64,000 nt of DNA, from the NCBI RefSeq assembly GCF_029689945.1, contig NZ_CP121451.1, forward strand, positions 1,922,001 through 1,986,000, given 5' to 3'. The DNA comes from Paenibacillus amylolyticus (GTDB taxonomy: Bacteria; Bacillota; Bacilli; Paenibacillales; Paenibacillaceae). The translations under genes were made by a program, and so were the position numbers. The notes under the pieces were generated by a model. The model was not told the origin of the DNA. It searched no databases and saw only the letters and a program-made list of their open reading frames with translations. Positions 1 through 64,000 of the stretch are shown here, piece by piece; the stretch's first letter is position 1, and each line of letters starts with the position of its first letter.

Positions 1-13
1 AAATGTTAGGATT

Positions 14-87
14 AGCCCTTCTTTTCGAAAAGGCTGAGACGTTGGATTACGATCTGATGTGCTCTGCTTCCGAGAAGAAGGGCTTTT
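14..87. other. 10-bp inverted repeat at the window edge
   Basis: The sequence AGCCCTTCTT at 14-23 is exactly complementary to AAGAAGGGCT at 75-84, followed by a short TTT. The 51-base loop is long for a simple terminator, so this may be the end of an upstream transcript or a small structured RNA cut by the window start. No gene is visible between here and 302. Confidence 0.3.
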
Positions 88-212
88 CAGTTTGCACAGT
101 TTATCTTCGGATTCAAAGTTATATCGTGAAAGTGTTTACATATGCATTATGACGAGCTTTACAGGAATATTCAGCCAAATTGTCTTTTTTTCATTTTTAT
201 GGATGATAGGGC

Positions 213-241
213 TTGCATTACTAGCAGGGTACAGATAACAT
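213..241 (+). promoter_or_regulatory. Weak candidate sigma-A promoter
   Basis: TTGCAT at 213-218 and TAACAT at 236-241 are separated by 17 bases and lie about 60 bases upstream of the small membrane protein gene. Both hexamers are imperfect, so this is only a candidate. Confidence 0.3.
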
Positions 242-301
242 AGAGGAAGATATTAGGGTATGCGTTAGCTGTTCAACTATGGTAAGGAGGTCTGTCTATC
301 C

Positions 302-514
302 ATGCTGTTTGCAGAAGCTGCCACGGCGAGTACATCGAATTTTAATGCATTTGATATTTTTGTCATCCTATTTACGATCCTGATTTTCATTGGAGTCGTT
401 CGCCTTCTTCGGGCACCGAAGAAGAATCTGTTTGCGATCGGATTTGCAGTCGTCAGCCTGCTTGTTTTTCTGATGACGGACTATGCGATGATAACGGGTT
501 GGTTTGCTCAGTAG
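302..514 (+). CDS. Small two-helix membrane protein
   Basis: This 70-residue protein begins at an ATG preceded by a strong ribosome-binding site (GGTAAGGAGG, 281-290). It has two hydrophobic segments, about residues 16-34 and 44-66, separated by a short basic stretch (RLLRAPKK), which predicts a small hairpin-like integral membrane protein with the basic turn in the cytoplasm. The size and topology resemble small uncharacterised Bacillota membrane proteins such as the DUF2759 group, but that is a recollection and not a match I could test. It stands alone, followed by a convincing terminator, so it is probably monocistronic. The function is unknown. Confidence 0.75.
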   Translation: MLFAEAATASTSNFNAFDIFVILFTILIFIGVVRLLRAPKKNLFAIGFAVVSLLVFLMTDYAMITGWFAQ

Positions 515-619
515 GAAGCGCTTATTTCGGCTGAATTTCAACTTCGATGTTGATGATGCCGCTCATCCTTTGTAATCAAAAGCGAACTTATTGAACAACC
601 TCTAAAAGAGGTATGAGGG

Positions 620-656
620 AACACTTTCCATGGGAGACATGGAGGGTGTTTTTTTC
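620..656 (+). terminator. Rho-independent terminator
   Basis: A 13-bp stem (620-632 with 638-650, three G-U pairs) with a five-base loop is followed by a run of T. It ends the transcript of the small membrane protein. The rest of 515-843 holds nothing else I can support. Confidence 0.85.
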
Positions 657-843
657 GTTTATATCGAGCGATTGAACCAGATTCTATCTTCTCTACTAAA
701 ATAGGACTTAAAACAATTGTATATCCAGATTTTGTATGATACATTGAGGGATACCGGAATTGCAGATGAGAGAAGAGAGAATAGATTCAGCAATGAATCC
801 GATGTCGCGCAAGAAGGATGTATAGAGAGGGTCAGGTGAGAAG

Positions 844-2013
844 ATGAGCGTGTTGGGTAAAAAGGGAATAGCCATACTGATGGCTGCTGTACTCTCAATT
901 AGTGTAGCGGCAACGGCCGGCGCGGCTGAATCCAAAACGGCAATGCAAGCGAAAGTGGTAGACGGTCAAGTCTATGTGAACACCAAGGATCTGCTCAAGG
1001 CAGTTGGTGGAAGTGGCCAGTATGATGCCAAATCCGGAACGTACACGTACAAGGGAAGTGAAGCCATTCCCAAAGTGATCGTAAAGGTATCCCCTTCGGT
1101 TGTTGGCATTATTGGGAAATCTACCGAAGTGCAGGAAGGTGCATCATCAGACAACCGTTATAATCTTGCACATGGTACAGGTGTTATTATCCGGTCCAAC
1201 GGATGGATCGTAACGAATGCCCATGTGGTCGATGGATTAACGAATCCGGTGGTCGTAACGACGGATGGAACTACATACAAAATTACGAAAACATACAGTG
1301 ATGCACTCAGTGATCTGGCGCTAATCAAAATCAATGCCAAATCGCTCCAACCGGCGAGCTTCGCCAAAGCTTCACAAACCTCTGTTGGAGAAACGGTGAT
1401 TGCCTTAGGTACGCCGATTTCCTTTTCTTTGCGCAACTCGGCAACGGTAGGGGTCATTAGCGGCTTGAACCGTGGTGTTGAGGCGACCTATCGGTTAATT
1501 CAGACCGACACGGCCATTAACCCGGGAAATAGCGGAGGACCGCTGATCAACCTGAAGGGTGAAGTAGTGGGTATCAATTCAATGAAATTTTCTGCGGTTG
1601 GCGTAGAGAGTTTGGGATTTTCGATTCCGGTGGATACCGTTCAATATATCATCGATCAATTTTTTAAATATGGCAAAATCAAACGTGCAAGTCTGGGGTT
1701 ACAGCTGGAAGAAAGCTGGTCTGCGATTGTAGGCCTGCCTACAGATGATCCATTAACAATTACAGGCGTACTGTCTCCTGAAGCGAAGAAAGCCAAAATC
1801 AAAGAGGGCGACTTCATTTATAGTGTGGCAGGTACACGAGTCTCTTCGGTAGTAGATATCAATGAGCTGCTCAAAACATATCTGCCTGGACAAAAGGTAA
1901 AGCTGTTGATGCAAACGGATGGTGATATCGTCACCCGCACGTTGGTGCTTGCTGATCGCGCAGACATCGTAGACGAGGAAGATGAAGCATTCCTTGCAGA
2001 TGAAGAACAATAA
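844..2013 (+). CDS. Exported S1C (HtrA/DegP-like) serine protease with N-terminal stalk domain
   Basis: A 389-residue extracytoplasmic serine protease. Residues 1-28 form a signal peptide ending in an Ala-rich cleavage region. Residues about 35-72 look like a short copper-amine-oxidase N-terminal-type (stalk) domain. The trypsin fold follows with a complete triad: His127 in TNAHVV, Asp157 in SDLALI and Ser230 in NPGNSGGP. A C-terminal PDZ domain spans roughly 275-375, and the last 17 residues are strongly acidic. Most Bacillota HtrA proteins have an N-terminal transmembrane anchor instead of a stalk domain, so the architecture is unusual. The downstream gene overlaps its 3' end and also encodes an exported protein with the same stalk-type domain, which suggests a shared cell-envelope role. 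The start is supported by an AGGTGAG motif just upstream. Confidence 0.92.
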   Translation: MSVLGKKGIAILMAAVLSISVAATAGAAESKTAMQAKVVDGQVYVNTKDLLKAVGGSGQYDAKSGTYTYKGSEAIPKVIVKVSPSVVGIIGKSTEVQEGASSDNRYNLAHGTGVIIRSNGWIVTNAHVVDGLTNPVVVTTDGTTYKITKTYSDALSDLALIKINAKSLQPASFAKASQTSVGETVIALGTPISFSLRNSATVGVISGLNRGVEATYRLIQTDTAINPGNSGGPLINLKGEVVGINSMKFSAVGVESLGFSIPVDTVQYIIDQFFKYGKIKRASLGLQLEESWSAIVGLPTDDPLTITGVLSPEAKKAKIKEGDFIYSVAGTRVSSVVDINELLKTYLPGQKVKLLMQTDGDIVTRTLVLADRADIVDEEDEAFLADEEQ

Positions 2014-3952
2014 AGCCCGGCGATCAGCCCGGATGGAGAGAGGACGAAAGAGCGGAATGAGAAAGTCATGGATACGTGTGCTAAGCACAGGTGTATTAAC
2101 CGGGATGCTGACCATTGGTGCGGCATTGCCTGTATGGGCATCTGATCTGACGACAAGTGAACTGCGCGTGAAAGCAGGAAGCACGAGCGCTTATATTAAC
2201 GGAGATAAGCAGGTCATAGCCAAACCTTACAAGGTCAAGGGTGTAACGATGGTACCTGTCGGTGTATTTAAAAAAGCATTTGGCAGTGAAATCCGGTTGG
2301 AGAAAAATGATGTCGTCAAAATCAAGGAAGGTCCGCACACCGTAACTCTGACGATTGGCAGTTCGATTGGCTGGGTGGATGGTGTGAAACATGAGATGGG
2401 TGCAGCTCCCAAGATGGTGAATGGTGTACTCATGGTACCACTTCGTCCGGTAGCTGCCGGGATTGGAGCAACGCTTGCTCCAAACAGTTCCGGAGAAATG
2501 GTGATTCGTCTGTTGCAGACCGATGATTCGGTAGACGATGAGGACGGTCTTCATCCGGATGAAGGCAAAACCAGGATCGGCAACAGCTTTTACGGCTGGT
2601 CCATTAACTATCCGGCAGACCTTATGGTTTTCCAGACCGGTGAGCAGGAGCGCATGATGACTTTTGGTGCTGCAGACAACAGTTATTATCTCGAAGTGTA
2701 CGTCAGCGATCAGGATGTGGCTCTGGATGCGGATGATCTGTTGCAGCAACTCGTGCAGGAGGCCAAACAATCGGGAGATACGGTGCTGGATCGTGAAGCA
2801 GTGTCGAAAGGCAAAACGCCTTATGCACGCATTATCGTGAAAGATGTAGATGGCATGCTGTGGGAAATGCGTCAGTATCTGAGCGAAGGTCGTCAATATG
2901 ATGTGTACCTCGCGGATTACGAAGCCCTGAATTACAAGGATCTGGGCAAACGCGCTGCGCTGCTTAATTCATTCCAGCCAACTTTTGCAGAATCCGATCG
3001 AACGATCAAGGATCTGTCCACCGTAGATAATGGCATGCGCTCAGCATGGAATGATGACTATGGTATTGAACTGAAGATTCCAGCCGGCTGGTCGATGGAC
3101 AACAATCAGATGATCTATGAAGCCAAGGATGGTGCATATCTGCAATGGCGTGTCACTTCGGCTAAGGCAGGTACAACGGTCAAAGACTGGAGCGGCCAAC
3201 TGGATAAGTGGATGCGCGAGACATTTACACCAGAGAGTTACGAGCCAATTGGCTCGTATACGATGGAGATCTCGGGAGAGACTGCCGAGGTGAACGAATT
3301 CCGTTACAACTTTGGCGGGGGCTGGCAGACCGAGTTCGATGTTCTTTTGCAGAAGAATGGGTATCGATATTATGCAGAGTATACGTTCCCTGAGGAGCAG
3401 GTTGCAGATCGAGAATGGTTTGAACGGATTATGAAGAGTGTGGAGATTGATTTTGATACGGTTGCCGAACATTTTGGTCAGCTGGATGAAGATCCTTATT
3501 TGACAGACAAAACGAAGACACTTACGCGTACATCCAAACGTTATAAATACAGTGTGGATATTCCGCGTTACTGGACACCTTACAGTGATCGTTTTGAGTA
3601 TTCACCTGTGGTGTACACCTTCACGGGCGGAGAATTCTCCATTGCGGCGAGTGAAGACAAGTCGATCGAGATGACGGTCAGTCAACTGAGAGAAGCTTAT
3701 GCCGAAGCCACCAAAACGCGGAAAAGCTTTCAGCTGCTTCGCAGTGAGGAGTTGACGTTTGCAGGTGTGCCTGCATTTTCCTTTACGTATCATGAAGTGG
3801 ACAAAGGGGTTCCATATGCGGGGCGCCAGATCGTGTTTGAAAAGGACGGAACAACCTATACGATCACGAGCGGTCTGAATGATGCGAACAAGACAGAAGT
3901 TCAGGCGGCCGCCTTGGAAAAAGCAGTGAACTCATTTACTTTTATTAAATAA
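1982..3952 (+). CDS. Exported stalk-domain protein with three PsbP/Mog1-like repeats
   Basis: This reading frame of up to 656 codons overlaps the protease gene by 32 bases. The true start may be the ATG at 2057, since translation from there begins with a clean signal peptide (MRKSWIRVLSTGVLTGMLTI, cleavage after PVWA); ATGs at 1982, 2000 and 2033 are alternatives. After the signal peptide comes a copper-amine-oxidase N-terminal-like domain with repeated VPV/VPLRP motifs (about residues 55-178 counted from 1982). Three successive segments of about 140 residues follow, each opening with an aromatic-rich Y-x-W/Y-x-I-x-(Y/I)-P motif (near 205, 355 and 515) and ending in a helical S(F/V)-rich tail. 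I read these as tandem PsbP/Mog1-like domains, which is an inference from pattern only. Coupling to the protease suggests a shared envelope task. A terminator follows. Confidence 0.85.
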   Translation: MKHSLQMKNNKARRSARMERGRKSGMRKSWIRVLSTGVLTGMLTIGAALPVWASDLTTSELRVKAGSTSAYINGDKQVIAKPYKVKGVTMVPVGVFKKAFGSEIRLEKNDVVKIKEGPHTVTLTIGSSIGWVDGVKHEMGAAPKMVNGVLMVPLRPVAAGIGATLAPNSSGEMVIRLLQTDDSVDDEDGLHPDEGKTRIGNSFYGWSINYPADLMVFQTGEQERMMTFGAADNSYYLEVYVSDQDVALDADDLLQQLVQEAKQSGDTVLDREAVSKGKTPYARIIVKDVDGMLWEMRQYLSEGRQYDVYLADYEALNYKDLGKRAALLNSFQPTFAESDRTIKDLSTVDNGMRSAWNDDYGIELKIPAGWSMDNNQMIYEAKDGAYLQWRVTSAKAGTTVKDWSGQLDKWMRETFTPESYEPIGSYTMEISGETAEVNEFRYNFGGGWQTEFDVLLQKNGYRYYAEYTFPEEQVADREWFERIMKSVEIDFDTVAEHFGQLDEDPYLTDKTKTLTRTSKRYKYSVDIPRYWTPYSDRFEYSPVVYTFTGGEFSIAASEDKSIEMTVSQLREAYAEATKTRKSFQLLRSEELTFAGVPAFSFTYHEVDKGVPYAGRQIVFEKDGTTYTITSGLNDANKTEVQAAALEKAVNSFTFIK

Positions 3953-3960
3953 ATGTAGTG

Positions 3961-3995
3961 GAGCCGGAGGGTCAAAGGACCTTCCGGTTTATTTG
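3961..3995 (+). terminator. Rho-independent terminator
   Basis: A 10-bp stem (3964-3973 with 3978-3987, one G-U pair) closes an AAAG tetraloop and is followed by a T-rich tail. It ends the protease/stalk-protein transcript. Confidence 0.85.
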
Positions 3996-4019
3996 TTTCC
4001 TGTATAAGATAAATTAAAT

Positions 4020-4163
4020 ATTTACACTGGGACGAAGAGTGCAGAACCGATCTGAAGAAGCGAAGCTACAAGCTTTCTGAAGGAAAGCTTCATCGGAAGT
4101 ATAGGCTACGCGTTTATCGAGCGATCGGAAGATGGTACTGCAATCGGAGTGTCTAGTGTAAAT
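4020..4163. repeat. Structured intergenic repeat, copy A
   Basis: This 144-bp element is bounded by inverted ends: ATTTACACTGGGAC at 4020-4033 and GTCTAGTGTAAAT at 4151-4163. An inner stem pairs TGCAGAACC (4040-4048) with GGTACTGCA (4134-4142) with one mismatch. A perfect 8-bp hairpin, AAGCTTTC/GAAAGCTT (4070-4077 with 4083-4090), sits in the middle. It shares CTGAAGAAGCGAAG near the left side and GCGATCGGAAGAT (4121-4133) near the right side with copies at 16436-16587 and 19011-19134. No reading frame of note lies within it. It could be a MITE-like element, a REP-type repeat or a structured RNA. Confidence 0.7.
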
Positions 4164-4443
4164 CTTATGGAAATGAAAATGGTAAACGGTTTTTTCAGGA
4201 AAACGTAGAAGAGTCGGTGCAGAAGTGGTACACTATACTAGTTCAGGAGTTATGACTGCTGATCTGAAGAATATGAATGACTGTAAGCTTGGAGTTCGGG
4301 CAATACAGACATAATAGATAGATATGGCAATACGTTGAAAATGCAGGTGTACCCGATTAGGTGCAGTTTTAAGCTTGGTATGTTCAGGCGTTTAAGGATA
4401 TGGGGATGAAATCCGGCGTAAGCCGGCTATGGGGAGGATCTAC
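4164..4443. other. Non-coding stretch upstream of the U32 gene
   Basis: About 280 bases between repeat copy A and the U32-family gene. I see no convincing gene, terminator or textbook promoter, although the promoter for the next gene must lie here or upstream. Confidence 0.4.
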
Positions 4444-6956
4444 ATGAAAACAGCAACAATACGAAGAGAAGACGTTGAACTTCTGGCACCTGCTGGTGAC
4501 TGGGATTGTATGCGTTCGGCGGTAGCCAATGGCGCAGATGCAATTTTCTTCGGAGTCGAAAAGTTTAATGCACGGGCACGGGCGAACAATTTCCGCATGG
4601 ACGAGCTGCCGGAGATTATGGCGTTTTTGCACAGTTATGGCGTAAAAGGTTTTTTGACCTTTAATATATTGATTTTTGAAAATGAATTGACGGATGCCAA
4701 AGAACTGATTGATGCTTGTGTCGATGCAGGTGTGGACGCTGTAATTGTTCAGGATTTGGGTTTGGTGAAGTTGATCCGTGAGATCTCGCCAGATTTTCCG
4801 ATTCACGGTTCAACACAGATGACGATTACGTCACCGGAAGCGGTCGAGTTTACGAAGCCGTTTGATATGGAACGTGTCGTTCTGGGACGGGAGAACAACC
4901 TGAAGCAGATCCAGAAGATCGGTGAACAGGCGAAGCTTCCAATGGAAGTATTTGTTCATGGTGCGCTCTGTGTATCCTACTCAGGTCAATGTCTGACTTC
5001 CGAAATGTGGGGTGGACGTTCCGCCAACCGTGGGGAGTGTGCACAAGCTTGTCGTCTGCCATACGACTTGATGGTGGATGGAGAGCACAAGCCGATGGGG
5101 GATGTAGCTTATCTGTTGTCTCCGAAGGATCTGGCAGCGATTGATCTGATGCCGGAACTGATCGAAGCAGGAGTCACTTCTTTCAAAATTGAAGGACGTC
5201 TCAAAACGCCGGAATACGTAGCGAACGTAGTAAGCAAATATCGTAAAGCGATTGACCGTTATTTTGATGGAGATAACACACCGCCAAGCAAGGAAGAAGT
5301 TCGCGAATTGCAGCAAAGCTTCTCCCGTGGATTCACGCATGGTTTCCTGAGCGGTACAAACAATAAAGAACTGGTGGATGGAACGTTCCCGAAAAGCCGT
5401 GGCGTCTACCTTGGTCGTGTAGATCAAGTGTTGCGCGATGGTGTGGTCCTGAAGCTGGACGCACCTGTCAAACGTGGAGACGGGATCGTATTTGACGCTG
5501 GAGATCCGACTCAGAAGGAAGAAGGCGGACGGGTATACGATGTACGTCGCAAAGGCGTAAAACTCGAAGGCGAAGCCGAAGAGGGCTGGATCGTTGACGT
5601 CGTGCCAGGCCGCAGTGATGTGGATCTGCGCCGCGTAAAAGTTGGCGACAAAGTGTGGAAAACGAATGACCCGGCGCTGGACAAACGTCTGCGTCAAAGC
5701 TTCGAGACCGAGAAGCCGTACCGTGTATTCCCGGTGAAGGTGAAGGTCATCGGCAGCCCGGGCAGCCGCTTAGCACGTGGTGGACAGACGTGCAGAAAGG
5801 CACGACCGTCCGGATTGATTCCGAGATGGAACTGGACATCGCACAGAAGCGTCCAATGACACATGAATTGCTCGAAGAGCAGTTCGGACGTCTGGGAGGC
5901 ACCGTGTTCCAGCTGGAAGGTATGGACGTTAACCTGCACGGTGACGTCATCATCCCGATGCGCGAGTTGAATAACATTCGCCGTCAGGCGGTAGAACAAC
6001 TCGCGGGCGAACGTCCGAAACCACCCGTCTACGTGAAACGGGCGGTAGATGTGTACGGCGATTCGGTTAAACCCGCATCGCCAGTCGCTCGCGGTCAAGC
6101 AGAGTTGACCGCGCTCTGTCGCAGCCTGCCACAAGTGGAGGCAGCGATCGAAGCGGGTATCGGCATGATCTATGCCGACTTCGAGTTTATCAAACAGTTC
6201 CCGGCAGCCGTGGAAGCTGTGCATGCCGCAGGTCGCAAGATCGCGCTGGCAACACCGCGTATTCATATGCCTGGGGAGAACGGATATCATAACAATATCC
6301 TGCGTCTGAAGCCGGATGCGGTATTGGTACGCAATACAGGCGCACTGTACTTCTACCTGCGTCACCGGATGGAAAACCCGGATGCGAAGCACCCGGAACT
6401 GATCGGCGACTTCTCATTGAACATCGCCAATCACAAAGCTGTTGAATTGTTCCTGGAAGCAGGATGTGACTGGATTACACCGTCCTATGACTTGAACATT
6501 CAACAAATGGTTGATTTGCTGGGCCACTCCCGTACAAGTCAGACCGAAGTGGTTATCCATCAGCATTTGCCGATGTTCCACACCGAGCACTGTGTATATT
6601 GTACGTTTATGAGTGAAGGAACGGACTATACGAACTGTGGACGTCCTTGTGAGGAACAGCGTGCATCCCTGCAAGACCGGATTGGTATGTCTCACCCGGT
6701 ACGTGTGGATGAAGGTTGCCGTAATACGGTATACAATGCAGTGGAGCAGTCAGGTGCCGAGTATCTGACCAACTTTATGGATCTGGGTGTATCCCGTTAC
6801 CGTGTGGAATTCCTGGAAGAGACACCGGAGCAGGTACGTGAAGTCATTGATCTGTACAACCGTGCACTGCGCGGTGAGATCAGTGGTACGCAAGTTTGGA
6901 AAACACTCAAAGCAACGAACCAACTTGGCGTTACACGTGGTCAATTGGTGAAATAA
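4444..6956 (+). CDS. rlhA: Peptidase U32 family protein, RlhA-type (frameshifted in this sequence)
   Basis: The gene encodes about 837 residues once a frame break near 5767 is repaired. Adding one C to a CC run there gives a continuous SPGSPLSTWWTDVQKG junction. The N-terminal half carries the U32 family core: LAPAGDWD at the start, the Cys-rich signature around HGALCVSYSGQC, and ECAQACR. The C-terminal half has a second Cys cluster (HCVYCTFM, NCGRPCEEQR, EGC). Length and layout match the long U32 proteins related to E. coli RlhA, which makes 5-hydroxycytidine in 23S rRNA; despite the family name, these are not proven proteases. The ATG at 4444 is chosen because GGGGAGG lies seven bases upstream; an in-frame ATG at 4429 overlaps that site. 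The rlhA assignment is by family resemblance and moderately sure. A terminator follows. Confidence 0.85.
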
Positions 6957-6994
6957 ACAGATTGTATGGTACAACCACAGTTACAAGCATGAAG

Positions 6995-7036
6995 GAACCC
7001 CAATCTCTGCTTCAAGGAGCTCTTGGGGTTCTTTTT
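6995..7036 (+). terminator. Rho-independent terminator
   Basis: GAACCCCAA (6995-7003) pairs with TTGGGGTTC (7023-7031), with further pairing inside, followed by TTTTT. It ends the U32 gene transcript. Confidence 0.85.
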
Positions 7037-7063
7037 ACATCATGACACAGGAGGCGAAGAAGC

Positions 7064-10000
7064 GTGGCGCCATTCACAATCATGGATATCAAATTGCTGT
7101 GCGGGGTCACGGCATTCAAGCGCGGAGAAGATTATAACCAATCTGGCAGGGTGACCAATCTGGTGGTCAGTAAGGATCAGCTTCATTATGAAGCACAGGT
7201 ACGTGGATCGGAGCGCTATCAGGTGACGGTGGATATAGATGGAACGGGTGAGGTTGTGGCAGGTTGCAGTTGTCCGGGTGATGGCAGACATTATGATTAT
7301 TGCAAACATGTAGCTGCTGTTCTGTTGGCTATTCACGAATGGGGTGAGCAGCAGGAGCATAATGGCACAATTAACTCTGGGAAGCCTACTCAATCTGCTA
7401 CGGGTCAAGGAGCCAATACCAGTTCCAGCACAGGTTCCAAGTCTAGGGTCGGGACGCTGGTTGAAGAGAGCAAGTGGGAGCGCCCTCAGTCTGATTCACA
7501 ACGAGAGCAGATGAATAATGCTCCAGCGCGTGCTCCTGTTCATTTTGCCCAAGCAGGTCGTCCAAGCTCAGCTACGGGGTGGGGCCGTTCGGCGGATAAA
7601 CCATCTTATCGTACGGCGGACCAGATTCTGTCCATGTTTGCCAAGGACCGGCGACCGTTGCATGGAAATGACCGTAAATACACTGCACCTGTCAGCCGTT
7701 CCTCCCTGCAGGAAGAGTTGCAGGTCCAGTTTATATGCAAACTGATACAGGTTCATAAGGGTGGAGGGAAACTTGCTCTTGAACTGAAAGTGGGTAACAA
7801 ACGTCTGTATGTGGTGCAGAAAGTGAAGCAATTCCTGAACTGTATCGAAAAGGGCGAGCCAATGTCATTCACCAAGCTGTTCCACTATGATCCAATGATG
7901 CATGTTTTCAATCCGCAGGATCAGGCTATTCTCTCGATGCTTATTCGAATGAGACAGAGTGAAGAAGCATATCGTCAATCCATTTCCGGTTATCTGGGAG
8001 CTTCCGATGGAAGGGAGATACTGATTGCTCCACTCGTATGGAAGCCATTGCTGGAATTACTGCTACAGGCTGACAGTCGGATGGAGGGTACGGGATTTGC
8101 CAATGGACCACTCACACTGGGTGAAGGTGTATTGCCTTTATTTTACCGGATTGCCCAAGGAACGAATGAAGGGTATCAGCTTGAAATTTCCGGACTGCGT
8201 GAGCTGATTCTTCTCCCTGCTTATGATGCTGCTGTGGTGGAAGGACAGCTGCACATGTTGGAGCCGATGCAGATGCGAAGTTTGGAGGACTTGAGTGCGG
8301 CACTCAATTCATATGGGATCAAGGAAAGTATTGATATTTCGACCCACCAGGTGGATGAGTTTGTGCAGCATGTTGTACCTGAACTGCGTACGCTCGGACA
8401 TCTGTCCATTGATTCACAGGTGCGAGAACAGATCGCGGAACCGGAACTTTCACCGAAGCTGTACATCGACTTCTATCGTGAACGTATTACAGCACGTCTG
8501 GAATTCGACTATGAAGTCATGGTAATTAATCCGCTGGCGGAGTACTTGATCGATGAAGAAGAGAAAAAGGTTATTTTGGTGCGTGATCGATACAAAGAGC
8601 GGAATCTGATTGAGCGGCTGGATCGATCCTTTCTCGAAAGGGATGGCAGTGTCTGGGCAAGCGAACGGGAAGATGCCATCTATGATGTCATGTACCATCT
8701 GCTGCCTGAACTTGAGAAACAGGTCGAGATCTATATACCAAATGCCGTGAAGGCGATGGTGCAATCCTATCCAACACCGCCGAAAGTCCGGGCAGATCTG
8801 GGTAGAGGATTGGACTGGCTGGAGATTTCATTTGAGATGGAAGGTGTGGACGAGCAGGAGCTTCAGGAACTTATGCGCCGCATTGTGGAAAAGAAACCGT
8901 ATTTCCGCCTCAAGAGTGGCGTCTTTCTCTCGCTTGAAAATGAAGGTGCAGACAGCTTCGCTCACATGGCCGATTCACTTGGACTGGGAGCAGATGACAT
9001 CAAGAGCAGCCATATCCGGCTGCCAGCTGTTCGGGCGTTGCAATTGCCAGGCAGGGATGAGGTTTCGGGGCACGTGAAGTGGGGAGGCTCCTTGAAACGT
9101 TTCCTTGACGATCTGCGTGATCCTGAACGGATGGATTTTGCATTGCCGGGATCTCTGACCCCCATCCTGCGGGATTATCAGAATAGCGGATACCAGTGGC
9201 TGCGTACCCTCGCTTATTATCGTTTTGGCGGTATTCTGGCGGATGATATGGGACTTGGCAAAACGTTGCAAAGCATCGCCTATATCACAGCAGTACTTCA
9301 GGAGAAGCCCGAGTACAACATTGACCATACGGGTAGTGATAAGTATCGGGAGAGCGGATCATTATGGGGCGGTGAAACGTTGGCCACTGCCAACATCGAT
9401 CCCGAAACTGGACTCCCTTTGGATAAGATGGCATCAGAGAATACGGATGGTTCATGGTCCACGATGCAGCAGGATGGATTAACGGTCCGGACGAAGGTCA
9501 TTCATCCTCCGGTACTTGTCGTGGCGCCTGCCTCGCTGACCTATAACTGGGCTAATGAGTTTTCGAGGTTTGCCCCGCATCTGAACGTTCTGATCGCAGC
9601 CGGGCAGAAAGAAGAACGAGCCAATATGCTTTCAGGCATGGATGAGGCAGATGTGATTGTGACATCGTATCCTTTGTTGCGTCGGGATCTGGACACGTAC
9701 CTTGGCCGAACATTCCATACGCTCATTCTGGATGAAGCTCAGGCGATTAAAAATGCTTCTTCCCAGACCGCGCAGGCAGTAAAACAGATTCAGGCACCGC
9801 GCCGTTTTGCACTCACAGGTACACCTGTGGAGAACTCGCTGGATGAATTATGGTCCATCTTTGAAGCTGTATTCCCTGGGCTGTTTCCAAGCTACCGAAG
9901 ATTCCTCGATCTTCCTCCGGAACGGATCTCGCGGATGGTACGTCCCTTTATTCTCCGCCGCCTGAAGAAGGATGTGTTGGAAGAATTGCCTGATCGAATT

Positions 10001-10714
10001 GAAACGGTACAGCGGTCAGAGCTCACGGTTGAACAGAAGAAACTGTATGCCGCATACCTCTCCCAGCTTCAGGATGAAGCATCGAAGGATATGGAGGATA
10101 ACGGATTCCAGAAGAATCGTATCAAAATTCTGGCTGGCATCACGCGTTTGCGTCAGTTGTGCTGTCATCCGGCCCTCTTTGTCGAAGGCTATCAAGGCGA
10201 TTCCGGGAAAATGGAGCAGCTGCTAGAAACGGTCGAAGACTGTTTGGCGGCAGGCAAACGCATTCTCATCTTCTCCCAGTTTGCAAGCATGTTGAACCTG
10301 ATTCGTCAGACGCTCGCGGCACAGGGAAGAAACCTGTTTTACCTGGATGGTCAGACCCCTGCGCAGAGCCGTGTCGAGATGTGTCACAGATTTAACGAGG
10401 GTGAAGCTGAGCTGTTCTTAATCTCCCTGAAAGCAGGTGGTACCGGATTAAATTTAACAGGGGCAGATACCGTTATATTATATGATCTGTGGTGGAATCC
10501 CGCCGTGGAAGAACAGGCCATCGGCCGTGCTCATCGTATGGGACAAAAACAAGTGGTTCAAGTCATCCGCTTGGTTACCGAAGGTACAATCGAAGAGAAG
10601 ATTTTGGAACTTCAGCAGCGGAAGAAGGACTTGATTGCCGAAGTGATCGAACCGGGAGACGGCGGATCAACGACGTTATCCGAACAGGATATCCGCGAAT
10701 TGTTGATGGTATAA
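7064..10714 (+). CDS. SWIM zinc-finger SNF2/RapA-family DNA helicase
   Basis: A 1216-residue Swi2/Snf2 ATPase, presumably a cytoplasmic DNA translocase. The N-terminus holds a SWIM zinc finger with Cys68, Cys70, Cys80 and His82 (CSCPGD...YCKH). A low-complexity linker rich in Ser, Gly and Gln follows (about 95-180), then a bacterial SNF2-associated region (about 200-680). The helicase core has motif I GLGKT near residues 729-733 in LADDMGLGKTLQS, the DEAQ box near 890, LTGTPVEN near 924, and motif VI QAIGRAHRMGQ near 1153. The start is a GTG with AGGAGGCG upstream. SWIM-SNF2 proteins are common in Bacillota; roles in repair or transcription recycling are inferred from the family and no specific substrate can be read here. 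An insertion of about 60 residues rich in Gly/Thr/Asp lies between motifs I and Ia. Confidence 0.93.
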   Translation: MAPFTIMDIKLLCGVTAFKRGEDYNQSGRVTNLVVSKDQLHYEAQVRGSERYQVTVDIDGTGEVVAGCSCPGDGRHYDYCKHVAAVLLAIHEWGEQQEHNGTINSGKPTQSATGQGANTSSSTGSKSRVGTLVEESKWERPQSDSQREQMNNAPARAPVHFAQAGRPSSATGWGRSADKPSYRTADQILSMFAKDRRPLHGNDRKYTAPVSRSSLQEELQVQFICKLIQVHKGGGKLALELKVGNKRLYVVQKVKQFLNCIEKGEPMSFTKLFHYDPMMHVFNPQDQAILSMLIRMRQSEEAYRQSISGYLGASDGREILIAPLVWKPLLELLLQADSRMEGTGFANGPLTLGEGVLPLFYRIAQGTNEGYQLEISGLRELILLPAYDAAVVEGQLHMLEPMQMRSLEDLSAALNSYGIKESIDISTHQVDEFVQHVVPELRTLGHLSIDSQVREQIAEPELSPKLYIDFYRERITARLEFDYEVMVINPLAEYLIDEEEKKVILVRDRYKERNLIERLDRSFLERDGSVWASEREDAIYDVMYHLLPELEKQVEIYIPNAVKAMVQSYPTPPKVRADLGRGLDWLEISFEMEGVDEQELQELMRRIVEKKPYFRLKSGVFLSLENEGADSFAHMADSLGLGADDIKSSHIRLPAVRALQLPGRDEVSGHVKWGGSLKRFLDDLRDPERMDFALPGSLTPILRDYQNSGYQWLRTLAYYRFGGILADDMGLGKTLQSIAYITAVLQEKPEYNIDHTGSDKYRESGSLWGGETLATANIDPETGLPLDKMASENTDGSWSTMQQDGLTVRTKVIHPPVLVVAPASLTYNWANEFSRFAPHLNVLIAAGQKEERANMLSGMDEADVIVTSYPLLRRDLDTYLGRTFHTLILDEAQAIKNASSQTAQAVKQIQAPRRFALTGTPVENSLDELWSIFEAVFPGLFPSYRRFLDLPPERISRMVRPFILRRLKKDVLEELPDRIETVQRSELTVEQKKLYAAYLSQLQDEASKDMEDNGFQKNRIKILAGITRLRQLCCHPALFVEGYQGDSGKMEQLLETVEDCLAAGKRILIFSQFASMLNLIRQTLAAQGRNLFYLDGQTPAQSRVEMCHRFNEGEAELFLISLKAGGTGLNLTGADTVILYDLWWNPAVEEQAIGRAHRMGQKQVVQVIRLVTEGTIEEKILELQQRKKDLIAEVIEPGDGGSTTLSEQDIRELLMV

Positions 10715-10789
10715 TGGAGTCCAAGCATCGTAGCAGTAAGAATCATTAAATATATTAATATATGTATCTAGCAAAAGGAGTGGGTTCGT

Positions 10790-11667
10790 GTGCGTATTCG
10801 CAAAGCGATTATACCAGCCGCAGGGCTGGGTACCCGGTTTCTGCCTGCCACCAAGGCGATGCCTAAGGAAATGCTGCCCATCGTGGACAAGCCAACGATC
10901 CAGTACATTATTGAAGAAGCCGTAGCTTCAGGCATTGAAGATATCATTATTGTGACAGGTAAAGGGAAGCGGGCCATTGAAGATCACTTCGACTATTCGT
11001 TTGAGCTGGAGCAGAATCTGGCGGACAAACAGAAGTGGGACTTGCTTAACGAAGTACGCAAACCCTCCGAGATGGCAGATATCCATTATATCCGTCAAAA
11101 GGAACCGAAGGGACTTGGTCACGCCATCTGGTGCGCCCGCAAGTTTATTGGCAATGAACCTTTTGCCGTCCTCTTGGGGGACGACATTGTGGAAGCCGAC
11201 CATCCCTGCCTGAAGCAGATGATCGATGTTTACGATGAACTGCAATCTCCAATTGTTGGTGTACAACCTGTGGATTGGAGCGAGGTTTCTCGCTACGGGA
11301 TCGTAGACGGGGAGTTGTTAACCCCTACGGATGATCGTGTTTTTCGCGCCCGCCGATTAATTGAGAAACCGAAGACCGAAGATTCCCCTTCGAACCTGGC
11401 TATTATGGGACGTTATATTCTTACACCGGATATTTTTGAGATATTAGGTCAGCAATCTGCTGGCGTTGGGGAGAAATTCAACTCACGGATGCCTTGTCCC
11501 GATTGAATGAACAACGGCAGATTCTTGCATATCATTTCGACGGACTGCGTCATGATGTTGGTGAGAAGTTAGGCTTTATTGAAACGTCAATTCATTACGC
11601 GTTGCAGCGCCCGGATCTACGGAATGATCTCTTAAAGTATTTGGAACAGGTCATAAAGGATCAATAA
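10790..11667 (+). CDS. galU: UTP-glucose-1-phosphate uridylyltransferase (frameshifted in this sequence)
   Basis: GalU makes UDP-glucose from UTP and glucose-1-phosphate, feeding cell-wall glycopolymer and glycolipid synthesis. The N-terminus has the nucleotidyltransferase signature [17 protein letters not shown] (residues about 12-28), and DKP and LLGDD follow as expected. The frame breaks at 11468-11471: inserting one G into GGGG restores [12 protein letters not shown] and the normal C-terminus to the stop at 11665-11667, giving about 292 residues. As read, the protein ends at 11506. The start is a GTG with AAAGGAGTG upstream. The rml genes lie immediately downstream but after a terminator, so this is probably a separate transcript with a related role. 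Confidence 0.93.
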
Positions 11668-11688
11668 ATGGTTTTCCGTATGCTCTCG

Positions 11689-11730
11689 AAGTCCAGCCGA
11701 AGAATGATATCGCGGCTGGGCTTTAATTTA
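11689..11730 (+). terminator. Rho-independent terminator
   Basis: AAGTCCAGCCG (11689-11699) pairs with CGGCTGGGCTT (11713-11723) with one G-U pair, followed by TTAATTTATTTTT. It ends galU. Confidence 0.8.
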
Positions 11731-11849
11731 TTTTTGAGGAAGAATAAATATGAGGGTTATACAGGCCAATGAACAAACACTTGCCCGACACTTTACATAT
11801 ACATAGTCAATATGAAGAAATGATGTCAACAGCAAAACGGAGGGATGTC

Positions 11850-12398
11850 ATGAAGGTACTTCCGCTGTTTATGGATGGCGCTGCCATATTGGAACCTCAG
11901 GTTTATGGTGATCACCGTGGATATTTTATGGAAAGTTATAATGAACAGGTTCTGCATGAACAGGGGATACAGCATGTCTTTATTCAGGACAATCAATCCT
12001 TGTCGGCAGAAGCAGGTGTCTTACGTGGGCTTCATTACCAGCTTCAGCCCAAAGCGCAAACTAAATTGGTGAGGGTGATATCAGGGGCTATATATGATGT
12101 GATTGTGGATGTCCGCACGTCATCCCCCACTTTTGGTCATTGGAAAAGTGTCATACTAAGTGAGTACAACCAGCGGCAGCTGCTTGTTCCTCAAGGATTT
12201 GCTCATGGATTCTGTACCTTGGTGCCTCATTCCCAGGTGACTTATAAGGTAGACGCTTATTATTCGCCTGAACTTGACCGTGGAATTCTGTGGAACGATC
12301 CGGCACTCGCCATTGATTGGCCTGTGACGAAACCTATATTATCGGAGAAGGATCAGAAGCATCCTTTACTGAAAGATGCCGAACTGAACTTCGATTAA
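11850..12398 (+). CDS. rfbC: dTDP-4-dehydrorhamnose 3,5-epimerase
   Basis: RmlC epimerises dTDP-4-keto-6-deoxyglucose at C3 and C5, the third step to dTDP-L-rhamnose. The 182-residue product has the family features: GDHRGYFMESYN near the start, LRGLHYQ with the catalytic-type His, VVRV-like ISGAIYDVIVDVR, and the PQGFAHGF loop. I chose the ATG at 11850, which has CGGAGGGA about seven bases upstream and gives the usual RmlC length; the frame is open further upstream to 11769 but without support. It leads a compact rmlC-rmlB-rmlD cluster. No gene for the first enzyme, RmlA, is adjacent. Confidence 0.95.
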   Translation: MKVLPLFMDGAAILEPQVYGDHRGYFMESYNEQVLHEQGIQHVFIQDNQSLSAEAGVLRGLHYQLQPKAQTKLVRVISGAIYDVIVDVRTSSPTFGHWKSVILSEYNQRQLLVPQGFAHGFCTLVPHSQVTYKVDAYYSPELDRGILWNDPALAIDWPVTKPILSEKDQKHPLLKDAELNFD

Positions 12399-12452
12399 TT
12401 AATCAGACTTTTCAGATACTTCTGTATCTGGAGACAGAGGGAGAGGGACAGC

Positions 12453-13478
12453 ATGAAACTACTGGTTACGGGTGGGGCCGGATTTATCGGCAGCAACTTT
12501 GTGCTATATATGCTTCGTGAACATCCGAATTATGAAATTATCAATGTGGATGCCTTAACGTATGCGGGGAACCTGGAGAACTTGCATACGGTAGAGTCCA
12601 ATCCCAGATATACCTTCATCCAAGCAGATATTGCAGATGTACAGCAGATGGATGCTGTTTTTTCCCAAGGCATCGATGTGGTTGTGAATTTCGCTGCCGA
12701 GTCTCATGTGGATCGAAGTATTCTGTCCCCGGATATCTTTGTGCGTACCAATGTGATGGGGACTCAGGTTCTGCTGGATGCGGCAAAGAAATATCAAGTC
12801 ACCAAATTTGTTCAGGTATCGACGGATGAGGTATATGGATCACTAGGTCCAACAGGTTTATTTACTGAAGATACACCTCTGATGCCAAACAGTCCTTACT
12901 CTGCAAGTAAAGCTGGCGGGGACCTGCTCGTAAGAGCCTATCATGAGACCTTTGGACTGCCTGTAAATATTACACGTTGCTCCAATAACTACGGACCTTT
13001 TCAATTCCCGGAGAAACTGATTCCGCTGATCATATCCCGTGCATTGAATGATGAAGCTATTCCAGTATATGGTGACGGGCTCAACATTCGTGACTGGCTC
13101 TATGTCGAGGATCATTGCAGTGCGATTGATCTGGTGATTCATAATGGACAATCTGGCGAAGTATACAACATTGGTGGTAATAATGAACGTACTAATATAT
13201 ACATTGTGCAGAGCGTATTGGAGCAACTGGGTAAGCCAGCCAGCTTGATTCAGTATGTACAGGATCGATTGGGGCATGACCGACGTTATGGTATAGATCC
13301 TACCAAGATACGTACAGAGCTCGGCTGGCAACCTGCACACAACTTTGAGACAGGGATTAAGGAGACAATTCAGTGGTATCTGAAACACCAGGATTGGTGG
13401 ACGAGAATTCAATCCGGCACATATCAGGACTATGTTCAGCTTCAGTACGGTAAACGGATGGGTGATTCGTCCACATGA
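12453..13478 (+). CDS. rfbB: dTDP-glucose 4,6-dehydratase
   Basis: RmlB is an NAD-dependent short-chain dehydrogenase/reductase that converts dTDP-glucose to the 4-keto-6-deoxy sugar. The 341-residue protein opens with the TGGAGFIG dinucleotide-binding motif (6-13), carries the family active-site Thr124-Asp125-Glu126 within STDEVYGS, and has the YSASK motif with Tyr149. The ATG is preceded by AGAGGGAGAGGGA. Its stop codon overlaps the start of rfbD by four bases (ATGA), so the two are translationally coupled. Product: intermediate for rhamnose-containing surface polysaccharide or glycoprotein glycans. Confidence 0.97.
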   Translation: MKLLVTGGAGFIGSNFVLYMLREHPNYEIINVDALTYAGNLENLHTVESNPRYTFIQADIADVQQMDAVFSQGIDVVVNFAAESHVDRSILSPDIFVRTNVMGTQVLLDAAKKYQVTKFVQVSTDEVYGSLGPTGLFTEDTPLMPNSPYSASKAGGDLLVRAYHETFGLPVNITRCSNNYGPFQFPEKLIPLIISRALNDEAIPVYGDGLNIRDWLYVEDHCSAIDLVIHNGQSGEVYNIGGNNERTNIYIVQSVLEQLGKPASLIQYVQDRLGHDRRYGIDPTKIRTELGWQPAHNFETGIKETIQWYLKHQDWWTRIQSGTYQDYVQLQYGKRMGDSST

Positions 13479-14356
13479 ACTATAGAGTTATGGTAACTGG
13501 CGCGGCGGGACAGCTGGGTTATGATGTGGTGAAGACCTTCGAAGCAGAGGGTCATCAGGTGTTGGCCTGTGACAAGAACCAGATGGATATTACCGATCAA
13601 CAGCAGTGCACAGATATGATTACAACGTTCCGACCGGACATCATTATTCACTGCGCAGCTTACACTGCGGTCGATCAGGCTGAAGCAGATGAGGATACAG
13701 CATACGCAATCAATGCTTCAGGAACTAGAAATATTGCAGTTGCAGCCGAGAGAGTGAGAGCAAGGCTGGTATATATCAGTACCGATTATGTCTTTGATGG
13801 GAGTGGGAGTACACCATACCGGGAGTACGATGTAACGAATCCACAGAGTGTTTATGGCAAGTCGAAACTTGCCGGTGAACATCTTGTTCAAAGTTTGTGT
13901 ACGCGATGGTTTATCATTCGAACATCATGGGTGTTTGGTATGCATGGCAGTAATTTTGTCAAAACCATGCTGGAACTTATGGTGAAGCGTCCACAACTTC
14001 AAGTTGTTCATGACCAACAAGGTTCACCTACCTATACGGTGGATCTTGCCCGATTCATCTATCTCCTTTGCGTAAGTGAAAAGTATGGCATCTATCATGC
14101 TTCCAATTCCGGAACTTGCACATGGTATGAGTTTGCACAGGCTATTAGGGAAGAAGCGACTAAGCAGGGGGAATTCAAGTCAACGGCTGAACTTGTGCCA
14201 TGCACAACCGATCAGTTTCCACGTCCAGCCCCGCGTCCTGCATACTCGGTTATGGATCATCTATCGATCCGAACGAATGGTCTGGAACCTCTGAGACCTT
14301 GGCGTGAGGCACTGATTGCGTTTTTGAAAGAGTTGAGTGTAGCCCAAATAGACTGA
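13475..14356 (+). CDS. rfbD: dTDP-4-dehydrorhamnose reductase
   Basis: RmlD reduces dTDP-4-keto-rhamnose to dTDP-L-rhamnose using NAD(P)H. The 293-residue protein has the Rossmann motif GAAGQLG (9-15) and the YGKSK catalytic motif with Tyr127. The conserved DxxKxD-type segment appears as CDKNQMDITD near residues 32-41. Its ATG overlaps the rfbB stop, with only a weak ribosome-binding site, which fits translational coupling. It ends the rml cluster and is followed by a strong terminator. Confidence 0.96.
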   Translation: MNYRVMVTGAAGQLGYDVVKTFEAEGHQVLACDKNQMDITDQQQCTDMITTFRPDIIIHCAAYTAVDQAEADEDTAYAINASGTRNIAVAAERVRARLVYISTDYVFDGSGSTPYREYDVTNPQSVYGKSKLAGEHLVQSLCTRWFIIRTSWVFGMHGSNFVKTMLELMVKRPQLQVVHDQQGSPTYTVDLARFIYLLCVSEKYGIYHASNSGTCTWYEFAQAIREEATKQGEFKSTAELVPCTTDQFPRPAPRPAYSVMDHLSIRTNGLEPLRPWREALIAFLKELSVAQID

Positions 14357-14405
14357 TAATGTTGATGGCCCGTACTTTATCCCTAAATATTACCCACCAT
14401 TTAAC

Positions 14406-14435
14406 AGCCGCCTCCGGGCGGCTATTTTGTTTTGT
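14406..14435 (+). terminator. Rho-independent terminator
   Basis: AGCCGCC (14406-14412) pairs perfectly with GGCGGCT (14417-14423) around a TCCG loop, followed by ATTTTGTTTTG. It ends the rml operon. Confidence 0.85.
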
Positions 14436-14491
14436 ACCTCCTAGATTCGGGTAGTTAGCTAACAAAAAGGTACTGAGGATGTGAATGTGAT

Positions 14492-15365
14492 ATGAAACGC
14501 ATTGCTGCCGTTTTGACACTACTAATCGTTACCGTGGGTACACTCTTTTTGCTTATGAGAGCCAAAGTGAAGAGCAACGGGACGGATTTACCGCTTATAG
14601 ATTAATAGCCCATGCGATGGGCAGCATTCGTGATCAACCATATACCAACGCCTATGAAGCGATGATTGCCAATTACGAGAAAGGCACACGTGTATTTGAG
14701 ATTGATTTTATGCTGACCTCAGATCGCAAAGCCGTAGCCAGACATGAGTGGACAGCTAATATGAGCAAACTGCTAGGACAAGACGAAGAGCTTTCGGAGG
14801 ATAAGCAGGCCGGGGCACTGACACATGATGAGTTCATGAATACGCCTATTTTGGGTATGTACCAGCCCATGGATGCCGACGGCATTATAGATGTACTGGC
14901 TAAATACCCGGATATGTATATCGTAACGGACACCAAGGAACAGAAGGATGAAGATATTCAGCAGGTGTTAAGATCCTCGTGGATGCAGCCAAAGAACATG
15001 ATCCATCCGTGCTGGATCGGGTGGTGGTACAGATCTATAATGAACCGATGCTTGAAACAGTGAAAGAAGTCCACGCCTTCCCTTCCATTATCTATACGTT
15101 ATATGCCACACAGGATACAGAAGATCAGGTTGTTGATTTTGTGCAAAAGAATGATATTGATGCCGTAACCATGCCGGAATATAAAGTAAACCAGAATTTC
15201 GTCGCCAAGTTGAATAGTGCGGGGGCGGTCACTTACGTACACACCATTAATGACACTGAACAGGTGGCTAACTATGAGAAATGGGGCGTGTACGGGGTTT
15301 ACTCGGACGTGTTAACGGAGCAGGAACTGGATGACATGAACACACGCTTTGCCTGGAAACCGTAA
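14492..15365 (+). CDS. Exported GDPD/PI-PLC-like phosphodiesterase (two frameshifts in this sequence)
   Basis: After two repairs this is a protein of about 291 residues. The first is one T added to TTTTT at 14546-14550, which joins the N-terminal hydrophobic signal segment (MKRIAAVLTLLIVTVGTLFF) to AYESQSEEQRDG. The second is one T added near 14968, giving QVFKILVDAAKEHD. The core resembles the glycerophosphodiester phosphodiesterase TIM barrel: a His-containing LIAHAMGS motif, FEIDFMLTSD with the metal-binding Glu and Asp, and a second His in ARHEW. The usual HRG motif is replaced by HAMG, as in some PI-PLC/GDPD-superfamily branches, so the substrate is uncertain. The N-terminal segment predicts export or membrane anchoring. 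It sits alone between the rml operon and pcrB. Confidence 0.8.
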
Positions 15366-15479
15366 AAACTCACGTTTTCTGTTCCCCTTTTTATGCGAAC
15401 ATTGACACTCACAGCCTGCTGACTTAGACTTAGTTTACAAGCTTTCTAGGATGCAGAAGAACCTCTGGAGGAATGTTCG

Positions 15480-16175
15480 TTGATAGACATGATTAAGCAG
15501 TGGAGACATGTATTTAAGCTTGACCCGGACCGGGAGATTACGGACGAAGAACTTGATCTGGTCTGCATGTCGGGGACCGATGCAATTATCGTCGGCGGAT
15601 CTTCCGGAATTACTTATGATAACACGGTAGACCTGATGTCCCGTGTACGTCGTTATGAGTTGCCCTGTGTGCTTGAAGTATCCGATCTGGAGGCGGTTGT
15701 TCCCGGGTTTGACGGATATCTGATCCCGATGGTCCTGAATGCAACGGACAGCAAATGGATGATTGGACACCACCAGCAGGCCATAGAACGTTATGGTTAT
15801 CTCATCCCTTGGGACCTGCTGATTGCCGAGGGTTATATCGTGCTTAATGCAAACTCCACGGTAGCGCGGTTGACGGGTGCAGATACAGAACTGACGACAG
15901 GAGCAGCGGTCGCATATGCCCAGGCTGCGGAGCGTCTGCTCAATCTTCCCATTGTATACATGGAGTACAGCGGAACGTTCGGAGATATGGAGCTTGTTGG
16001 TGAGACACATAGGCAACTGGATCGGGCACATCTCATCTACGGCGGCGGAATTGATGATACGGAGAAAGCCGTGCAGGCTGCCCAGGTAGCAGATACCGTT
16101 GTGGTAGGTAACATTGTATACAGCGATTTAAATAAGGCACTTGAGACGGTGTTGGCCGTAAAAGGAACCATTTAA
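15480..16175 (+). CDS. pcrB: Heptaprenylglyceryl phosphate synthase
   Basis: PcrB is the bacterial relative of archaeal GGGP synthase and joins heptaprenyl diphosphate to glycerol-1-phosphate, a first step to an ether lipid in Bacillota. The 231-residue TIM-barrel protein shows the expected phosphate-binding and substrate motifs: VGGSSGI near 39-45, YMEYSGTFGD near 160-169, and YGGGIDD near 188-194. The start is a TTG with GGAGG eight bases upstream (15467-15471); the next in-frame ATG at 15489 is too far from that site. It heads the same pcrB-pcrA-ligA order known from Bacillus. Between pcrB and pcrA lies a repeat-filled gap of about 460 bases, so the genes may not all share a single transcript. 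Confidence 0.93.
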   Translation: MIDMIKQWRHVFKLDPDREITDEELDLVCMSGTDAIIVGGSSGITYDNTVDLMSRVRRYELPCVLEVSDLEAVVPGFDGYLIPMVLNATDSKWMIGHHQQAIERYGYLIPWDLLIAEGYIVLNANSTVARLTGADTELTTGAAVAYAQAAERLLNLPIVYMEYSGTFGDMELVGETHRQLDRAHLIYGGGIDDTEKAVQAAQVADTVVVGNIVYSDLNKALETVLAVKGTI

Positions 16176-16270
16176 TCGGTTTAGTTTACCAATCCCCATT
16201 TTCCCCTTATGATCTGTTAAAATAGAACTTTGCCCTTACTAATTTTAAAAAGTTATATGAGCGTAATGTC

Positions 16271-16420
16271 GTTTACACGAGAAGGAAGTGTTCTCTCTTG
16301 TATTTTGACTACCTTTAAATATAAGCTGAACTATTTTTTACACGAGAACGGAGAGGACAGAAATAAGCTGGAGAAGCGGAGTGTTCACATTTACTCACGT
16401 TTTTTACCTCTTACAACAAT
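16271..16420. repeat. Degenerate left-end copies of the structured repeat
   Basis: Two partial copies precede the full copy B. GTTTACACGAGAAGG begins at 16271, and TTTACACGAGAACGG begins at 16337. The second continues with GCTGGAGAAGCGGAGTGTTC, which matches the left half of copies B and C, and then decays near 16415. Neither has the right-hand GCGATCGG part. No credible gene lies in 16176-16635. Confidence 0.5.
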
Positions 16421-16435
16421 TCGTATAAAAGGCTA

Positions 16436-16587
16436 TGTTTACACAGAAACGTAGAGTGCAGGAGCAAGCTGAAGAAACGAAGTGTTCGCCTTTATTCCCG
16501 GATTTTCACCTTTGAAAAGGTAGATCAAAAAATTCGGGAATAACAGCGATCGGAAGATGCTGCTGCAATCGAAGTCCGAGTGTAACA
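16436..16587. repeat. Structured intergenic repeat, copy B
   Basis: This 152-bp element is bounded by TGTTTACAC (16436-16444) and GTGTAACA (16580-16587). An inner stem pairs TGCAGGAGCA (16457-16466) with TGCTGCTGCA (16558-16567) with one mismatch. A central stem pairs TTATTCCCG (16492-16500) perfectly with CGGGAATAA (16535-16543), and a small hairpin around ACCTTTGAAAAGGT lies inside it. The conserved GCGATCGGAAGAT is at 16546-16558. It lies between pcrB and pcrA and ends about 50 bases upstream of the pcrA start. Confidence 0.75.
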
Positions 16588-16635
16588 GATAGCTCCTTAT
16601 ACTGACCAACCAACCAACGAAAGGAGCATGCATGC

Positions 16636-18988
16636 ATGCAACCTGTAAATATACATGATGCCGTTGCACGACTTAACACCCCTCAACGGCAAGCCGTCGA
16701 GGCGACGGATGGCCCGCTGCTGATTATGGCCGGAGCGGGATCCGGCAAGACCCGGGTGCTGACACACCGGATTGCCTACCTTATTGCAACACGGAAAGCA
16801 CCCGTGGGGCATTTTAGCGATTACCTTTACGAATAAAGCCGCCCGTGAGATGCAAGACCGTGTTTCCCAACTGGTTGGTGGCTCCCAAGGCCGCGACATT
16901 TGGGTATCCACGTTCCACTCTATGTGTGTGCGAATTTTGCGTCGTGATATTGAACGTATTGGCTTTACCTCCAACTTCAGTATTCTGGACTCTTCGGACC
17001 AACTATCTGTTATTCGCAGCTGTATGAAAGATCAGAATATTGATACCAAGAAATTCGAGCCAAAAGCAGTTCAAGCGATGATGAGCACGGCCAAGAATGA
17101 ATTGATCAGTCCGGAGCAATATGAGAAGCAGGCAGGAGACTATTTCGAGGGTATTGTAGCGAAGATATATAAGATGTACCAGAAACGGTTAAGAGCCAAT
17201 AACTCACTGGACTTTGACGATCTCATTATGCAGACCATTCAATTGTTCAAGGAAGTACCGGAAGTCCTCGACTTTTACCAAAAGAAATTCCAGTACATTC
17301 ACGTGGACGAGTATCAGGATACGAACCGTGCACAGTATATGCTGTGCCGCATGCTTGCTGACAGTCATCACCGCATCTGCGTTGTAGGGGATAGTGACCA
17401 ATCGATCTATCGCTGGCGTGGAGCGGATATCAGCAATATCCTGAACTTTGAGAAAGATTACCCGGAAGCAAATACGATTTTGCTGGAGCAGAACTACCGT
17501 TCTACTTCCAATATCCTGAATGCAGCGAATGAAGTGATCGGCCTGAATACAGGGCGAAAACCGAAGAAACTGTGGACGGACAAAGAGGGCGGTTCGAAGA
17601 TCAAGGTATACCGTGCGGATTCCGAACATGATGAGGGGTATTTTGTTACCTCCGAGATTAGTAAAAATGTGAAGAACGGCAAATCCTATCAGAACCATGC
17701 CATTTTGTATCGTACCAATGCCCAGTCCCGGGTTATAGAGGAAATTTTGATCAAGTCTGATATTCCGTATCAGATTGTCGGCGGCATCAAGTTCTATGAT
17801 CGTAAAGAGATCAAGGACATTCTGGCGTATCTGCGCCTGTTATCCAACCCCGACGATGATATCAGTCTTACCCGGATTATTAATGTACCGAAGCGCAGCA
17901 TCGGGGATACAACGGTAGCGAAGCTGGCGGCTGCGGCAGGAGAGCGGGGAATTTCCATTTTCCGTGTGTTACAGGTCGTGGATGATCTTGGTTTTGCTGG
18001 CCGTACACGTAATGCGCTGGTGGAGTTCTATGACATGATCGCTGCTCTGCATCAGATGGTAGAATACCTGTCTGTAACTGAATTAACCGAGAAGATTCTG
18101 GAGATGAGCCAATACCGTCTTGAGATGCAAAATGAAAATACACTCGAATCCCGTGCACGGCTGGAGAACATTGAAGAGTTCCTCTCCGTAACCATGGAAT
18201 TTGAGAAAAATAACGAAGACAAAACGCTCGTATCATTCCTCACCGATCTTGCATTGATTGCAGACATCGACAGTATGAACGATGATGAAGAGGATCAGAG
18301 CGATGCGGTTACCCTGATGACCATGCACAGTGCCAAAGGTCTGGAGTTCCCGGTTGTCTTTATCGTGGGTATGGAGGAAGGGGTCTTCCCGCACAGCCGT
18401 GCCTTTATGGATAATGAAGAGTTGGAAGAAGAACGCCGACTTGCTTATGTAGGGATCACCCGTGCGGAAGAACAACTCTTCCTGTCTTGTGCGCAGATGC
18501 GTACCTTGTTTGGACGTACTACGGCGAATCCGCCTTCCCGCTTCCTGGATGAAATTCCGGATGAGCTGAAGGAAGATACCTCCATGGCTCGTGATCGTTA
18601 CCGCCGCGGCAGCAGCGGTGGTGGCTCATATGGTGGACGTGGATTGGGTTCCAGTGGAGGGAGTAACTTCGGTGGTGGTACCAAGCTGTTTGATCACCAA
18701 AGCAAGAGCGGGTCATCTGCTACCTCATCCACGCCAACTTCGCGTGTGACCACAAGCACCTCCCGCCCAACATACTCTACGCCATCTTCTGCTTCCAAGT
18801 CGGTGGCTTCCAATGGTGAAGCAGGATTCAAGGCTGGAGACAAAGTGCAGCATGGCAAATGGGGGACAGGCACAATCGTTGCAGTCAAAGGTACAGGTAA
18901 TGACACCGAACTGCAGATAGCATTCCCGGCTCCGGTTGGTGTGAAACGTTTGCTTGCCGGTTTTGCCCCAATTACGAAAGTAGAATAA
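16636..18988 (+). CDS. pcrA: ATP-dependent DNA helicase PcrA (frameshifted in this sequence)
   Basis: PcrA is an SF1A 3'-5' helicase essential in Bacillus for replication and repair. The product is about 783 residues once a frame break at the CCC run 16801-16803 is repaired (one C too many, or two too few); the corrected junction reads [20 protein letters not shown] or with one extra Pro. Motif I is GAGSGKT near residue 34, and motif II appears as VDEYQDTN near 223-230. [13 protein letters not shown] (motif III), EQNYRS (motif IV) and [14 protein letters not shown] (motif V) follow. The C-terminus has a Gly/Ser/Thr-rich linker and a Tudor-like domain ([16 protein letters not shown]) that in PcrA/UvrD contacts RNA polymerase. 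The ATG at 16636 follows GAAAGGAGCATGC. The protein is otherwise intact. Confidence 0.95.
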
Positions 18989-19010
18989 GAACGAAACTTC
19001 CTTCTGCATA

Positions 19011-19134
19011 ATAACGGAGAGAACAGTAATAACTTGAAGAAGCAAAGTGTTCGCCTTTATCCCCGGATTTCTACCTTTGAACATGAATTAAAAGAAATAT
19101 GGGGATAACAGCGATCGGAAAGTTGTTCTGTTAT
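19011..19134. repeat. Structured intergenic repeat, copy C
   Basis: This copy lies between pcrA and ligA. Its outer stem is ATAAC (19011-19015) plus AGAACA (19020-19025), pairing with TGTTCT (19124-19129) plus GTTAT (19130-19134). The central stem pairs TTATCCCC (19057-19064) perfectly with GGGGATAA (19101-19108). It has TTGAAGAAGCAAAGTGTTCG on the left and GCGATCGGAA (19111-19120) on the right. The TTTACAC-type outermost ends of copies A and B are not clear here. Confidence 0.7.
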
Positions 19135-19176
19135 CGGCGTTCAAGTGCAAGAGGAGTGTTCGTTCTACATATATAG

Positions 19177-21222
<2,046 letters not shown>

Positions 21223-21252
21223 AGGATAAAGCGACAAAAGAGTTCATATAAG

Positions 21253-21295
21253 AAAGCCCCCGAAAACACGAATTCGTGATCGGGGGCTTTTGCTG
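21253..21295. terminator. Bidirectional terminator
   Basis: AAAGCCCCCGA (21253-21263) pairs perfectly with TCGGGGGCTTT (21280-21290), and the loop contains the 12-bp palindrome CACGAATTCGTG. T tails on both strands fit its place between two convergent genes. Confidence 0.85.
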
Positions 21296-21345
21296 TTAAT
21301 TTAGTGATTTGATACAACAATTGAACGCTGACCAGTCCTATCTGA

Positions 21346-22717
21346 TTATGATCCACTTATATTGTTAGGGATGCGCTGAGATGCGCCTGTAAGCCAGGCA
21401 TCCTTATCATAGCCTCGTTCTTCCCAATAACCGATGTGTTCGCTGTCGATGAGTTCAATGCGATTCAACCATTTTACTGATTTATAGGCGTACATTTGAG
21501 GAATGACGAGCCGTACAGGACCGCCCAGATCTGCGGGGATGGGTTTGCCATCATGCATGACAGCGACCATAATATCCTCCATCTGCGCCTGATCCATCGT
21601 AATTGCATCTGTATACACACCATCACCGGAATAAAACTTCACACTGTGAGCTTCCGGTTTGACCCGGCCTGTTTCAGAAGCTGTGCAAGAGAAATACCTT
21701 CCCAGGTATTTTTATATACAGACCATCCCGTTACACAGTGAAAATCACTAACCTGCACGGTACGCGCGAGCTTCACGAACTGTTCCCAGTTCCAAACCTG
21801 CGCCCGTTCAACCAATCCATCGATTCGGAAAGACCAGTTAGCATTGGAGAATGACGGTATGGGCGTAACCGTATATACGCGGAAATGACCTTCCGCTCCG
21901 CCGCCGATGGGAGGAGAGGAAGCCGTCAGCGGTTGTGGCAAAGGAACCATACGGTTAGGATCATTCTCCAGCATACTATCGATACTGTTATCTATCTTGA
22001 GATTTCGTCCTACCCAGGATATAAATGTAGGTCCCAGCGTTACGGCGAGTCCAACACCTACAGCAGAACGGATGAAAGCTCGGCGTGTATACACAGGTTC
22101 AGGTCGCTCAGGCTTCTTGAGAGAATCTCTGTCGGATCTGCGATCAGTATGGGAAGAAGATATGGCAGCCGGAGTTTCATGTTCATCCGATATTGAATTA
22201 GATGGATCAGATGCATTTTGAGTTTGTGTTGAAGTTGTAGTGGTTGTAACCGTACGACGTGCAGGGTCCTTTAACCATTTGGTCCGAGTTATGGAGTGAT
22301 AGATGATATAAGGTAAGCCTACCCAAGTTAACAGGTCATGGATCAGAAGTGCAGCATTCGACCATCGAGGTCCAGCCAGCTTGAACTGCCATAATACAAT
22401 ACCCGAGAGGAGCCATCCCACCAACAAGGCGAGAACTACTATAGTATTAATTCTTTGCCAAGGTCTGTTACGAAGCTGCTTCCAGTGCTTTCCGGCCAAA
22501 ATCAAGTAATATACCACGGGTGCCAGCATCGCTAGCCCGACGACGATATGCAGCCATTTTAACCAGACACGTCCGATTCCGAGTATCTCCGCCAAAATCC
22601 ACCCACAAGCATAAGACCCGATATAGCAAGGATGACAACAATCCAAGCATTCCAGGCGTGGATAGAAACCAGCTTTTTGCCGTAACCTTTACGTCTGTTC
22701 TTCAACCATTGTTTCAA
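21346..22717 (-). CDS. Membrane-anchored molybdopterin oxidoreductase with cytochrome b-like domain (two frameshifts in this sequence)
   Basis: The repaired protein is about 457 residues. One break is at 22587-22590 and one at 21663-21665; on the coding strand each lacks one G, and repair gives GGFWREILGIGRVW and KQAGVKPEAHSVKF. The TTG at 22717 is chosen because GGGGTGATCGCTT precedes it on the coding strand. The N-terminal part (about 20-170) has several hydrophobic segments, like a four-helix cytochrome b561-type membrane domain. A Ser/Thr-rich linker leads to RRAFIRSAVGVGLAVTLGP, a twin-arginine-like motif in the middle of the protein. A sulfite-oxidase/YedY-type molybdopterin domain follows, with the ligand Cys in DFHCVTGWS. 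It is probably an extracytoplasmic reductase or oxidase fed by membrane heme; the substrate cannot be read. Confidence 0.85.
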
Positions 22718-23260
22718 AAGCGATCACCCCATATAGGTTAGTCATGAGTTTATTCAGAACTTTGATATGTAATAGCCAACTGTGAATGGAGTGCGTTATC
22801 AGAATAAAGGTTCATACGAGACATCTAACGATTGTTGATGAATTAACCACACCACAATGATGAGGTACATTCAAATGCTTATCCCTATCCCTATATCTAT
22901 ATACCTTATTATAGAGTTTTTGGATCACTTTCTTCAAATAGAAGGGCAGTGCTCATTGATCTAATCGGGACTCTAGTTGAGCTTCATTTAGATTCTTAAT
23001 TATTTACGGTTATAGAAGTCAACTTTTATAGAAATGAATGCATCAATAATATAGAGTAGCCTGATGGGTTCCTTCTTTGTTTCAGATATTGTGTGAATGT
23101 GCCGCATATAGGCTGAATGCAAAGTACCGTTGATGAAGACTCATATAATACCAGATGGTAGGTTAAAAATGCTTGCTAAATAATTCACTACGTGATATAT
23201 TATTTCTTGTCGCCTCAAACGAATGATTGTCATAATCATTTGAAAGCTGACGAAAACAAA
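22718..23260. other. Gene-free stretch upstream of the rRNA operon
   Basis: About 540 AT-rich bases with no supportable gene between the divergent oxidoreductase gene and the rRNA promoter. The oxidoreductase promoter should lie at its left end. Apart from the palindrome at 23224-23238, I see nothing to annotate. Confidence 0.5.
23224..23238. promoter_or_regulatory. Fur-family-like 7-1-7 palindrome
   Basis: TGATTGTCATAATCA agrees with the Fur-box core TGATAATNATTATCA at 11 of 14 positions. It lies about 25 bases upstream of the rRNA promoter -35, where UP elements normally sit. It may be fortuitous in AT-rich DNA. Confidence 0.25.
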
Positions 23261-23263
23261 TTG

Positions 23264-23293
23264 TTGACAGCAAGTTGGTTAACATGATATGAT
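23264..23293 (+). promoter_or_regulatory. rRNA operon promoter
   Basis: A consensus TTGACA at 23264-23269 and TATGAT at 23288-23293 are separated by 18 bases, about 135 bases upstream of the mature 16S start. A second TTGACA at 23309-23314 lacks a good -10 partner. Confidence 0.8.
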
Positions 23294-23347
23294 AATTTTC
23301 CTGTCCAGTTGACAAACGTTAACAAAAACGGACATACAAGTTCCTTG

Positions 23348-23371
23348 AAAACTGAACAAATGGATAGTAAC
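23348..23371 (+). other. 16S processing stem, left arm
   Basis: The 19 bases 23348-23366 are exactly complementary to 25057-25075, and GTAAC (23367-23371) pairs with GTTAC (25051-25055) past one bulged base. Such stems flanking 16S are RNase III processing sites for pre-16S. Confidence 0.85.
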
Positions 23372-23427
23372 TATTGATTCACAATGAATCGTCAGATTCA
23401 AAATGAGCTTATCGCTCTTTTCAATAC

Positions 23428-24982
<1,555 letters not shown>

Positions 24983-25019
24983 TGGAGAATCGTTTCCTGT
25001 AACGGAAACATTCAAATAA

Positions 25020-25039
25020 GCAGGTTCTTTAGAACCTGC
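25020..25039 (+). other. Spacer hairpin
   Basis: GCAGGTTC and GAACCTGC form a perfect 8-bp stem with a four-base loop in the 16S-tRNA spacer. It is probably part of the processing structure and not a terminator, because no T tail follows. Confidence 0.5.
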
Positions 25040-25087
25040 ACAGCAATTCAGTTACTTATCCATTTGTTCAGTTTTGATGGAATTTGA

Positions 25088-25163
25088 GGGGCCATAGCTC
25101 AGCTGGGAGAGCGCCTGCCTTGCAAGCAGGAGGTCAGCGGTTCGATCCCGCTTGGCTCCACCA
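25088..25163 (+). tRNA. tRNA-Ala (TGC anticodon)
   Basis: A 76-base tRNA with acceptor stem GGGGCCA/TGGCTCC, an encoded CCA end, anticodon stem CCTGC/GCAGG and anticodon TGC, and the TTCGATC T-loop. It is the only tRNA in the 16S-23S spacer; many Bacillota spacers carry an Ile-Ala pair or none. Confidence 0.97.
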
Positions 25164-25184
25164 AACAATTTCATCTATTTGGCT

Positions 25185-25217
25185 TGTTCTTTGAAAACTA
25201 GATATCGAAACGAAAGT
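25185..25217 (+). other. boxA-like motif and 23S processing stem, left arm
   Basis: TGTTCTTT (25185-25192) resembles the boxA antitermination element. The overlapping TGAAAACTAGATATCGAAAC (25192-25211) and the next six bases pair with 28323-28347 apart from a small bulge, forming the pre-23S processing stem. Confidence 0.75.
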
Positions 25218-25379
25218 AAAATGCGAATTAGAACATTCCTTTTTAGCTGAACTTGTGTATAACAAGTTTCAATAAAAACGGTAGTTAATTGCTGTTGCGA
25301 TGGGTTCGAGTGGGAGTGACTTTTGGCTTTGGACGCAGTCCAAAACAAGGGAAGCGAGCAATCGAAACCGGAGCAATTT

Positions 25380-28305
<2,926 letters not shown>

Positions 28306-28417
28306 AGCAAGAACATTCGCACACTTTCGTTTCGAATCTAGTTTTCAGAGAACGATCTCTGAATATGCGCTGAACCATTCATCCACACAGCAGTGTCGGA
28401 CCGAATGGAACGCGAAC

Positions 28418-28436
28418 GCATTTGTACCACAAATGC
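28418..28436 (+). other. Hairpin immediately before 5S
   Basis: GCATTTGT and ACAAATGC form a perfect 8-bp stem with an ACC loop in the 23S-5S spacer, ending four bases before the 5S start. It is likely a processing signal for 5S maturation. Confidence 0.5.
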
Positions 28437-28439
28437 TCG

Positions 28440-28556
28440 TTTGGTGGCGATAGCGGAGGGGTTCCACACGTACCCATCCCGAACACGACCGTTAAGCCCT
28501 CTAGCGCCGATGGTACTTGGACCGCAGGGTCCTGGGAGAGTAGGACGCTGCCAAGC
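28440..28556 (+). rRNA. rrf: 5S ribosomal RNA
   Basis: A 117-base 5S gene from TTTGGTGGCGATAGCGGAGG to GGACGCTGCCAAGC, with the conserved CCGAACACGACCGTTAAG loop. The 5' and 3' ends pair to form helix I. Confidence 0.97.
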
Positions 28557-28560
28557 GAAG

Positions 28561-28597
28561 AACCACTGCCGATGATATTCGGTGGTGGTTTTTATTT
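28561..28597 (+). terminator. rRNA operon terminator
   Basis: AACCACTGCCGA (28561-28572) pairs with TCGGTGGTGGTT (28579-28590) with two G-U pairs, followed by TTTATTT. Confidence 0.9.
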
Positions 28598-28735
28598 GTC
28601 TATTTTAGGGGATGCGAGAGCATCTCTTATTTGACTTTGTAGGAATCCTCTGACACACTCTAAGGGGTACATATATCAGATATCAGGCCATGACCTGGAT
28701 TGATAATAACTCTAGCGAATGGGGTGTAGGACGAC

Positions 28736-29911
28736 ATGGAAATTCAAAAATTGACGGTAGATGATTTTGAACCGGCGATGGCGCTCTCCGAATATGCTTT
28801 TCAAGTCATAATGAGTGAAGAACAAAAAGAAAAGCGACGGAGTCAATTTTCGTCACAGGATATATGGGGTGTATATGAGGACGGGCAACTAGGAGCCAAA
28901 CTTCACATTATCCCTTTTCAAACCTATATTCATGGAAGATCGTTCGAGATGGGCGGTATTGCGGGTGTAGCCACCTGGCCAGAGTATAGACGCAAAGGCT
29001 GGGTAGCGGGTCTGCTGAAGCATGCGTTGGAAGAAATGAATCGGAACAAACAAAGTATATCGTTCTTGCATCCGTTCTCTTTTGGTTTTTATCGGAAATA
29101 TGGATGGGAGACTTATGTTGAATTTAAACGATATAAAGTGCCTACAGCTCATTTGCCTTCGAAAAAAGCGATACCTGGAACAATTCGGCGTGGCGATCCG
29201 GGTCTGAGCACATTAAAGGAAGTATACAGTGCTTACGCTGAGCGTTATAACGGAACCTTGATCCGGGATGATGCGAGATGGGAGAACTCCGTTCTTGTGA
29301 ATGGGTCCAGCCAGAAGGTTGTATATTACGATGAAGCTGATACAGCACAAGGTTATCTTTTATATGAAGTTAAGGAAAATAAGTTTACCATCAAAGAGAT
29401 CATCCATCTGAATGAAGAGGCTAGACAAGGGCTGTGGACCTTTATTGCTAACCATGATTCCATGATTCAGGAAGTTACGTTGCAGGCGCCTGCCAGTGAT
29501 ACGCTTGCCTTCCAATTGGATAACCCGCGGATTCAGCAGGAGATTGTCCCTTACTTTATGGCACGCATCGTGAGTGTGGAGCAGTTTATATCCCAGTATC
29601 CATTTGCAAGCCAGGACTCACCGGTGCAGATCATTCTACAGGTAGAGGATCCCCACGCTCCGTGGAATGAAGGTGTATGGCAATTAAACGTTGCGATGAA
29701 CGGAACGGCGTCCATATGGAAAACTTCAGAGCCAATTACAGATGTTCAGACTATTAAAGTAGATATTCAAGCCCTCACTGCGATGCTGATGGGATATCGC
29801 AGACCCACGGAAATGGCACAAATCGGAAGAGCTCACGGACCGGAAACCGCAATTCAGGCTTTGGAACAAGCGATTCCTCAAAGAGAAACTTATTTGCTCG
29901 ATTTCTTCTGA
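28736..29911 (+). CDS. GNAT acetyltransferase, Eis-like
   Basis: A 391-residue protein with the layout of Eis-type N-acetyltransferases: an N-terminal GNAT domain (about 1-150), a second GNAT-like domain (about 155-285) and a C-terminal SCP2-type sterol-carrier-like domain (about 290-391). The acetyl-CoA loop is seen in VATWPEYRRKGWVAGLL (Q/RxxGxG/A-like, near residues 80-96), and SFGFYRKYGWE matches the family LxPFxxxFYxKxGWE motif. It would transfer acetyl groups to amines; Eis relatives act on aminoglycosides or peptides, but the substrate here is unknown. Transcription appears independent: it lies between the rRNA terminator and its own terminator. Confidence 0.88.
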   Translation: MEIQKLTVDDFEPAMALSEYAFQVIMSEEQKEKRRSQFSSQDIWGVYEDGQLGAKLHIIPFQTYIHGRSFEMGGIAGVATWPEYRRKGWVAGLLKHALEEMNRNKQSISFLHPFSFGFYRKYGWETYVEFKRYKVPTAHLPSKKAIPGTIRRGDPGLSTLKEVYSAYAERYNGTLIRDDARWENSVLVNGSSQKVVYYDEADTAQGYLLYEVKENKFTIKEIIHLNEEARQGLWTFIANHDSMIQEVTLQAPASDTLAFQLDNPRIQQEIVPYFMARIVSVEQFISQYPFASQDSPVQIILQVEDPHAPWNEGVWQLNVAMNGTASIWKTSEPITDVQTIKVDIQALTAMLMGYRRPTEMAQIGRAHGPETAIQALEQAIPQRETYLLDFF

Positions 29912-29983
29912 TTACTCTTCTCTGTTGCTCCACTTAACTTAATTGTCTTTTGTAGAAATACGGCGTGATCGAAAGACAAATGG

Positions 29984-30014
29984 ACCTCTCCAGCAATTTT
30001 GGAGAGGTTTTTTG
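29984..30014 (+). terminator. Rho-independent terminator
   Basis: ACCTCTCCA (29984-29992) pairs perfectly with TGGAGAGGT (30000-30008), followed by TTTTT. It ends the acetyltransferase gene. Confidence 0.9.
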
Positions 30015-30065
30015 TGTCTGGGGAATATTTCGTGTAAAATCGTAAAAAATGAATAGTGACACCAC

Positions 30066-30093
30066 TTGGCAAACCCACAAAATATGCTATAAT
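30066..30093 (+). promoter_or_regulatory. Sigma-A promoter of the ctsR operon
   Basis: TTGGCA at 30066-30071 and a perfect TATAAT at 30088-30093 are separated by 16 bases. The CtsR operator lies just downstream, over the expected transcription start. Confidence 0.85.
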
Positions 30094-30101
30094 GTATATA
30101 A

Positions 30102-30118
30102 AGTCAAAGAAAGTCAAA
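30102..30118 (+). promoter_or_regulatory. CtsR operator
   Basis: AGTCAAAGAAAGTCAAA is a perfect match to the CtsR heptad direct repeat (RGTCAAA-NAN-RGTCAAA). A third partial heptad, AGTCAAC, follows at 30118-30124. Placement at the transcription start predicts autorepression of ctsR-mcsA-mcsB-clpC, relieved by heat or protein stress. Confidence 0.93.
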
Positions 30119-30203
30119 GTCAACTAAAGGTTTAATACTTAAGTAGCTTTCTTTCAACAATCTGATGCATGATCGCCAATATGCGGGATTCATTTCATCG
30201 GAG

Positions 30204-30290
30204 GATCAAGGGAATATTAAAGGACCTTCGTGCTTCCTTCGCTCTCCTGATGACACCTGTGGAAGCAAGATTCGCTGTTTCCCTGATTGG
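30204..30290 (+). other. Structured 5' leader of ctsR
   Basis: Within the 270-base untranslated leader, ATCAAGGGAA pairs with TTCCCTGAT (one bulge) and encloses TGCTTCC (30231-30237) paired with GGAAGCA (30261-30267). No T run follows, so it is not an obvious terminator. The role is unknown. Confidence 0.35.
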
Positions 30291-30372
30291 TTAAATGGGT
30301 AGAGAAGGTGTACTCTGTGGGGGCGTGTGGGTCCTTATTGACTTAACGTTTCAGACAGTGGAGGATGATTGG

Positions 30373-30834
30373 ATGCGTAATATCTCTGATATTATCGAAC
30401 GATATCTGAAGAGTATTTTGCATGAAAGTCCCGAAGGAATGGTTGAAATTCAGCGTAATGATCTGGCAGATCAATTCTCATGTGTACCTTCCCAGATCAA
30501 TTATGTCATCAGCACACGATTTACACTCGAGAAGGGATACCTGGTAGAGAGTAAACGTGGCGGTGGTGGTTATGTTCGCATACAGCGCATTGAATTGCCG
30601 GCCCAATCAGCTCTGCATAATCATTTGCACCATAGTATTGGTGATGAGATTGGACAGACAGCTGCCGAAGGTCTGATCTATCAATTGGAAGAAGCTCGTT
30701 TCTTGAGCAAGCGTGAAGCCGGGTTGATGCGAGCTGCTGTATCTAGAGAGGTTATAATGGTCAAACTTCCTTACCGGGATCAAATTCGTGCCAGAATGTT
30801 GAAGGCGATGTTAATATCTTTGCTCGGTAAATGA
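30373..30834 (+). CDS. ctsR: Transcriptional repressor CtsR
   Basis: CtsR represses the clp protease genes in Gram-positive bacteria and is inactivated by heat and through McsA/McsB/ClpC. The 153-residue protein has the winged-helix DNA-binding domain (about 1-74), with the SQINYVISTRF recognition segment and the glycine-rich wing RGGGGYVRI (62-70) that contacts DNA and acts as the thermosensor. A C-terminal dimerisation domain follows. I start it at the ATG at 30373, which has GTGGAGG nine bases upstream and matches the Bacillus N-terminus (NISDIIE); the frame is open back to 30295 but that extension lies in the leader and looks non-coding. It is the first gene of ctsR-mcsA-mcsB-clpC. Confidence 0.96.
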   Translation: MRNISDIIERYLKSILHESPEGMVEIQRNDLADQFSCVPSQINYVISTRFTLEKGYLVESKRGGGGYVRIQRIELPAQSALHNHLHHSIGDEIGQTAAEGLIYQLEEARFLSKREAGLMRAAVSREVIMVKLPYRDQIRARMLKAMLISLLGK

Positions 30835-30865
30835 AAACTATCGGGGTCAAAGGAGGTACATCAAT

Positions 30866-31390
30866 ATGCTGTGCCAAGAATGCAATAAACGTCCGGCGAC
30901 ACTTCATTTTACGAAGATCGTAAATGGAGAGAAGACGGAATTCCATATTTGTGAGTCATGTGCCCGTGAAAAAGGGGAAATGATCCCCGGAACAGCAGGC
31001 GGGTTTTCCATTCACAACTTGTTGTCAGGGTTGCTTGATTTTGATCCAGCCGGCAAAAGTGGATCGGCAGGAACACCACCTGCAAAAGCACTTCAGTGTG
31101 AAGAGTGCGGTATGACGTACTCACAATTCAGCAAAATAGGCCGATTCGGCTGCAGTTCATGTTATAAATATTTTGACAGCCGTCTGGATCCGTTGTTCAA
31201 GCGGGTTCATGGCAGTACATCCCATGTAGGCAAAGTGCCTGCACGAGCTGGTGGTCGCATCAAGGTGAAACGACAAATCGCTGATCTGAAGCGTGAGCTC
31301 CAGGAAAGCATCACCCAAGAGGAATTTGAAGAGGCGGCTCAGATTCGTGACCAGATCAGAGAACTTGAAAAAGGAATAGCTCAGGAGTAA
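30866..31390 (+). CDS. mcsA: McsA, zinc-binding activator of the McsB arginine kinase
   Basis: A 174-residue protein with four CxxC pairs, Cys3/6, Cys29/32, Cys78/81 and Cys96/99, forming two treble-clef-like zinc sites. A C-terminal UVR domain lies at about 135-170 (LKRELQESITQEEFEEAAQI). McsA activates McsB and helps inactivate CtsR; its cysteines also respond to oxidative and metal stress in Bacillus. It follows ctsR after 31 bases and has AAAGGAGGTACATC upstream, so the start is secure. The full set of cysteines is intact. Confidence 0.96.
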   Translation: MLCQECNKRPATLHFTKIVNGEKTEFHICESCAREKGEMIPGTAGGFSIHNLLSGLLDFDPAGKSGSAGTPPAKALQCEECGMTYSQFSKIGRFGCSSCYKYFDSRLDPLFKRVHGSTSHVGKVPARAGGRIKVKRQIADLKRELQESITQEEFEEAAQIRDQIRELEKGIAQE

Positions 31391-31418
31391 AGTTTGTCAT
31401 GAGTAGGAGGGATGCGTA

Positions 31419-32489
31419 ATGCCTAATCTGCGCTTTACAGAGAAGGCGCTCAGCGACTGGATGCGCAGTGATGCGGCTGATTCCGAAATCGTCATTAGCA
31501 GCCGTGTTCGGATTGCGCGCAATCTTCAGCATGTTCCGTTTCCGATGCTGGCTTCCAATGAGCAATCGGAAGAGGTGCTGAATAAGCTGAGCGAAGTACT
31601 TCAATACGATGACGTTCATGCCTTTGGGGATTTCCACACGTTGGATCTAATCGATATTGACGATCTCGACAAACGGGTGCTGGTGGAAAAACATCTCATC
31701 AGTCCAAGTCTTGCGAATGAATCCAGAAATGGTGCGGTTATTCTCAGTGAGGATGAGTCTGTCAGTATTATGATTAATGAAGAGGATCATCTTCGTATCC
31801 AGTGCCTCTATCCGGGGTTCCAGGTGAAAGAAGCCTGGGAGAAAGCTTCCGCAATAGATGATGCTTTTGAAGCGCATGTGGATTATGCTTTTGATGATCG
31901 CAGAGGTTACTTAACCAGCTGTCCTACCAATGTAGGTACAGGGGTCAGAGCATCTGTCATGATGCACTTGCCTGCCCTGGTGATGACACAGCAGATTGGC
32001 CGTATTTTAACCGCAGTTTCCCAAGTGGGATTGACTGTGAGGGGGATATATGGTGAAGGCAGTGAGGCCATGGGGAACCTGTTCCAGATCTCGAACCAGA
32101 TTACACTGGGACAGACCGAACAGGAAGTCATTGAGAACCTGCATGGTGTTGTGTTACAGATGATTGGTCATGAACGTACAGCCAGAGAAAGGTTGATTAC
32201 GGACTCCAGACTTCGAATCACGGATCGTGTAATGCGTTCTTACGGCATATTGTCTCATGCAGCAGTTGTGGATTCAAAGGAAGCTGCACAACGATTATCG
32301 GATGTACGCCTCGGTGTGGATCTCGGCTTGTTGGATGGACTGTCGATCACGGTAATGAATGAGTTGAATGTGATGACACAGCCGGGATTTTTGCAGAAAA
32401 CATTCGGGGAAGATATGCGCACAGATGAGCGTGACATCTATCGGGCCCAGTTGATTCGTGATACGATCAATGCAGCGAAGCAGTCCTAG
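31419..32489 (+). CDS. mcsB: Protein arginine kinase McsB
   Basis: McsB phosphorylates arginine residues in proteins, marking them for ClpCP degradation. The 356-residue protein is phosphagen-kinase-like, with the ATP/arginine-binding SSRVRIARNL motif (27-36) and the active-site region TSCPTNVGTG with the conserved Cys168. The pArg-sensing C-terminal segment includes DVRLGVDLGLLDGLS. The ATG is preceded by GTAGGAGGGATGCGTA. It lies 29 bases after mcsA and about 200 bases before clpC, all on one transcript. Confidence 0.96.
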   Translation: MPNLRFTEKALSDWMRSDAADSEIVISSRVRIARNLQHVPFPMLASNEQSEEVLNKLSEVLQYDDVHAFGDFHTLDLIDIDDLDKRVLVEKHLISPSLANESRNGAVILSEDESVSIMINEEDHLRIQCLYPGFQVKEAWEKASAIDDAFEAHVDYAFDDRRGYLTSCPTNVGTGVRASVMMHLPALVMTQQIGRILTAVSQVGLTVRGIYGEGSEAMGNLFQISNQITLGQTEQEVIENLHGVVLQMIGHERTARERLITDSRLRITDRVMRSYGILSHAAVVDSKEAAQRLSDVRLGVDLGLLDGLSITVMNELNVMTQPGFLQKTFGEDMRTDERDIYRAQLIRDTINAAKQS

Positions 32490-32684
32490 CTTAGCCTGAT
32501 ATTGTATTGAATTAAATTGAATTATGGTTTCATGCCGCATTGCGGCTTTTATATAACAAGGCATGTACGAATGCCGAATGACATTATTCGCAGCACGGCT
32601 GCAAACAAAAATGATATGAAGAATACGACGGTTATTTCATTACATGACCCTCGTTTTATCCAAAACCATGGAGGTGCAGGAGAT

Positions 32685-35146
32685 ATGATGTTTGGAAGAT
32701 TTACGGAACGGGCCCAAAAGGTGCTCGCACTCGCGCAGGAAGAAGCTGTCCGTCTCGGTCATAATAACATCGGTACTGAGCATATTTTGCTCGGCCTCAT
32801 TCGTGAAGGCGAAGGCATCGCAGCCAAAGCACTGATCGGCCTGGGACTCGGATTGGAAAAAATTCAGGATGAAGTAGAAACGCTGATTGGCCGTGGCCAA
32901 GAGCAACCTACGAACATTGCATATACGCCACGTGCGAAAAAAGTAATTGAATTGTCTATGGATGAAGCTCGTAAATTGGGCCATACCTATGTAGGCACAG
33001 AGCATATCCTGCTCGGATTGATTCGTGAAGGCGAGGGTGTTGCAGCACGTGTGCTCAATAACCTGGGTATCAGCCTGAACAAAGCACGTCAACAAGTATT
33101 ACAGTTGCTTGGCAGCAGTGAAGCTGTATCCAGCCATAATGGCACACCTGCAAATGTCAGCACACCAACGCTGGACAGTCTGGCACGTGACCTCACGGCG
33201 TACGCCAGAGAGAACAACCTTGACCCAGTCATTGGACGTAGCAAAGAAATTGAACGTGTCATCCAGGTGCTGAGCCGTCGTACCAAGAACAACCCGGTAT
33301 TGATCGGTGAGCCAGGTGTAGGTAAAACAGCGATTGCTGAAGGCCTTGCACAAAAAATTATTGCCAATGAGATCCCGGAAACATTGCGCGACAAACGTGT
33401 AATGACGCTGGATATGGGTTCAGTAGTTGCTGGCACCAAATATCGTGGTGAGTTCGAAGATCGTCTGAAAAAAATCATGGATGAGATTCGCCAAGCAGGT
33501 AACATTGTCCTGTTTATCGACGAATTGCATACCTTGATTGGCGCAGGCGGAGCTGAAGGTGCCATCGATGCTTCTAACATTTTGAAACCGGCTCTGGCCC
33601 GTGGAGAACTGCAATGCATCGGTGCGACAACACTGGATGAATATCGCAAATACATCGAGAAGGATGCAGCGCTTGAGCGTCGTTTCCAACCGATTACTGT
33701 AGATCAGCCTTCTCCGGAAGAAGCGATTCAAATCTTGCACGGCTTGCGGGACCGTTATGAGGCGCATCACCGCGTGAAAATTACGGATGAAGCGATTGTG
33801 CAGGCGGTTAAACTGTCTGACCGTTACATCACAGACCGTTTCCTGCCAGACAAAGCGATTGACCTGATTGACGAGGCGGGTTCCAAAGTAAGGCTGAACT
33901 CTTACACGATCCCACCAAACCTGAAACAACTGGAGAGCCGTCTGGAAGATATCCGCAAGGAAAAAGACGCAGCGGTTCAAAGCCAGGAGTTCGAAAAGGA
34001 GCCGCTCTGCGTGATACGGAACAAAAAATCCGTGAAGAGCTGGATGTAACGAAGAACCAATGGAAAGAAAAACAAGGCCGCACGGATTCCGAAGTAACCC
34101 CTGAGGATATCGCACAAGTGGTAGCCAACTGGACAGGAATTCCGGTGAACAAGCTGAAAGAAGAAGAGACACAGCGTCTGATGAACCTGGAATCCATTCT
34201 GCATGAACGTGTTATCGGCCAAGATGAGGCTGTGAAGTCTGTCAGTCGTGCGGTTCGTCGTGCTCGTGCAGGACTCAAAGATCCAAAACGTCCGATGGGT
34301 TCATTTATTTTCCTCGGTCCTACAGGGGTAGGTAAAACGGAACTTGCTCGTGCTCTGGCTGAAGCGATGTTTGGCGATGAAAATGCAGTGATCCGGATCG
34401 ATATGTCCGAGTATGGTGAGAAGCATTCGACTTCCCGACTCGTCGGAGCGCCTCCAGGATATGTTGGATATGAAGAAGGTGGCCAGCTGACAGAGAAAGT
34501 TCGTCGCAAACCATATTCCGTTGTCCTGCTTGATGAAATCGAGAAAGCACATCCGGAAGTATTCAATATCCTGCTGCAAGTGCTTGAAGATGGTCGTCTG
34601 ACAGACTCCAAAGGTCGCGTTGTTGACTTCCGGAATACGCTGATTATCCTGACATCCAACGTGGGTGCGGAAGCGATCAAACGTAATTCTACACTTGGCT
34701 TCACAGCAGTTGTGGATGCAGGTGCGGATTATGACAACATGAAGGGTAAAGTCATGGATGAGCTGAAGAAATCCTTCCGTCCAGAGTTCCTTAACCGGAT
34801 TGACGAAATTATCGTATTCCACTCTCTGGAACAGAAACACATTGCAGAGATTGTTACGCTCATGAGCGAGGAGCTTCGTAAACGGCTGCGTGAATACGAG
34901 GTTGACTTCGAACTTACCGACAATGCCAAGGAATTCCTTGCCAAAGCCGGCTTCGATCCAGCTTACGGTGCGCGTCCGCTTCGTCGGGCAATCCAGAAGC
35001 ATATCGAGGACAAATTGTCTGAAGAACTGCTCACAGGCAACGTAACCAAAGGGGATTCATTACTCATCGACGAAGAGAACGGTGCACTGTCTGTAAAGAA
35101 AAAAGACGTGGCAGTTCCTTCTAACGAGGAAATCGAAACCAAATAA
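32685..35146 (+). CDS. clpC: ATP-dependent Clp protease ATPase subunit ClpC (frameshifted in this sequence)
   Basis: ClpC is an HSP100 unfoldase that feeds ClpP and handles arginine-phosphorylated and adaptor-delivered proteins. The repaired protein is about 820 residues. A one-base loss at about 34000 (between GAAAAGG and AGCCGCT) breaks the frame; repair gives FEK-(A/E)[13 protein letters not shown], the UVR/M-domain linker. The N-domain has two Clp repeats (1-145). AAA-1 has Walker A GEPGVGKT near 209-216, AAA-2 has GPTGVGKT near 544-551, and sensor and C-terminal regions follow. The start at 32685 (ATGATG) matches Bacillus [11 protein letters not shown] and has GGAGGTG eight bases upstream; the frame is open back to 32517 without support. 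Confidence 0.96.
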
Positions 35147-35192
35147 TATAGAGCAAGCGACGGAGCTAAACTCCAGCTTGTAATAAACTTTG

Positions 35193-35225
35193 ATCCTTCT
35201 CGGCTTCGGCCGGGAGGATTTTTAC
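35193..35225 (+). terminator. Terminator of the clpC operon
   Basis: A GC-rich stem with a TTCG loop (35193-35204 with 35209-35219, one bulged T and two G-U pairs) is followed by TTTT. It separates clpC from radA, so radA-disA probably has its own promoter, or this acts as a partial terminator. Confidence 0.8.
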
Positions 35226-35404
35226 ATTTTGGACAGAAGACGGACATGTTTATGGCGTGAACATGTGTAAAGTTTGCGATAATCCTTTACGAAAAATCTC
35301 AAACAATGGTAAACTTTTAGTAACCCTGCACGTCAGGGATTTTGGGCAAAATTCGTCGAATAATGCAAAATGCTGTTATAAAACTAAATTATAGGAGTGC
35401 TGAA

Positions 35405-36772
35405 GTGGCCAAAGTTAAAACCAAGTTTCAATGTACGGAATGCGGCTATGAAGCCCCCAAGTGGTACGGTAAGTGTCCGGGTTGTCAGTCATGGAACTCG
35501 ATGGTGGAAGAGACAGAGACGGTCGTCAAAACACAAGGGAGAAATTCTCCCCTGTTTGACAGTAAAGATAAACCGCTTCCTATCATAGATATAGATAGCG
35601 GTCAGGAACCGCGTGTACAGACTGGAATCGGAGAGCTGAACCGGGTATTGGGTGGCGGAATCGTTCCAGGTTCCCTTGTTCTGGTGGGCGGAGATCCAGG
35701 TATCGGTAAATCAACGTTGATGTTGCAGACATCCCATGCGTTGACGCATTCGGGTCTGCGGGTGTTATATGTATCGGGAGAGGAATCCGTCAAGCAAACC
35801 AAATTGCGGGCGGATCGTCTCGGGGCACTCTCTGCCGAGTTGTATGTGCTGTGTGAAACCAATATGGAACGTGTAGAGGAAGCGGTGGATCAGATCCAGC
35901 CGCATTTTCTTGTCATCGACTCCATTCAGACGGTATATCTTCCCGAAGTTACCAGTGCGCCCGGTAGTGTAGCACAGGTAAGGGAATGTACATCAAGGTT
36001 CATGCGGATTGCCAAAGGCAGAGGCATCGCAACGGTTCTCGTGGGGCATGTTACCAAAGAAGGTGCCATTGCCGGTCCGCGTATGTTAGAACATATGGTG
36101 GATTGTGTGCTTTATTTTGAAGGAGAACGGCATCATACGTATCGCTTACTGCGTGCAGTGAAGAACCGTTTTGGTTCCACCAATGAGATTGGCATTTTTG
36201 AAATGGGGGAAGATGGCCTTCGTGAAGTCGGTAATCCCTCAGAGTTATTTCTGTCTGAACGTCCGCTTGGGGTGGCTGGATCTACTGTAGTGGCGAGTAT
36301 GGAAGGCACACGTCCGATGCTTGTAGAATTACAGGCTTTGATTTCCACGACACATTTCCCTTCTCCCAGACGGATGGCAACAGGTATCGATCATCATCGT
36401 TTGAATCTGATTATAGCGGTGCTGGAGAAGCGCATGGGTATGTTCCTGCAGACACAGGATGCGTATCTGAACGTGGCGGGTGGAGTGCGGCTGGATGAAC
36501 CCGCTGTAGATTTGGCGGTGGCTGTCAGCATTGCATCCAGTTTGAGAGATGTGCCAACCAAGCCGGATGATGTTATCTTTGGCGAGATCGGTCTGACAGG
36601 TGAGGTTCGTGCCGTATCAAGGGCAGAACAGCGTGTAAAAGAAGCCGCCAAGCTGGGCTTCAAACGAGTCATTTTACCAGAAAAAAGCTTAAAGGGCTGG
36701 AAACATCCTCGCGGGATACAACTGATCGGTGTGAATACCGTGGCAGATGCACTAGCGGTTGCTTTAGATTAG
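35405..36772 (+). CDS. radA: DNA repair protein RadA
   Basis: RadA (Sms) is a RecA-like hexameric helicase that helps branch migration in recombination and repair. The 455-residue protein has an N-terminal zinc finger (Cys10, 13, 24, 27), Walker [11 protein letters not shown] (95-104), the RadA-specific KNRFG motif near 253, and a C-terminal Lon-protease-like domain from about 275. I start it at the GTG at 35405, which follows AGGAG by seven bases and gives the standard MAKVKTKF-type N-terminus; the frame is open to 35342 but without a good ribosome-binding site. It is next to disA, as in Bacillus, where RadA modulates DisA. Confidence 0.95.
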
Positions 36773-36785
36773 GGGGCATAACAAG

Positions 36786-37860
36786 ATGAAAGATTCGAGC
36801 CAACTGGATAATATGAATGAATTATTAAGGCTGATCGCACCAGGTACACCTTTCCGCGAAGGTCTGGAAAATGTGCTGCGCGCCAAGACGGGCGCACTGC
36901 TTGTTGTAGGATACAGCCCTGAAGTAATGGAAGTGGTGGATGGGGGATTCTCGATTAACTGTGATTTCTCCCGAACTATCTGTACGAACTCGCCAAGATG
37001 GATGGAGCCATTATTCTTAGTGAGGATTTGAAGCGTATTCTTTACGCCAACACACAGTTAATCCCGGATTCCTCGATCTCTTCATCAGAGACGGGGATTC
37101 GTCACCGGACTGCAGAGCGTGTAGCGAAGCAAACGGGTAAATTGGTCGTATCCATATCACAGCGCCGGAATATCATTACCTTGTATCAGGGAACACTTCG
37201 GTATTCCCTCAAGGAAATTGGGGTTATTTTGACCAAAGCGAATCAAGCGATCCAAACGTTGGAGAAATATAAAGCTGTATTAACACAGTCCCTTACGAAC
37301 CTGAGTGCCTCTGAATTTGAGGAACTGGTGACAATTCCTGAAGTGGTTAATGTGATTCAGCGTACCGAAATGGTGATGCGGATCAAAACGGAAATCAAAC
37401 GATATATTCATGAACTCGGCAATGAGGGACGACTCATTTCCATGCAAATGGAAGAGCTCGTGGGTACAACGGAAGAAGAAGCCTGGTTGCTGTATAAAGA
37501 CTATGCCCGTGACGACAGTGATGACAAAATCCGTGAAATTATCGTGGGACTGAAAAGATTGTCGGACGATGAATTGCTGGATGCACACCATATTGTCCGT
37601 CTGCTCGGTTATCCTTCATCAGCGGCTACTTCAGAGGATTCGGTTGCACCTCGCGGATTCCGGGTATTAAATAAGATCCCCGTCTGCCTAATGTCATTAT
37701 CCATAACCTGGTGGATCAATTCGAACAATTGCCTCATGTGATTATGGCTACAATTGAAGAACTGGACGAAGTGGACGGTATTGGTGAAGTTCGTGCCCGG
37801 ACCATTAAGGAAGGCCTCAAACGTTTGCAGGAACAGATGTTTATCGACAGACAGATGTAA
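36786..37860 (+). CDS. disA: DNA-integrity scanning diadenylate cyclase DisA (two frameshifts in this sequence)
   Basis: DisA makes c-di-AMP and stops doing so on meeting branched DNA. Two breaks are repaired by one C each, at CCC 36970-36972 (restoring [20 protein letters not shown]) and at CCCC 37678-37681 (restoring [14 protein letters not shown]). The repaired protein is about 358 residues. The DAC domain shows DGAIILS and the RHRTAER motif, a long helical spine follows, and the C-terminal helix-hairpin-helix domain ([19 protein letters not shown]) binds DNA. It starts 13 bases after radA. The protein would be badly truncated if the sequence were taken literally. Confidence 0.95.
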
Positions 37861-37905
37861 GGGTTTGCCTATATAAAGGCTTGAGATGGATGAGGTGAAA
37901 CAACA

Positions 37906-38637
37906 ATGCTAACCAGATTCATTCCGAATCTCTTTACCTTGGGTAATCTGTTTCTTGGAATGATGGCAATTTTGCTTGCGATTGATGGAAATTACAGTTT
38001 GGCTGCCATAATGGTTATTGTAGCGATGCTGCTGGATGGTCTGGATGGCCGAGTGGCACGTGCACTCAATGCACAAAGCGAATTCGGCAAAGAATTGGAT
38101 TCCTTGTCAGACATGGTTTCCTTTGGTGCAGCACCTGCGCTGATCATATTTATGGTCTCGTTTCAAGATTCAATGCCGATTCTCGCTTGGATCGCAACAG
38201 CGTCTTTTCCAATCTGTGGAGCCATTCGTCTTGCGCGGTTTAATGTTCGTCCGGGAATCCCCGGGTACTTCACGGGTTTGCCGATACCGGCAGCTGGCGG
38301 AGTGCTGGCTACATTGTCCTTGTTCAACAAGGATATTGGCCCGGTCAGCATGATGATCGCTACGTTGCTGTTATCGTATCTGATGGTCAGTTCGCTTAAA
38401 TATCCCAATTTCAAAAAGGTCGGGTTGCCGCGCAAGGCAATCTGGATTGCACCATGGGTTGTGTTATTTGCCATAGCCGTAGCCGTTATTTTCCCGGAGC
38501 AGTTATCCAAATTGATCTTTATTCCGCTTGTGTTATACGCCTTGTATGGAATGAAACATAATGTGCGCACAGCGGCCTCGCGTAGTCGGGCGAAAAAGCG
38601 TAAGGATGAGAAATCTTCCCGTCCTTCCGATCGTTAA
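37906..38637 (+). CDS. pssA: CDP-diacylglycerol-serine O-phosphatidyltransferase
   Basis: PssA makes phosphatidylserine from CDP-diacylglycerol and serine, leading to phosphatidylethanolamine. The 243-residue membrane protein has the CDP-alcohol phosphotransferase signature with Asp44, Asp47, Gly48, Ala51, Arg52, Gly61, Asp65 and Asp69, plus about six hydrophobic helices and a basic C-terminus. The ATG follows ATGAGGTGAAACAACA. It lies 45 bases after disA and is followed by a terminator. In Bacillus this locus goes directly from disA to the PIN/TRAM gene, so pssA is an addition here. Confidence 0.92.
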   Translation: MLTRFIPNLFTLGNLFLGMMAILLAIDGNYSLAAIMVIVAMLLDGLDGRVARALNAQSEFGKELDSLSDMVSFGAAPALIIFMVSFQDSMPILAWIATASFPICGAIRLARFNVRPGIPGYFTGLPIPAAGGVLATLSLFNKDIGPVSMMIATLLLSYLMVSSLKYPNFKKVGLPRKAIWIAPWVVLFAIAVAVIFPEQLSKLIFIPLVLYALYGMKHNVRTAASRSRAKKRKDEKSSRPSDR

Positions 38638-38664
38638 GCAGCCTTGGACAGACACGATACAAAG

Positions 38665-38706
38665 AAAGCACGTACTCTCCTGAACTGGAGAATGCGTGCT
38701 TTTTGT
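38665..38706 (+). terminator. Rho-independent terminator
   Basis: AAAGCACGTACTCTCC (38665-38680) pairs with GGAGAATGCGTGCTTT (38687-38702) apart from a small central mismatch, followed by TTTG. It ends the disA-pssA transcript. Confidence 0.85.
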
Positions 38707-38760
38707 GTATTCAGATCTATTACGGTAAAAGAAACCTTTGCGAACGACATACATATCTTC

Positions 38761-39156
38761 TTACGACAGATTAAACATCCCTAATGTTGAACACTTCTGT
38801 GATTCGTGATTAACGACCTCTTCCATGTTGATGTCCAGCAGATTGCAGAGAGCCGACATGTAGAACAGGTTCCGCCCTAGTTCAGAGCTGATGACCTCTC
38901 TGCAGTTCTCACATAATTCACCTTCCACATGTGTTTCCAGCAGGCCCTTGGTTTGAGCGATATCGCTCTCCGGGGCATATTTCTGCTTGGTGGCGTGCAG
39001 CTCGATGCAGCCGCATTCGGTAATGGCTTTGGACACGGCACGGTTAACAGACGCTCCGGCTTGTCCCGTTTTGGACAGTACATCAATCAGACTGCGATGA
39101 CGCAGCAACAGTTCAGAAACTTGATCCTGGAAAGCCTGTAAACTTAGCGTACTCAT
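38761..39156 (-). CDS. Conserved Bacillota protein of unknown function
   Basis: A 131-residue, mostly helical, soluble protein and the only minus-strand gene in the 28-64 kb block. I start it at the ATG complementary to 39154-39156 because CGAGGTGAG lies upstream on the coding strand; the frame extends to 39309 without support. It has an ECGC motif near residue 43 and a CENC motif near 78, which could bind a metal or form a disulfide, and a C-terminal CNLLDINMEEVV helix. I do not recognise a function. From memory, relatives occur at this locus in Paenibacillus, sometimes under a DUF label. It is divergent from the PIN/TRAM gene and convergent with pssA. Confidence 0.75.
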   Translation of the reverse strand: MSTLSLQAFQDQVSELLLRHRSLIDVLSKTGQAGASVNRAVSKAITECGCIELHATKQKYAPESDIAQTKGLLETHVEGELCENCREVISSELGRNLFYMSALCNLLDINMEEVVNHESQKCSTLGMFNLS

Positions 39157-39329
39157 TTTGCCACTCACCTCGGGATATGAATTGAATTCATTATATGCCA
39201 ATAATTTACCTACTTTCAACTGACGATTGCAACATTTCCAAAAAGTTCTTGCGGATGGGATTAGCAACTCAGGAATTGGATCATACTGGATATAAAGATC
39301 AAGATACATTGAAGGAGGTGCAGGGACTA

Positions 39330-40415
39330 ATGTGGAAAAAAGGCATTTTAACTTTTACAGGATTGTGCGGTGCATGGTTCGGCTACACGGCATATCATCT
39401 GGCAGGAAAATCGGTCCCATGGATGGCTGAATGGATTCAGTCAGCAGGATTACTGGGAGCTGGTGTATCGACGCTGCTCGGAGCTGTAATGTTTATGGCT
39501 GTATGTAATATTGGTGGAACATTGATGGCAGACAGACTGCATAGCGGAATCAATTCATTGGCAAAAGTACCTATGAACGAACTGGCTGCAGGTGCCGCAG
39601 GTACCGTTGCGGGGTTGCTGGTCGCCTTGCTGCTCTACCCCATTGTTGGATGGATGGGAACGGCAGGAGAGGTGCTGCAAGTGGCGCTGACGGTAATTAG
39701 TGCTTATTCCGGCTACACCCTGGCCATGGCGAAGAAAGACGATCTGGGGGCTTTCTGGATGTCTGGACGGTGGGGTCATCCCGAGGTGGACGAGGATAGA
39801 CGGATGGAAGAACATAAAATTCTGGATACCAGTGTGATTATCGATGGGCGGATCGCGGATATATGCAAAACCGGATTTATTGAAGGCACAATTGTCATTC
39901 CGGAATTTGTTCTGGAGGAGCTGCAACATATTGCCGACTCATCGGATCTGCTCAAGCGGAACAGAGGACGGCGAGGACTGGACATTTTGAACAAAATCCA
40001 GAAGGAACTTGATGTAAAAGTCCTGATCTACGAAGGGGATTTCGAGGAAATCTCCGAGGTGGACAGCAAACTGGTTAAACTGGCTAAAGTGCTTCAGGGC
40101 AAAGTGGTCACCAATGACTTTAATCTGAACAAAGTGTGCGAACTCCAGGGTGTATCTGTGCTGAACATTAATGATCTCGCCAATGCCGTTAAGCCAGTTG
40201 TTCTGCCCGGTGAGGAGATCATGGTGCAGATCATCAAGGACGGCAAGGAGCATGGTCAAGGTGTAGCCTATCTGGATGACGGCACAATGATCGTGGTGGA
40301 GGGCGGACGCGAGTATATTGGCATGATGATGGAAGTGCTGGTGACCAGTGTACTGCAGACTTCAGCGGGACGAATGATTTTTGCCAAGCCGAAACTGTTG
40401 GAAAAAGCCCAATAA
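39330..40415 (+). CDS. PIN/TRAM domain membrane protein (YacL-like)
   Basis: A 361-residue protein with about four N-terminal transmembrane segments (roughly 5-25, 37-65, 82-106, 112-132), then a cytoplasmic PIN-type nuclease domain with acidic residues in HKILDTSVIIDGR, FVLEELQHIAD and VVTNDFNLNKV. A C-terminal TRAM RNA-binding domain follows (about 285-345). The ATG at 39330 is preceded by GAAGGAGGTGCAGGG. It corresponds to B. subtilis YacL; the nuclease target is not established. It precedes ispD in the conserved order. Confidence 0.92.
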   Translation: MWKKGILTFTGLCGAWFGYTAYHLAGKSVPWMAEWIQSAGLLGAGVSTLLGAVMFMAVCNIGGTLMADRLHSGINSLAKVPMNELAAGAAGTVAGLLVALLLYPIVGWMGTAGEVLQVALTVISAYSGYTLAMAKKDDLGAFWMSGRWGHPEVDEDRRMEEHKILDTSVIIDGRIADICKTGFIEGTIVIPEFVLEELQHIADSSDLLKRNRGRRGLDILNKIQKELDVKVLIYEGDFEEISEVDSKLVKLAKVLQGKVVTNDFNLNKVCELQGVSVLNINDLANAVKPVVLPGEEIMVQIIKDGKEHGQGVAYLDDGTMIVVEGGREYIGMMMEVLVTSVLQTSAGRMIFAKPKLLEKAQ

Positions 40416-40497
40416 AGCGGTATGATGGGTAGTGTATCGTTAAGTGATATTGTATATCCTGGGACGATAAACTGACAGACAAGGCAGGGATTGCGGC

Positions 40498-41664
<1,167 letters not shown>

Positions 41665-41697
41665 CATCATCAATCAATTAGTGACGGAGGGGATCAT

Positions 41698-43154
41698 ATG
41701 AGCACGGAAATTCGTGTGCGTTACGCGCCGAGCCCAACGGGACACCTGCATATCGGGAATGCCCGTACGGCGTTGTTTAACTATTTATATGCCAAACATA
41801 ATAACGGTAAATTCATCATTCGTATTGAAGATACGGACGTGAAACGGAATATTGCCGGTGGTGAAGAAAGTCAACTGAAATACCTGAAATGGCTCGGAAT
41901 TGAGTGGGACGAAAGTATTGACGTGGGCGGAGAATACGGACCATACCGTCAGACGGAACGCCTGGACCTCTATCGCAAATATACGCAGGAATTGCTGGAT
42001 AAAGGTCTGGCTTACCCTTGCTTCTGCACCGAAGAAGAATTGGAGCAAGAGCGCGAGGAACAGTCAGCACGTGGAGAAACACCGCGTTATTCGGGCAAAC
42101 ACCGTGACCTGACGCCAGAGCAAATTAGTGCGTTTGAAGCGGAAGGTCGCGTAGCGAGCATTCGTTTCCGTGTGCCGGAAGAGCGTGTATATACGTTTGA
42201 CGACATGGTTAAAGGTACAATCTCGTTCAATAGCAAGGAATCCGGCGACTTCGTCATTGTGAAAAAGACGGCATTCCCACCTACAACTATGCTGTTGCTG
42301 TGGATGATCACCTGATGAAGATCTCCCACGTTCTGCGTGGGGAAGATCACATCTCCAACACGCCGCGTCAACTGATGATCTATGAGGCGCTCGGCTGGGA
42401 GCCGCCGCAGTTCGGTCATATGACGCTGATCGTGAATGAAAATCACAAGAAGCTGAGTAAACGGGATGAATCCGTTATTCAGTTCATTGAGCAATATGAT
42501 CAGCTTGGCTATCTGCCTGAAGCGATGTTTAACTTCATTTCCCTGCTCGGCTGGTCGCCGGAAGGGGAGGAAGAGATCTTCTCGCAAGAGCAACTGATCT
42601 CCATCTTTGATACGAAACGTCTTTCCAAGAGCCCGGCGGTATTTGACACACACAAGCTGGCTCACTTGAACAACCACTATATCAAACATGCTGACTCGGA
42701 ACGCATCGCCGAGATGGCCATTCCGCATCTACAAAAAGCAGGACGCCTTCCTGGGGATCTGTCCGCTGAGCAAAAAGAGTGGGCGCATACCCTCGTACAT
42801 CTCTATCAGGAACAGATGAATGCCGCATCCGATATTGTTGAATTGTCGGAAGTGTTCTTCCGTTCGGAGATCGAGCTGGAAAGTGAAGGTGCCGCAGTTC
42901 TCGCTGAAGAGCAGGTGCCAACTGTGCTGAAGGCATTTGCAGATAAAGTACAGGCAAGTGAAGAGTTCTCGCCAAGTAAAATGGCTGCATTAATCAAGGA
43001 AGTACAGAAAGAAACCGGCTTTAAGGGCAAACAGCTCTTTATGCCAATTCGTGTAGCCTTGACTGGACAGACACATGGACGGGATCTGAACCAAACGATC
43101 GTGCTTCTGGGCCGTGATACGGTGATCGAACGCCTGCTTGCGCAAGTAAACTAA
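41698..43154 (+). CDS. gltX: Glutamyl-tRNA synthetase (frameshifted in this sequence)
   Basis: GltX charges tRNA-Glu and, in organisms lacking glutaminyl-tRNA synthetase, also tRNA-Gln for later amidation. The repaired protein is about 485 residues: one G added after AAAAAG near 42267 restores [19 protein letters not shown]. The class I signatures are present: [12 protein letters not shown] (HIGH motif) near residues 9-20 and KLSKRDE (KMSKS motif) near 250. The C-terminal anticodon-binding domain is complete. The ATG follows GACGGAGGGGATCAT. It lies upstream of the cysteine T-box. Confidence 0.95.
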
Positions 43155-43309
43155 GCTTATATGAGCTCATTCCGGTTATTCGGTATCTGAACGCAGTCCT
43201 ATGATGTATGGATTACGGAGTCGGCTGTTGTCAGTCTGTGGCCTTTTCGCTATAATAACAACACAACGAATAATTGATATGATTTATCTAATAGAACAGC
43301 AAAGATCGG

Positions 43310-43608
43310 GAGAAGTAGATTGACCCGGACAGATTCAGAGAGGATGGTCCCGCGGCTAAGAAGGAATTCTTTGGTTGCGGTGGCTGTGAGCCATCCACTG
43401 TCCATCAGTTGAAATGCACCCGTGAGCTGCACAGCCGAATCCAGCCCCGCCTATGTCGATCATGACATGGGAAAACGTTAGGATAGGTTGTGACGATTGG
43501 TTTCCGTTACCAAACCGCTTGAGGGCTCATTCTATTTAAGAATGAACCGAGCAGAGTGGGACCGCGATAAACGCCTCTGCAGCTTAATGCTGCAGGGGCG
43601 TTTTTTGT
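43310..43608 (+). promoter_or_regulatory. Cysteine T-box riboswitch
   Basis: A tRNA-sensing leader of about 300 bases. It shows the stem-I GA-rich motif (CAGAGAGG near 43337), a specifier-loop candidate GAAATGCA with TGC (Cys codon) at 43415-43417, and the T-box sequence TGGGACCGCG at 43557-43566. A strong terminator pairs AACGCCTCTGCAGC (43570-43583) with GCTGCAGGGGCGTT (43589-43602), then TTTT. Uncharged tRNA-Cys would stabilise the antiterminator and turn on cysE-cysS. The TGC specifier is inferred from the downstream genes and position. Confidence 0.9.
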
Positions 43609-43691
43609 TTAGGCGAGTGTGCAGTACACTACCAAGGAACGCGCCGTCCGGTAAGCCGGAGGACGGGAACCTGAACAAGAGGGGAACGAGC

Positions 43692-44351
43692 ATGTTCAAG
43701 AAGATCAGATCAGATATCCAGGCGGTGTTTGAGAACGATCCGGCAGCCCGGGGATGGTTTGAAGTGGTATTTACCTACTCAGGGCTGCACGCGATATGGG
43801 CACACCGGATTGCACATTTTTTATACAAACGAAGATGGTTCTCGTTCGCCAGGTTCATTTCACAGGTAAGTCGATTCATGACAGGAATTGAGATCCATCC
43901 AGGAGCTAGGATCGGGAATCGGTTGTTTATTGACCATGGAATGGGCGTCGTTATTGGGGAAACATGTGAGATTGGTGATGATGTTGTTATCTATCAGGGG
44001 GTTACCCTCGGCGGAACAGGGAAAGAAAAAGGAAAGAGACATCCGACCATTGGCAATAATGTAGTTATCTCATCGGGAGCCAAAGTGCTGGGTTCATTTA
44101 GCGTGGGGGATCAATGCAACATTGGTGCAAACTCCGTCGTGCTTAAGGAGGTCCCTTCCAACAGTACCGTTGTAGGTATACCGGGAAGAATTGTTAAACA
44201 GGATGGCCGACGGGTAGACCGCCTCAATCAACAATTGCCCGATCCGGTCGTTGACTCCTTGCGGAGCATGCAACAAGAACTCGAACGCTTGCAGGAAGAA
44301 GTACGTACACTGCAGAATGCCCGTGAAAATGAGACTGTGCGTGATACGTGA
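43692..44351 (+). CDS. cysE: Serine O-acetyltransferase
   Basis: CysE acetylates serine, the committed step of cysteine synthesis. The 219-residue protein has the short N-terminal helical domain of Gram-positive CysE and then a left-handed beta-helix of hexapeptide repeats: [20 protein letters not shown] with the catalytic-type His, [28 protein letters not shown]. The C-terminus forms a short coiled coil. I start it at ATG 43692, preceded by AAGAGGGGAACGAGC; the frame runs open from 43497 through the T-box terminator, which cannot be coding. It is under T-box control together with cysS. Confidence 0.95.
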
Positions 44352-44393
44352 TACAATAACTAAAGGCAGTATAGGATGAAAGGATAAGTGACC

Positions 44394-45794
44394 ATGACGC
44401 TTCAGATTTATAATACAATGAGTCGTACCAAAGAGGAGTTTGTTCCCCAAGAGCCAGGGAAAGTAAAAATGTATGTCTGCGGACCAACGGTTTATGACTA
44501 CATTCATATCGGGAATGCACGCCCGGTTATCTTTTTCGACACGGTTCGTGGATACCTGGAACAGACAGGACATGATGTAAACTACGTGGTGAACTTCACG
44601 GATGTCGATGACAAGCTGATTCGCAAAGCAGAACAACTTGGAACAGACGTTCCTCATGTCGCGGAGAAGTTTATTGCGGCCTACTATGAAGACCTTGAAG
44701 GATTGGGTATTCCCAAGGCAAGCAGCAACCCTAGAGTAACGGAGAACATGCCGTTGATCATTGATTTTATCCGTGAGCTGGTCGAAAAAGGATTTGCGTA
44801 TGAAAATGGCGGTGACGTTTATTATCGTACAGGCAAATTCAGCGAATATGGCAAACTTTCGAAACAGAATTTGCAGGAGCTGCAATTCGGAATCCGCGTG
44901 GGTGTGGACGAGCGTAAAGAGCATCCCGAAGATTTTGTGCTCTGGAAGGCAGCCAAGCCAGGTGAGATCTATTGGTCCAGTCCTTGGGGCGATGGTCGAC
45001 CAGGCTGGCATATTGAGTGCTCGGCCATGGCTAGGGAGTTCCTTGGTGATACACTGGATATTCACGGGGGCGGACAAGATCTGCAGTTCCCGCATCATGA
45101 GTGCGAATGCGCCCAATCGGAGGTATTAACAGGTAAGCCACTTGCGAACTATTGGATGCATAATGGATTCATCCGGATTGATAATGAGAAGATGTCGAAA
45201 TCACTCGGTAACGGTGTTCTCGTTAAAGATCTGCGAAATCAATATAAACGTGAAGCGATCCGTTATTTCATGTTGTCTACCCATTATCGTAACCCATTGA
45301 ACTTCACGGAGGATACGATGGAGCAGGCACAGAACAGTGTGGACCGGATTGCGAATGCTGTAGGTAACCTGAACCATCGTCTGAACGCGGTAACCGTAGA
45401 TCAGGATATCACAGCAGAGTTTGCGGCAAGACTCGACCAGATTCGTCAGCAGTACCACGAGAAGATGCAGGATGATTTCAATACTCCTGATGCGATTACT
45501 GCCATGTTTGAGTGGGCAGGGGAAGCCAACCAACTGTTGCAGCAAGAAGTAGTTAATGCAGCAGACATTCGTGCGCTCCTCGAGTTGTTCAGTGAACTGA
45601 ATGCTGTGCTGCGCATCTATACTGATGCAGAGCCAGAACTTCTGGATGAGGAAGTGGAACGTCTGATTGAAGAGCGTGTGGAATCACGCAAGTCCAAAAA
45701 CTGGGCAAGAGCAGATGAAATTCGTGATGAATTGTCTGCACGCGGCATTCTGCTTGAAGATACGGCACAGGGTATGAGATGGCGGCGTAAATGA
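44394..45794 (+). CDS. cysS: Cysteinyl-tRNA synthetase
   Basis: CysS charges tRNA-Cys. The 466-residue class I synthetase has the zinc/HIGH region YVCGPTVYDYIHIGNAR (about 27-43), zinc ligands in HIECSAMA and HHECEC, and the KMSKSLGNG loop near 265. I prefer the ATG at 44394 because GAAAGGA lies nine bases upstream; the GTG at 44388 is too close to that site. Its stop overlaps mrnC by four bases, so the genes are translationally coupled. Confidence 0.96.
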   Translation: MTLQIYNTMSRTKEEFVPQEPGKVKMYVCGPTVYDYIHIGNARPVIFFDTVRGYLEQTGHDVNYVVNFTDVDDKLIRKAEQLGTDVPHVAEKFIAAYYEDLEGLGIPKASSNPRVTENMPLIIDFIRELVEKGFAYENGGDVYYRTGKFSEYGKLSKQNLQELQFGIRVGVDERKEHPEDFVLWKAAKPGEIYWSSPWGDGRPGWHIECSAMAREFLGDTLDIHGGGQDLQFPHHECECAQSEVLTGKPLANYWMHNGFIRIDNEKMSKSLGNGVLVKDLRNQYKREAIRYFMLSTHYRNPLNFTEDTMEQAQNSVDRIANAVGNLNHRLNAVTVDQDITAEFAARLDQIRQQYHEKMQDDFNTPDAITAMFEWAGEANQLLQQEVVNAADIRALLELFSELNAVLRIYTDAEPELLDEEVERLIEERVESRKSKNWARADEIRDELSARGILLEDTAQGMRWRRK

Positions 45795-46270
45795 GCGAAG
45801 AACATTCAAATACACCAAAACAACAGGAGCAGGTCACAGAGGGAGGTTGGTTCCCTTACCCTCCTTCCAGACCTGCGAGGTTGATTCCGCCTATTTCACT
45901 GGCCTATATTGGTGATGCGGTGTACGAGGTGGCTGTTCGTCAATATCTGTTGTCGAAGGCCAACATGCGTCCCAATCATCTGCACCGCAGTGCAACCGGT
46001 TTGGTATCAGCGAAGGCACAGAGCCGTATACTTGCAACGATTGAGGCTGAACTGACAGAGGAAGAACGAGATATCGTCCGGCAAGGGCGGAATGCCAAGT
46101 CGGGTAGTGTACCCAAAAATGCCGATGTGTTGGAGTACAGGCACGCCACGGCTTTTGAATGTCTCATTGGTTATCTCTATAGCACTGGTCATCATGATCG
46201 CATGATTGAACTGATCGGGCTTGGCATTGAGCACGCGGAACAACAATCGCCAGCGTCGACAAAAAAATAG
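45791..46270 (+). CDS. mrnC: Mini-ribonuclease III
   Basis: MrnC matures 23S rRNA ends in Bacillus. The 159-residue protein is an RNase III catalytic domain lacking the double-stranded RNA-binding domain: SLAYIGDAVYEVAVR carries the signature motif with catalytic Glu/Asp, RNAKSGSVPKNAD is the Mini-III-specific segment, and ATAFECLIGYLY is the second catalytic region. It overlaps cysS by four bases and precedes rlmB. It could act on the 23S processing stem encoded at 25192-28347. Confidence 0.95.
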   Translation: MSEEHSNTPKQQEQVTEGGWFPYPPSRPARLIPPISLAYIGDAVYEVAVRQYLLSKANMRPNHLHRSATGLVSAKAQSRILATIEAELTEEERDIVRQGRNAKSGSVPKNADVLEYRHATAFECLIGYLYSTGHHDRMIELIGLGIEHAEQQSPASTKK

Positions 46271-46313
46271 AAATTTCAACAAAACAACAAAGTACAGAGA
46301 GGATCGAACAACG

Positions 46314-47060
46314 ATGGAAGAAGAATGGATCGCCGGTAAACACTCCGTAACGGAGGCGCTGCGTTCAGGCCGGACCATTAATAAAATATGGATTGCCGAT
46401 ACAGCACAGAAACATCTGACTCAACCTATTATCTCGGAAGCCAAAAAACTAGGCATTGTCATTCAACACGTGGACAAGCGTAAGCTGGATCAAACGGTGC
46501 CTGGCATTCAGCATCAGGGGGTAGTTGCACAAGCTGCGCCTTACGCTTATGTGGAGGTAGAAGACATTCTTGCCGCAGCGAAAGCGAAGAATGAGCATCC
46601 TTTCCTAATTCTGCTAGATGAGATCGAAGATCCTCATAACCTGGGGTCGATTTTGCGGACAGCAGACTGCACGGGTGCGCATGGTGTTATTGTACCCAAA
46701 CGGCGCTCGGCAGCGGTAACGGTAACCGTGTCCAAAACTTCTGCAGGCGCAGTCGAGTACGTGCCAGTAGCTCGTGTAAGTAATCTTGCTCAGACGATCG
46801 ATCGCCTTAAAGAAGAAGGTGTGTGGGTTGTAGGGACGGATGTTACGGCTCATGAAGGTGTCTTTGGTAACGGCGTCTTTACTGGCCCTGTGGCATTGGT
46901 TATTGGCAATGAGAATAAAGGAATGGGACGACTCATTCGCGAGAAATGCGACGTGCTGATCAAATTGCCGATGCAAGGTCAGATTAATTCCCTGAATGCT
47001 TCCGTGGCTGCGGGTGTTGTCATGTATGAAGTGCTCCGCTCACGTCAAGCGCAGGAATAG
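46314..47060 (+). CDS. rlmB: 23S rRNA 2'-O-methyltransferase RlmB
   Basis: RlmB belongs to the SPOUT class and methylates a ribose in 23S rRNA (E. coli G2251). The 248-residue protein has an N-terminal substrate-binding domain and the trefoil-knot motifs: NLGSILRTADCTGAHGVI, VIGNENKGMG, and LPMQGQINSLNASVAAGVVM. I start it at ATG 46314, preceded by AGAGAGGATCG and matching the Bacillus N-terminus; the frame is open to 46221, overlapping mrnC, and some annotations may use that basic extension. Confidence 0.93.
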   Translation: MEEEWIAGKHSVTEALRSGRTINKIWIADTAQKHLTQPIISEAKKLGIVIQHVDKRKLDQTVPGIQHQGVVAQAAPYAYVEVEDILAAAKAKNEHPFLILLDEIEDPHNLGSILRTADCTGAHGVIVPKRRSAAVTVTVSKTSAGAVEYVPVARVSNLAQTIDRLKEEGVWVVGTDVTAHEGVFGNGVFTGPVALVIGNENKGMGRLIREKCDVLIKLPMQGQINSLNASVAAGVVMYEVLRSRQAQE

Positions 47061-47065
47061 AAGGT

Positions 47066-47587
47066 ATGGCTGATTCCCGTGATGTGCTTCTTGTAGACGG
47101 GTACAACATGATTGGCGACTGGCCGGAATTAACCAAGCTGGCGGAAAGTGGACTTGAAGAGGCACGTAACAGGCTTCTCTTTCGTCTTGCTGACTACCAG
47201 GCTTTCTCCGGCCGGCGAGTCATTGTTGTATTTGACGCCTACCTCGTGCCTGGACTCGGTAAATCCTTTACACAGAGCAAAGTGCAGATCTATTTTACGA
47301 AGGAAAAAGAGACGGCAGACGAATGCATTGAGAGACTCGTTCGGGAACTAAGCATGAGAAGACGCCAAATCTATGTGGCTACGAGCGATATGGTAGAGCA
47401 ACATGTTATTTTTGGACAGGGAGCGCTACGCGTATCTGCAAGGGAATTGCTTATTGAAGTGGAGCAGAACGAAAAGGAGTTAAAGAAACGACTGGAAGAG
47501 GATCAGGCGAAGACCACACGCAACACGCTTGGGGGCAAGTTAAGTCCGGACGTATTGAAAGAGTTCGAGCGATGGCGCCGGGAATAA
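47066..47587 (+). CDS. rae1: Ribosome-associated endoribonuclease Rae1 (YacP, NYN domain)
   Basis: A 173-residue PIN-like NYN nuclease, orthologous in context to B. subtilis Rae1, which cleaves mRNA in the ribosomal A-site. The acidic active site is visible in LLVDGYNMIGDWPE near residues 8-21, VVFDAYLV near 53-60, ETADECIERL near 81-90, and VATSDMVEQ near 103-111. The C-terminal 40 residues are a charged helix. It starts five bases after the rlmB stop and ends the cysE-to-rae1 run. Confidence 0.93.
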   Translation: MADSRDVLLVDGYNMIGDWPELTKLAESGLEEARNRLLFRLADYQAFSGRRVIVVFDAYLVPGLGKSFTQSKVQIYFTKEKETADECIERLVRELSMRRRQIYVATSDMVEQHVIFGQGALRVSARELLIEVEQNEKELKKRLEEDQAKTTRNTLGGKLSPDVLKEFERWRRE

Positions 47588-47666
47588 TAACGCATTTTTA
47601 CAAAATTTAGAATATTGCAACTCTTGACATTTATGTTATTGATGTTCTTTTTTAGGCAGAGCGTGG

Positions 47667-47696
47667 TTGACGGTGTAAGGTACCATCATATATACT
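47667..47696 (+). promoter_or_regulatory. Candidate sigma-A promoter of sigH
   Basis: TTGACG at 47667-47672 and TATACT at 47691-47696 are separated by 18 bases, about 60 bases upstream of the sigH start. Confidence 0.6.
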
Positions 47697-47758
47697 GGTC
47701 CTATATTTCATAGAGTAGAGTAACGGGGTACCTTGCGTTGCAGCCGGAGGGATTGTCT

Positions 47759-48403
47759 GTGAGTGTCGACCTCAAAGATATCATGTTGTCCAAGTATGAT
47801 TACCAAAGTGACGAAGACATTGTAGAAGCTTTCCGAGAAGGCGAAAGCGAAGCGTTAGAGTTTTTGATTAACAAATATCGTAACTTTGTACGCGCCAAGG
47901 CAAGATCTTATTTTCTGATTGGGGCAGACCGGGAAGATATCATTCAAGAAGGAATGATTGGCCTTTATAAATCCATCCGTGATTTCAAAGGGGACAAGTT
48001 GGCTTCGTTCAAGGCTTTCGCTGAACTGTGCATTACAAGACAGATCATCACGGCAATTAAGACGGCCACACGTCAGAAACATATTCCGCTTAATTCTTAT
48101 GTATCTCTGGACAAGCCTATTTATGACGAAGAGTCTGATCGTACGTTACTCGATGTGATTTGTGGAACCCAGGTCAGTGATCCGGAAGAGTTGATTATCA
48201 ATCAGGAAGAGTTTGTCGGCCTGGAAGATAAAATGTCCGAGATTCTAAGTGATCTGGAACGTAAAGTATTGATGTTGTATCTGGACGGGAGATCTTATCA
48301 AGAGATTGCAGTTGATTTGGACAGACATGTGAAGTCCATTGATAACGCACTTCAACGCGTCAAGCGCAAACTTGAAAAGTACCTGGAAGTTCGAGATAAT
48401 TAA
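47759..48403 (+). CDS. sigH: RNA polymerase sigma-H factor
   Basis: Sigma-H directs transition-phase and early sporulation genes. The 214-residue protein has sigma region 2 (LINKYRNFVRAKARSYFLIG, ADREDIIQEGMIGLYKSIRD), linker residues with ATRQKHIPLNSY, and region 4 with LDGRSYQEIAVDLDRHVKSI for -35 recognition. I start it at the GTG at 47759, with GGAGG eight bases upstream; the TTG at 47738 lies upstream of that ribosome-binding site. Its presence agrees with an endospore-former. Confidence 0.96.
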   Translation: MSVDLKDIMLSKYDYQSDEDIVEAFREGESEALEFLINKYRNFVRAKARSYFLIGADREDIIQEGMIGLYKSIRDFKGDKLASFKAFAELCITRQIITAIKTATRQKHIPLNSYVSLDKPIYDEESDRTLLDVICGTQVSDPEELIINQEEFVGLEDKMSEILSDLERKVLMLYLDGRSYQEIAVDLDRHVKSIDNALQRVKRKLEKYLEVRDN

Positions 48404-48423
48404 ACACATGTTGTCGTTGACGG

Positions 48424-48450
48424 AAAAGGCTCGGTGTTTGAGTCTTTTTT
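48424..48450 (+). terminator. Candidate Rho-independent terminator
   Basis: AAAAGGCTC (48424-48432) pairs with GAGTCTTTT (48440-48448) with one G-U pair, then TT. It follows sigH. Confidence 0.65.
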
Positions 48451-48589
48451 AGTGTCTCAAGTTTATAAAATCTAAGAATGTTTATACTAGTAATCGCTCG
48501 TTCCATGCAGGAGAAGAGAAAAACAGAGATGCGAAACGGATGTACGATGTACGGAAGTAATACCCAATGAATGAAAGGCTATTCTTTCA

Positions 48590-48618
48590 TTGACATGGTT
48601 ATACCCTTGTGATAAAGT
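48590..48618 (+). promoter_or_regulatory. Candidate promoter of rpmG-secE-nusG
   Basis: A perfect TTGACA at 48590-48595 is followed after 17 bases by TAAAGT at 48613-48618. The -10 is weak. Confidence 0.5.
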
Positions 48619-48706
48619 GTTTTAGGTAGGCCTAAATTTATGGCTTTTTTTCAGGATCAATTTAGAGACTCTGCTTGAATGTGGAAGTCTTCGGGAGGTG
48701 TACATC

Positions 48707-48856
48707 ATGCGGGTAATTATTACTTTGGCTTGTACTAACTGCAAACAAAGAAATTACACTACGACAAAAAACAAGCGTAATCACCCCGACCGCATGGAGA
48801 TGAAGAAATTTTGCAAGTTTTGTAACGAGCAGACTTCTCATCGCGAAACCAGATAG
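48707..48856 (+). CDS. rpmG: 50S ribosomal protein L33
   Basis: A 49-residue L33 with [17 protein letters not shown] at the start and [17 protein letters not shown] at the end. Both CxxC pairs are present, so this is the zinc-binding (C+) form; bacteria often keep a zinc-free paralog elsewhere for zinc limitation. The ATG follows GGGAGGTGTACATC. It lies directly before secE, as in Bacillus. Confidence 0.96.
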
Positions 48857-48874
48857 TTTTTTGGAGGTGTCGGC

Positions 48875-49066
48875 GTGAAACGAAGTTTCAAATCTCTGAT
48901 TTCCTTTTTCTCAGAAAGCTGGGCTGAACTTAAAAAAGTTCGCTGGCCTAATCGTAAAGAGCTGACCAACTACACATTGATCGTACTTGGTACTGTTGTG
49001 GTTATGACGCTGTTTTTTTGGGTCATTGACATTGGCATCTCCTTTGTGATCGAAGCGATTATTTAA
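48875..49066 (+). CDS. secE: Preprotein translocase subunit SecE
   Basis: A 63-residue single-span SecE: an amphipathic cytoplasmic segment with the conserved WAELKKVRWPNRKEL, then one transmembrane helix (about residues 37-60). SecE clamps SecY in the translocon. The start is a GTG preceded by TTGGAGGTGTCGGC. It is the short Gram-positive form and lies between rpmG and nusG. Confidence 0.96.
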   Translation: MKRSFKSLISFFSESWAELKKVRWPNRKELTNYTLIVLGTVVVMTLFFWVIDIGISFVIEAII

Positions 49067-49087
49067 GAAGGGTTCCGGTGGCTTGAT

Positions 49088-49620
49088 ATGGAAAAAGATG
49101 GTACGTCGTTCATACCTATTCAGGGTATGAAAACAAGGTCAAGGCCAATTTGGAAAAACGCGTCGAGTCTATGGGCATGGAAGACAAGATATTCCGCGTT
49201 CTTGTTCCTATGGAAGAAGAAGTGGTAAACAAGGACGGTAAGAAAAAAACCGTTATGCGTAAAGTTTACCCCGGTTATGTCTTGGTGGAAATGGTACAGA
49301 CGGATGACTCTTGGTATGTTGTTCGCAACACGCCAGGTGTTACAGGATTTGTCGGTTCGACAGGTTCTGGGTCCAAACCAACTGCTTTGTTGCCTGAAGA
49401 AGTGGAACAAATTCTGAAGCACATGGGTATGGTTGAACCTAAGCCGAAAATTGAGTTCGATATTAAGGAATCCGTACGAATTAAAGTCGGTCCTTTTGCG
49501 AATTTCGTGGGCTCCGTGGAAGAAATTTTGGTAGACAAAAGCAAGTTGAAAGTGCACGTGAACATGTTTGGACGGGAAACACCGCTTGAGTTGGAATACA
49601 CACAAGTGGAGAAGATATAG
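49088..49620 (+). CDS. nusG: Transcription termination/antitermination protein NusG (frameshifted in this sequence)
   Basis: NusG binds RNA polymerase and couples elongation to other processes; in Bacillus it also promotes pausing. The repaired protein is about 177 residues: adding one A to AAAAA at 49092-49096 restores the N-terminus MEKRWYVVHTYSGYENKVKA. The NGN domain continues with FPGYVLVE-like YPGYVLVEMVQTDDSWYVVR and TPGVTGFVG; the C-terminal KOW domain has VKVGPFANFVGSVEEI. As read, the first 22 codons are out of frame and only the frame from 49150 appears open. Confidence 0.95.
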
Positions 49621-49636
49621 TCTCTTCAAGTTTCTT

Positions 49637-49665
49637 GTGGGAGGGCTGTAAGGCCCGTTAACCAC
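49637..49665 (+). promoter_or_regulatory. Probable L1-binding leader upstream of rplK
   Basis: GTGGGAGGG with CCCGTTAACCAC, closed by GTGG/CCAC, lies just before the rplK ribosome-binding site. A near copy precedes rplA. The motif resembles the L1 autoregulatory site that mimics its 23S target. Confidence 0.55.
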
Positions 49666-49688
49666 TATTTTGCAAGGAGGTGTCAATC

Positions 49689-50114
49689 ATGGCGAAAAAA
49701 GTTATTAAAATGGTAAAACTGCAGATTCCAGCAGGTAAAGCAAACCCAGCACCACCAGTAGGTCCAGCTTTGGGTCAAGCAGGTGTCAACATCATGGCAT
49801 TCTGTAAAGAATTCAACGCTCGTACAGCTGATCAAGCAGGATTGATTATTCCAGTTGAAATTTCTGTATTCGAGGACCGTTCCTTTACTTTCATCACTAA
49901 AACTCCACCAGCAGCAGTTCTGTTGAAAGTGGCAGCTAAAGTTGAAAAAGGATCCGGCGAACCGAACAAGAAAAAAGTTGCTACTGTTAAACGTGATGCG
50001 GTTCGTCAAATCGCAGAAACAAAAATGCCTGACCTGAATGCAGCAGACGTTGAGTCCGCTATGCGTATGGTCGAAGGTACTGCCCGCAGCATGGGTATCA
50101 CCATCGAAGACTAA
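49689..50114 (+). CDS. rplK: 50S ribosomal protein L11
   Basis: L11 forms the GTPase-associated center with the L10-L12 stalk. The 141-residue protein has the Pro-rich N-terminus [20 protein letters not shown] and the C-terminal RNA-binding domain. The ATG at 49689 follows AAGGAGGTGTCAATC; a GTG at 49680 is in frame but sits on the ribosome-binding site. It is cotranscribed with rplA and flanked by the probable L1 sites. Confidence 0.97.
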
Positions 50115-50140
50115 TTTTCTTAGAAACATGGCTTCGTAAA

Positions 50141-50192
50141 ACCGGTCGATTCGCGACCGGTTGATGTGGGAGGTATATCCGCTAACACCACA
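50141..50192 (+). promoter_or_regulatory. Hairpin and probable L1-binding site upstream of rplA
   Basis: A perfect stem ACCGGTCG/CGACCGGT (50141-50148 with 50154-50161) is followed by TGTGGGAGG and CTAACACCACA, closed by TGTGG/CCACA (50165-50169 with 50188-50192). It repeats the motif before rplK and lies seven bases before the rplA ribosome-binding site. Confidence 0.55.
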
Positions 50193-50207
50193 AAGGAGGA
50201 ATAAAAC

Positions 50208-50899
50208 ATGGCTAAACACGGTAAAAAATACCTGGAAGCTGCTAAGCTGATTGACAGCGAAGCAACTTACGAGCCTTCAGAAGCTGTAGAGCTTGTGAAA
50301 AGGCAGCCACTGCAAAATTCGATGAAACAATCGAAGCAGCAGTTCGTTTGGGCGTAGACCCTCGTAAGCAAGACCAGGCTGTACGTGGTGTTGTTGTCTT
50401 GCCACACGGCACAGGTAAAACACAACGCGTATTGGTATTTGCAAAAGGTGACAAAGCGAAAGAAGCGGAAGCGGCTGGCGCGGACTATGTTGGTGATGCA
50501 GACATGATCAACAAAATCCAACAAGGCTGGTTCGAATTCGACGTCTGCGTAGCGACACCAGATATGATGAGTGAAGTAGGTAAATTGGGCCGACTGCTCG
50601 GCGGTAAAGGTCTGATGCCTAACCCTAAAGCCGGAACGGTAACTTTCGATGTAACTAAGGCTGTTCAAGAAATTAAAGCCGGTAAAATCGAATATCGTCT
50701 GGATCGTGCAGGTCAAATTCATGCACCGATTGGTAAAGCTTCTTTCTCTTCTGAGCAACTTAATGAGAACTTCAAAGCTCTCATCGACGCTCTGAATCGT
50801 GCTAAACCAGCGGCAGCAAAAGGTGTTTATCTGAAGAATGTAAGTATTTCTTCTACGATGGGCCCTGGCGCACGCGTGAACGCAGCAGCTTTTAGATAA
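50208..50899 (+). CDS. rplA: 50S ribosomal protein L1 (frameshifted in this sequence)
   Basis: L1 forms the mobile E-site stalk and represses its own operon. The repaired protein is 230 residues: adding one A to AAAA at 50298-50301 restores [20 protein letters not shown]. The core motif [20 protein letters not shown] and the signature [20 protein letters not shown] are present. The ATG follows AAAGGAGGAATAAAAC. As read, the first 30 codons are separated from the rest. Confidence 0.96.
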
Positions 50900-50905
50900 T
50901 ATCTC

Positions 50906-50935
50906 TTGACAGGCTTGTCCTGTTTTTGATAAGAT
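50906..50935 (+). promoter_or_regulatory. Promoter upstream of rplJ-rplL
   Basis: TTGACA at 50906-50911 and TAAGAT at 50930-50935 are separated by 18 bases. The region ACAGGCTTGTCCTGTTTTT overlaps it and could also weakly terminate rplA transcripts. Confidence 0.6.
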
Positions 50936-50974
50936 ATAAAAGTTGTGAGTCCGAGTGACTGACCGTTGACATTT

Positions 50975-51040
50975 GAATATGCTTGCCGTAGACAGTAGGT
51001 GCCATTGGCTTAATTTCCTACCGAGGTGTGATTATACAAC
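50975..51040 (+). promoter_or_regulatory. L10 leader (r-protein autoregulatory RNA)
   Basis: The region has the L10-leader core GCCGTAGACAGTAGGTGCC and TCCTACCGAGG, with GTAGG/CCTAC pairing, between rplA and rplJ. Binding of L10-L12 here represses rplJL in Bacteria. Confidence 0.85.
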
Positions 51041-51073
51041 TTGAACGATGCAAATCGGATGCGAGTATATATC

Positions 51074-51104
51074 AAGCCTTCGTGATTCTACGGAGGCTTT
51101 TCTT
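51074..51104 (+). terminator. Attenuator hairpin downstream of the L10 leader
   Basis: AAGCCTTCGT (51074-51083) pairs with ACGGAGGCTT (51090-51099) with one G-U pair, followed by TTCTT. Its place before rplJ suggests L10-controlled premature termination. Confidence 0.75.
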
Positions 51105-51136
51105 AATGGGATAAATTTGATCAGGAGGTGTACAGA

Positions 51137-51640
51137 TTGGCAAACGCAAAAGTGATTCAAGCAAAACAAGAGTCCGTTGATGCAGTAACAGCAAAATTGC
51201 GCGAGAGCGTGACAACAGTTGTTGTTGACTATCGTGGATTGAACGTTGCCCAAGTAACTGAGCTGCGTAAGCAACTTCGTGAAGCAGGGATCGAATTCCA
51301 AGTGCTGAAAAACTCGTTGCTTCGCCGTGCAGCTGCAGCAGCAGAACTGACAGAACTCGATAGTGTTCTTACAGGTCCTACTGCAATTGCATTCAGCGCA
51401 GATGACGTTGTGGCTCCAGCTAAAATTCTGAACGACTTCGCGAAAAAGAACGATGCATTGGAATTGAAAGGTGCTATCGTAGAAGGTCGCGTAATCGGAG
51501 TACAAGAAGTTAAGGCGTTGGCAGAACTGCCATCCCGCGATGGACTCCTTTCCATGCTCCTCAGCGTGCTTCAAGCGCCAGTGCGCAACTTCGCGCTTGC
51601 GGTTAAAGCAGTTGCAGAAAAAGAAGAACAAGGCGCGTAA
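51137..51640 (+). CDS. rplJ: 50S ribosomal protein L10
   Basis: L10 anchors the L12 dimers on the ribosome. The 167-residue protein has the rRNA-binding N-terminus with [20 protein letters not shown] and an C-terminal helix for L12 ([20 protein letters not shown]). I start it at the TTG at 51137, eight bases after AGGAGG and giving the usual [10 protein letters not shown] beginning; the GTG at 51128 overlaps the ribosome-binding site. It is regulated by the leader and attenuator upstream. Confidence 0.96.
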
Positions 51641-51713
51641 GCAACTTGATCTGAAACGCTGCTTAGGCGGCAATTGAATTAAAAAAAATAATATTATATA
51701 TGGAGGTTCACTC

Positions 51714-52076
51714 ATGAGTAAAGAGCAAATCTTGGAAGCAATCAAAGGCATGACTGTATTGGAACTGAACGATCTTGTTAAAGCAATCGAAGAAGAATTC
51801 GGCGTAACTGCTGCAGCTCCAGTAGCTGCTGCAGGTGCGGGCGCTGCTTCTGCTGAAGCTGAGCAATCCGAGTTCGACGTAATCTTGACTAACGCTGGTG
51901 CTTCCAAAATCAACGTTATCAAAGCAGTTCGTGAAATCACAGGTCTTGGCCTGAAAGAAGCAAAAGAACTGGTTGACAACGCTCCAAAAGCACTGAAAGA
52001 AAAAGTTGCTAAAGAAGAAGCAGAAGCGGTTAAAGCTAAGCTTGAAGAAGCAGGCGCTACAATCGAAGTTAAATAA
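51714..52076 (+). CDS. rplL: 50S ribosomal protein L7/L12
   Basis: L12 is the multicopy stalk protein that recruits translation factors. The 120-residue product has an N-terminal dimerisation domain (about 1-32), an Ala/Gly-rich hinge, and the C-terminal domain with [20 protein letters not shown] and [10 protein letters not shown] that binds EF-Tu and EF-G. The ATG is preceded by TGGAGGTTCACTC. Lys, Glu and Ala dominate, as expected for this protein. Confidence 0.98.
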
Positions 52077-52105
52077 TTTAGCTTTTATAAGCTGGATGAA
52101 CAAAA

Positions 52106-52141
52106 CAACAAACCCCTTGACTTATATCAAGGGGTTTGTTG
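52106..52141 (+). terminator. Strong hairpin after rplL
   Basis: CAACAAACCCCTTGA (52106-52120) pairs perfectly with TCAAGGGGTTTGTTG (52127-52141) around a six-base loop. The T-rich part lies within the stem and no long T tail follows, so it may act as a partial terminator that lowers downstream expression. Confidence 0.7.
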
Positions 52142-52172
52142 CTGTAATTGTAAATGGAAAGTGAGTGAGGGC

Positions 52173-52793
52173 ATGTCCAATCATTATTATTCGGAAAAAC
52201 CGCAAGTAGCGCATGATCGCAGAGCAACTGAAGCGGTTCTTCGCGGATTCAGTCTGCGATTCGTGACGGACGCCGGTGTGTTTTCCAAAAACGGAATCGA
52301 TTATGGCAGCAGAGTATTGATTGATGCGATAGAGTTGCCATCAGGGGCTCATGTTCTCGATGTGGGTTGTGGATACGGACCGATGGGTCTTACAGCAGCC
52401 AAACTTGTACCGGATGGGCATGTCACCATGATCGATATCAACGAGAGAGCCGTTGAACTTTCCAGGGAGAATGCAAAAGCGAACGGAATTAACAATGTTA
52501 CAGTAATGCAGAGTAATCTACTGGCTGAAGTAAAACAACAAGATTTTGATGTGATCTTAACCAATCCGCCTATACGGGCTGGGAAAGAGACGGTTCATGC
52601 TATTTTCGAACAGGCACATCGCCATCTGAAGGTAGGCGGTTCGTTGTGGATTGTCATTCAGAAGAAACAAGGGGCTCCATCAGTAAAAGCGAAATTGGAA
52701 TCTTTGTTTGGAAGAGTGGAAGAAGTGACGAAGGATAAAGGCTATCGGATTTTTAAAGCGGTGAAGTCGGAAGAGGATTCTACTAAAAGCTAA
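52173..52793 (+). CDS. ybxB: Class I SAM-dependent methyltransferase (YbxB, RsmC-like)
   Basis: A 206-residue methyltransferase with motif I VLDVGCGYGPMGL (near 63-75), an acidic MIDINERAVE motif II, and the catalytic DVILTNPPIRAG motif (NPPx, typical of exocyclic-amine guanine methylation as in RsmC). The N-terminus SNHYYSEKPQ matches Bacillus YbxB. The ATG at 52173 is preferred for that match; a GTG at 52161 is possible. RsmC methylates 16S rRNA G1207 in E. coli, which is a family-based expectation here. It separates rplL and rpoB, as in Bacillus. Confidence 0.9.
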   Translation: MSNHYYSEKPQVAHDRRATEAVLRGFSLRFVTDAGVFSKNGIDYGSRVLIDAIELPSGAHVLDVGCGYGPMGLTAAKLVPDGHVTMIDINERAVELSRENAKANGINNVTVMQSNLLAEVKQQDFDVILTNPPIRAGKETVHAIFEQAHRHLKVGGSLWIVIQKKQGAPSVKAKLESLFGRVEEVTKDKGYRIFKAVKSEEDSTKS

Positions 52794-52843
52794 ATCCGAG
52801 TTTGTAAAGTAAGCAGGGGATCATTTTTTTTGCAATAGGACTA

Positions 52844-52872
52844 TTGACTTGAAATTCAGGCCGTGGTATTAT
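52844..52872 (+). promoter_or_regulatory. Promoter of rpoB-rpoC
   Basis: TTGACT at 52844-52849 and TATTAT at 52867-52872 are separated by 17 bases, giving a leader of about 300 bases before rpoB. The leader contains no supportable gene. Confidence 0.8.
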
Positions 52873-52937
52873 TGTAAAATGTCAGTATTAAGATGCCCTA
52901 CTTGGCTTTAGCTAACTAAAAATGTCAACCTTTTTTT

Positions 52938-52974
52938 TACGCCGAACGGGCTTATTATGCCTACGTTTGGCGTA
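52938..52974 (+). other. Hairpin in the rpoB leader
   Basis: TACGCCGAAC (52938-52947) pairs with GTTTGGCGTA (52965-52974) with one G-U pair. It follows a run of eight T and is not followed by one, so on the + strand it is not a terminator. It may be a regulatory or stabilising structure. Confidence 0.4.
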
Positions 52975-53188
52975 TAATATGTACATTTTGGGCAAACTGG
53001 GGATAAGAATGATTTGGAAAGACATCCGCCGATCAAAGTTGCTCTTTTTTCGAACGACATTTCGAGTAAGGGCTTTTCTTTATTTGTGGATGCATTGCTT
53101 TGCTCTGTATGTGTACCATTATAAGGTTACAAACAGAGGTTCGCAACGAAATTTTTAAAGTGAGTAGACATTGAGGGGTGAGTTTAAG

Positions 53189-56100
53189 TTGGCAGGACAT
53201 CTTGTTCAATATGGTCGACGCACTCGGCGCAGTTATGCACGAATTAACGAGATACTCGAAGTTCCTAACCTGATTGAAATCCAACAAAAATCCTATGATT
53301 GGTTTTTGGAGGAAGGGTTGCGCGAAATGTTCCAGGATATCTCGCCGATCCAGGATTTCACAGGCAACTTGATTTTGGAATTTATCGATTACAGTCTCGG
53401 TGAACCGAAGTATACAGTAGACGACGCGAAAGAGCGTGACGTTACGTATGCAGCACCGCTTCGGGTCAAAGTCCGGCTCATTAATAAGGAAACCGGCGAA
53501 GTCAAAGAGCAGGAAGTATTCATGGGAGATTTCCCGCTGATGACCAACACGGGCACATTTATTATTAATGGTGCGGAACGGGTTATTGTCAGCCAGTTGG
53601 TTCGCTCTCCTAGCGTTTACTTCAGTACCAAAGTAGATAAAAACGCCAAAAAAACGTATACCGCTACAGTTATTCCTAACCGCGGCGCTTGGCTGGAACT
53701 GGAGATGGACGCGAAGGATGTTGTTTACGTCCGGATCGACCGTACACGTAAAATACCGGTTACGGTTCTCCTGCGTTCACTTGGTTTTGGCACAGATGCT
53801 GAGATTCTGGATCTGCTCGGTAATGACGAATATATCCGCAACACACTGGACAAAGACAACACGGATTCCACGGAGAAAGCACTCATTGAGATCTATGAGC
53901 GTCTTCGTCCGGGCGAGCCTCCAACGCTGGATAATGCGAAGAGCTTGCTCGTAGCACGTTTCTTTGATCCAAAACGTTATGACCTAGCTAATGTAGGTCG
54001 TTACAAAATGAATAAAAAACTCCACATCAAAAACCGTTTGTTTAACCAACGCTTGGCTGAATCACTTGTTGACGCTGAAACAGGTGAAATCATTGCCGAA
54101 GCAGGACAAATGGTTGATCGTCGCTTGTTGGATGAAATCATGCCGTATCTGGAGAAGAGCGTTGGATTCCGCACGTATCACGTGGGTAACGGTGTTCTGG
54201 ATGCCAATGATATCCCTATGCAAACGATCGATGTGTTCTCACCAACTGAAGATGGTAAAGTGGTTAAACTGATTGCCAATGCAAACATTGACAAGTCCGT
54301 TAAAAACGTGACGCCGGCGGATATCATTTCCTCCATCAGTTATTTCCTTAACCTTCTGCAGGGTATTGGTAGCACGGATGATATCGATCATCTGGGTAAC
54401 CGTCGTTTGCGTTCAGTGGGTGAACTCTTGCAGAACCAGTTCCGTATCGGTTTGTCCCGTATGGAGCGTGTGGTTCGTGAGAGAATGTCCATTCAGGATG
54501 CTAACGTCATTACACCACAGGCTTTGATCAACATACGTCCTGTTATTGCATCGATTAAAGAGTTCTTCGGTAGCTCCCAATTGTCACAGTTTATGGATCA
54601 AACGAACCCGTTGGGCGAGTTGACGCATAAACGTCGTTTGTCCGCACTCGGACCCGGTGGTTTGACGCGGGAACGTGCAGGTATGGAAGTACGTGACGTC
54701 CATCCATCCCACTATGGCCGTATGTGTCCAATCGAGACGCCAGAGGGACCAAACATCGGTCTGATCAACTCCTTGTCCACGTTCGCCCGTGTAAATGAAT
54801 ATGGCTTCATTGAAGCTCCATATCGTTGGGTCGATCCGAAGACAGGTATTGTAACTGAGCAAATTGATTACCTGACAGCGGACGAAGAGGACAACTATGT
54901 CATTGCGCAAGCGAATGCGAAGTTGAATGACGATGGTACCTTTGCAGAAGAAGCGATCATTGTACGTTACAACAAACAGTCGGATAACATCCTTACGATG
55001 CCGAGTGAACGAGTTGACTACATGGACGTTTCTCCTAAACAGGTTGTATCCGTCGCTACAGCGCTGATCCCGTTCCTTGAGAACGATGACTCCAACCGTG
55101 CACTCATGGGATCTAATATGCAGCGGCAGGCGGTTCCACTCTTGATTCCTAAAGCACCACTCGTAGGAACAGGTATGGAGCACAAAGCTGCAAAAGACTC
55201 CGGTGTATGTATTGTCTCCGATTATGACGGAATTATTGAACGTTCTTCTGCGAACGAAATTTGGCTCCGTCGTGTTGAAGAAGTGGACGGTCAGGAAGTT
55301 AAAGGCGATATCGTTAAATATAAATTACACAAATTTATGCGTTCGAACCAAGGAACATGCATTAACCAGCGTCCGATTGTCAAAAGAGGTGCAGCTGTCA
55401 AAGCTGGCGATATCCTCGCTGACGGTCCTTCAACGGAAATGGGTGAATTGGCTTTGGGACGTAACGTCGTTGTTGCCTTCATGACTTGGGAAGGTTACAA
55501 CTACGAGGATGCGATCCTGCTCAGTGAAAACTCGTTAAGGAAGATGTTTACACATCCATCCATATCGAGGAATATGAGTCAGAAGCACGTGATACCAAGC
55601 TCGGACCTGAAGAGATCACACGTGACATCCCTAACGTTGGGGAAGAAGCGTTGCGTAACTTGGATGAGCGCGGTATTATCCGTATCGGTGCAGAGATCAG
55701 CGCTGGCGACATTCTGGTTGGTAAAGTAACGCCTAAGGGTGTAACAGAGCTGACTGCAGAAGAACGTCTCTTGCATGCGATCTTTGGTGAGAAAGCACGT
55801 GAAGTACGTGATACTTCCTTGCGTGTACCACATGGTACTGACGGTATCGTAGTAGACGTGAAAGTATTTACCCGTGAAAACGGGGATGAGCTGCCTCCAG
55901 GCGTTAACCAGCTCGTTCGTGTATATATTGCTCAAAAACGGAAAATTTCCGAGGGTGATAAAATGGCCGGACGTCACGGTAACAAAGGGGTCGTGGCCCG
56001 CATCTTGCCGGAAGAAGATATGCCTTTCCTGCCAGACGGTACACCGGTTCAGATCGTTCTTAACCCACTGGGCGTACCTTCCCGGATGAATATCGGTCAA

Positions 56101-56733
56101 GTACTTGAGGTTCACTTGGGTATGGCGGCAATGCAACTGGGTATTCACGTAGCAACGCCTGTATTCGACGGAGCGAAGGAGTATGATGTCTTCGATACGA
56201 TGGAAGAAGCAGGTATGCAACGTAATGGTAAAACTGTCCTGTATGATGGTCGTACAGGGGAAGAGTTTGAACGTGAAGTTACCGTAGGTGTCATGCACAT
56301 GATTAAACTGGCACACATGGTTGATGATAAAATCCATGCCCGTTCCACAGGTCCTTACTCACTTGTTACGCAACAGCCATTGGGTGGTAAAGCCCAATTC
56401 GGTGGACAGCGTTTCGGGGAGATGGAAGTATGGGCGCTTGAGGCATACGGTGCAGCTTATACACTGCAAGAAATCTTGACCGTTAAATCCGATGACGTTG
56501 TTGGTCGGGTGAAAACGTATGAATCCATCGTCAAAGGCGAGAATGTTCCGGAGCCGGGTGTTCCTGAATCGTTCAAAGTATTGATTAAAGAGCTGCAAAG
56601 CTTGGGTATGGACGTTAAGATTTTGAGTGAAGATGAGCAAGAGATTGAAATGAGAGAAATGGACGATGAAGATGACGCTGCGAGCGATAAGCTCAGCCTC
56701 AACCTTGAGGGTACAGAGGTCGGGGCGGAATAA
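53189..56733 (+). CDS. rpoB: DNA-directed RNA polymerase subunit beta (frameshifted in this sequence)
   Basis: The repaired beta subunit is about 1,181 residues: adding one A to AAAA at 55527-55530 restores [20 protein letters not shown]. The TTG at 53189 is chosen because GAGGGGTGAG precedes it and the protein then begins AGHLVQYG as in Bacillus. The rifampicin-binding segment ([18 protein letters not shown] and [13 protein letters not shown]) shows no common resistance substitution. Catalytic-core segments such as [10 protein letters not shown] are intact. As read, the protein would stop at 55729. An acidic tail with [10 protein letters not shown] ends it. It lies 113 bases before rpoC. Confidence 0.97.
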
Positions 56734-56782
56734 TCCGTTTCGAGCGCATGATGACCGGCGTTTTTCATCAGGCTCGCGTCTT

Positions 56783-56801
56783 GCTCCGGCTTCGGTCGGA
56801 G
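56783..56801 (+). other. Intergenic hairpin between rpoB and rpoC
   Basis: CTCCGGC and GTCGGAG form a seven-pair stem (one G-U) around a stable TTCG loop, with no T tail. It may protect or space the rpoBC message. Confidence 0.35.
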
Positions 56802-56846
56802 GGGGCGTAACCTAGAATACAGGAATTGGTTAAGGAGGGTTGCTCC

Positions 56847-59800
56847 TTGTTGGACGTCAACAATTTCGAATACATGAAGATCGGGCTTGCTTCCCCAGAG
56901 AAAATTCGTTCTTGGTCCCGCGGAGAAGTGAAAAAACCGGAAACGATCAACTATCGTACGTTGAAACCGGAAAAAGAAGGGCTGTTCTGCGAAAAGATTT
57001 TTGGCCCTACAAAAGACTGGGAATGTCATTGCGGTAAATACAAACGCGTCCGTTATAAAGGCGTTGTCTGTGATCGTTGTGGCGTTGAAGTAACACGTGC
57101 GAAAGTGCGCCGCGAACGGATGGGCCATATTGAGCTCGCTGCTCCGGTATCGCATATCTGGTACTTCAAAGGTATTCCGAGCCGTATGGGTCTTGCTCTG
57201 GATATGTCTCCAAGATCTCTTGAAGAGATTATTTATTTTGCATCATATGTTGTAACTGATCCAGGAGAAACTCCACTGGAGAAAAAACAGCTGTTGTCCG
57301 AGAAAGAATACCGCAGCTACCGTGAAAAATACGGATATGGTTTCCAGGCTGGCATGGGCGCAGAAGCGGTTAAAAAATTGCTTCAAGACCTTGACATTGA
57401 TAAAGAGCTCGAGTTCCTGAAAGAAGAGCTCCGGACTGCACAAGGACAACGTCGTAATCGTGCAATCAAGCGTCTGGAAGTTATCGAAGCATTCCGCAAC
57501 TCCGGCAACAATCCAGAGTGGATGATCATGGATGTACTCCCTGTTATCCCGCCGGAACTTCGTCCAATGGTACAGTTGGACGGTGGACGTTTTGCAACGT
57601 CTGACCTGAATGACTTGTATCGCCGTGTAATCAACCGGAACAATCGTCTGAAACGTCTACTTGATCTGGGCGCGCCAGATATTATCGTGCAAAATGAAAA
57701 ACGGATGTTGCAGGAAGCTGTCGACGCATTGATCGATAATGGTCGTCGTGGACGCCCAGTAACGGGTCCTGGTAACCGTCCATTGAAATCCCTCAGCCAC
57801 ATGCTGAAAGGTAAACAAGGACGTTTCCGTCAGAACTTGCTCGGTAAACGGGTTGACTATTCTGGTCGTTCCGTTATCGTTGTCGGACCTTACCTGAAAA
57901 TGTATCAGTGTGGTCTGCCAAAAGATATGGCACTTGAATTGTTTAAGCCTTTCGTTATGAAAGAGCTTGTAAATAAAGGGCTTGCCCACAACATCAAGAG
58001 CGCGAAACGTAAAGTTGAGCGTGTAAGTCCTGAAGTATGGGATGTTCTTGAAGAAGTAATCAAGGAGCATCCGGTTCTGTTGAACCGTGCCCCTACGCTT
58101 CACAGACTCGGTATTCAAGCATTTGAACCGATTCTTGTTGAAGGTAAAGCAATTCGTCTTCACCCGCTCGTATGTACGGCATACAATGCCGACTTTGACG
58201 GTGACCAAATGGCCGTGCACGTTCCGTTGTCCGCTGAAGCTCAAGCGGAAGCACGTATCCTGATGCTTGCATCAGGTAACATTTTGAACCCGAAAGACGG
58301 TAAACCGGTTGTTACTCCTTCCCAGGATATGGTGCTTGGTTCTTATTACCTCACTATGGACAACAAGGAAGAAAAGGGCACTGGTATGATCCTGCGTACA
58401 GTTAACGAGGCTGTATCAGCTTACCAACGTGGTACTGCTGGTCTGCATGCGCGTGTAGCTATTCCGGTTAAGGCGCTTGGTAAAACAAGCTTTACGGAAG
58501 AGCAGCAAGAAGGAATGTTGTTGACAACGATCGGTAAAATTATTTTTAATGAAATTTTCCCGGCAAGCTTCCCGTATATCAATGACGCGACTCGTGCGAA
58601 CCTCTACCAAGGTACGGCAGATCACTCATTTGTATATGAAAAAGGTGCTGATCTCAGAGAAGCTATTATGAATGCTCCTCTGGCTGGCGGTGTCGGCAAA
58701 GAATACCTCGGCTCCATCATTGCACGTTGTTTTGAAATTTATCACACAACGGAAACAGCCGTTATTTTGGATAAAATCAAACAACTTGGATTCACATATT
58801 CTACTCGTGCCGGTATTACGGTTGCGGTATCTGATGTTATCGTTCCGCCTGAGAAATTTGAAATTCTCAGACAGTCCGAAGATAAAGCACAAATCGTTAC
58901 GAATCAGTACCGTCGTGGTCTGATTACGAATGAAGAGCGCTATGACCGTATCATTGATATCTGGTCAAAATCCAAAGATGACATCACGGATATCCTGATG
59001 AAATCCATGGACCGTTACAATTCCATCATGATGATGGTAGACTCCAAAGCACGGGGTAACAAATCGCAAATCACCCAATTGGGCGGTATGCGTGGTCTGA
59101 TGGCCAACCCATCCGGTCGGATTATCGAACTCCCAATCAAATCGAACTTCCGTGAAGGTCTGACAGTACTCGAGTACTTTATCTCCACTCACGGAGCGCG
59201 TAAAGGTCTGGCGGATACAGCCCTGCGTACAGCCGATTCAGGTTACCTGACTCGTCGTCTCGTAGACGTAGCCCAAGACGTAATCGTGCGTGATGATGAT
59301 TGTGGTACCGATAAAGGCTTTACGGTAAGTCGTATCCAGGATGGTAAAGAGGTTATTGAAGATCTCTACGACCGTATTGAAGGCAGATACTGCTTCGAGA
59401 CAGTTCGTCATCCGGAAACCAAAGAAATCATTGCAGGTCGCAATGAATTGATTGACTCCGATAAAGCAGAGGCAATCATCAAAGCGGGCGTGACCAAATT
59501 GCAAATTCGCTCCGTACTCAGCTGCCGTGCAAGTCATGGTGTCTGCAAGAAGTGTTATGGTCGTAACCTTGCGACTGGTAAACACGTGGAGATTGGTGAA
59601 GCAGTTGGTATTATTGCAGCGCAATCCATTGGTGAGCCAGGAACACAGCTTACAATGCGTACGTTCCACACCGGCGGTGTAGCCGGAGACGATATTACGC
59701 AAGGTTTGCCGCGTATCCAGGAGTTGTTTGAAGCTCGTAATCCTAAGGGTCAAGCAACAATCAGTGAGATTGATGGTGTGGTTAAAGAGATTCGCGAAGC

Positions 59801-60461
59801 GAAAGATCGTCGTGAAATCGAAATTCAAGGTGAAGCGGAGTCCAAAGTATACTCTGTTACCTACGGTTCCCGTGTGCGCGTAAGCGAAGGCATGGAGATT
59901 GAAGCTGGTGACGAGTTGACAGACGGTTCCATCGATCCAAAAGAAATGCTGCGCATTAAAGGCGTACGTGGCGTACAAAACTACATTTTGCAGGAAGTAC
60001 AACGCGTATACCGTAACCAAGGCGTAGAAATCAATGACAAGCACGTTGAAGTTATGATCCGTCAAATGCTGCGTAAAATCCGCATCGTAGATGCAGGAGA
60101 TACAACGCTGTTGCCAGGATCGTTCGTAGATACGCATGAGTACGAAAGAGCTAACAAAATTGCGATTCTTAGTGATAAAGAGCCAGCGGTTGCTAAACCA
60201 ATCCTGCTCGGTATTACAAAAGCATCCCTGGAAACAGACTCCTTCCTCTCAGCGGCTTCGTTCCAAGAAACGACACGTGTTCTGACAGATGCAGCGATCA
60301 AAGGTAAAGTCGATCAGTTGCTTGGTCTGAAGGAAAATGTAATCATCGGTAAATTGATCCCTGCGGGTACAGGCATGAACCGTTACCGCAGTATCAAATT
60401 TGCTGAGCCTGAAGATGGCCAGTCTTCTGTAGAAGAACTGGAACCAGTTTCGGTTGATTAA
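56847..60461 (+). CDS. rpoC: DNA-directed RNA polymerase subunit beta'
   Basis: The 1,204-residue beta' subunit is uninterrupted. The N-terminal zinc site appears in [20 protein letters not shown]. The catalytic magnesium motif is [13 protein letters not shown] (near 445-457). The trigger loop region includes [19 protein letters not shown], and the second zinc site appears as [16 protein letters not shown]. The start is the TTG at 56847, seven bases after AAGGAGGG, giving LDVNNFEYM as in Bacillus. TTG starts for both rpoB and rpoC are notable. Confidence 0.98.
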
Positions 60462-60500
60462 ATAGATTGCTCCTCATATAGAGGGGAATGAAAGTTTGGT

Positions 60501-60549
60501 ACGTCAGGAGGCGGACGCTTGTATAATACAAGCGGACAAATCCTGATGT
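60501..60549 (+). terminator. Composite hairpin after rpoC
   Basis: An outer stem ACGTCAGGA/TCCTGATGT (60501-60509 with 60541-60549, one G-U) encloses a perfect 9-bp stem CGCTTGTAT/ATACAAGCG (60516-60524 with 60526-60534). No clear T tail follows, so it could be a weak terminator or an RNA processing structure. Confidence 0.4.
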
Positions 60550-60584
60550 GCGAAAACTTTTAAAAAAATGTTTTAGGATTAGCA

Positions 60585-60613
60585 TTGACAATGCTTGCGC
60601 TAGATGCTAATAT
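60585..60613 (+). promoter_or_regulatory. Promoter of the L7Ae-rpsL-rpsG-fusA operon
   Basis: A perfect TTGACA at 60585-60590, a 17-base spacer and TAATAT at 60608-60613 preceded by an extended TGC. This is the best sigma-A promoter in the window. Confidence 0.88.
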
Positions 60614-60667
60614 ATCAAAGGTGCGTGGGCAGCTGATTGTACATGGTTCTATTCGGAGGAATGCACA

Positions 60668-60916
60668 ATGTCTAATGAAAAAGCCTTGCAAGATGCTCAT
60701 GTCAAAATAGGTACCAAACAGACCATGCGGATGGTGCAGACAGGTATGGCTTCTGAAGTCTATGTCGCAGAAGATAGTGATCCGCAGCTCACTTCCAAAA
60801 TCATTGCTTTGTGTGAACAGCACAATGTGAAGTACACGAAAGTGGATACAATGAAAAATCTCGGCAAAGCTTGCGGGATTGGAGTGGGAGCAGCTATGGC
60901 TGCTGTCGTAAAATGA
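60668..60916 (+). CDS. L7Ae-family K-turn RNA-binding protein (YbxF-like)
   Basis: An 82-residue protein of the L7Ae/L30e/S12e family. YbxF of B. subtilis binds RNA kink-turns. The sequence shows the family layout: KALQDAHVKIGTKQTMRMVQ, AEDSDPQLTSKIIALCEQHN, and the LGKACGIGVGAAMAAVV C-terminal helix region. The ATG follows CGGAGGAATGCACA. It is the first gene before rpsL, as in Bacillus. Confidence 0.92.
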   Translation: MSNEKALQDAHVKIGTKQTMRMVQTGMASEVYVAEDSDPQLTSKIIALCEQHNVKYTKVDTMKNLGKACGIGVGAAMAAVVK

Positions 60917-61069
60917 TAGTGTAAGGAACGTTTTTGTCCGAGAACTTTTAGGGATTCTCCAAGGCAAAAACTTTTCATTTGTCTTTTTATGAACCGCCTG
61001 GGTCTGTGGACTTAGCGAAAAGAGGTTTATAAAGAAACATGAATATTTGAGGAAGGGGGTGGCAATCAC

Positions 61070-61492
61070 ATGCCAACTATTAACCAACTGGTTCGTAAAG
61101 GACGTCAAGCAAAAGTTGAGAAGTCAAAATCTCCTGCTTTGCAAAAAGGATTCAACGCTCTGAAACGTGAATCTACTAACATCAGTGCCCCACAAAAACG
61201 TGGTGTCTGCACTCGTGTAGGTACAATGACTCCACGTAAACCGAACTCTGCACTTCGTAAATATGCCCGTGTTCGTTTGACGAACCGTCTCGAGGTAACT
61301 GCTTATATCCCGGGAATCGGACATAACCTTCAAGAGCACAGTGTGGTATTGATCCGCGGAGGTAAAGTTAAAGACCTTGCAGGGGTTCGTTATCACATCG
61401 TTCGTGGAGCTCTCGATACTGCAGGCGTAAACAACCGTATGCAAGCTCGTTCGAAATACGGTGCTAAACGTCCAAAAGCTAAAAAAGCCTAA
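61070..61492 (+). CDS. rpsL: 30S ribosomal protein S12 with Arg56 and Ala104
   Basis: S12 lies at the decoding center and controls accuracy. The 140-residue protein matches the family from [20 protein letters not shown] to the [11 protein letters not shown] tail. In the conserved TPKKPNS loop, the first lysine is arginine (codon CGT, residue 56; Lys56 of B. subtilis, Lys42 or 43 in other numberings). In KDLPG, the proline is alanine (residue 104). Both positions are known streptomycin-resistance sites in model bacteria, while Lys101 is kept. The ATG follows AGGAAGGGGGTGGCAATCAC. Confidence 0.98.
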
Positions 61493-61579
61493 ACCATTAT
61501 AAGCAGAGAACCTGAAAGCCTTCTGGCTTAGGTCTGGAAGGTACAAGGTCTGCTGAACAAGAAAGAAAGGGGGATATCC

Positions 61580-62050
61580 ATGCCACGCAAAGGTCCAGTT
61601 ACGAAAAGAGACGTGTTGCCAGATCCGGTATACAACTCCAAGTTGGTTACTCGTTTGATCAATCGCATCATGCTCGACGGAAAACGCGGTGTTGCTCAAA
61701 GCATTCTGTATAATGCGTTCAAGTTGATTCAAGAACGTACGGGTAATGACCCGATGGAAGTATTTGAAGCAGCAATCAAGAATATCATGCCAGTCCTGGA
61801 AGTTAAAGCTCGCCGTGTCGGCGGTGCCAACTACCAAGTACCAATCGAGGTAAAACCAGAGAGACGTACTGCTCTGGGGCTACGTTGGCTCGTGAACTAC
61901 TCCCGCAACCGCGGTGAGAAAACAATGGAAGAGCGTTTGGCGGCTGAGATCATCGACGCTTCCAACAACACAGGCGCTTCCGTTAAAAAACGTGAAGACA
62001 CACACAAAATGGCTGAAGCGAACAAAGCGTTTGCTCACTACCGTTGGTAG
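61580..62050 (+). CDS. rpsG: 30S ribosomal protein S7
   Basis: S7 nucleates assembly of the 30S head and binds 16S rRNA. The 156-residue protein has the family motifs [15 protein letters not shown] at the start, [17 protein letters not shown], and [20 protein letters not shown], and the last residues AFAHYRW. The ATG follows AAGAAAGGGGGATATCC. It lies in the usual rpsL-rpsG-fusA order. Confidence 0.98.
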
Positions 62051-62100
62051 GATTCAGTTCACAATAAAAAAACTTCAATTTTGAAGGGAGACCCATTTCA

Positions 62101-64000
62101 TGGCTAGAGAGTTCTCCTTGAAAAATACACGTAATATCGGGATCATGGCTCATATTGATGCGGGTAAAACCACGACAACTGAGCGGATCTTGTTCTACAC
62201 AGGACGTACGCACAAAATCGGTGAAGTACACGAAGGCGCTGCGACAATGGACTGGATGGAACAGGAACAGGAGCGCGGAATTACGATTACTTCCGCTGCA
62301 ACTACCGCTGCTTGGAAAGGCCACCGCGTTAATATTATTGATACCCCGGGACACGTTGACTTCACTGTTGAAGTTGAACGTTCCCTTCGTGTATTGGACG
62401 GAGCAGTTGGTGTATTCAGTGCGAAAGAAGGCGTTGAGCCTCAGTCCGAAACCGTATGGAGACAGGCTGATAAGTACGGCGTACCTCGTATCGCATATGT
62501 AAACAAAATGGATATCATCGGTGCTGACTTCCTGAACGTTGTATCCGACATGCGTGATCGCCTTCAAGCGAACGCTGTTGCAATTCAACTTCCAATCGGT
62601 GCTGAAAATGATTTCATTGGTATTATCGATATCGTTGAACAAAAGGCTCATATGTACAAAGATGACCTTGGTCAAAATATCGAAGAAACAGAAATTCCTG
62701 CGGAATTCAAAGAGCAAGTTGAAGAACTTCGCAACGAATTGATTGAGCGCGTTGCAGAACTGGATGAAGAATTGACAATGAAATACCTGGAAGGCGAAGA
62801 AATCTCTATTGAAGAGATCAAAGGCGCTCTCCGTAAAGGTGTAGTAGAAGTTAAAATCTTCCCGGTTATCTGTGGATCCTCATATCGTAACAAAGGTGTT
62901 CAACTGATGTTGGATGCTGTTATCGACTACTTGCCAGCTCCAACAGATGTACCATCAATTACGGGTCATCTGGAAGATGGAACTGAAGCAGTTCGTAAGT
63001 CCTCTGATGAAGAGCCATTCTCCGCATTGGCATTCAAAATCATGACTGACCCTTACGTAGGTAAATTGACATTCTTCCGCGTATACTCCGGTGTTCTTCA
63101 ATCCGGTTCATATGTATTGAATGCCACTAAAAACAAACGTGAGCGTATCGGTCGTATCCTTCAAATGCATGCGAACAGCCGTCAAGAGATCACTGAAGTT
63201 TACTCCGGTGACATTGCAGCTGCCGTAGGTTTGAAAGATACGGGTACAGGTGATACACTATGTGATGAGAAAAACCCGGTAATCCTGGAATCAATGAACT
63301 TCCCTGATCCGGTTATCGAAATCGCCGTTGAACCTAAAACCAAAGCTGACCAAGATAAAATGGGTGTTGCTCTCGGTAAGTTGACTGAAGAGGATCCGAC
63401 TCTTCGTGCTCATACTGATGAAGAAACAGGTCAAACAATCTTGGCAGGTATGGGTGAGCTTCACCTTGATATCATCATCGACCGTATGCGTCGTGAGTTC
63501 AAGGTAGAAACTACTGTGGGTAAACCACAAGTAGCTTACCGTGAAACATTCCGTGCTCCAGCGCGCGTTGAAGGTAAATTCGTACGTCAATCCGGTGGTC
63601 GTGGTCAATACGGTCACGTATGGGTTGAATTCGAACCTCTCGAGCCGGGTACAGGCAGCCAGTTCGAAAGTAAGGTTGTCGGTGGTTCCGTTCCAAGAGA
63701 ATACATTCAACCTGCACTGTCAGGGATTGAAGAGCAAATGAAAAACGGCGTTATCGCAGGCTTCCCGCTTGTAGACGTTAAGGCTACTATTGTAGACGGA
63801 TCTTACCATGATGTCGATTCCAACGAGATGGCATTTAAAATTGCCGGATCTATGGCGCTGAAAGCAGCGAAAGACAAATGTAGTCCAGTTCTGCTTGAGC
63901 CTATCATGAAAGTAGAAGTAACAGTTCCAGAAGAGTACATGGGTGACGTAATGGGTATGTTGAACTCCCGTCGTGGCCGCATTGAAGGTATGGATTCCCG
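62101..64000 (+). CDS. fusA: Elongation factor G (3' end beyond the window)
   Basis: The first 633 codons of EF-G are present and uninterrupted; the gene runs off the window. EF-G is the GTPase for ribosomal translocation. The G1 motif is [12 protein letters not shown] (near 19-30), switch I includes [10 protein letters not shown]3 is DTPGHVDF, and G4 is NKMD. Domains II, III, IV and the start of V follow. The ATG is preceded by TGAAGGGAGACCCATTTC. tuf is expected next. Confidence 0.98.

Follow-up and report, generated by a model that had tools for sequence, protein, structure and literature searches.

The window analysed here, a 64,000-nucleotide stretch of DNA (positions 1,922,001–1,986,000 of the 6.83-Mb genome of Paenibacillus amylolyticus), carries three copies of an intergenic repeat, termed A, B and C. 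All three lie in gaps between plus-strand genes and at the positions given in a preliminary description of this DNA, and all fold better than dinucleotide shuffles, with z-scores of −4.0 (A), −6.3 (B) and −6.9 (C). Their arms reach further out than had been described, to about 4000–4170 in A, 16422–16602 in B and 18989–19165 in C. The features are as follows.

4000..4170, + strand: copy A, a divergent member placed from sequence (model match 4031–4152, 49.0 bits; fold z −4.0)
15480..16175, + strand: pcrB, the gene 5′ of copy B (PF01884, E 5e-75)
16316..16416, + strand: truncated copy directly 5′ of copy B, placed from sequence (start position approximate)
16422..16602, + strand: copy B in the pcrB–pcrA gap, outer arms paired (core 16448–16577, 132.7 bits)
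16482..16488, + strand: mini-hairpin of copy B (AC-GAA-GT), position read from sequence; its pair covaries G-C/A-U
16636..18988, + strand: pcrA, the gene 3′ of copy B (PF13361 and PF00580; start and frame read from sequence; reading frame interrupted in the assembly)
18989..19165, + strand: copy C in the pcrA–ligA gap (core 19013–19142, 129.5 bits)
19204..21222, + strand: ligA, the gene 3′ of copy C (PF01653, E 1e-70)

The reading frame of a glycerophosphodiester-phosphodiesterase-like gene (14617–15365, by eye) is interrupted like that of pcrA, and both interruptions are probably assembly errors. The truncated copy before B retains an end-like TATAAGCTGAACT at 16320, a TTTACAC and the 5′ half of the core, and relatives carry fuller forms of it. 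Copy C, with arms GAACGAAACTTCC.../...GGAGTGTTCGTTC, stops short of the ligA ribosome-binding site and has TCTGCA/TGCA in place of TTTACAC. The different centre that had been noted for copy A identifies a divergent member (covariance-model E 1.2e-10): P1 and the conserved loops resemble those of other members, and the centre is replaced by a AAGCTTTC...GAAAGCTT hairpin type that recurs in other copies of the same genome.

The claim of at least three copies proved to be a considerable understatement. BLAST with copy B found at least 41 places in the genome, 40 of 181 candidates having been scored. A covariance model (R1), built from an alignment of 30 full copies of this genome that included B and C and not A, gave at least 150 matches, the weakest of those listed having an E value of 2.5e-13. 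Stretches of the genome totalling 960 kb, chosen because they contain copies, held 189 R1 matches at E 0.01. The best 150 of these were aligned, and removal of rows shorter than 100 nt and of overlapping rows left 111 full-length copies. Neighbouring genes were called with a simple gene caller of our own on this assembly with its interrupted frames; 8 of the 111 copies overlap a called frame, one is without a neighbour and 102 could be placed. Tandem arrays with a period of ~220–310 bp were also seen in other genomes (in G074, C4 28698–29757, C9 141488–142447 and 1315004–1315702; G009 C11 235696–236427; G010 C15 26203–26775), as were, among own-genome copies, modular subtypes in length classes of 117–124 and 166–171 nt (e.g., L043, L050 and L058), in which a AAGCTTTC...GAAAGCT hairpin is inserted or swapped, reminiscent of the variable modules in BOX elements.

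R1 matched every one of the 75 genus genomes; across the order it matched 234 of 296, spread over 31 of 48 genera. Copy numbers per genome start at 1 (G021), and the upper figures are lower bounds. Of 348 genomes of the class, 32 gave matches, all of them belonging to the same order; nothing was found outside the order among these 348. At gathering scores Rfam gave no match to the family, either in the window or in the 20 loci fetched from elsewhere, and copies B and C had no related hit even at E 10; the novelty proposed earlier survived this check. Likewise, no such repeat appeared, by title and start of abstract, in literature on Paenibacillus repeats, MITEs and structured RNAs, a search that had subscription journals and ISfinder outside its scope. 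The family appears to be undescribed.

From the outside inwards, the fold consists of the outer arms, a CGGAG facing CGGAG (by inspection a GGA/GGA-like internal loop), P1, a junction with conserved GA(A/G)GA, a mini-hairpin R-C-GNA-G-Y, P2a (GTTCGC/GCGATC), a mismatch, P2b with a variable loop, and GGAAG leading back into P1. In the 30 own-genome copies (alignment A1), two-sided changes occurred in 21 of 31 pairs, and 94.3% of cells pair versus 86.9% in shuffles. Among 72 distinct matches from several genera (A3, an alignment fitted to the covariance model, which favours the structure), 27 of 31 pairs showed two-sided changes and pairing was 95.1% versus 68.6% in shuffles; with slid versions of the structure it dropped to 35–50%. 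Covariation thus confirmed the stems and compensatory changes of the preliminary description, which had missed the two-pair mini-hairpin. Of the 72 cross-genus rows, 55 have G-C and 17 have A-U as the outer pair of this hairpin. The mini-hairpin pair 30–37 of A1, broken in 0 of 30 own rows and 0 of 72 cross-genus rows, replaces the pair 37–117 proposed by RNAalifold since it covaries without broken cells. The alignments thus show that covariation maintains P1, the GNA mini-hairpin and P2. The earlier suggestion of selection on a folded RNA or DNA is supported, in that covariation beats shuffled and slid controls, also at fixed orthologous sites described below. A hammerhead-like ribozyme, suggested by a resemblance in CTGAAGA, was dismissed by eye on the general rules for that motif.

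An excess of G-U over A-C mismatches is expected for a sense RNA. Counted on Watson-Crick-majority pairs, the G-U to A-C ratio was clear in A3 (59:19) and A5 (13:2), whereas the ratios in own copies (25:17 in A1, 6:2 in A6) were not significant and count against the sense-RNA reading. The preference for G-U in A3 and A5 bears on a further explanation, namely that the fold matters as single-stranded DNA, through hairpin ends or replication-linked recognition, rather than as RNA. GNA triloops are very stable in DNA, palindromes can acquire compensatory changes through templated repair, and the copies show a strand bias along the chromosome. However, the kept G-U pairs, the placement relative to start codons, a direction that tracks the neighbouring gene (52:9 sense for leading-strand genes) and the ends and TA duplication described below, which indicate a DDE transposase acting on double-stranded DNA, make this explanation very improbable.

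TTTACAC had been taken for the inverted ends of the element. It does form an inner inverted repeat, but the transposon ends lie ~20 nt further out and read TATAAGTTGAACT...AGTTCAACTTATA. In one clean comparison, nine displayed records of an empty site read GGCTAG, and the filled site of Paenibacillus taichungensis (L215) reads GGGC-TA-[TATATGTTCAACT...AGTTGAATGTATA]-TA-GCG, with flanks that overlap by TA. This comparison rules out TTTACAC as the transposon end and places a TA duplication within a CTAG target; the target-site duplication sought at the TTTACAC ends sits at the outer ends instead. The CTAG in question lies just before a DEAD-box helicase gene, and in L158, L161, L174 and L176 it carries elements whose interior is of another type, so the site has probably been hit more than once.

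The window's own gaps were also compared among relatives. The pcrB–pcrA gap holds an element in 21 of 21 species and the pcrA–ligA gap in 13 of 21, with a short hairpin in six and other hairpins in two (both gaps compared by eye); as the element is absent or replaced in eight of 21 species, no copy need be essential. In element-free species among L138–L157, the latter gap contains a different hairpin, in some cases a short one that covaries (GAACGAACG-NNGAG...CTCNN-CGTTCGTTC). In five species (L138, L142–L145), a whole element lies there within an older element, whose central hairpin it interrupts, bounded by AGAAATC-TA and TA-GTGA, which is compatible with TA duplication. At another site, the gap before an sdhB-like gene, an element is present in 27 of 80 named loci (E 1e-6). 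SdhB from a stretch near the window shares 99% identity with entries for Paenibacillus xylanexedens, P. amylolyticus and other species.

With ~200–250 nt and no transposase inside, the element is non-autonomous. PF13358 was not found in the P. amylolyticus genome at E 1e-5 and is present in 20 of 75 genus genomes. Five of 30 PF13358 loci, in four genomes, contain a 1.16-kb insertion sequence with matching ends on both sides, and one of these genomes (G080) is from a close relative (LigA 99%). Locus L240 combines a close variant of the ends with the IS630 transposase NF033545, CTATATAAGTTGAACTAAAGATTA is common to the MITE 3′ ends and the insertion sequence of L259, and the remaining loci among the 30 have other ends or none recognised. 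The transposase gene with the same ends that had been looked for thus occurs in IS630-type insertion sequences of related genomes. These insertion sequences, the empty site with its TA duplication and the nested element support the proposed mobility, and the two readings offered earlier as alternatives, mobile MITE/REP-like element and structured RNA, are both supported at once, the REP-like (RAYT) part having been dropped when the TA duplication and the IS630 ends came to light.

By a loose pattern, 75 of the 102 placed own copies belong to a class with terminal inverted repeats (TIR class) and 27 fall outside it; with up to 3 mismatches in 13 allowed, 29 of the 75 have both ends and 58 have at least one. 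By the sequence of their ends, TIR-class members are shown to be an IS630-type MITE, an assignment restricted to this class that does not include family members without ends. Promoter-like hexamer pairs at 3 mismatches occur on the antisense strand of 53 and on the sense strand of 17 of the 75 TIR-class copies. A separate type with AGTGNAGGG...CCGGAACGG ends accounts for 14 of the 102 copies; it is without IS630 ends, resembles the fixed copies of genus g36 described below, and is often further from the next start (86–240 nt).

In tandem gaps, 61 copies are sense and 13 antisense; 19 copies in divergent gaps point at the gene, and convergent gaps hold nine. The core ends a median of 64 nt from the start codon (n = 80). 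For the TIR class, the distance is ≤75 nt to 42 of 59 co-oriented starts versus 1 of 24 opposite-side starts (Fisher p 1e-8). By these gene calls, copies near genes are shown to lie mostly in sense, just before the ribosome-binding site. On a rough chromosome split, leading-strand genes have 52 sense versus 9 antisense copies; lagging-strand genes have 9 versus 4 (p 0.27), too few to decide. Within the TIR class, antisense copies do not score below their sense counterparts (median rank 46 in either orientation). CTAG occurs 1.04 times per kb outside called genes and 0.34 times per kb inside.

The core also exists outside the mobile element. In genus g36, 14 genomes were searched and contain 1–4 copies each. 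One copy lies between the ketol-acid reductoisomerase and 2-isopropylmalate synthase genes (ilvC–leuA gap) in 12 genomes, and another between the citrate synthase and isocitrate dehydrogenase genes (citZ–icd gap) in at least nine; 30 of 43 matches were fetched, and neighbour families were tested in one locus per site and read by eye in the rest. From core end to start codon, 19 of the 21 copies at these two different sites have a distance of 53–61 nt, and the other two have 93 nt. MAFFT alignments of orthologous copies alone, with structures drawn from one sequence of each set, showed two-sided changes in 8 of 32 and 8 of 31 pairs at the two sites, with 18 and 17 two-sided cells versus 5.6 and 5.3 in shuffles. 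Per-column identity was 0.91 in the core versus 0.78/0.77 in the flanks at one site, and 0.89 versus 0.78/0.72 at the other. Among 85 matches in L078–L137, some copies being counted repeatedly, none had both transposon ends and two had one end-like stretch. Within Paenibacillus itself, three of eight low-copy genomes have a copy at a common site, flanked by a thiolase and an acyl-CoA dehydrogenase gene. On this comparative evidence, the core is shown to be more widespread than the shell: a genus other than Paenibacillus keeps it, shell-free, at fixed sites between cistrons and equally far from the start codon. Near a low-scoring g36 copy, Rfam identified BsrC (RF01410, 72.4 bits; L126 1887–1973, minus strand).

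Several modes of action were considered. Predicted ribosome-site accessibility is unchanged by the element (0.47 with it versus 0.48 without; n = 40). No sense promoter was evident in 75 copies (mean best mismatch 3.8 versus 3.68 in shuffles), and in copies B and C of the window the 3′ arm has, by eye, no T run behind it that would mark an intrinsic terminator. A metabolite riboswitch was rejected, as 20 of 52 near-start genes, the ones scanned, shared no family or pathway. The ribosome-binding site predicted to be open, the absence of a sense promoter and the unrelated genes together make it more likely that the element acts on how mRNA is processed or how stable it is. Effects of this kind have been reported for Correia and ERIC elements (PMC10969869, PMC3049150), and the present element probably acts in the same way.

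Based on these data, we propose with moderate confidence that an IS630-type MITE carries a structured RNA module as cargo, yielding a mobile 5′-UTR or intercistronic RNA that is kept by selection. The miniature element (ends TATAAGTTGAACT, target CTAG) is shown by sequence to insert with a TA duplication, and it would bring in the RNA module. Sense insertions just before a ribosome-binding site would then be retained because the folded RNA is useful in the 5′ UTR or intercistronic region. Its action would most likely be post-transcriptional: a stable hairpin whose conserved loops may be bound or cut by an RNase or RNA-binding protein would set the processing or stability of the downstream cistron, leaving the ribosome-binding site uncovered. 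The unrelated near-start genes, the unchanged antisense scores and the 9:4 ratio on the lagging strand weigh against a useful RNA.

A purely selfish IS630-type MITE, with a hairpin kept for transposition and no host benefit, is an explanation that we regard as possible but doubtful. Position and direction would then follow from target choice, CTAG being rarer in genes, and from the removal of harmful insertions. Mobility with polymorphism between close relatives, nested and tandem copies, unrelated downstream genes, antisense copies without decay and the CTAG densities given above all fit. However, cut-and-paste of double-stranded DNA should not favour sense copies (61:13) or the pre-start side (42/59 versus 1/24), and at two fixed sites in g36 the core persists although the ends are missing (0/85 with both ends) and shows compensatory changes. 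In a further explanation, the element would act on transcription, either by supplying a promoter or by causing attenuation or termination between cistrons. This would suit its intercistronic position and the reports that Correia and other MITEs carry promoters and that BIMEs can attenuate (PMC10969869, PMC3049150), but is very improbable given the missing sense promoter signal in the 75 copies and the 3′ arms of B and C without a following T run.

A MITE with an RNA effect is a known kind of element. RUP of Streptococcus pneumoniae is, like the present family, a small, high-copy, RNA-folding intergenic repeat with IS630-type ends, in its case resembling those of IS630-Spn1 (PMC3049150). It differs in being a simple repeat of 107 bp that is enriched between convergent genes (PMC3049150), whereas the present family lies in sense before starts, has a junction RNA with conserved loops and also occurs without the shell. 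The BOX elements of S. pneumoniae are likewise modular, mobile and RNA-folding; they can be transcribed in 5′ regions and may alter expression of neighbours by orientation (PMC3049150). In the portion of the description drawn on here, they differ in their boxA-B-C modules, ISSpn2-like ends, over-representation between convergent genes and the absence of a junction with a GNA mini-hairpin (PMC3049150). Correia elements of Neisseria are MITEs often found upstream of genes, and their transcripts are processed by RNase III; they have sigma-70-like promoters and an IHF site (PMC10969869, PMC3049150) and belong to another host group, whereas the present family shows no sense promoter. What is distinctive of the present family is the shell-free core at fixed sites, the covariation there, and the sense placement at a near-constant distance before starts. 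In size, mobility, structure and copy number it also recalls bcr1 of the Bacillus cereus group, a mobile, structured repeat of ~150 bp that occurs about a hundred times in a Gram-positive soil bacterium from a different host group.

High-copy MITEs are often taken to be selfish. In the present case, a covarying RNA forms the cargo, the same RNA exists shell-free at conserved sites in another genus, and the copies are directed and placed like a 5′-UTR element. For annotators, this adds a family, missing from Rfam 15, of which a single genome has at least 150 copies. The many natural copies and empty sister sites make the distribution of an RNA regulator by a transposon directly testable. A further-reaching scenario, which we consider unlikely, starts from a cis-acting RNA that is ancient in the order and is read by its own dedicated trans factor. 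In Paenibacillus, an IS630-type MITE would have captured this RNA and carried it into hundreds of transcripts. If this were true, the captured RNA, with its three-way junction and GNA mini-hairpin, would be a portable post-transcriptional module, and its transposition would wire new genes into one regulon.
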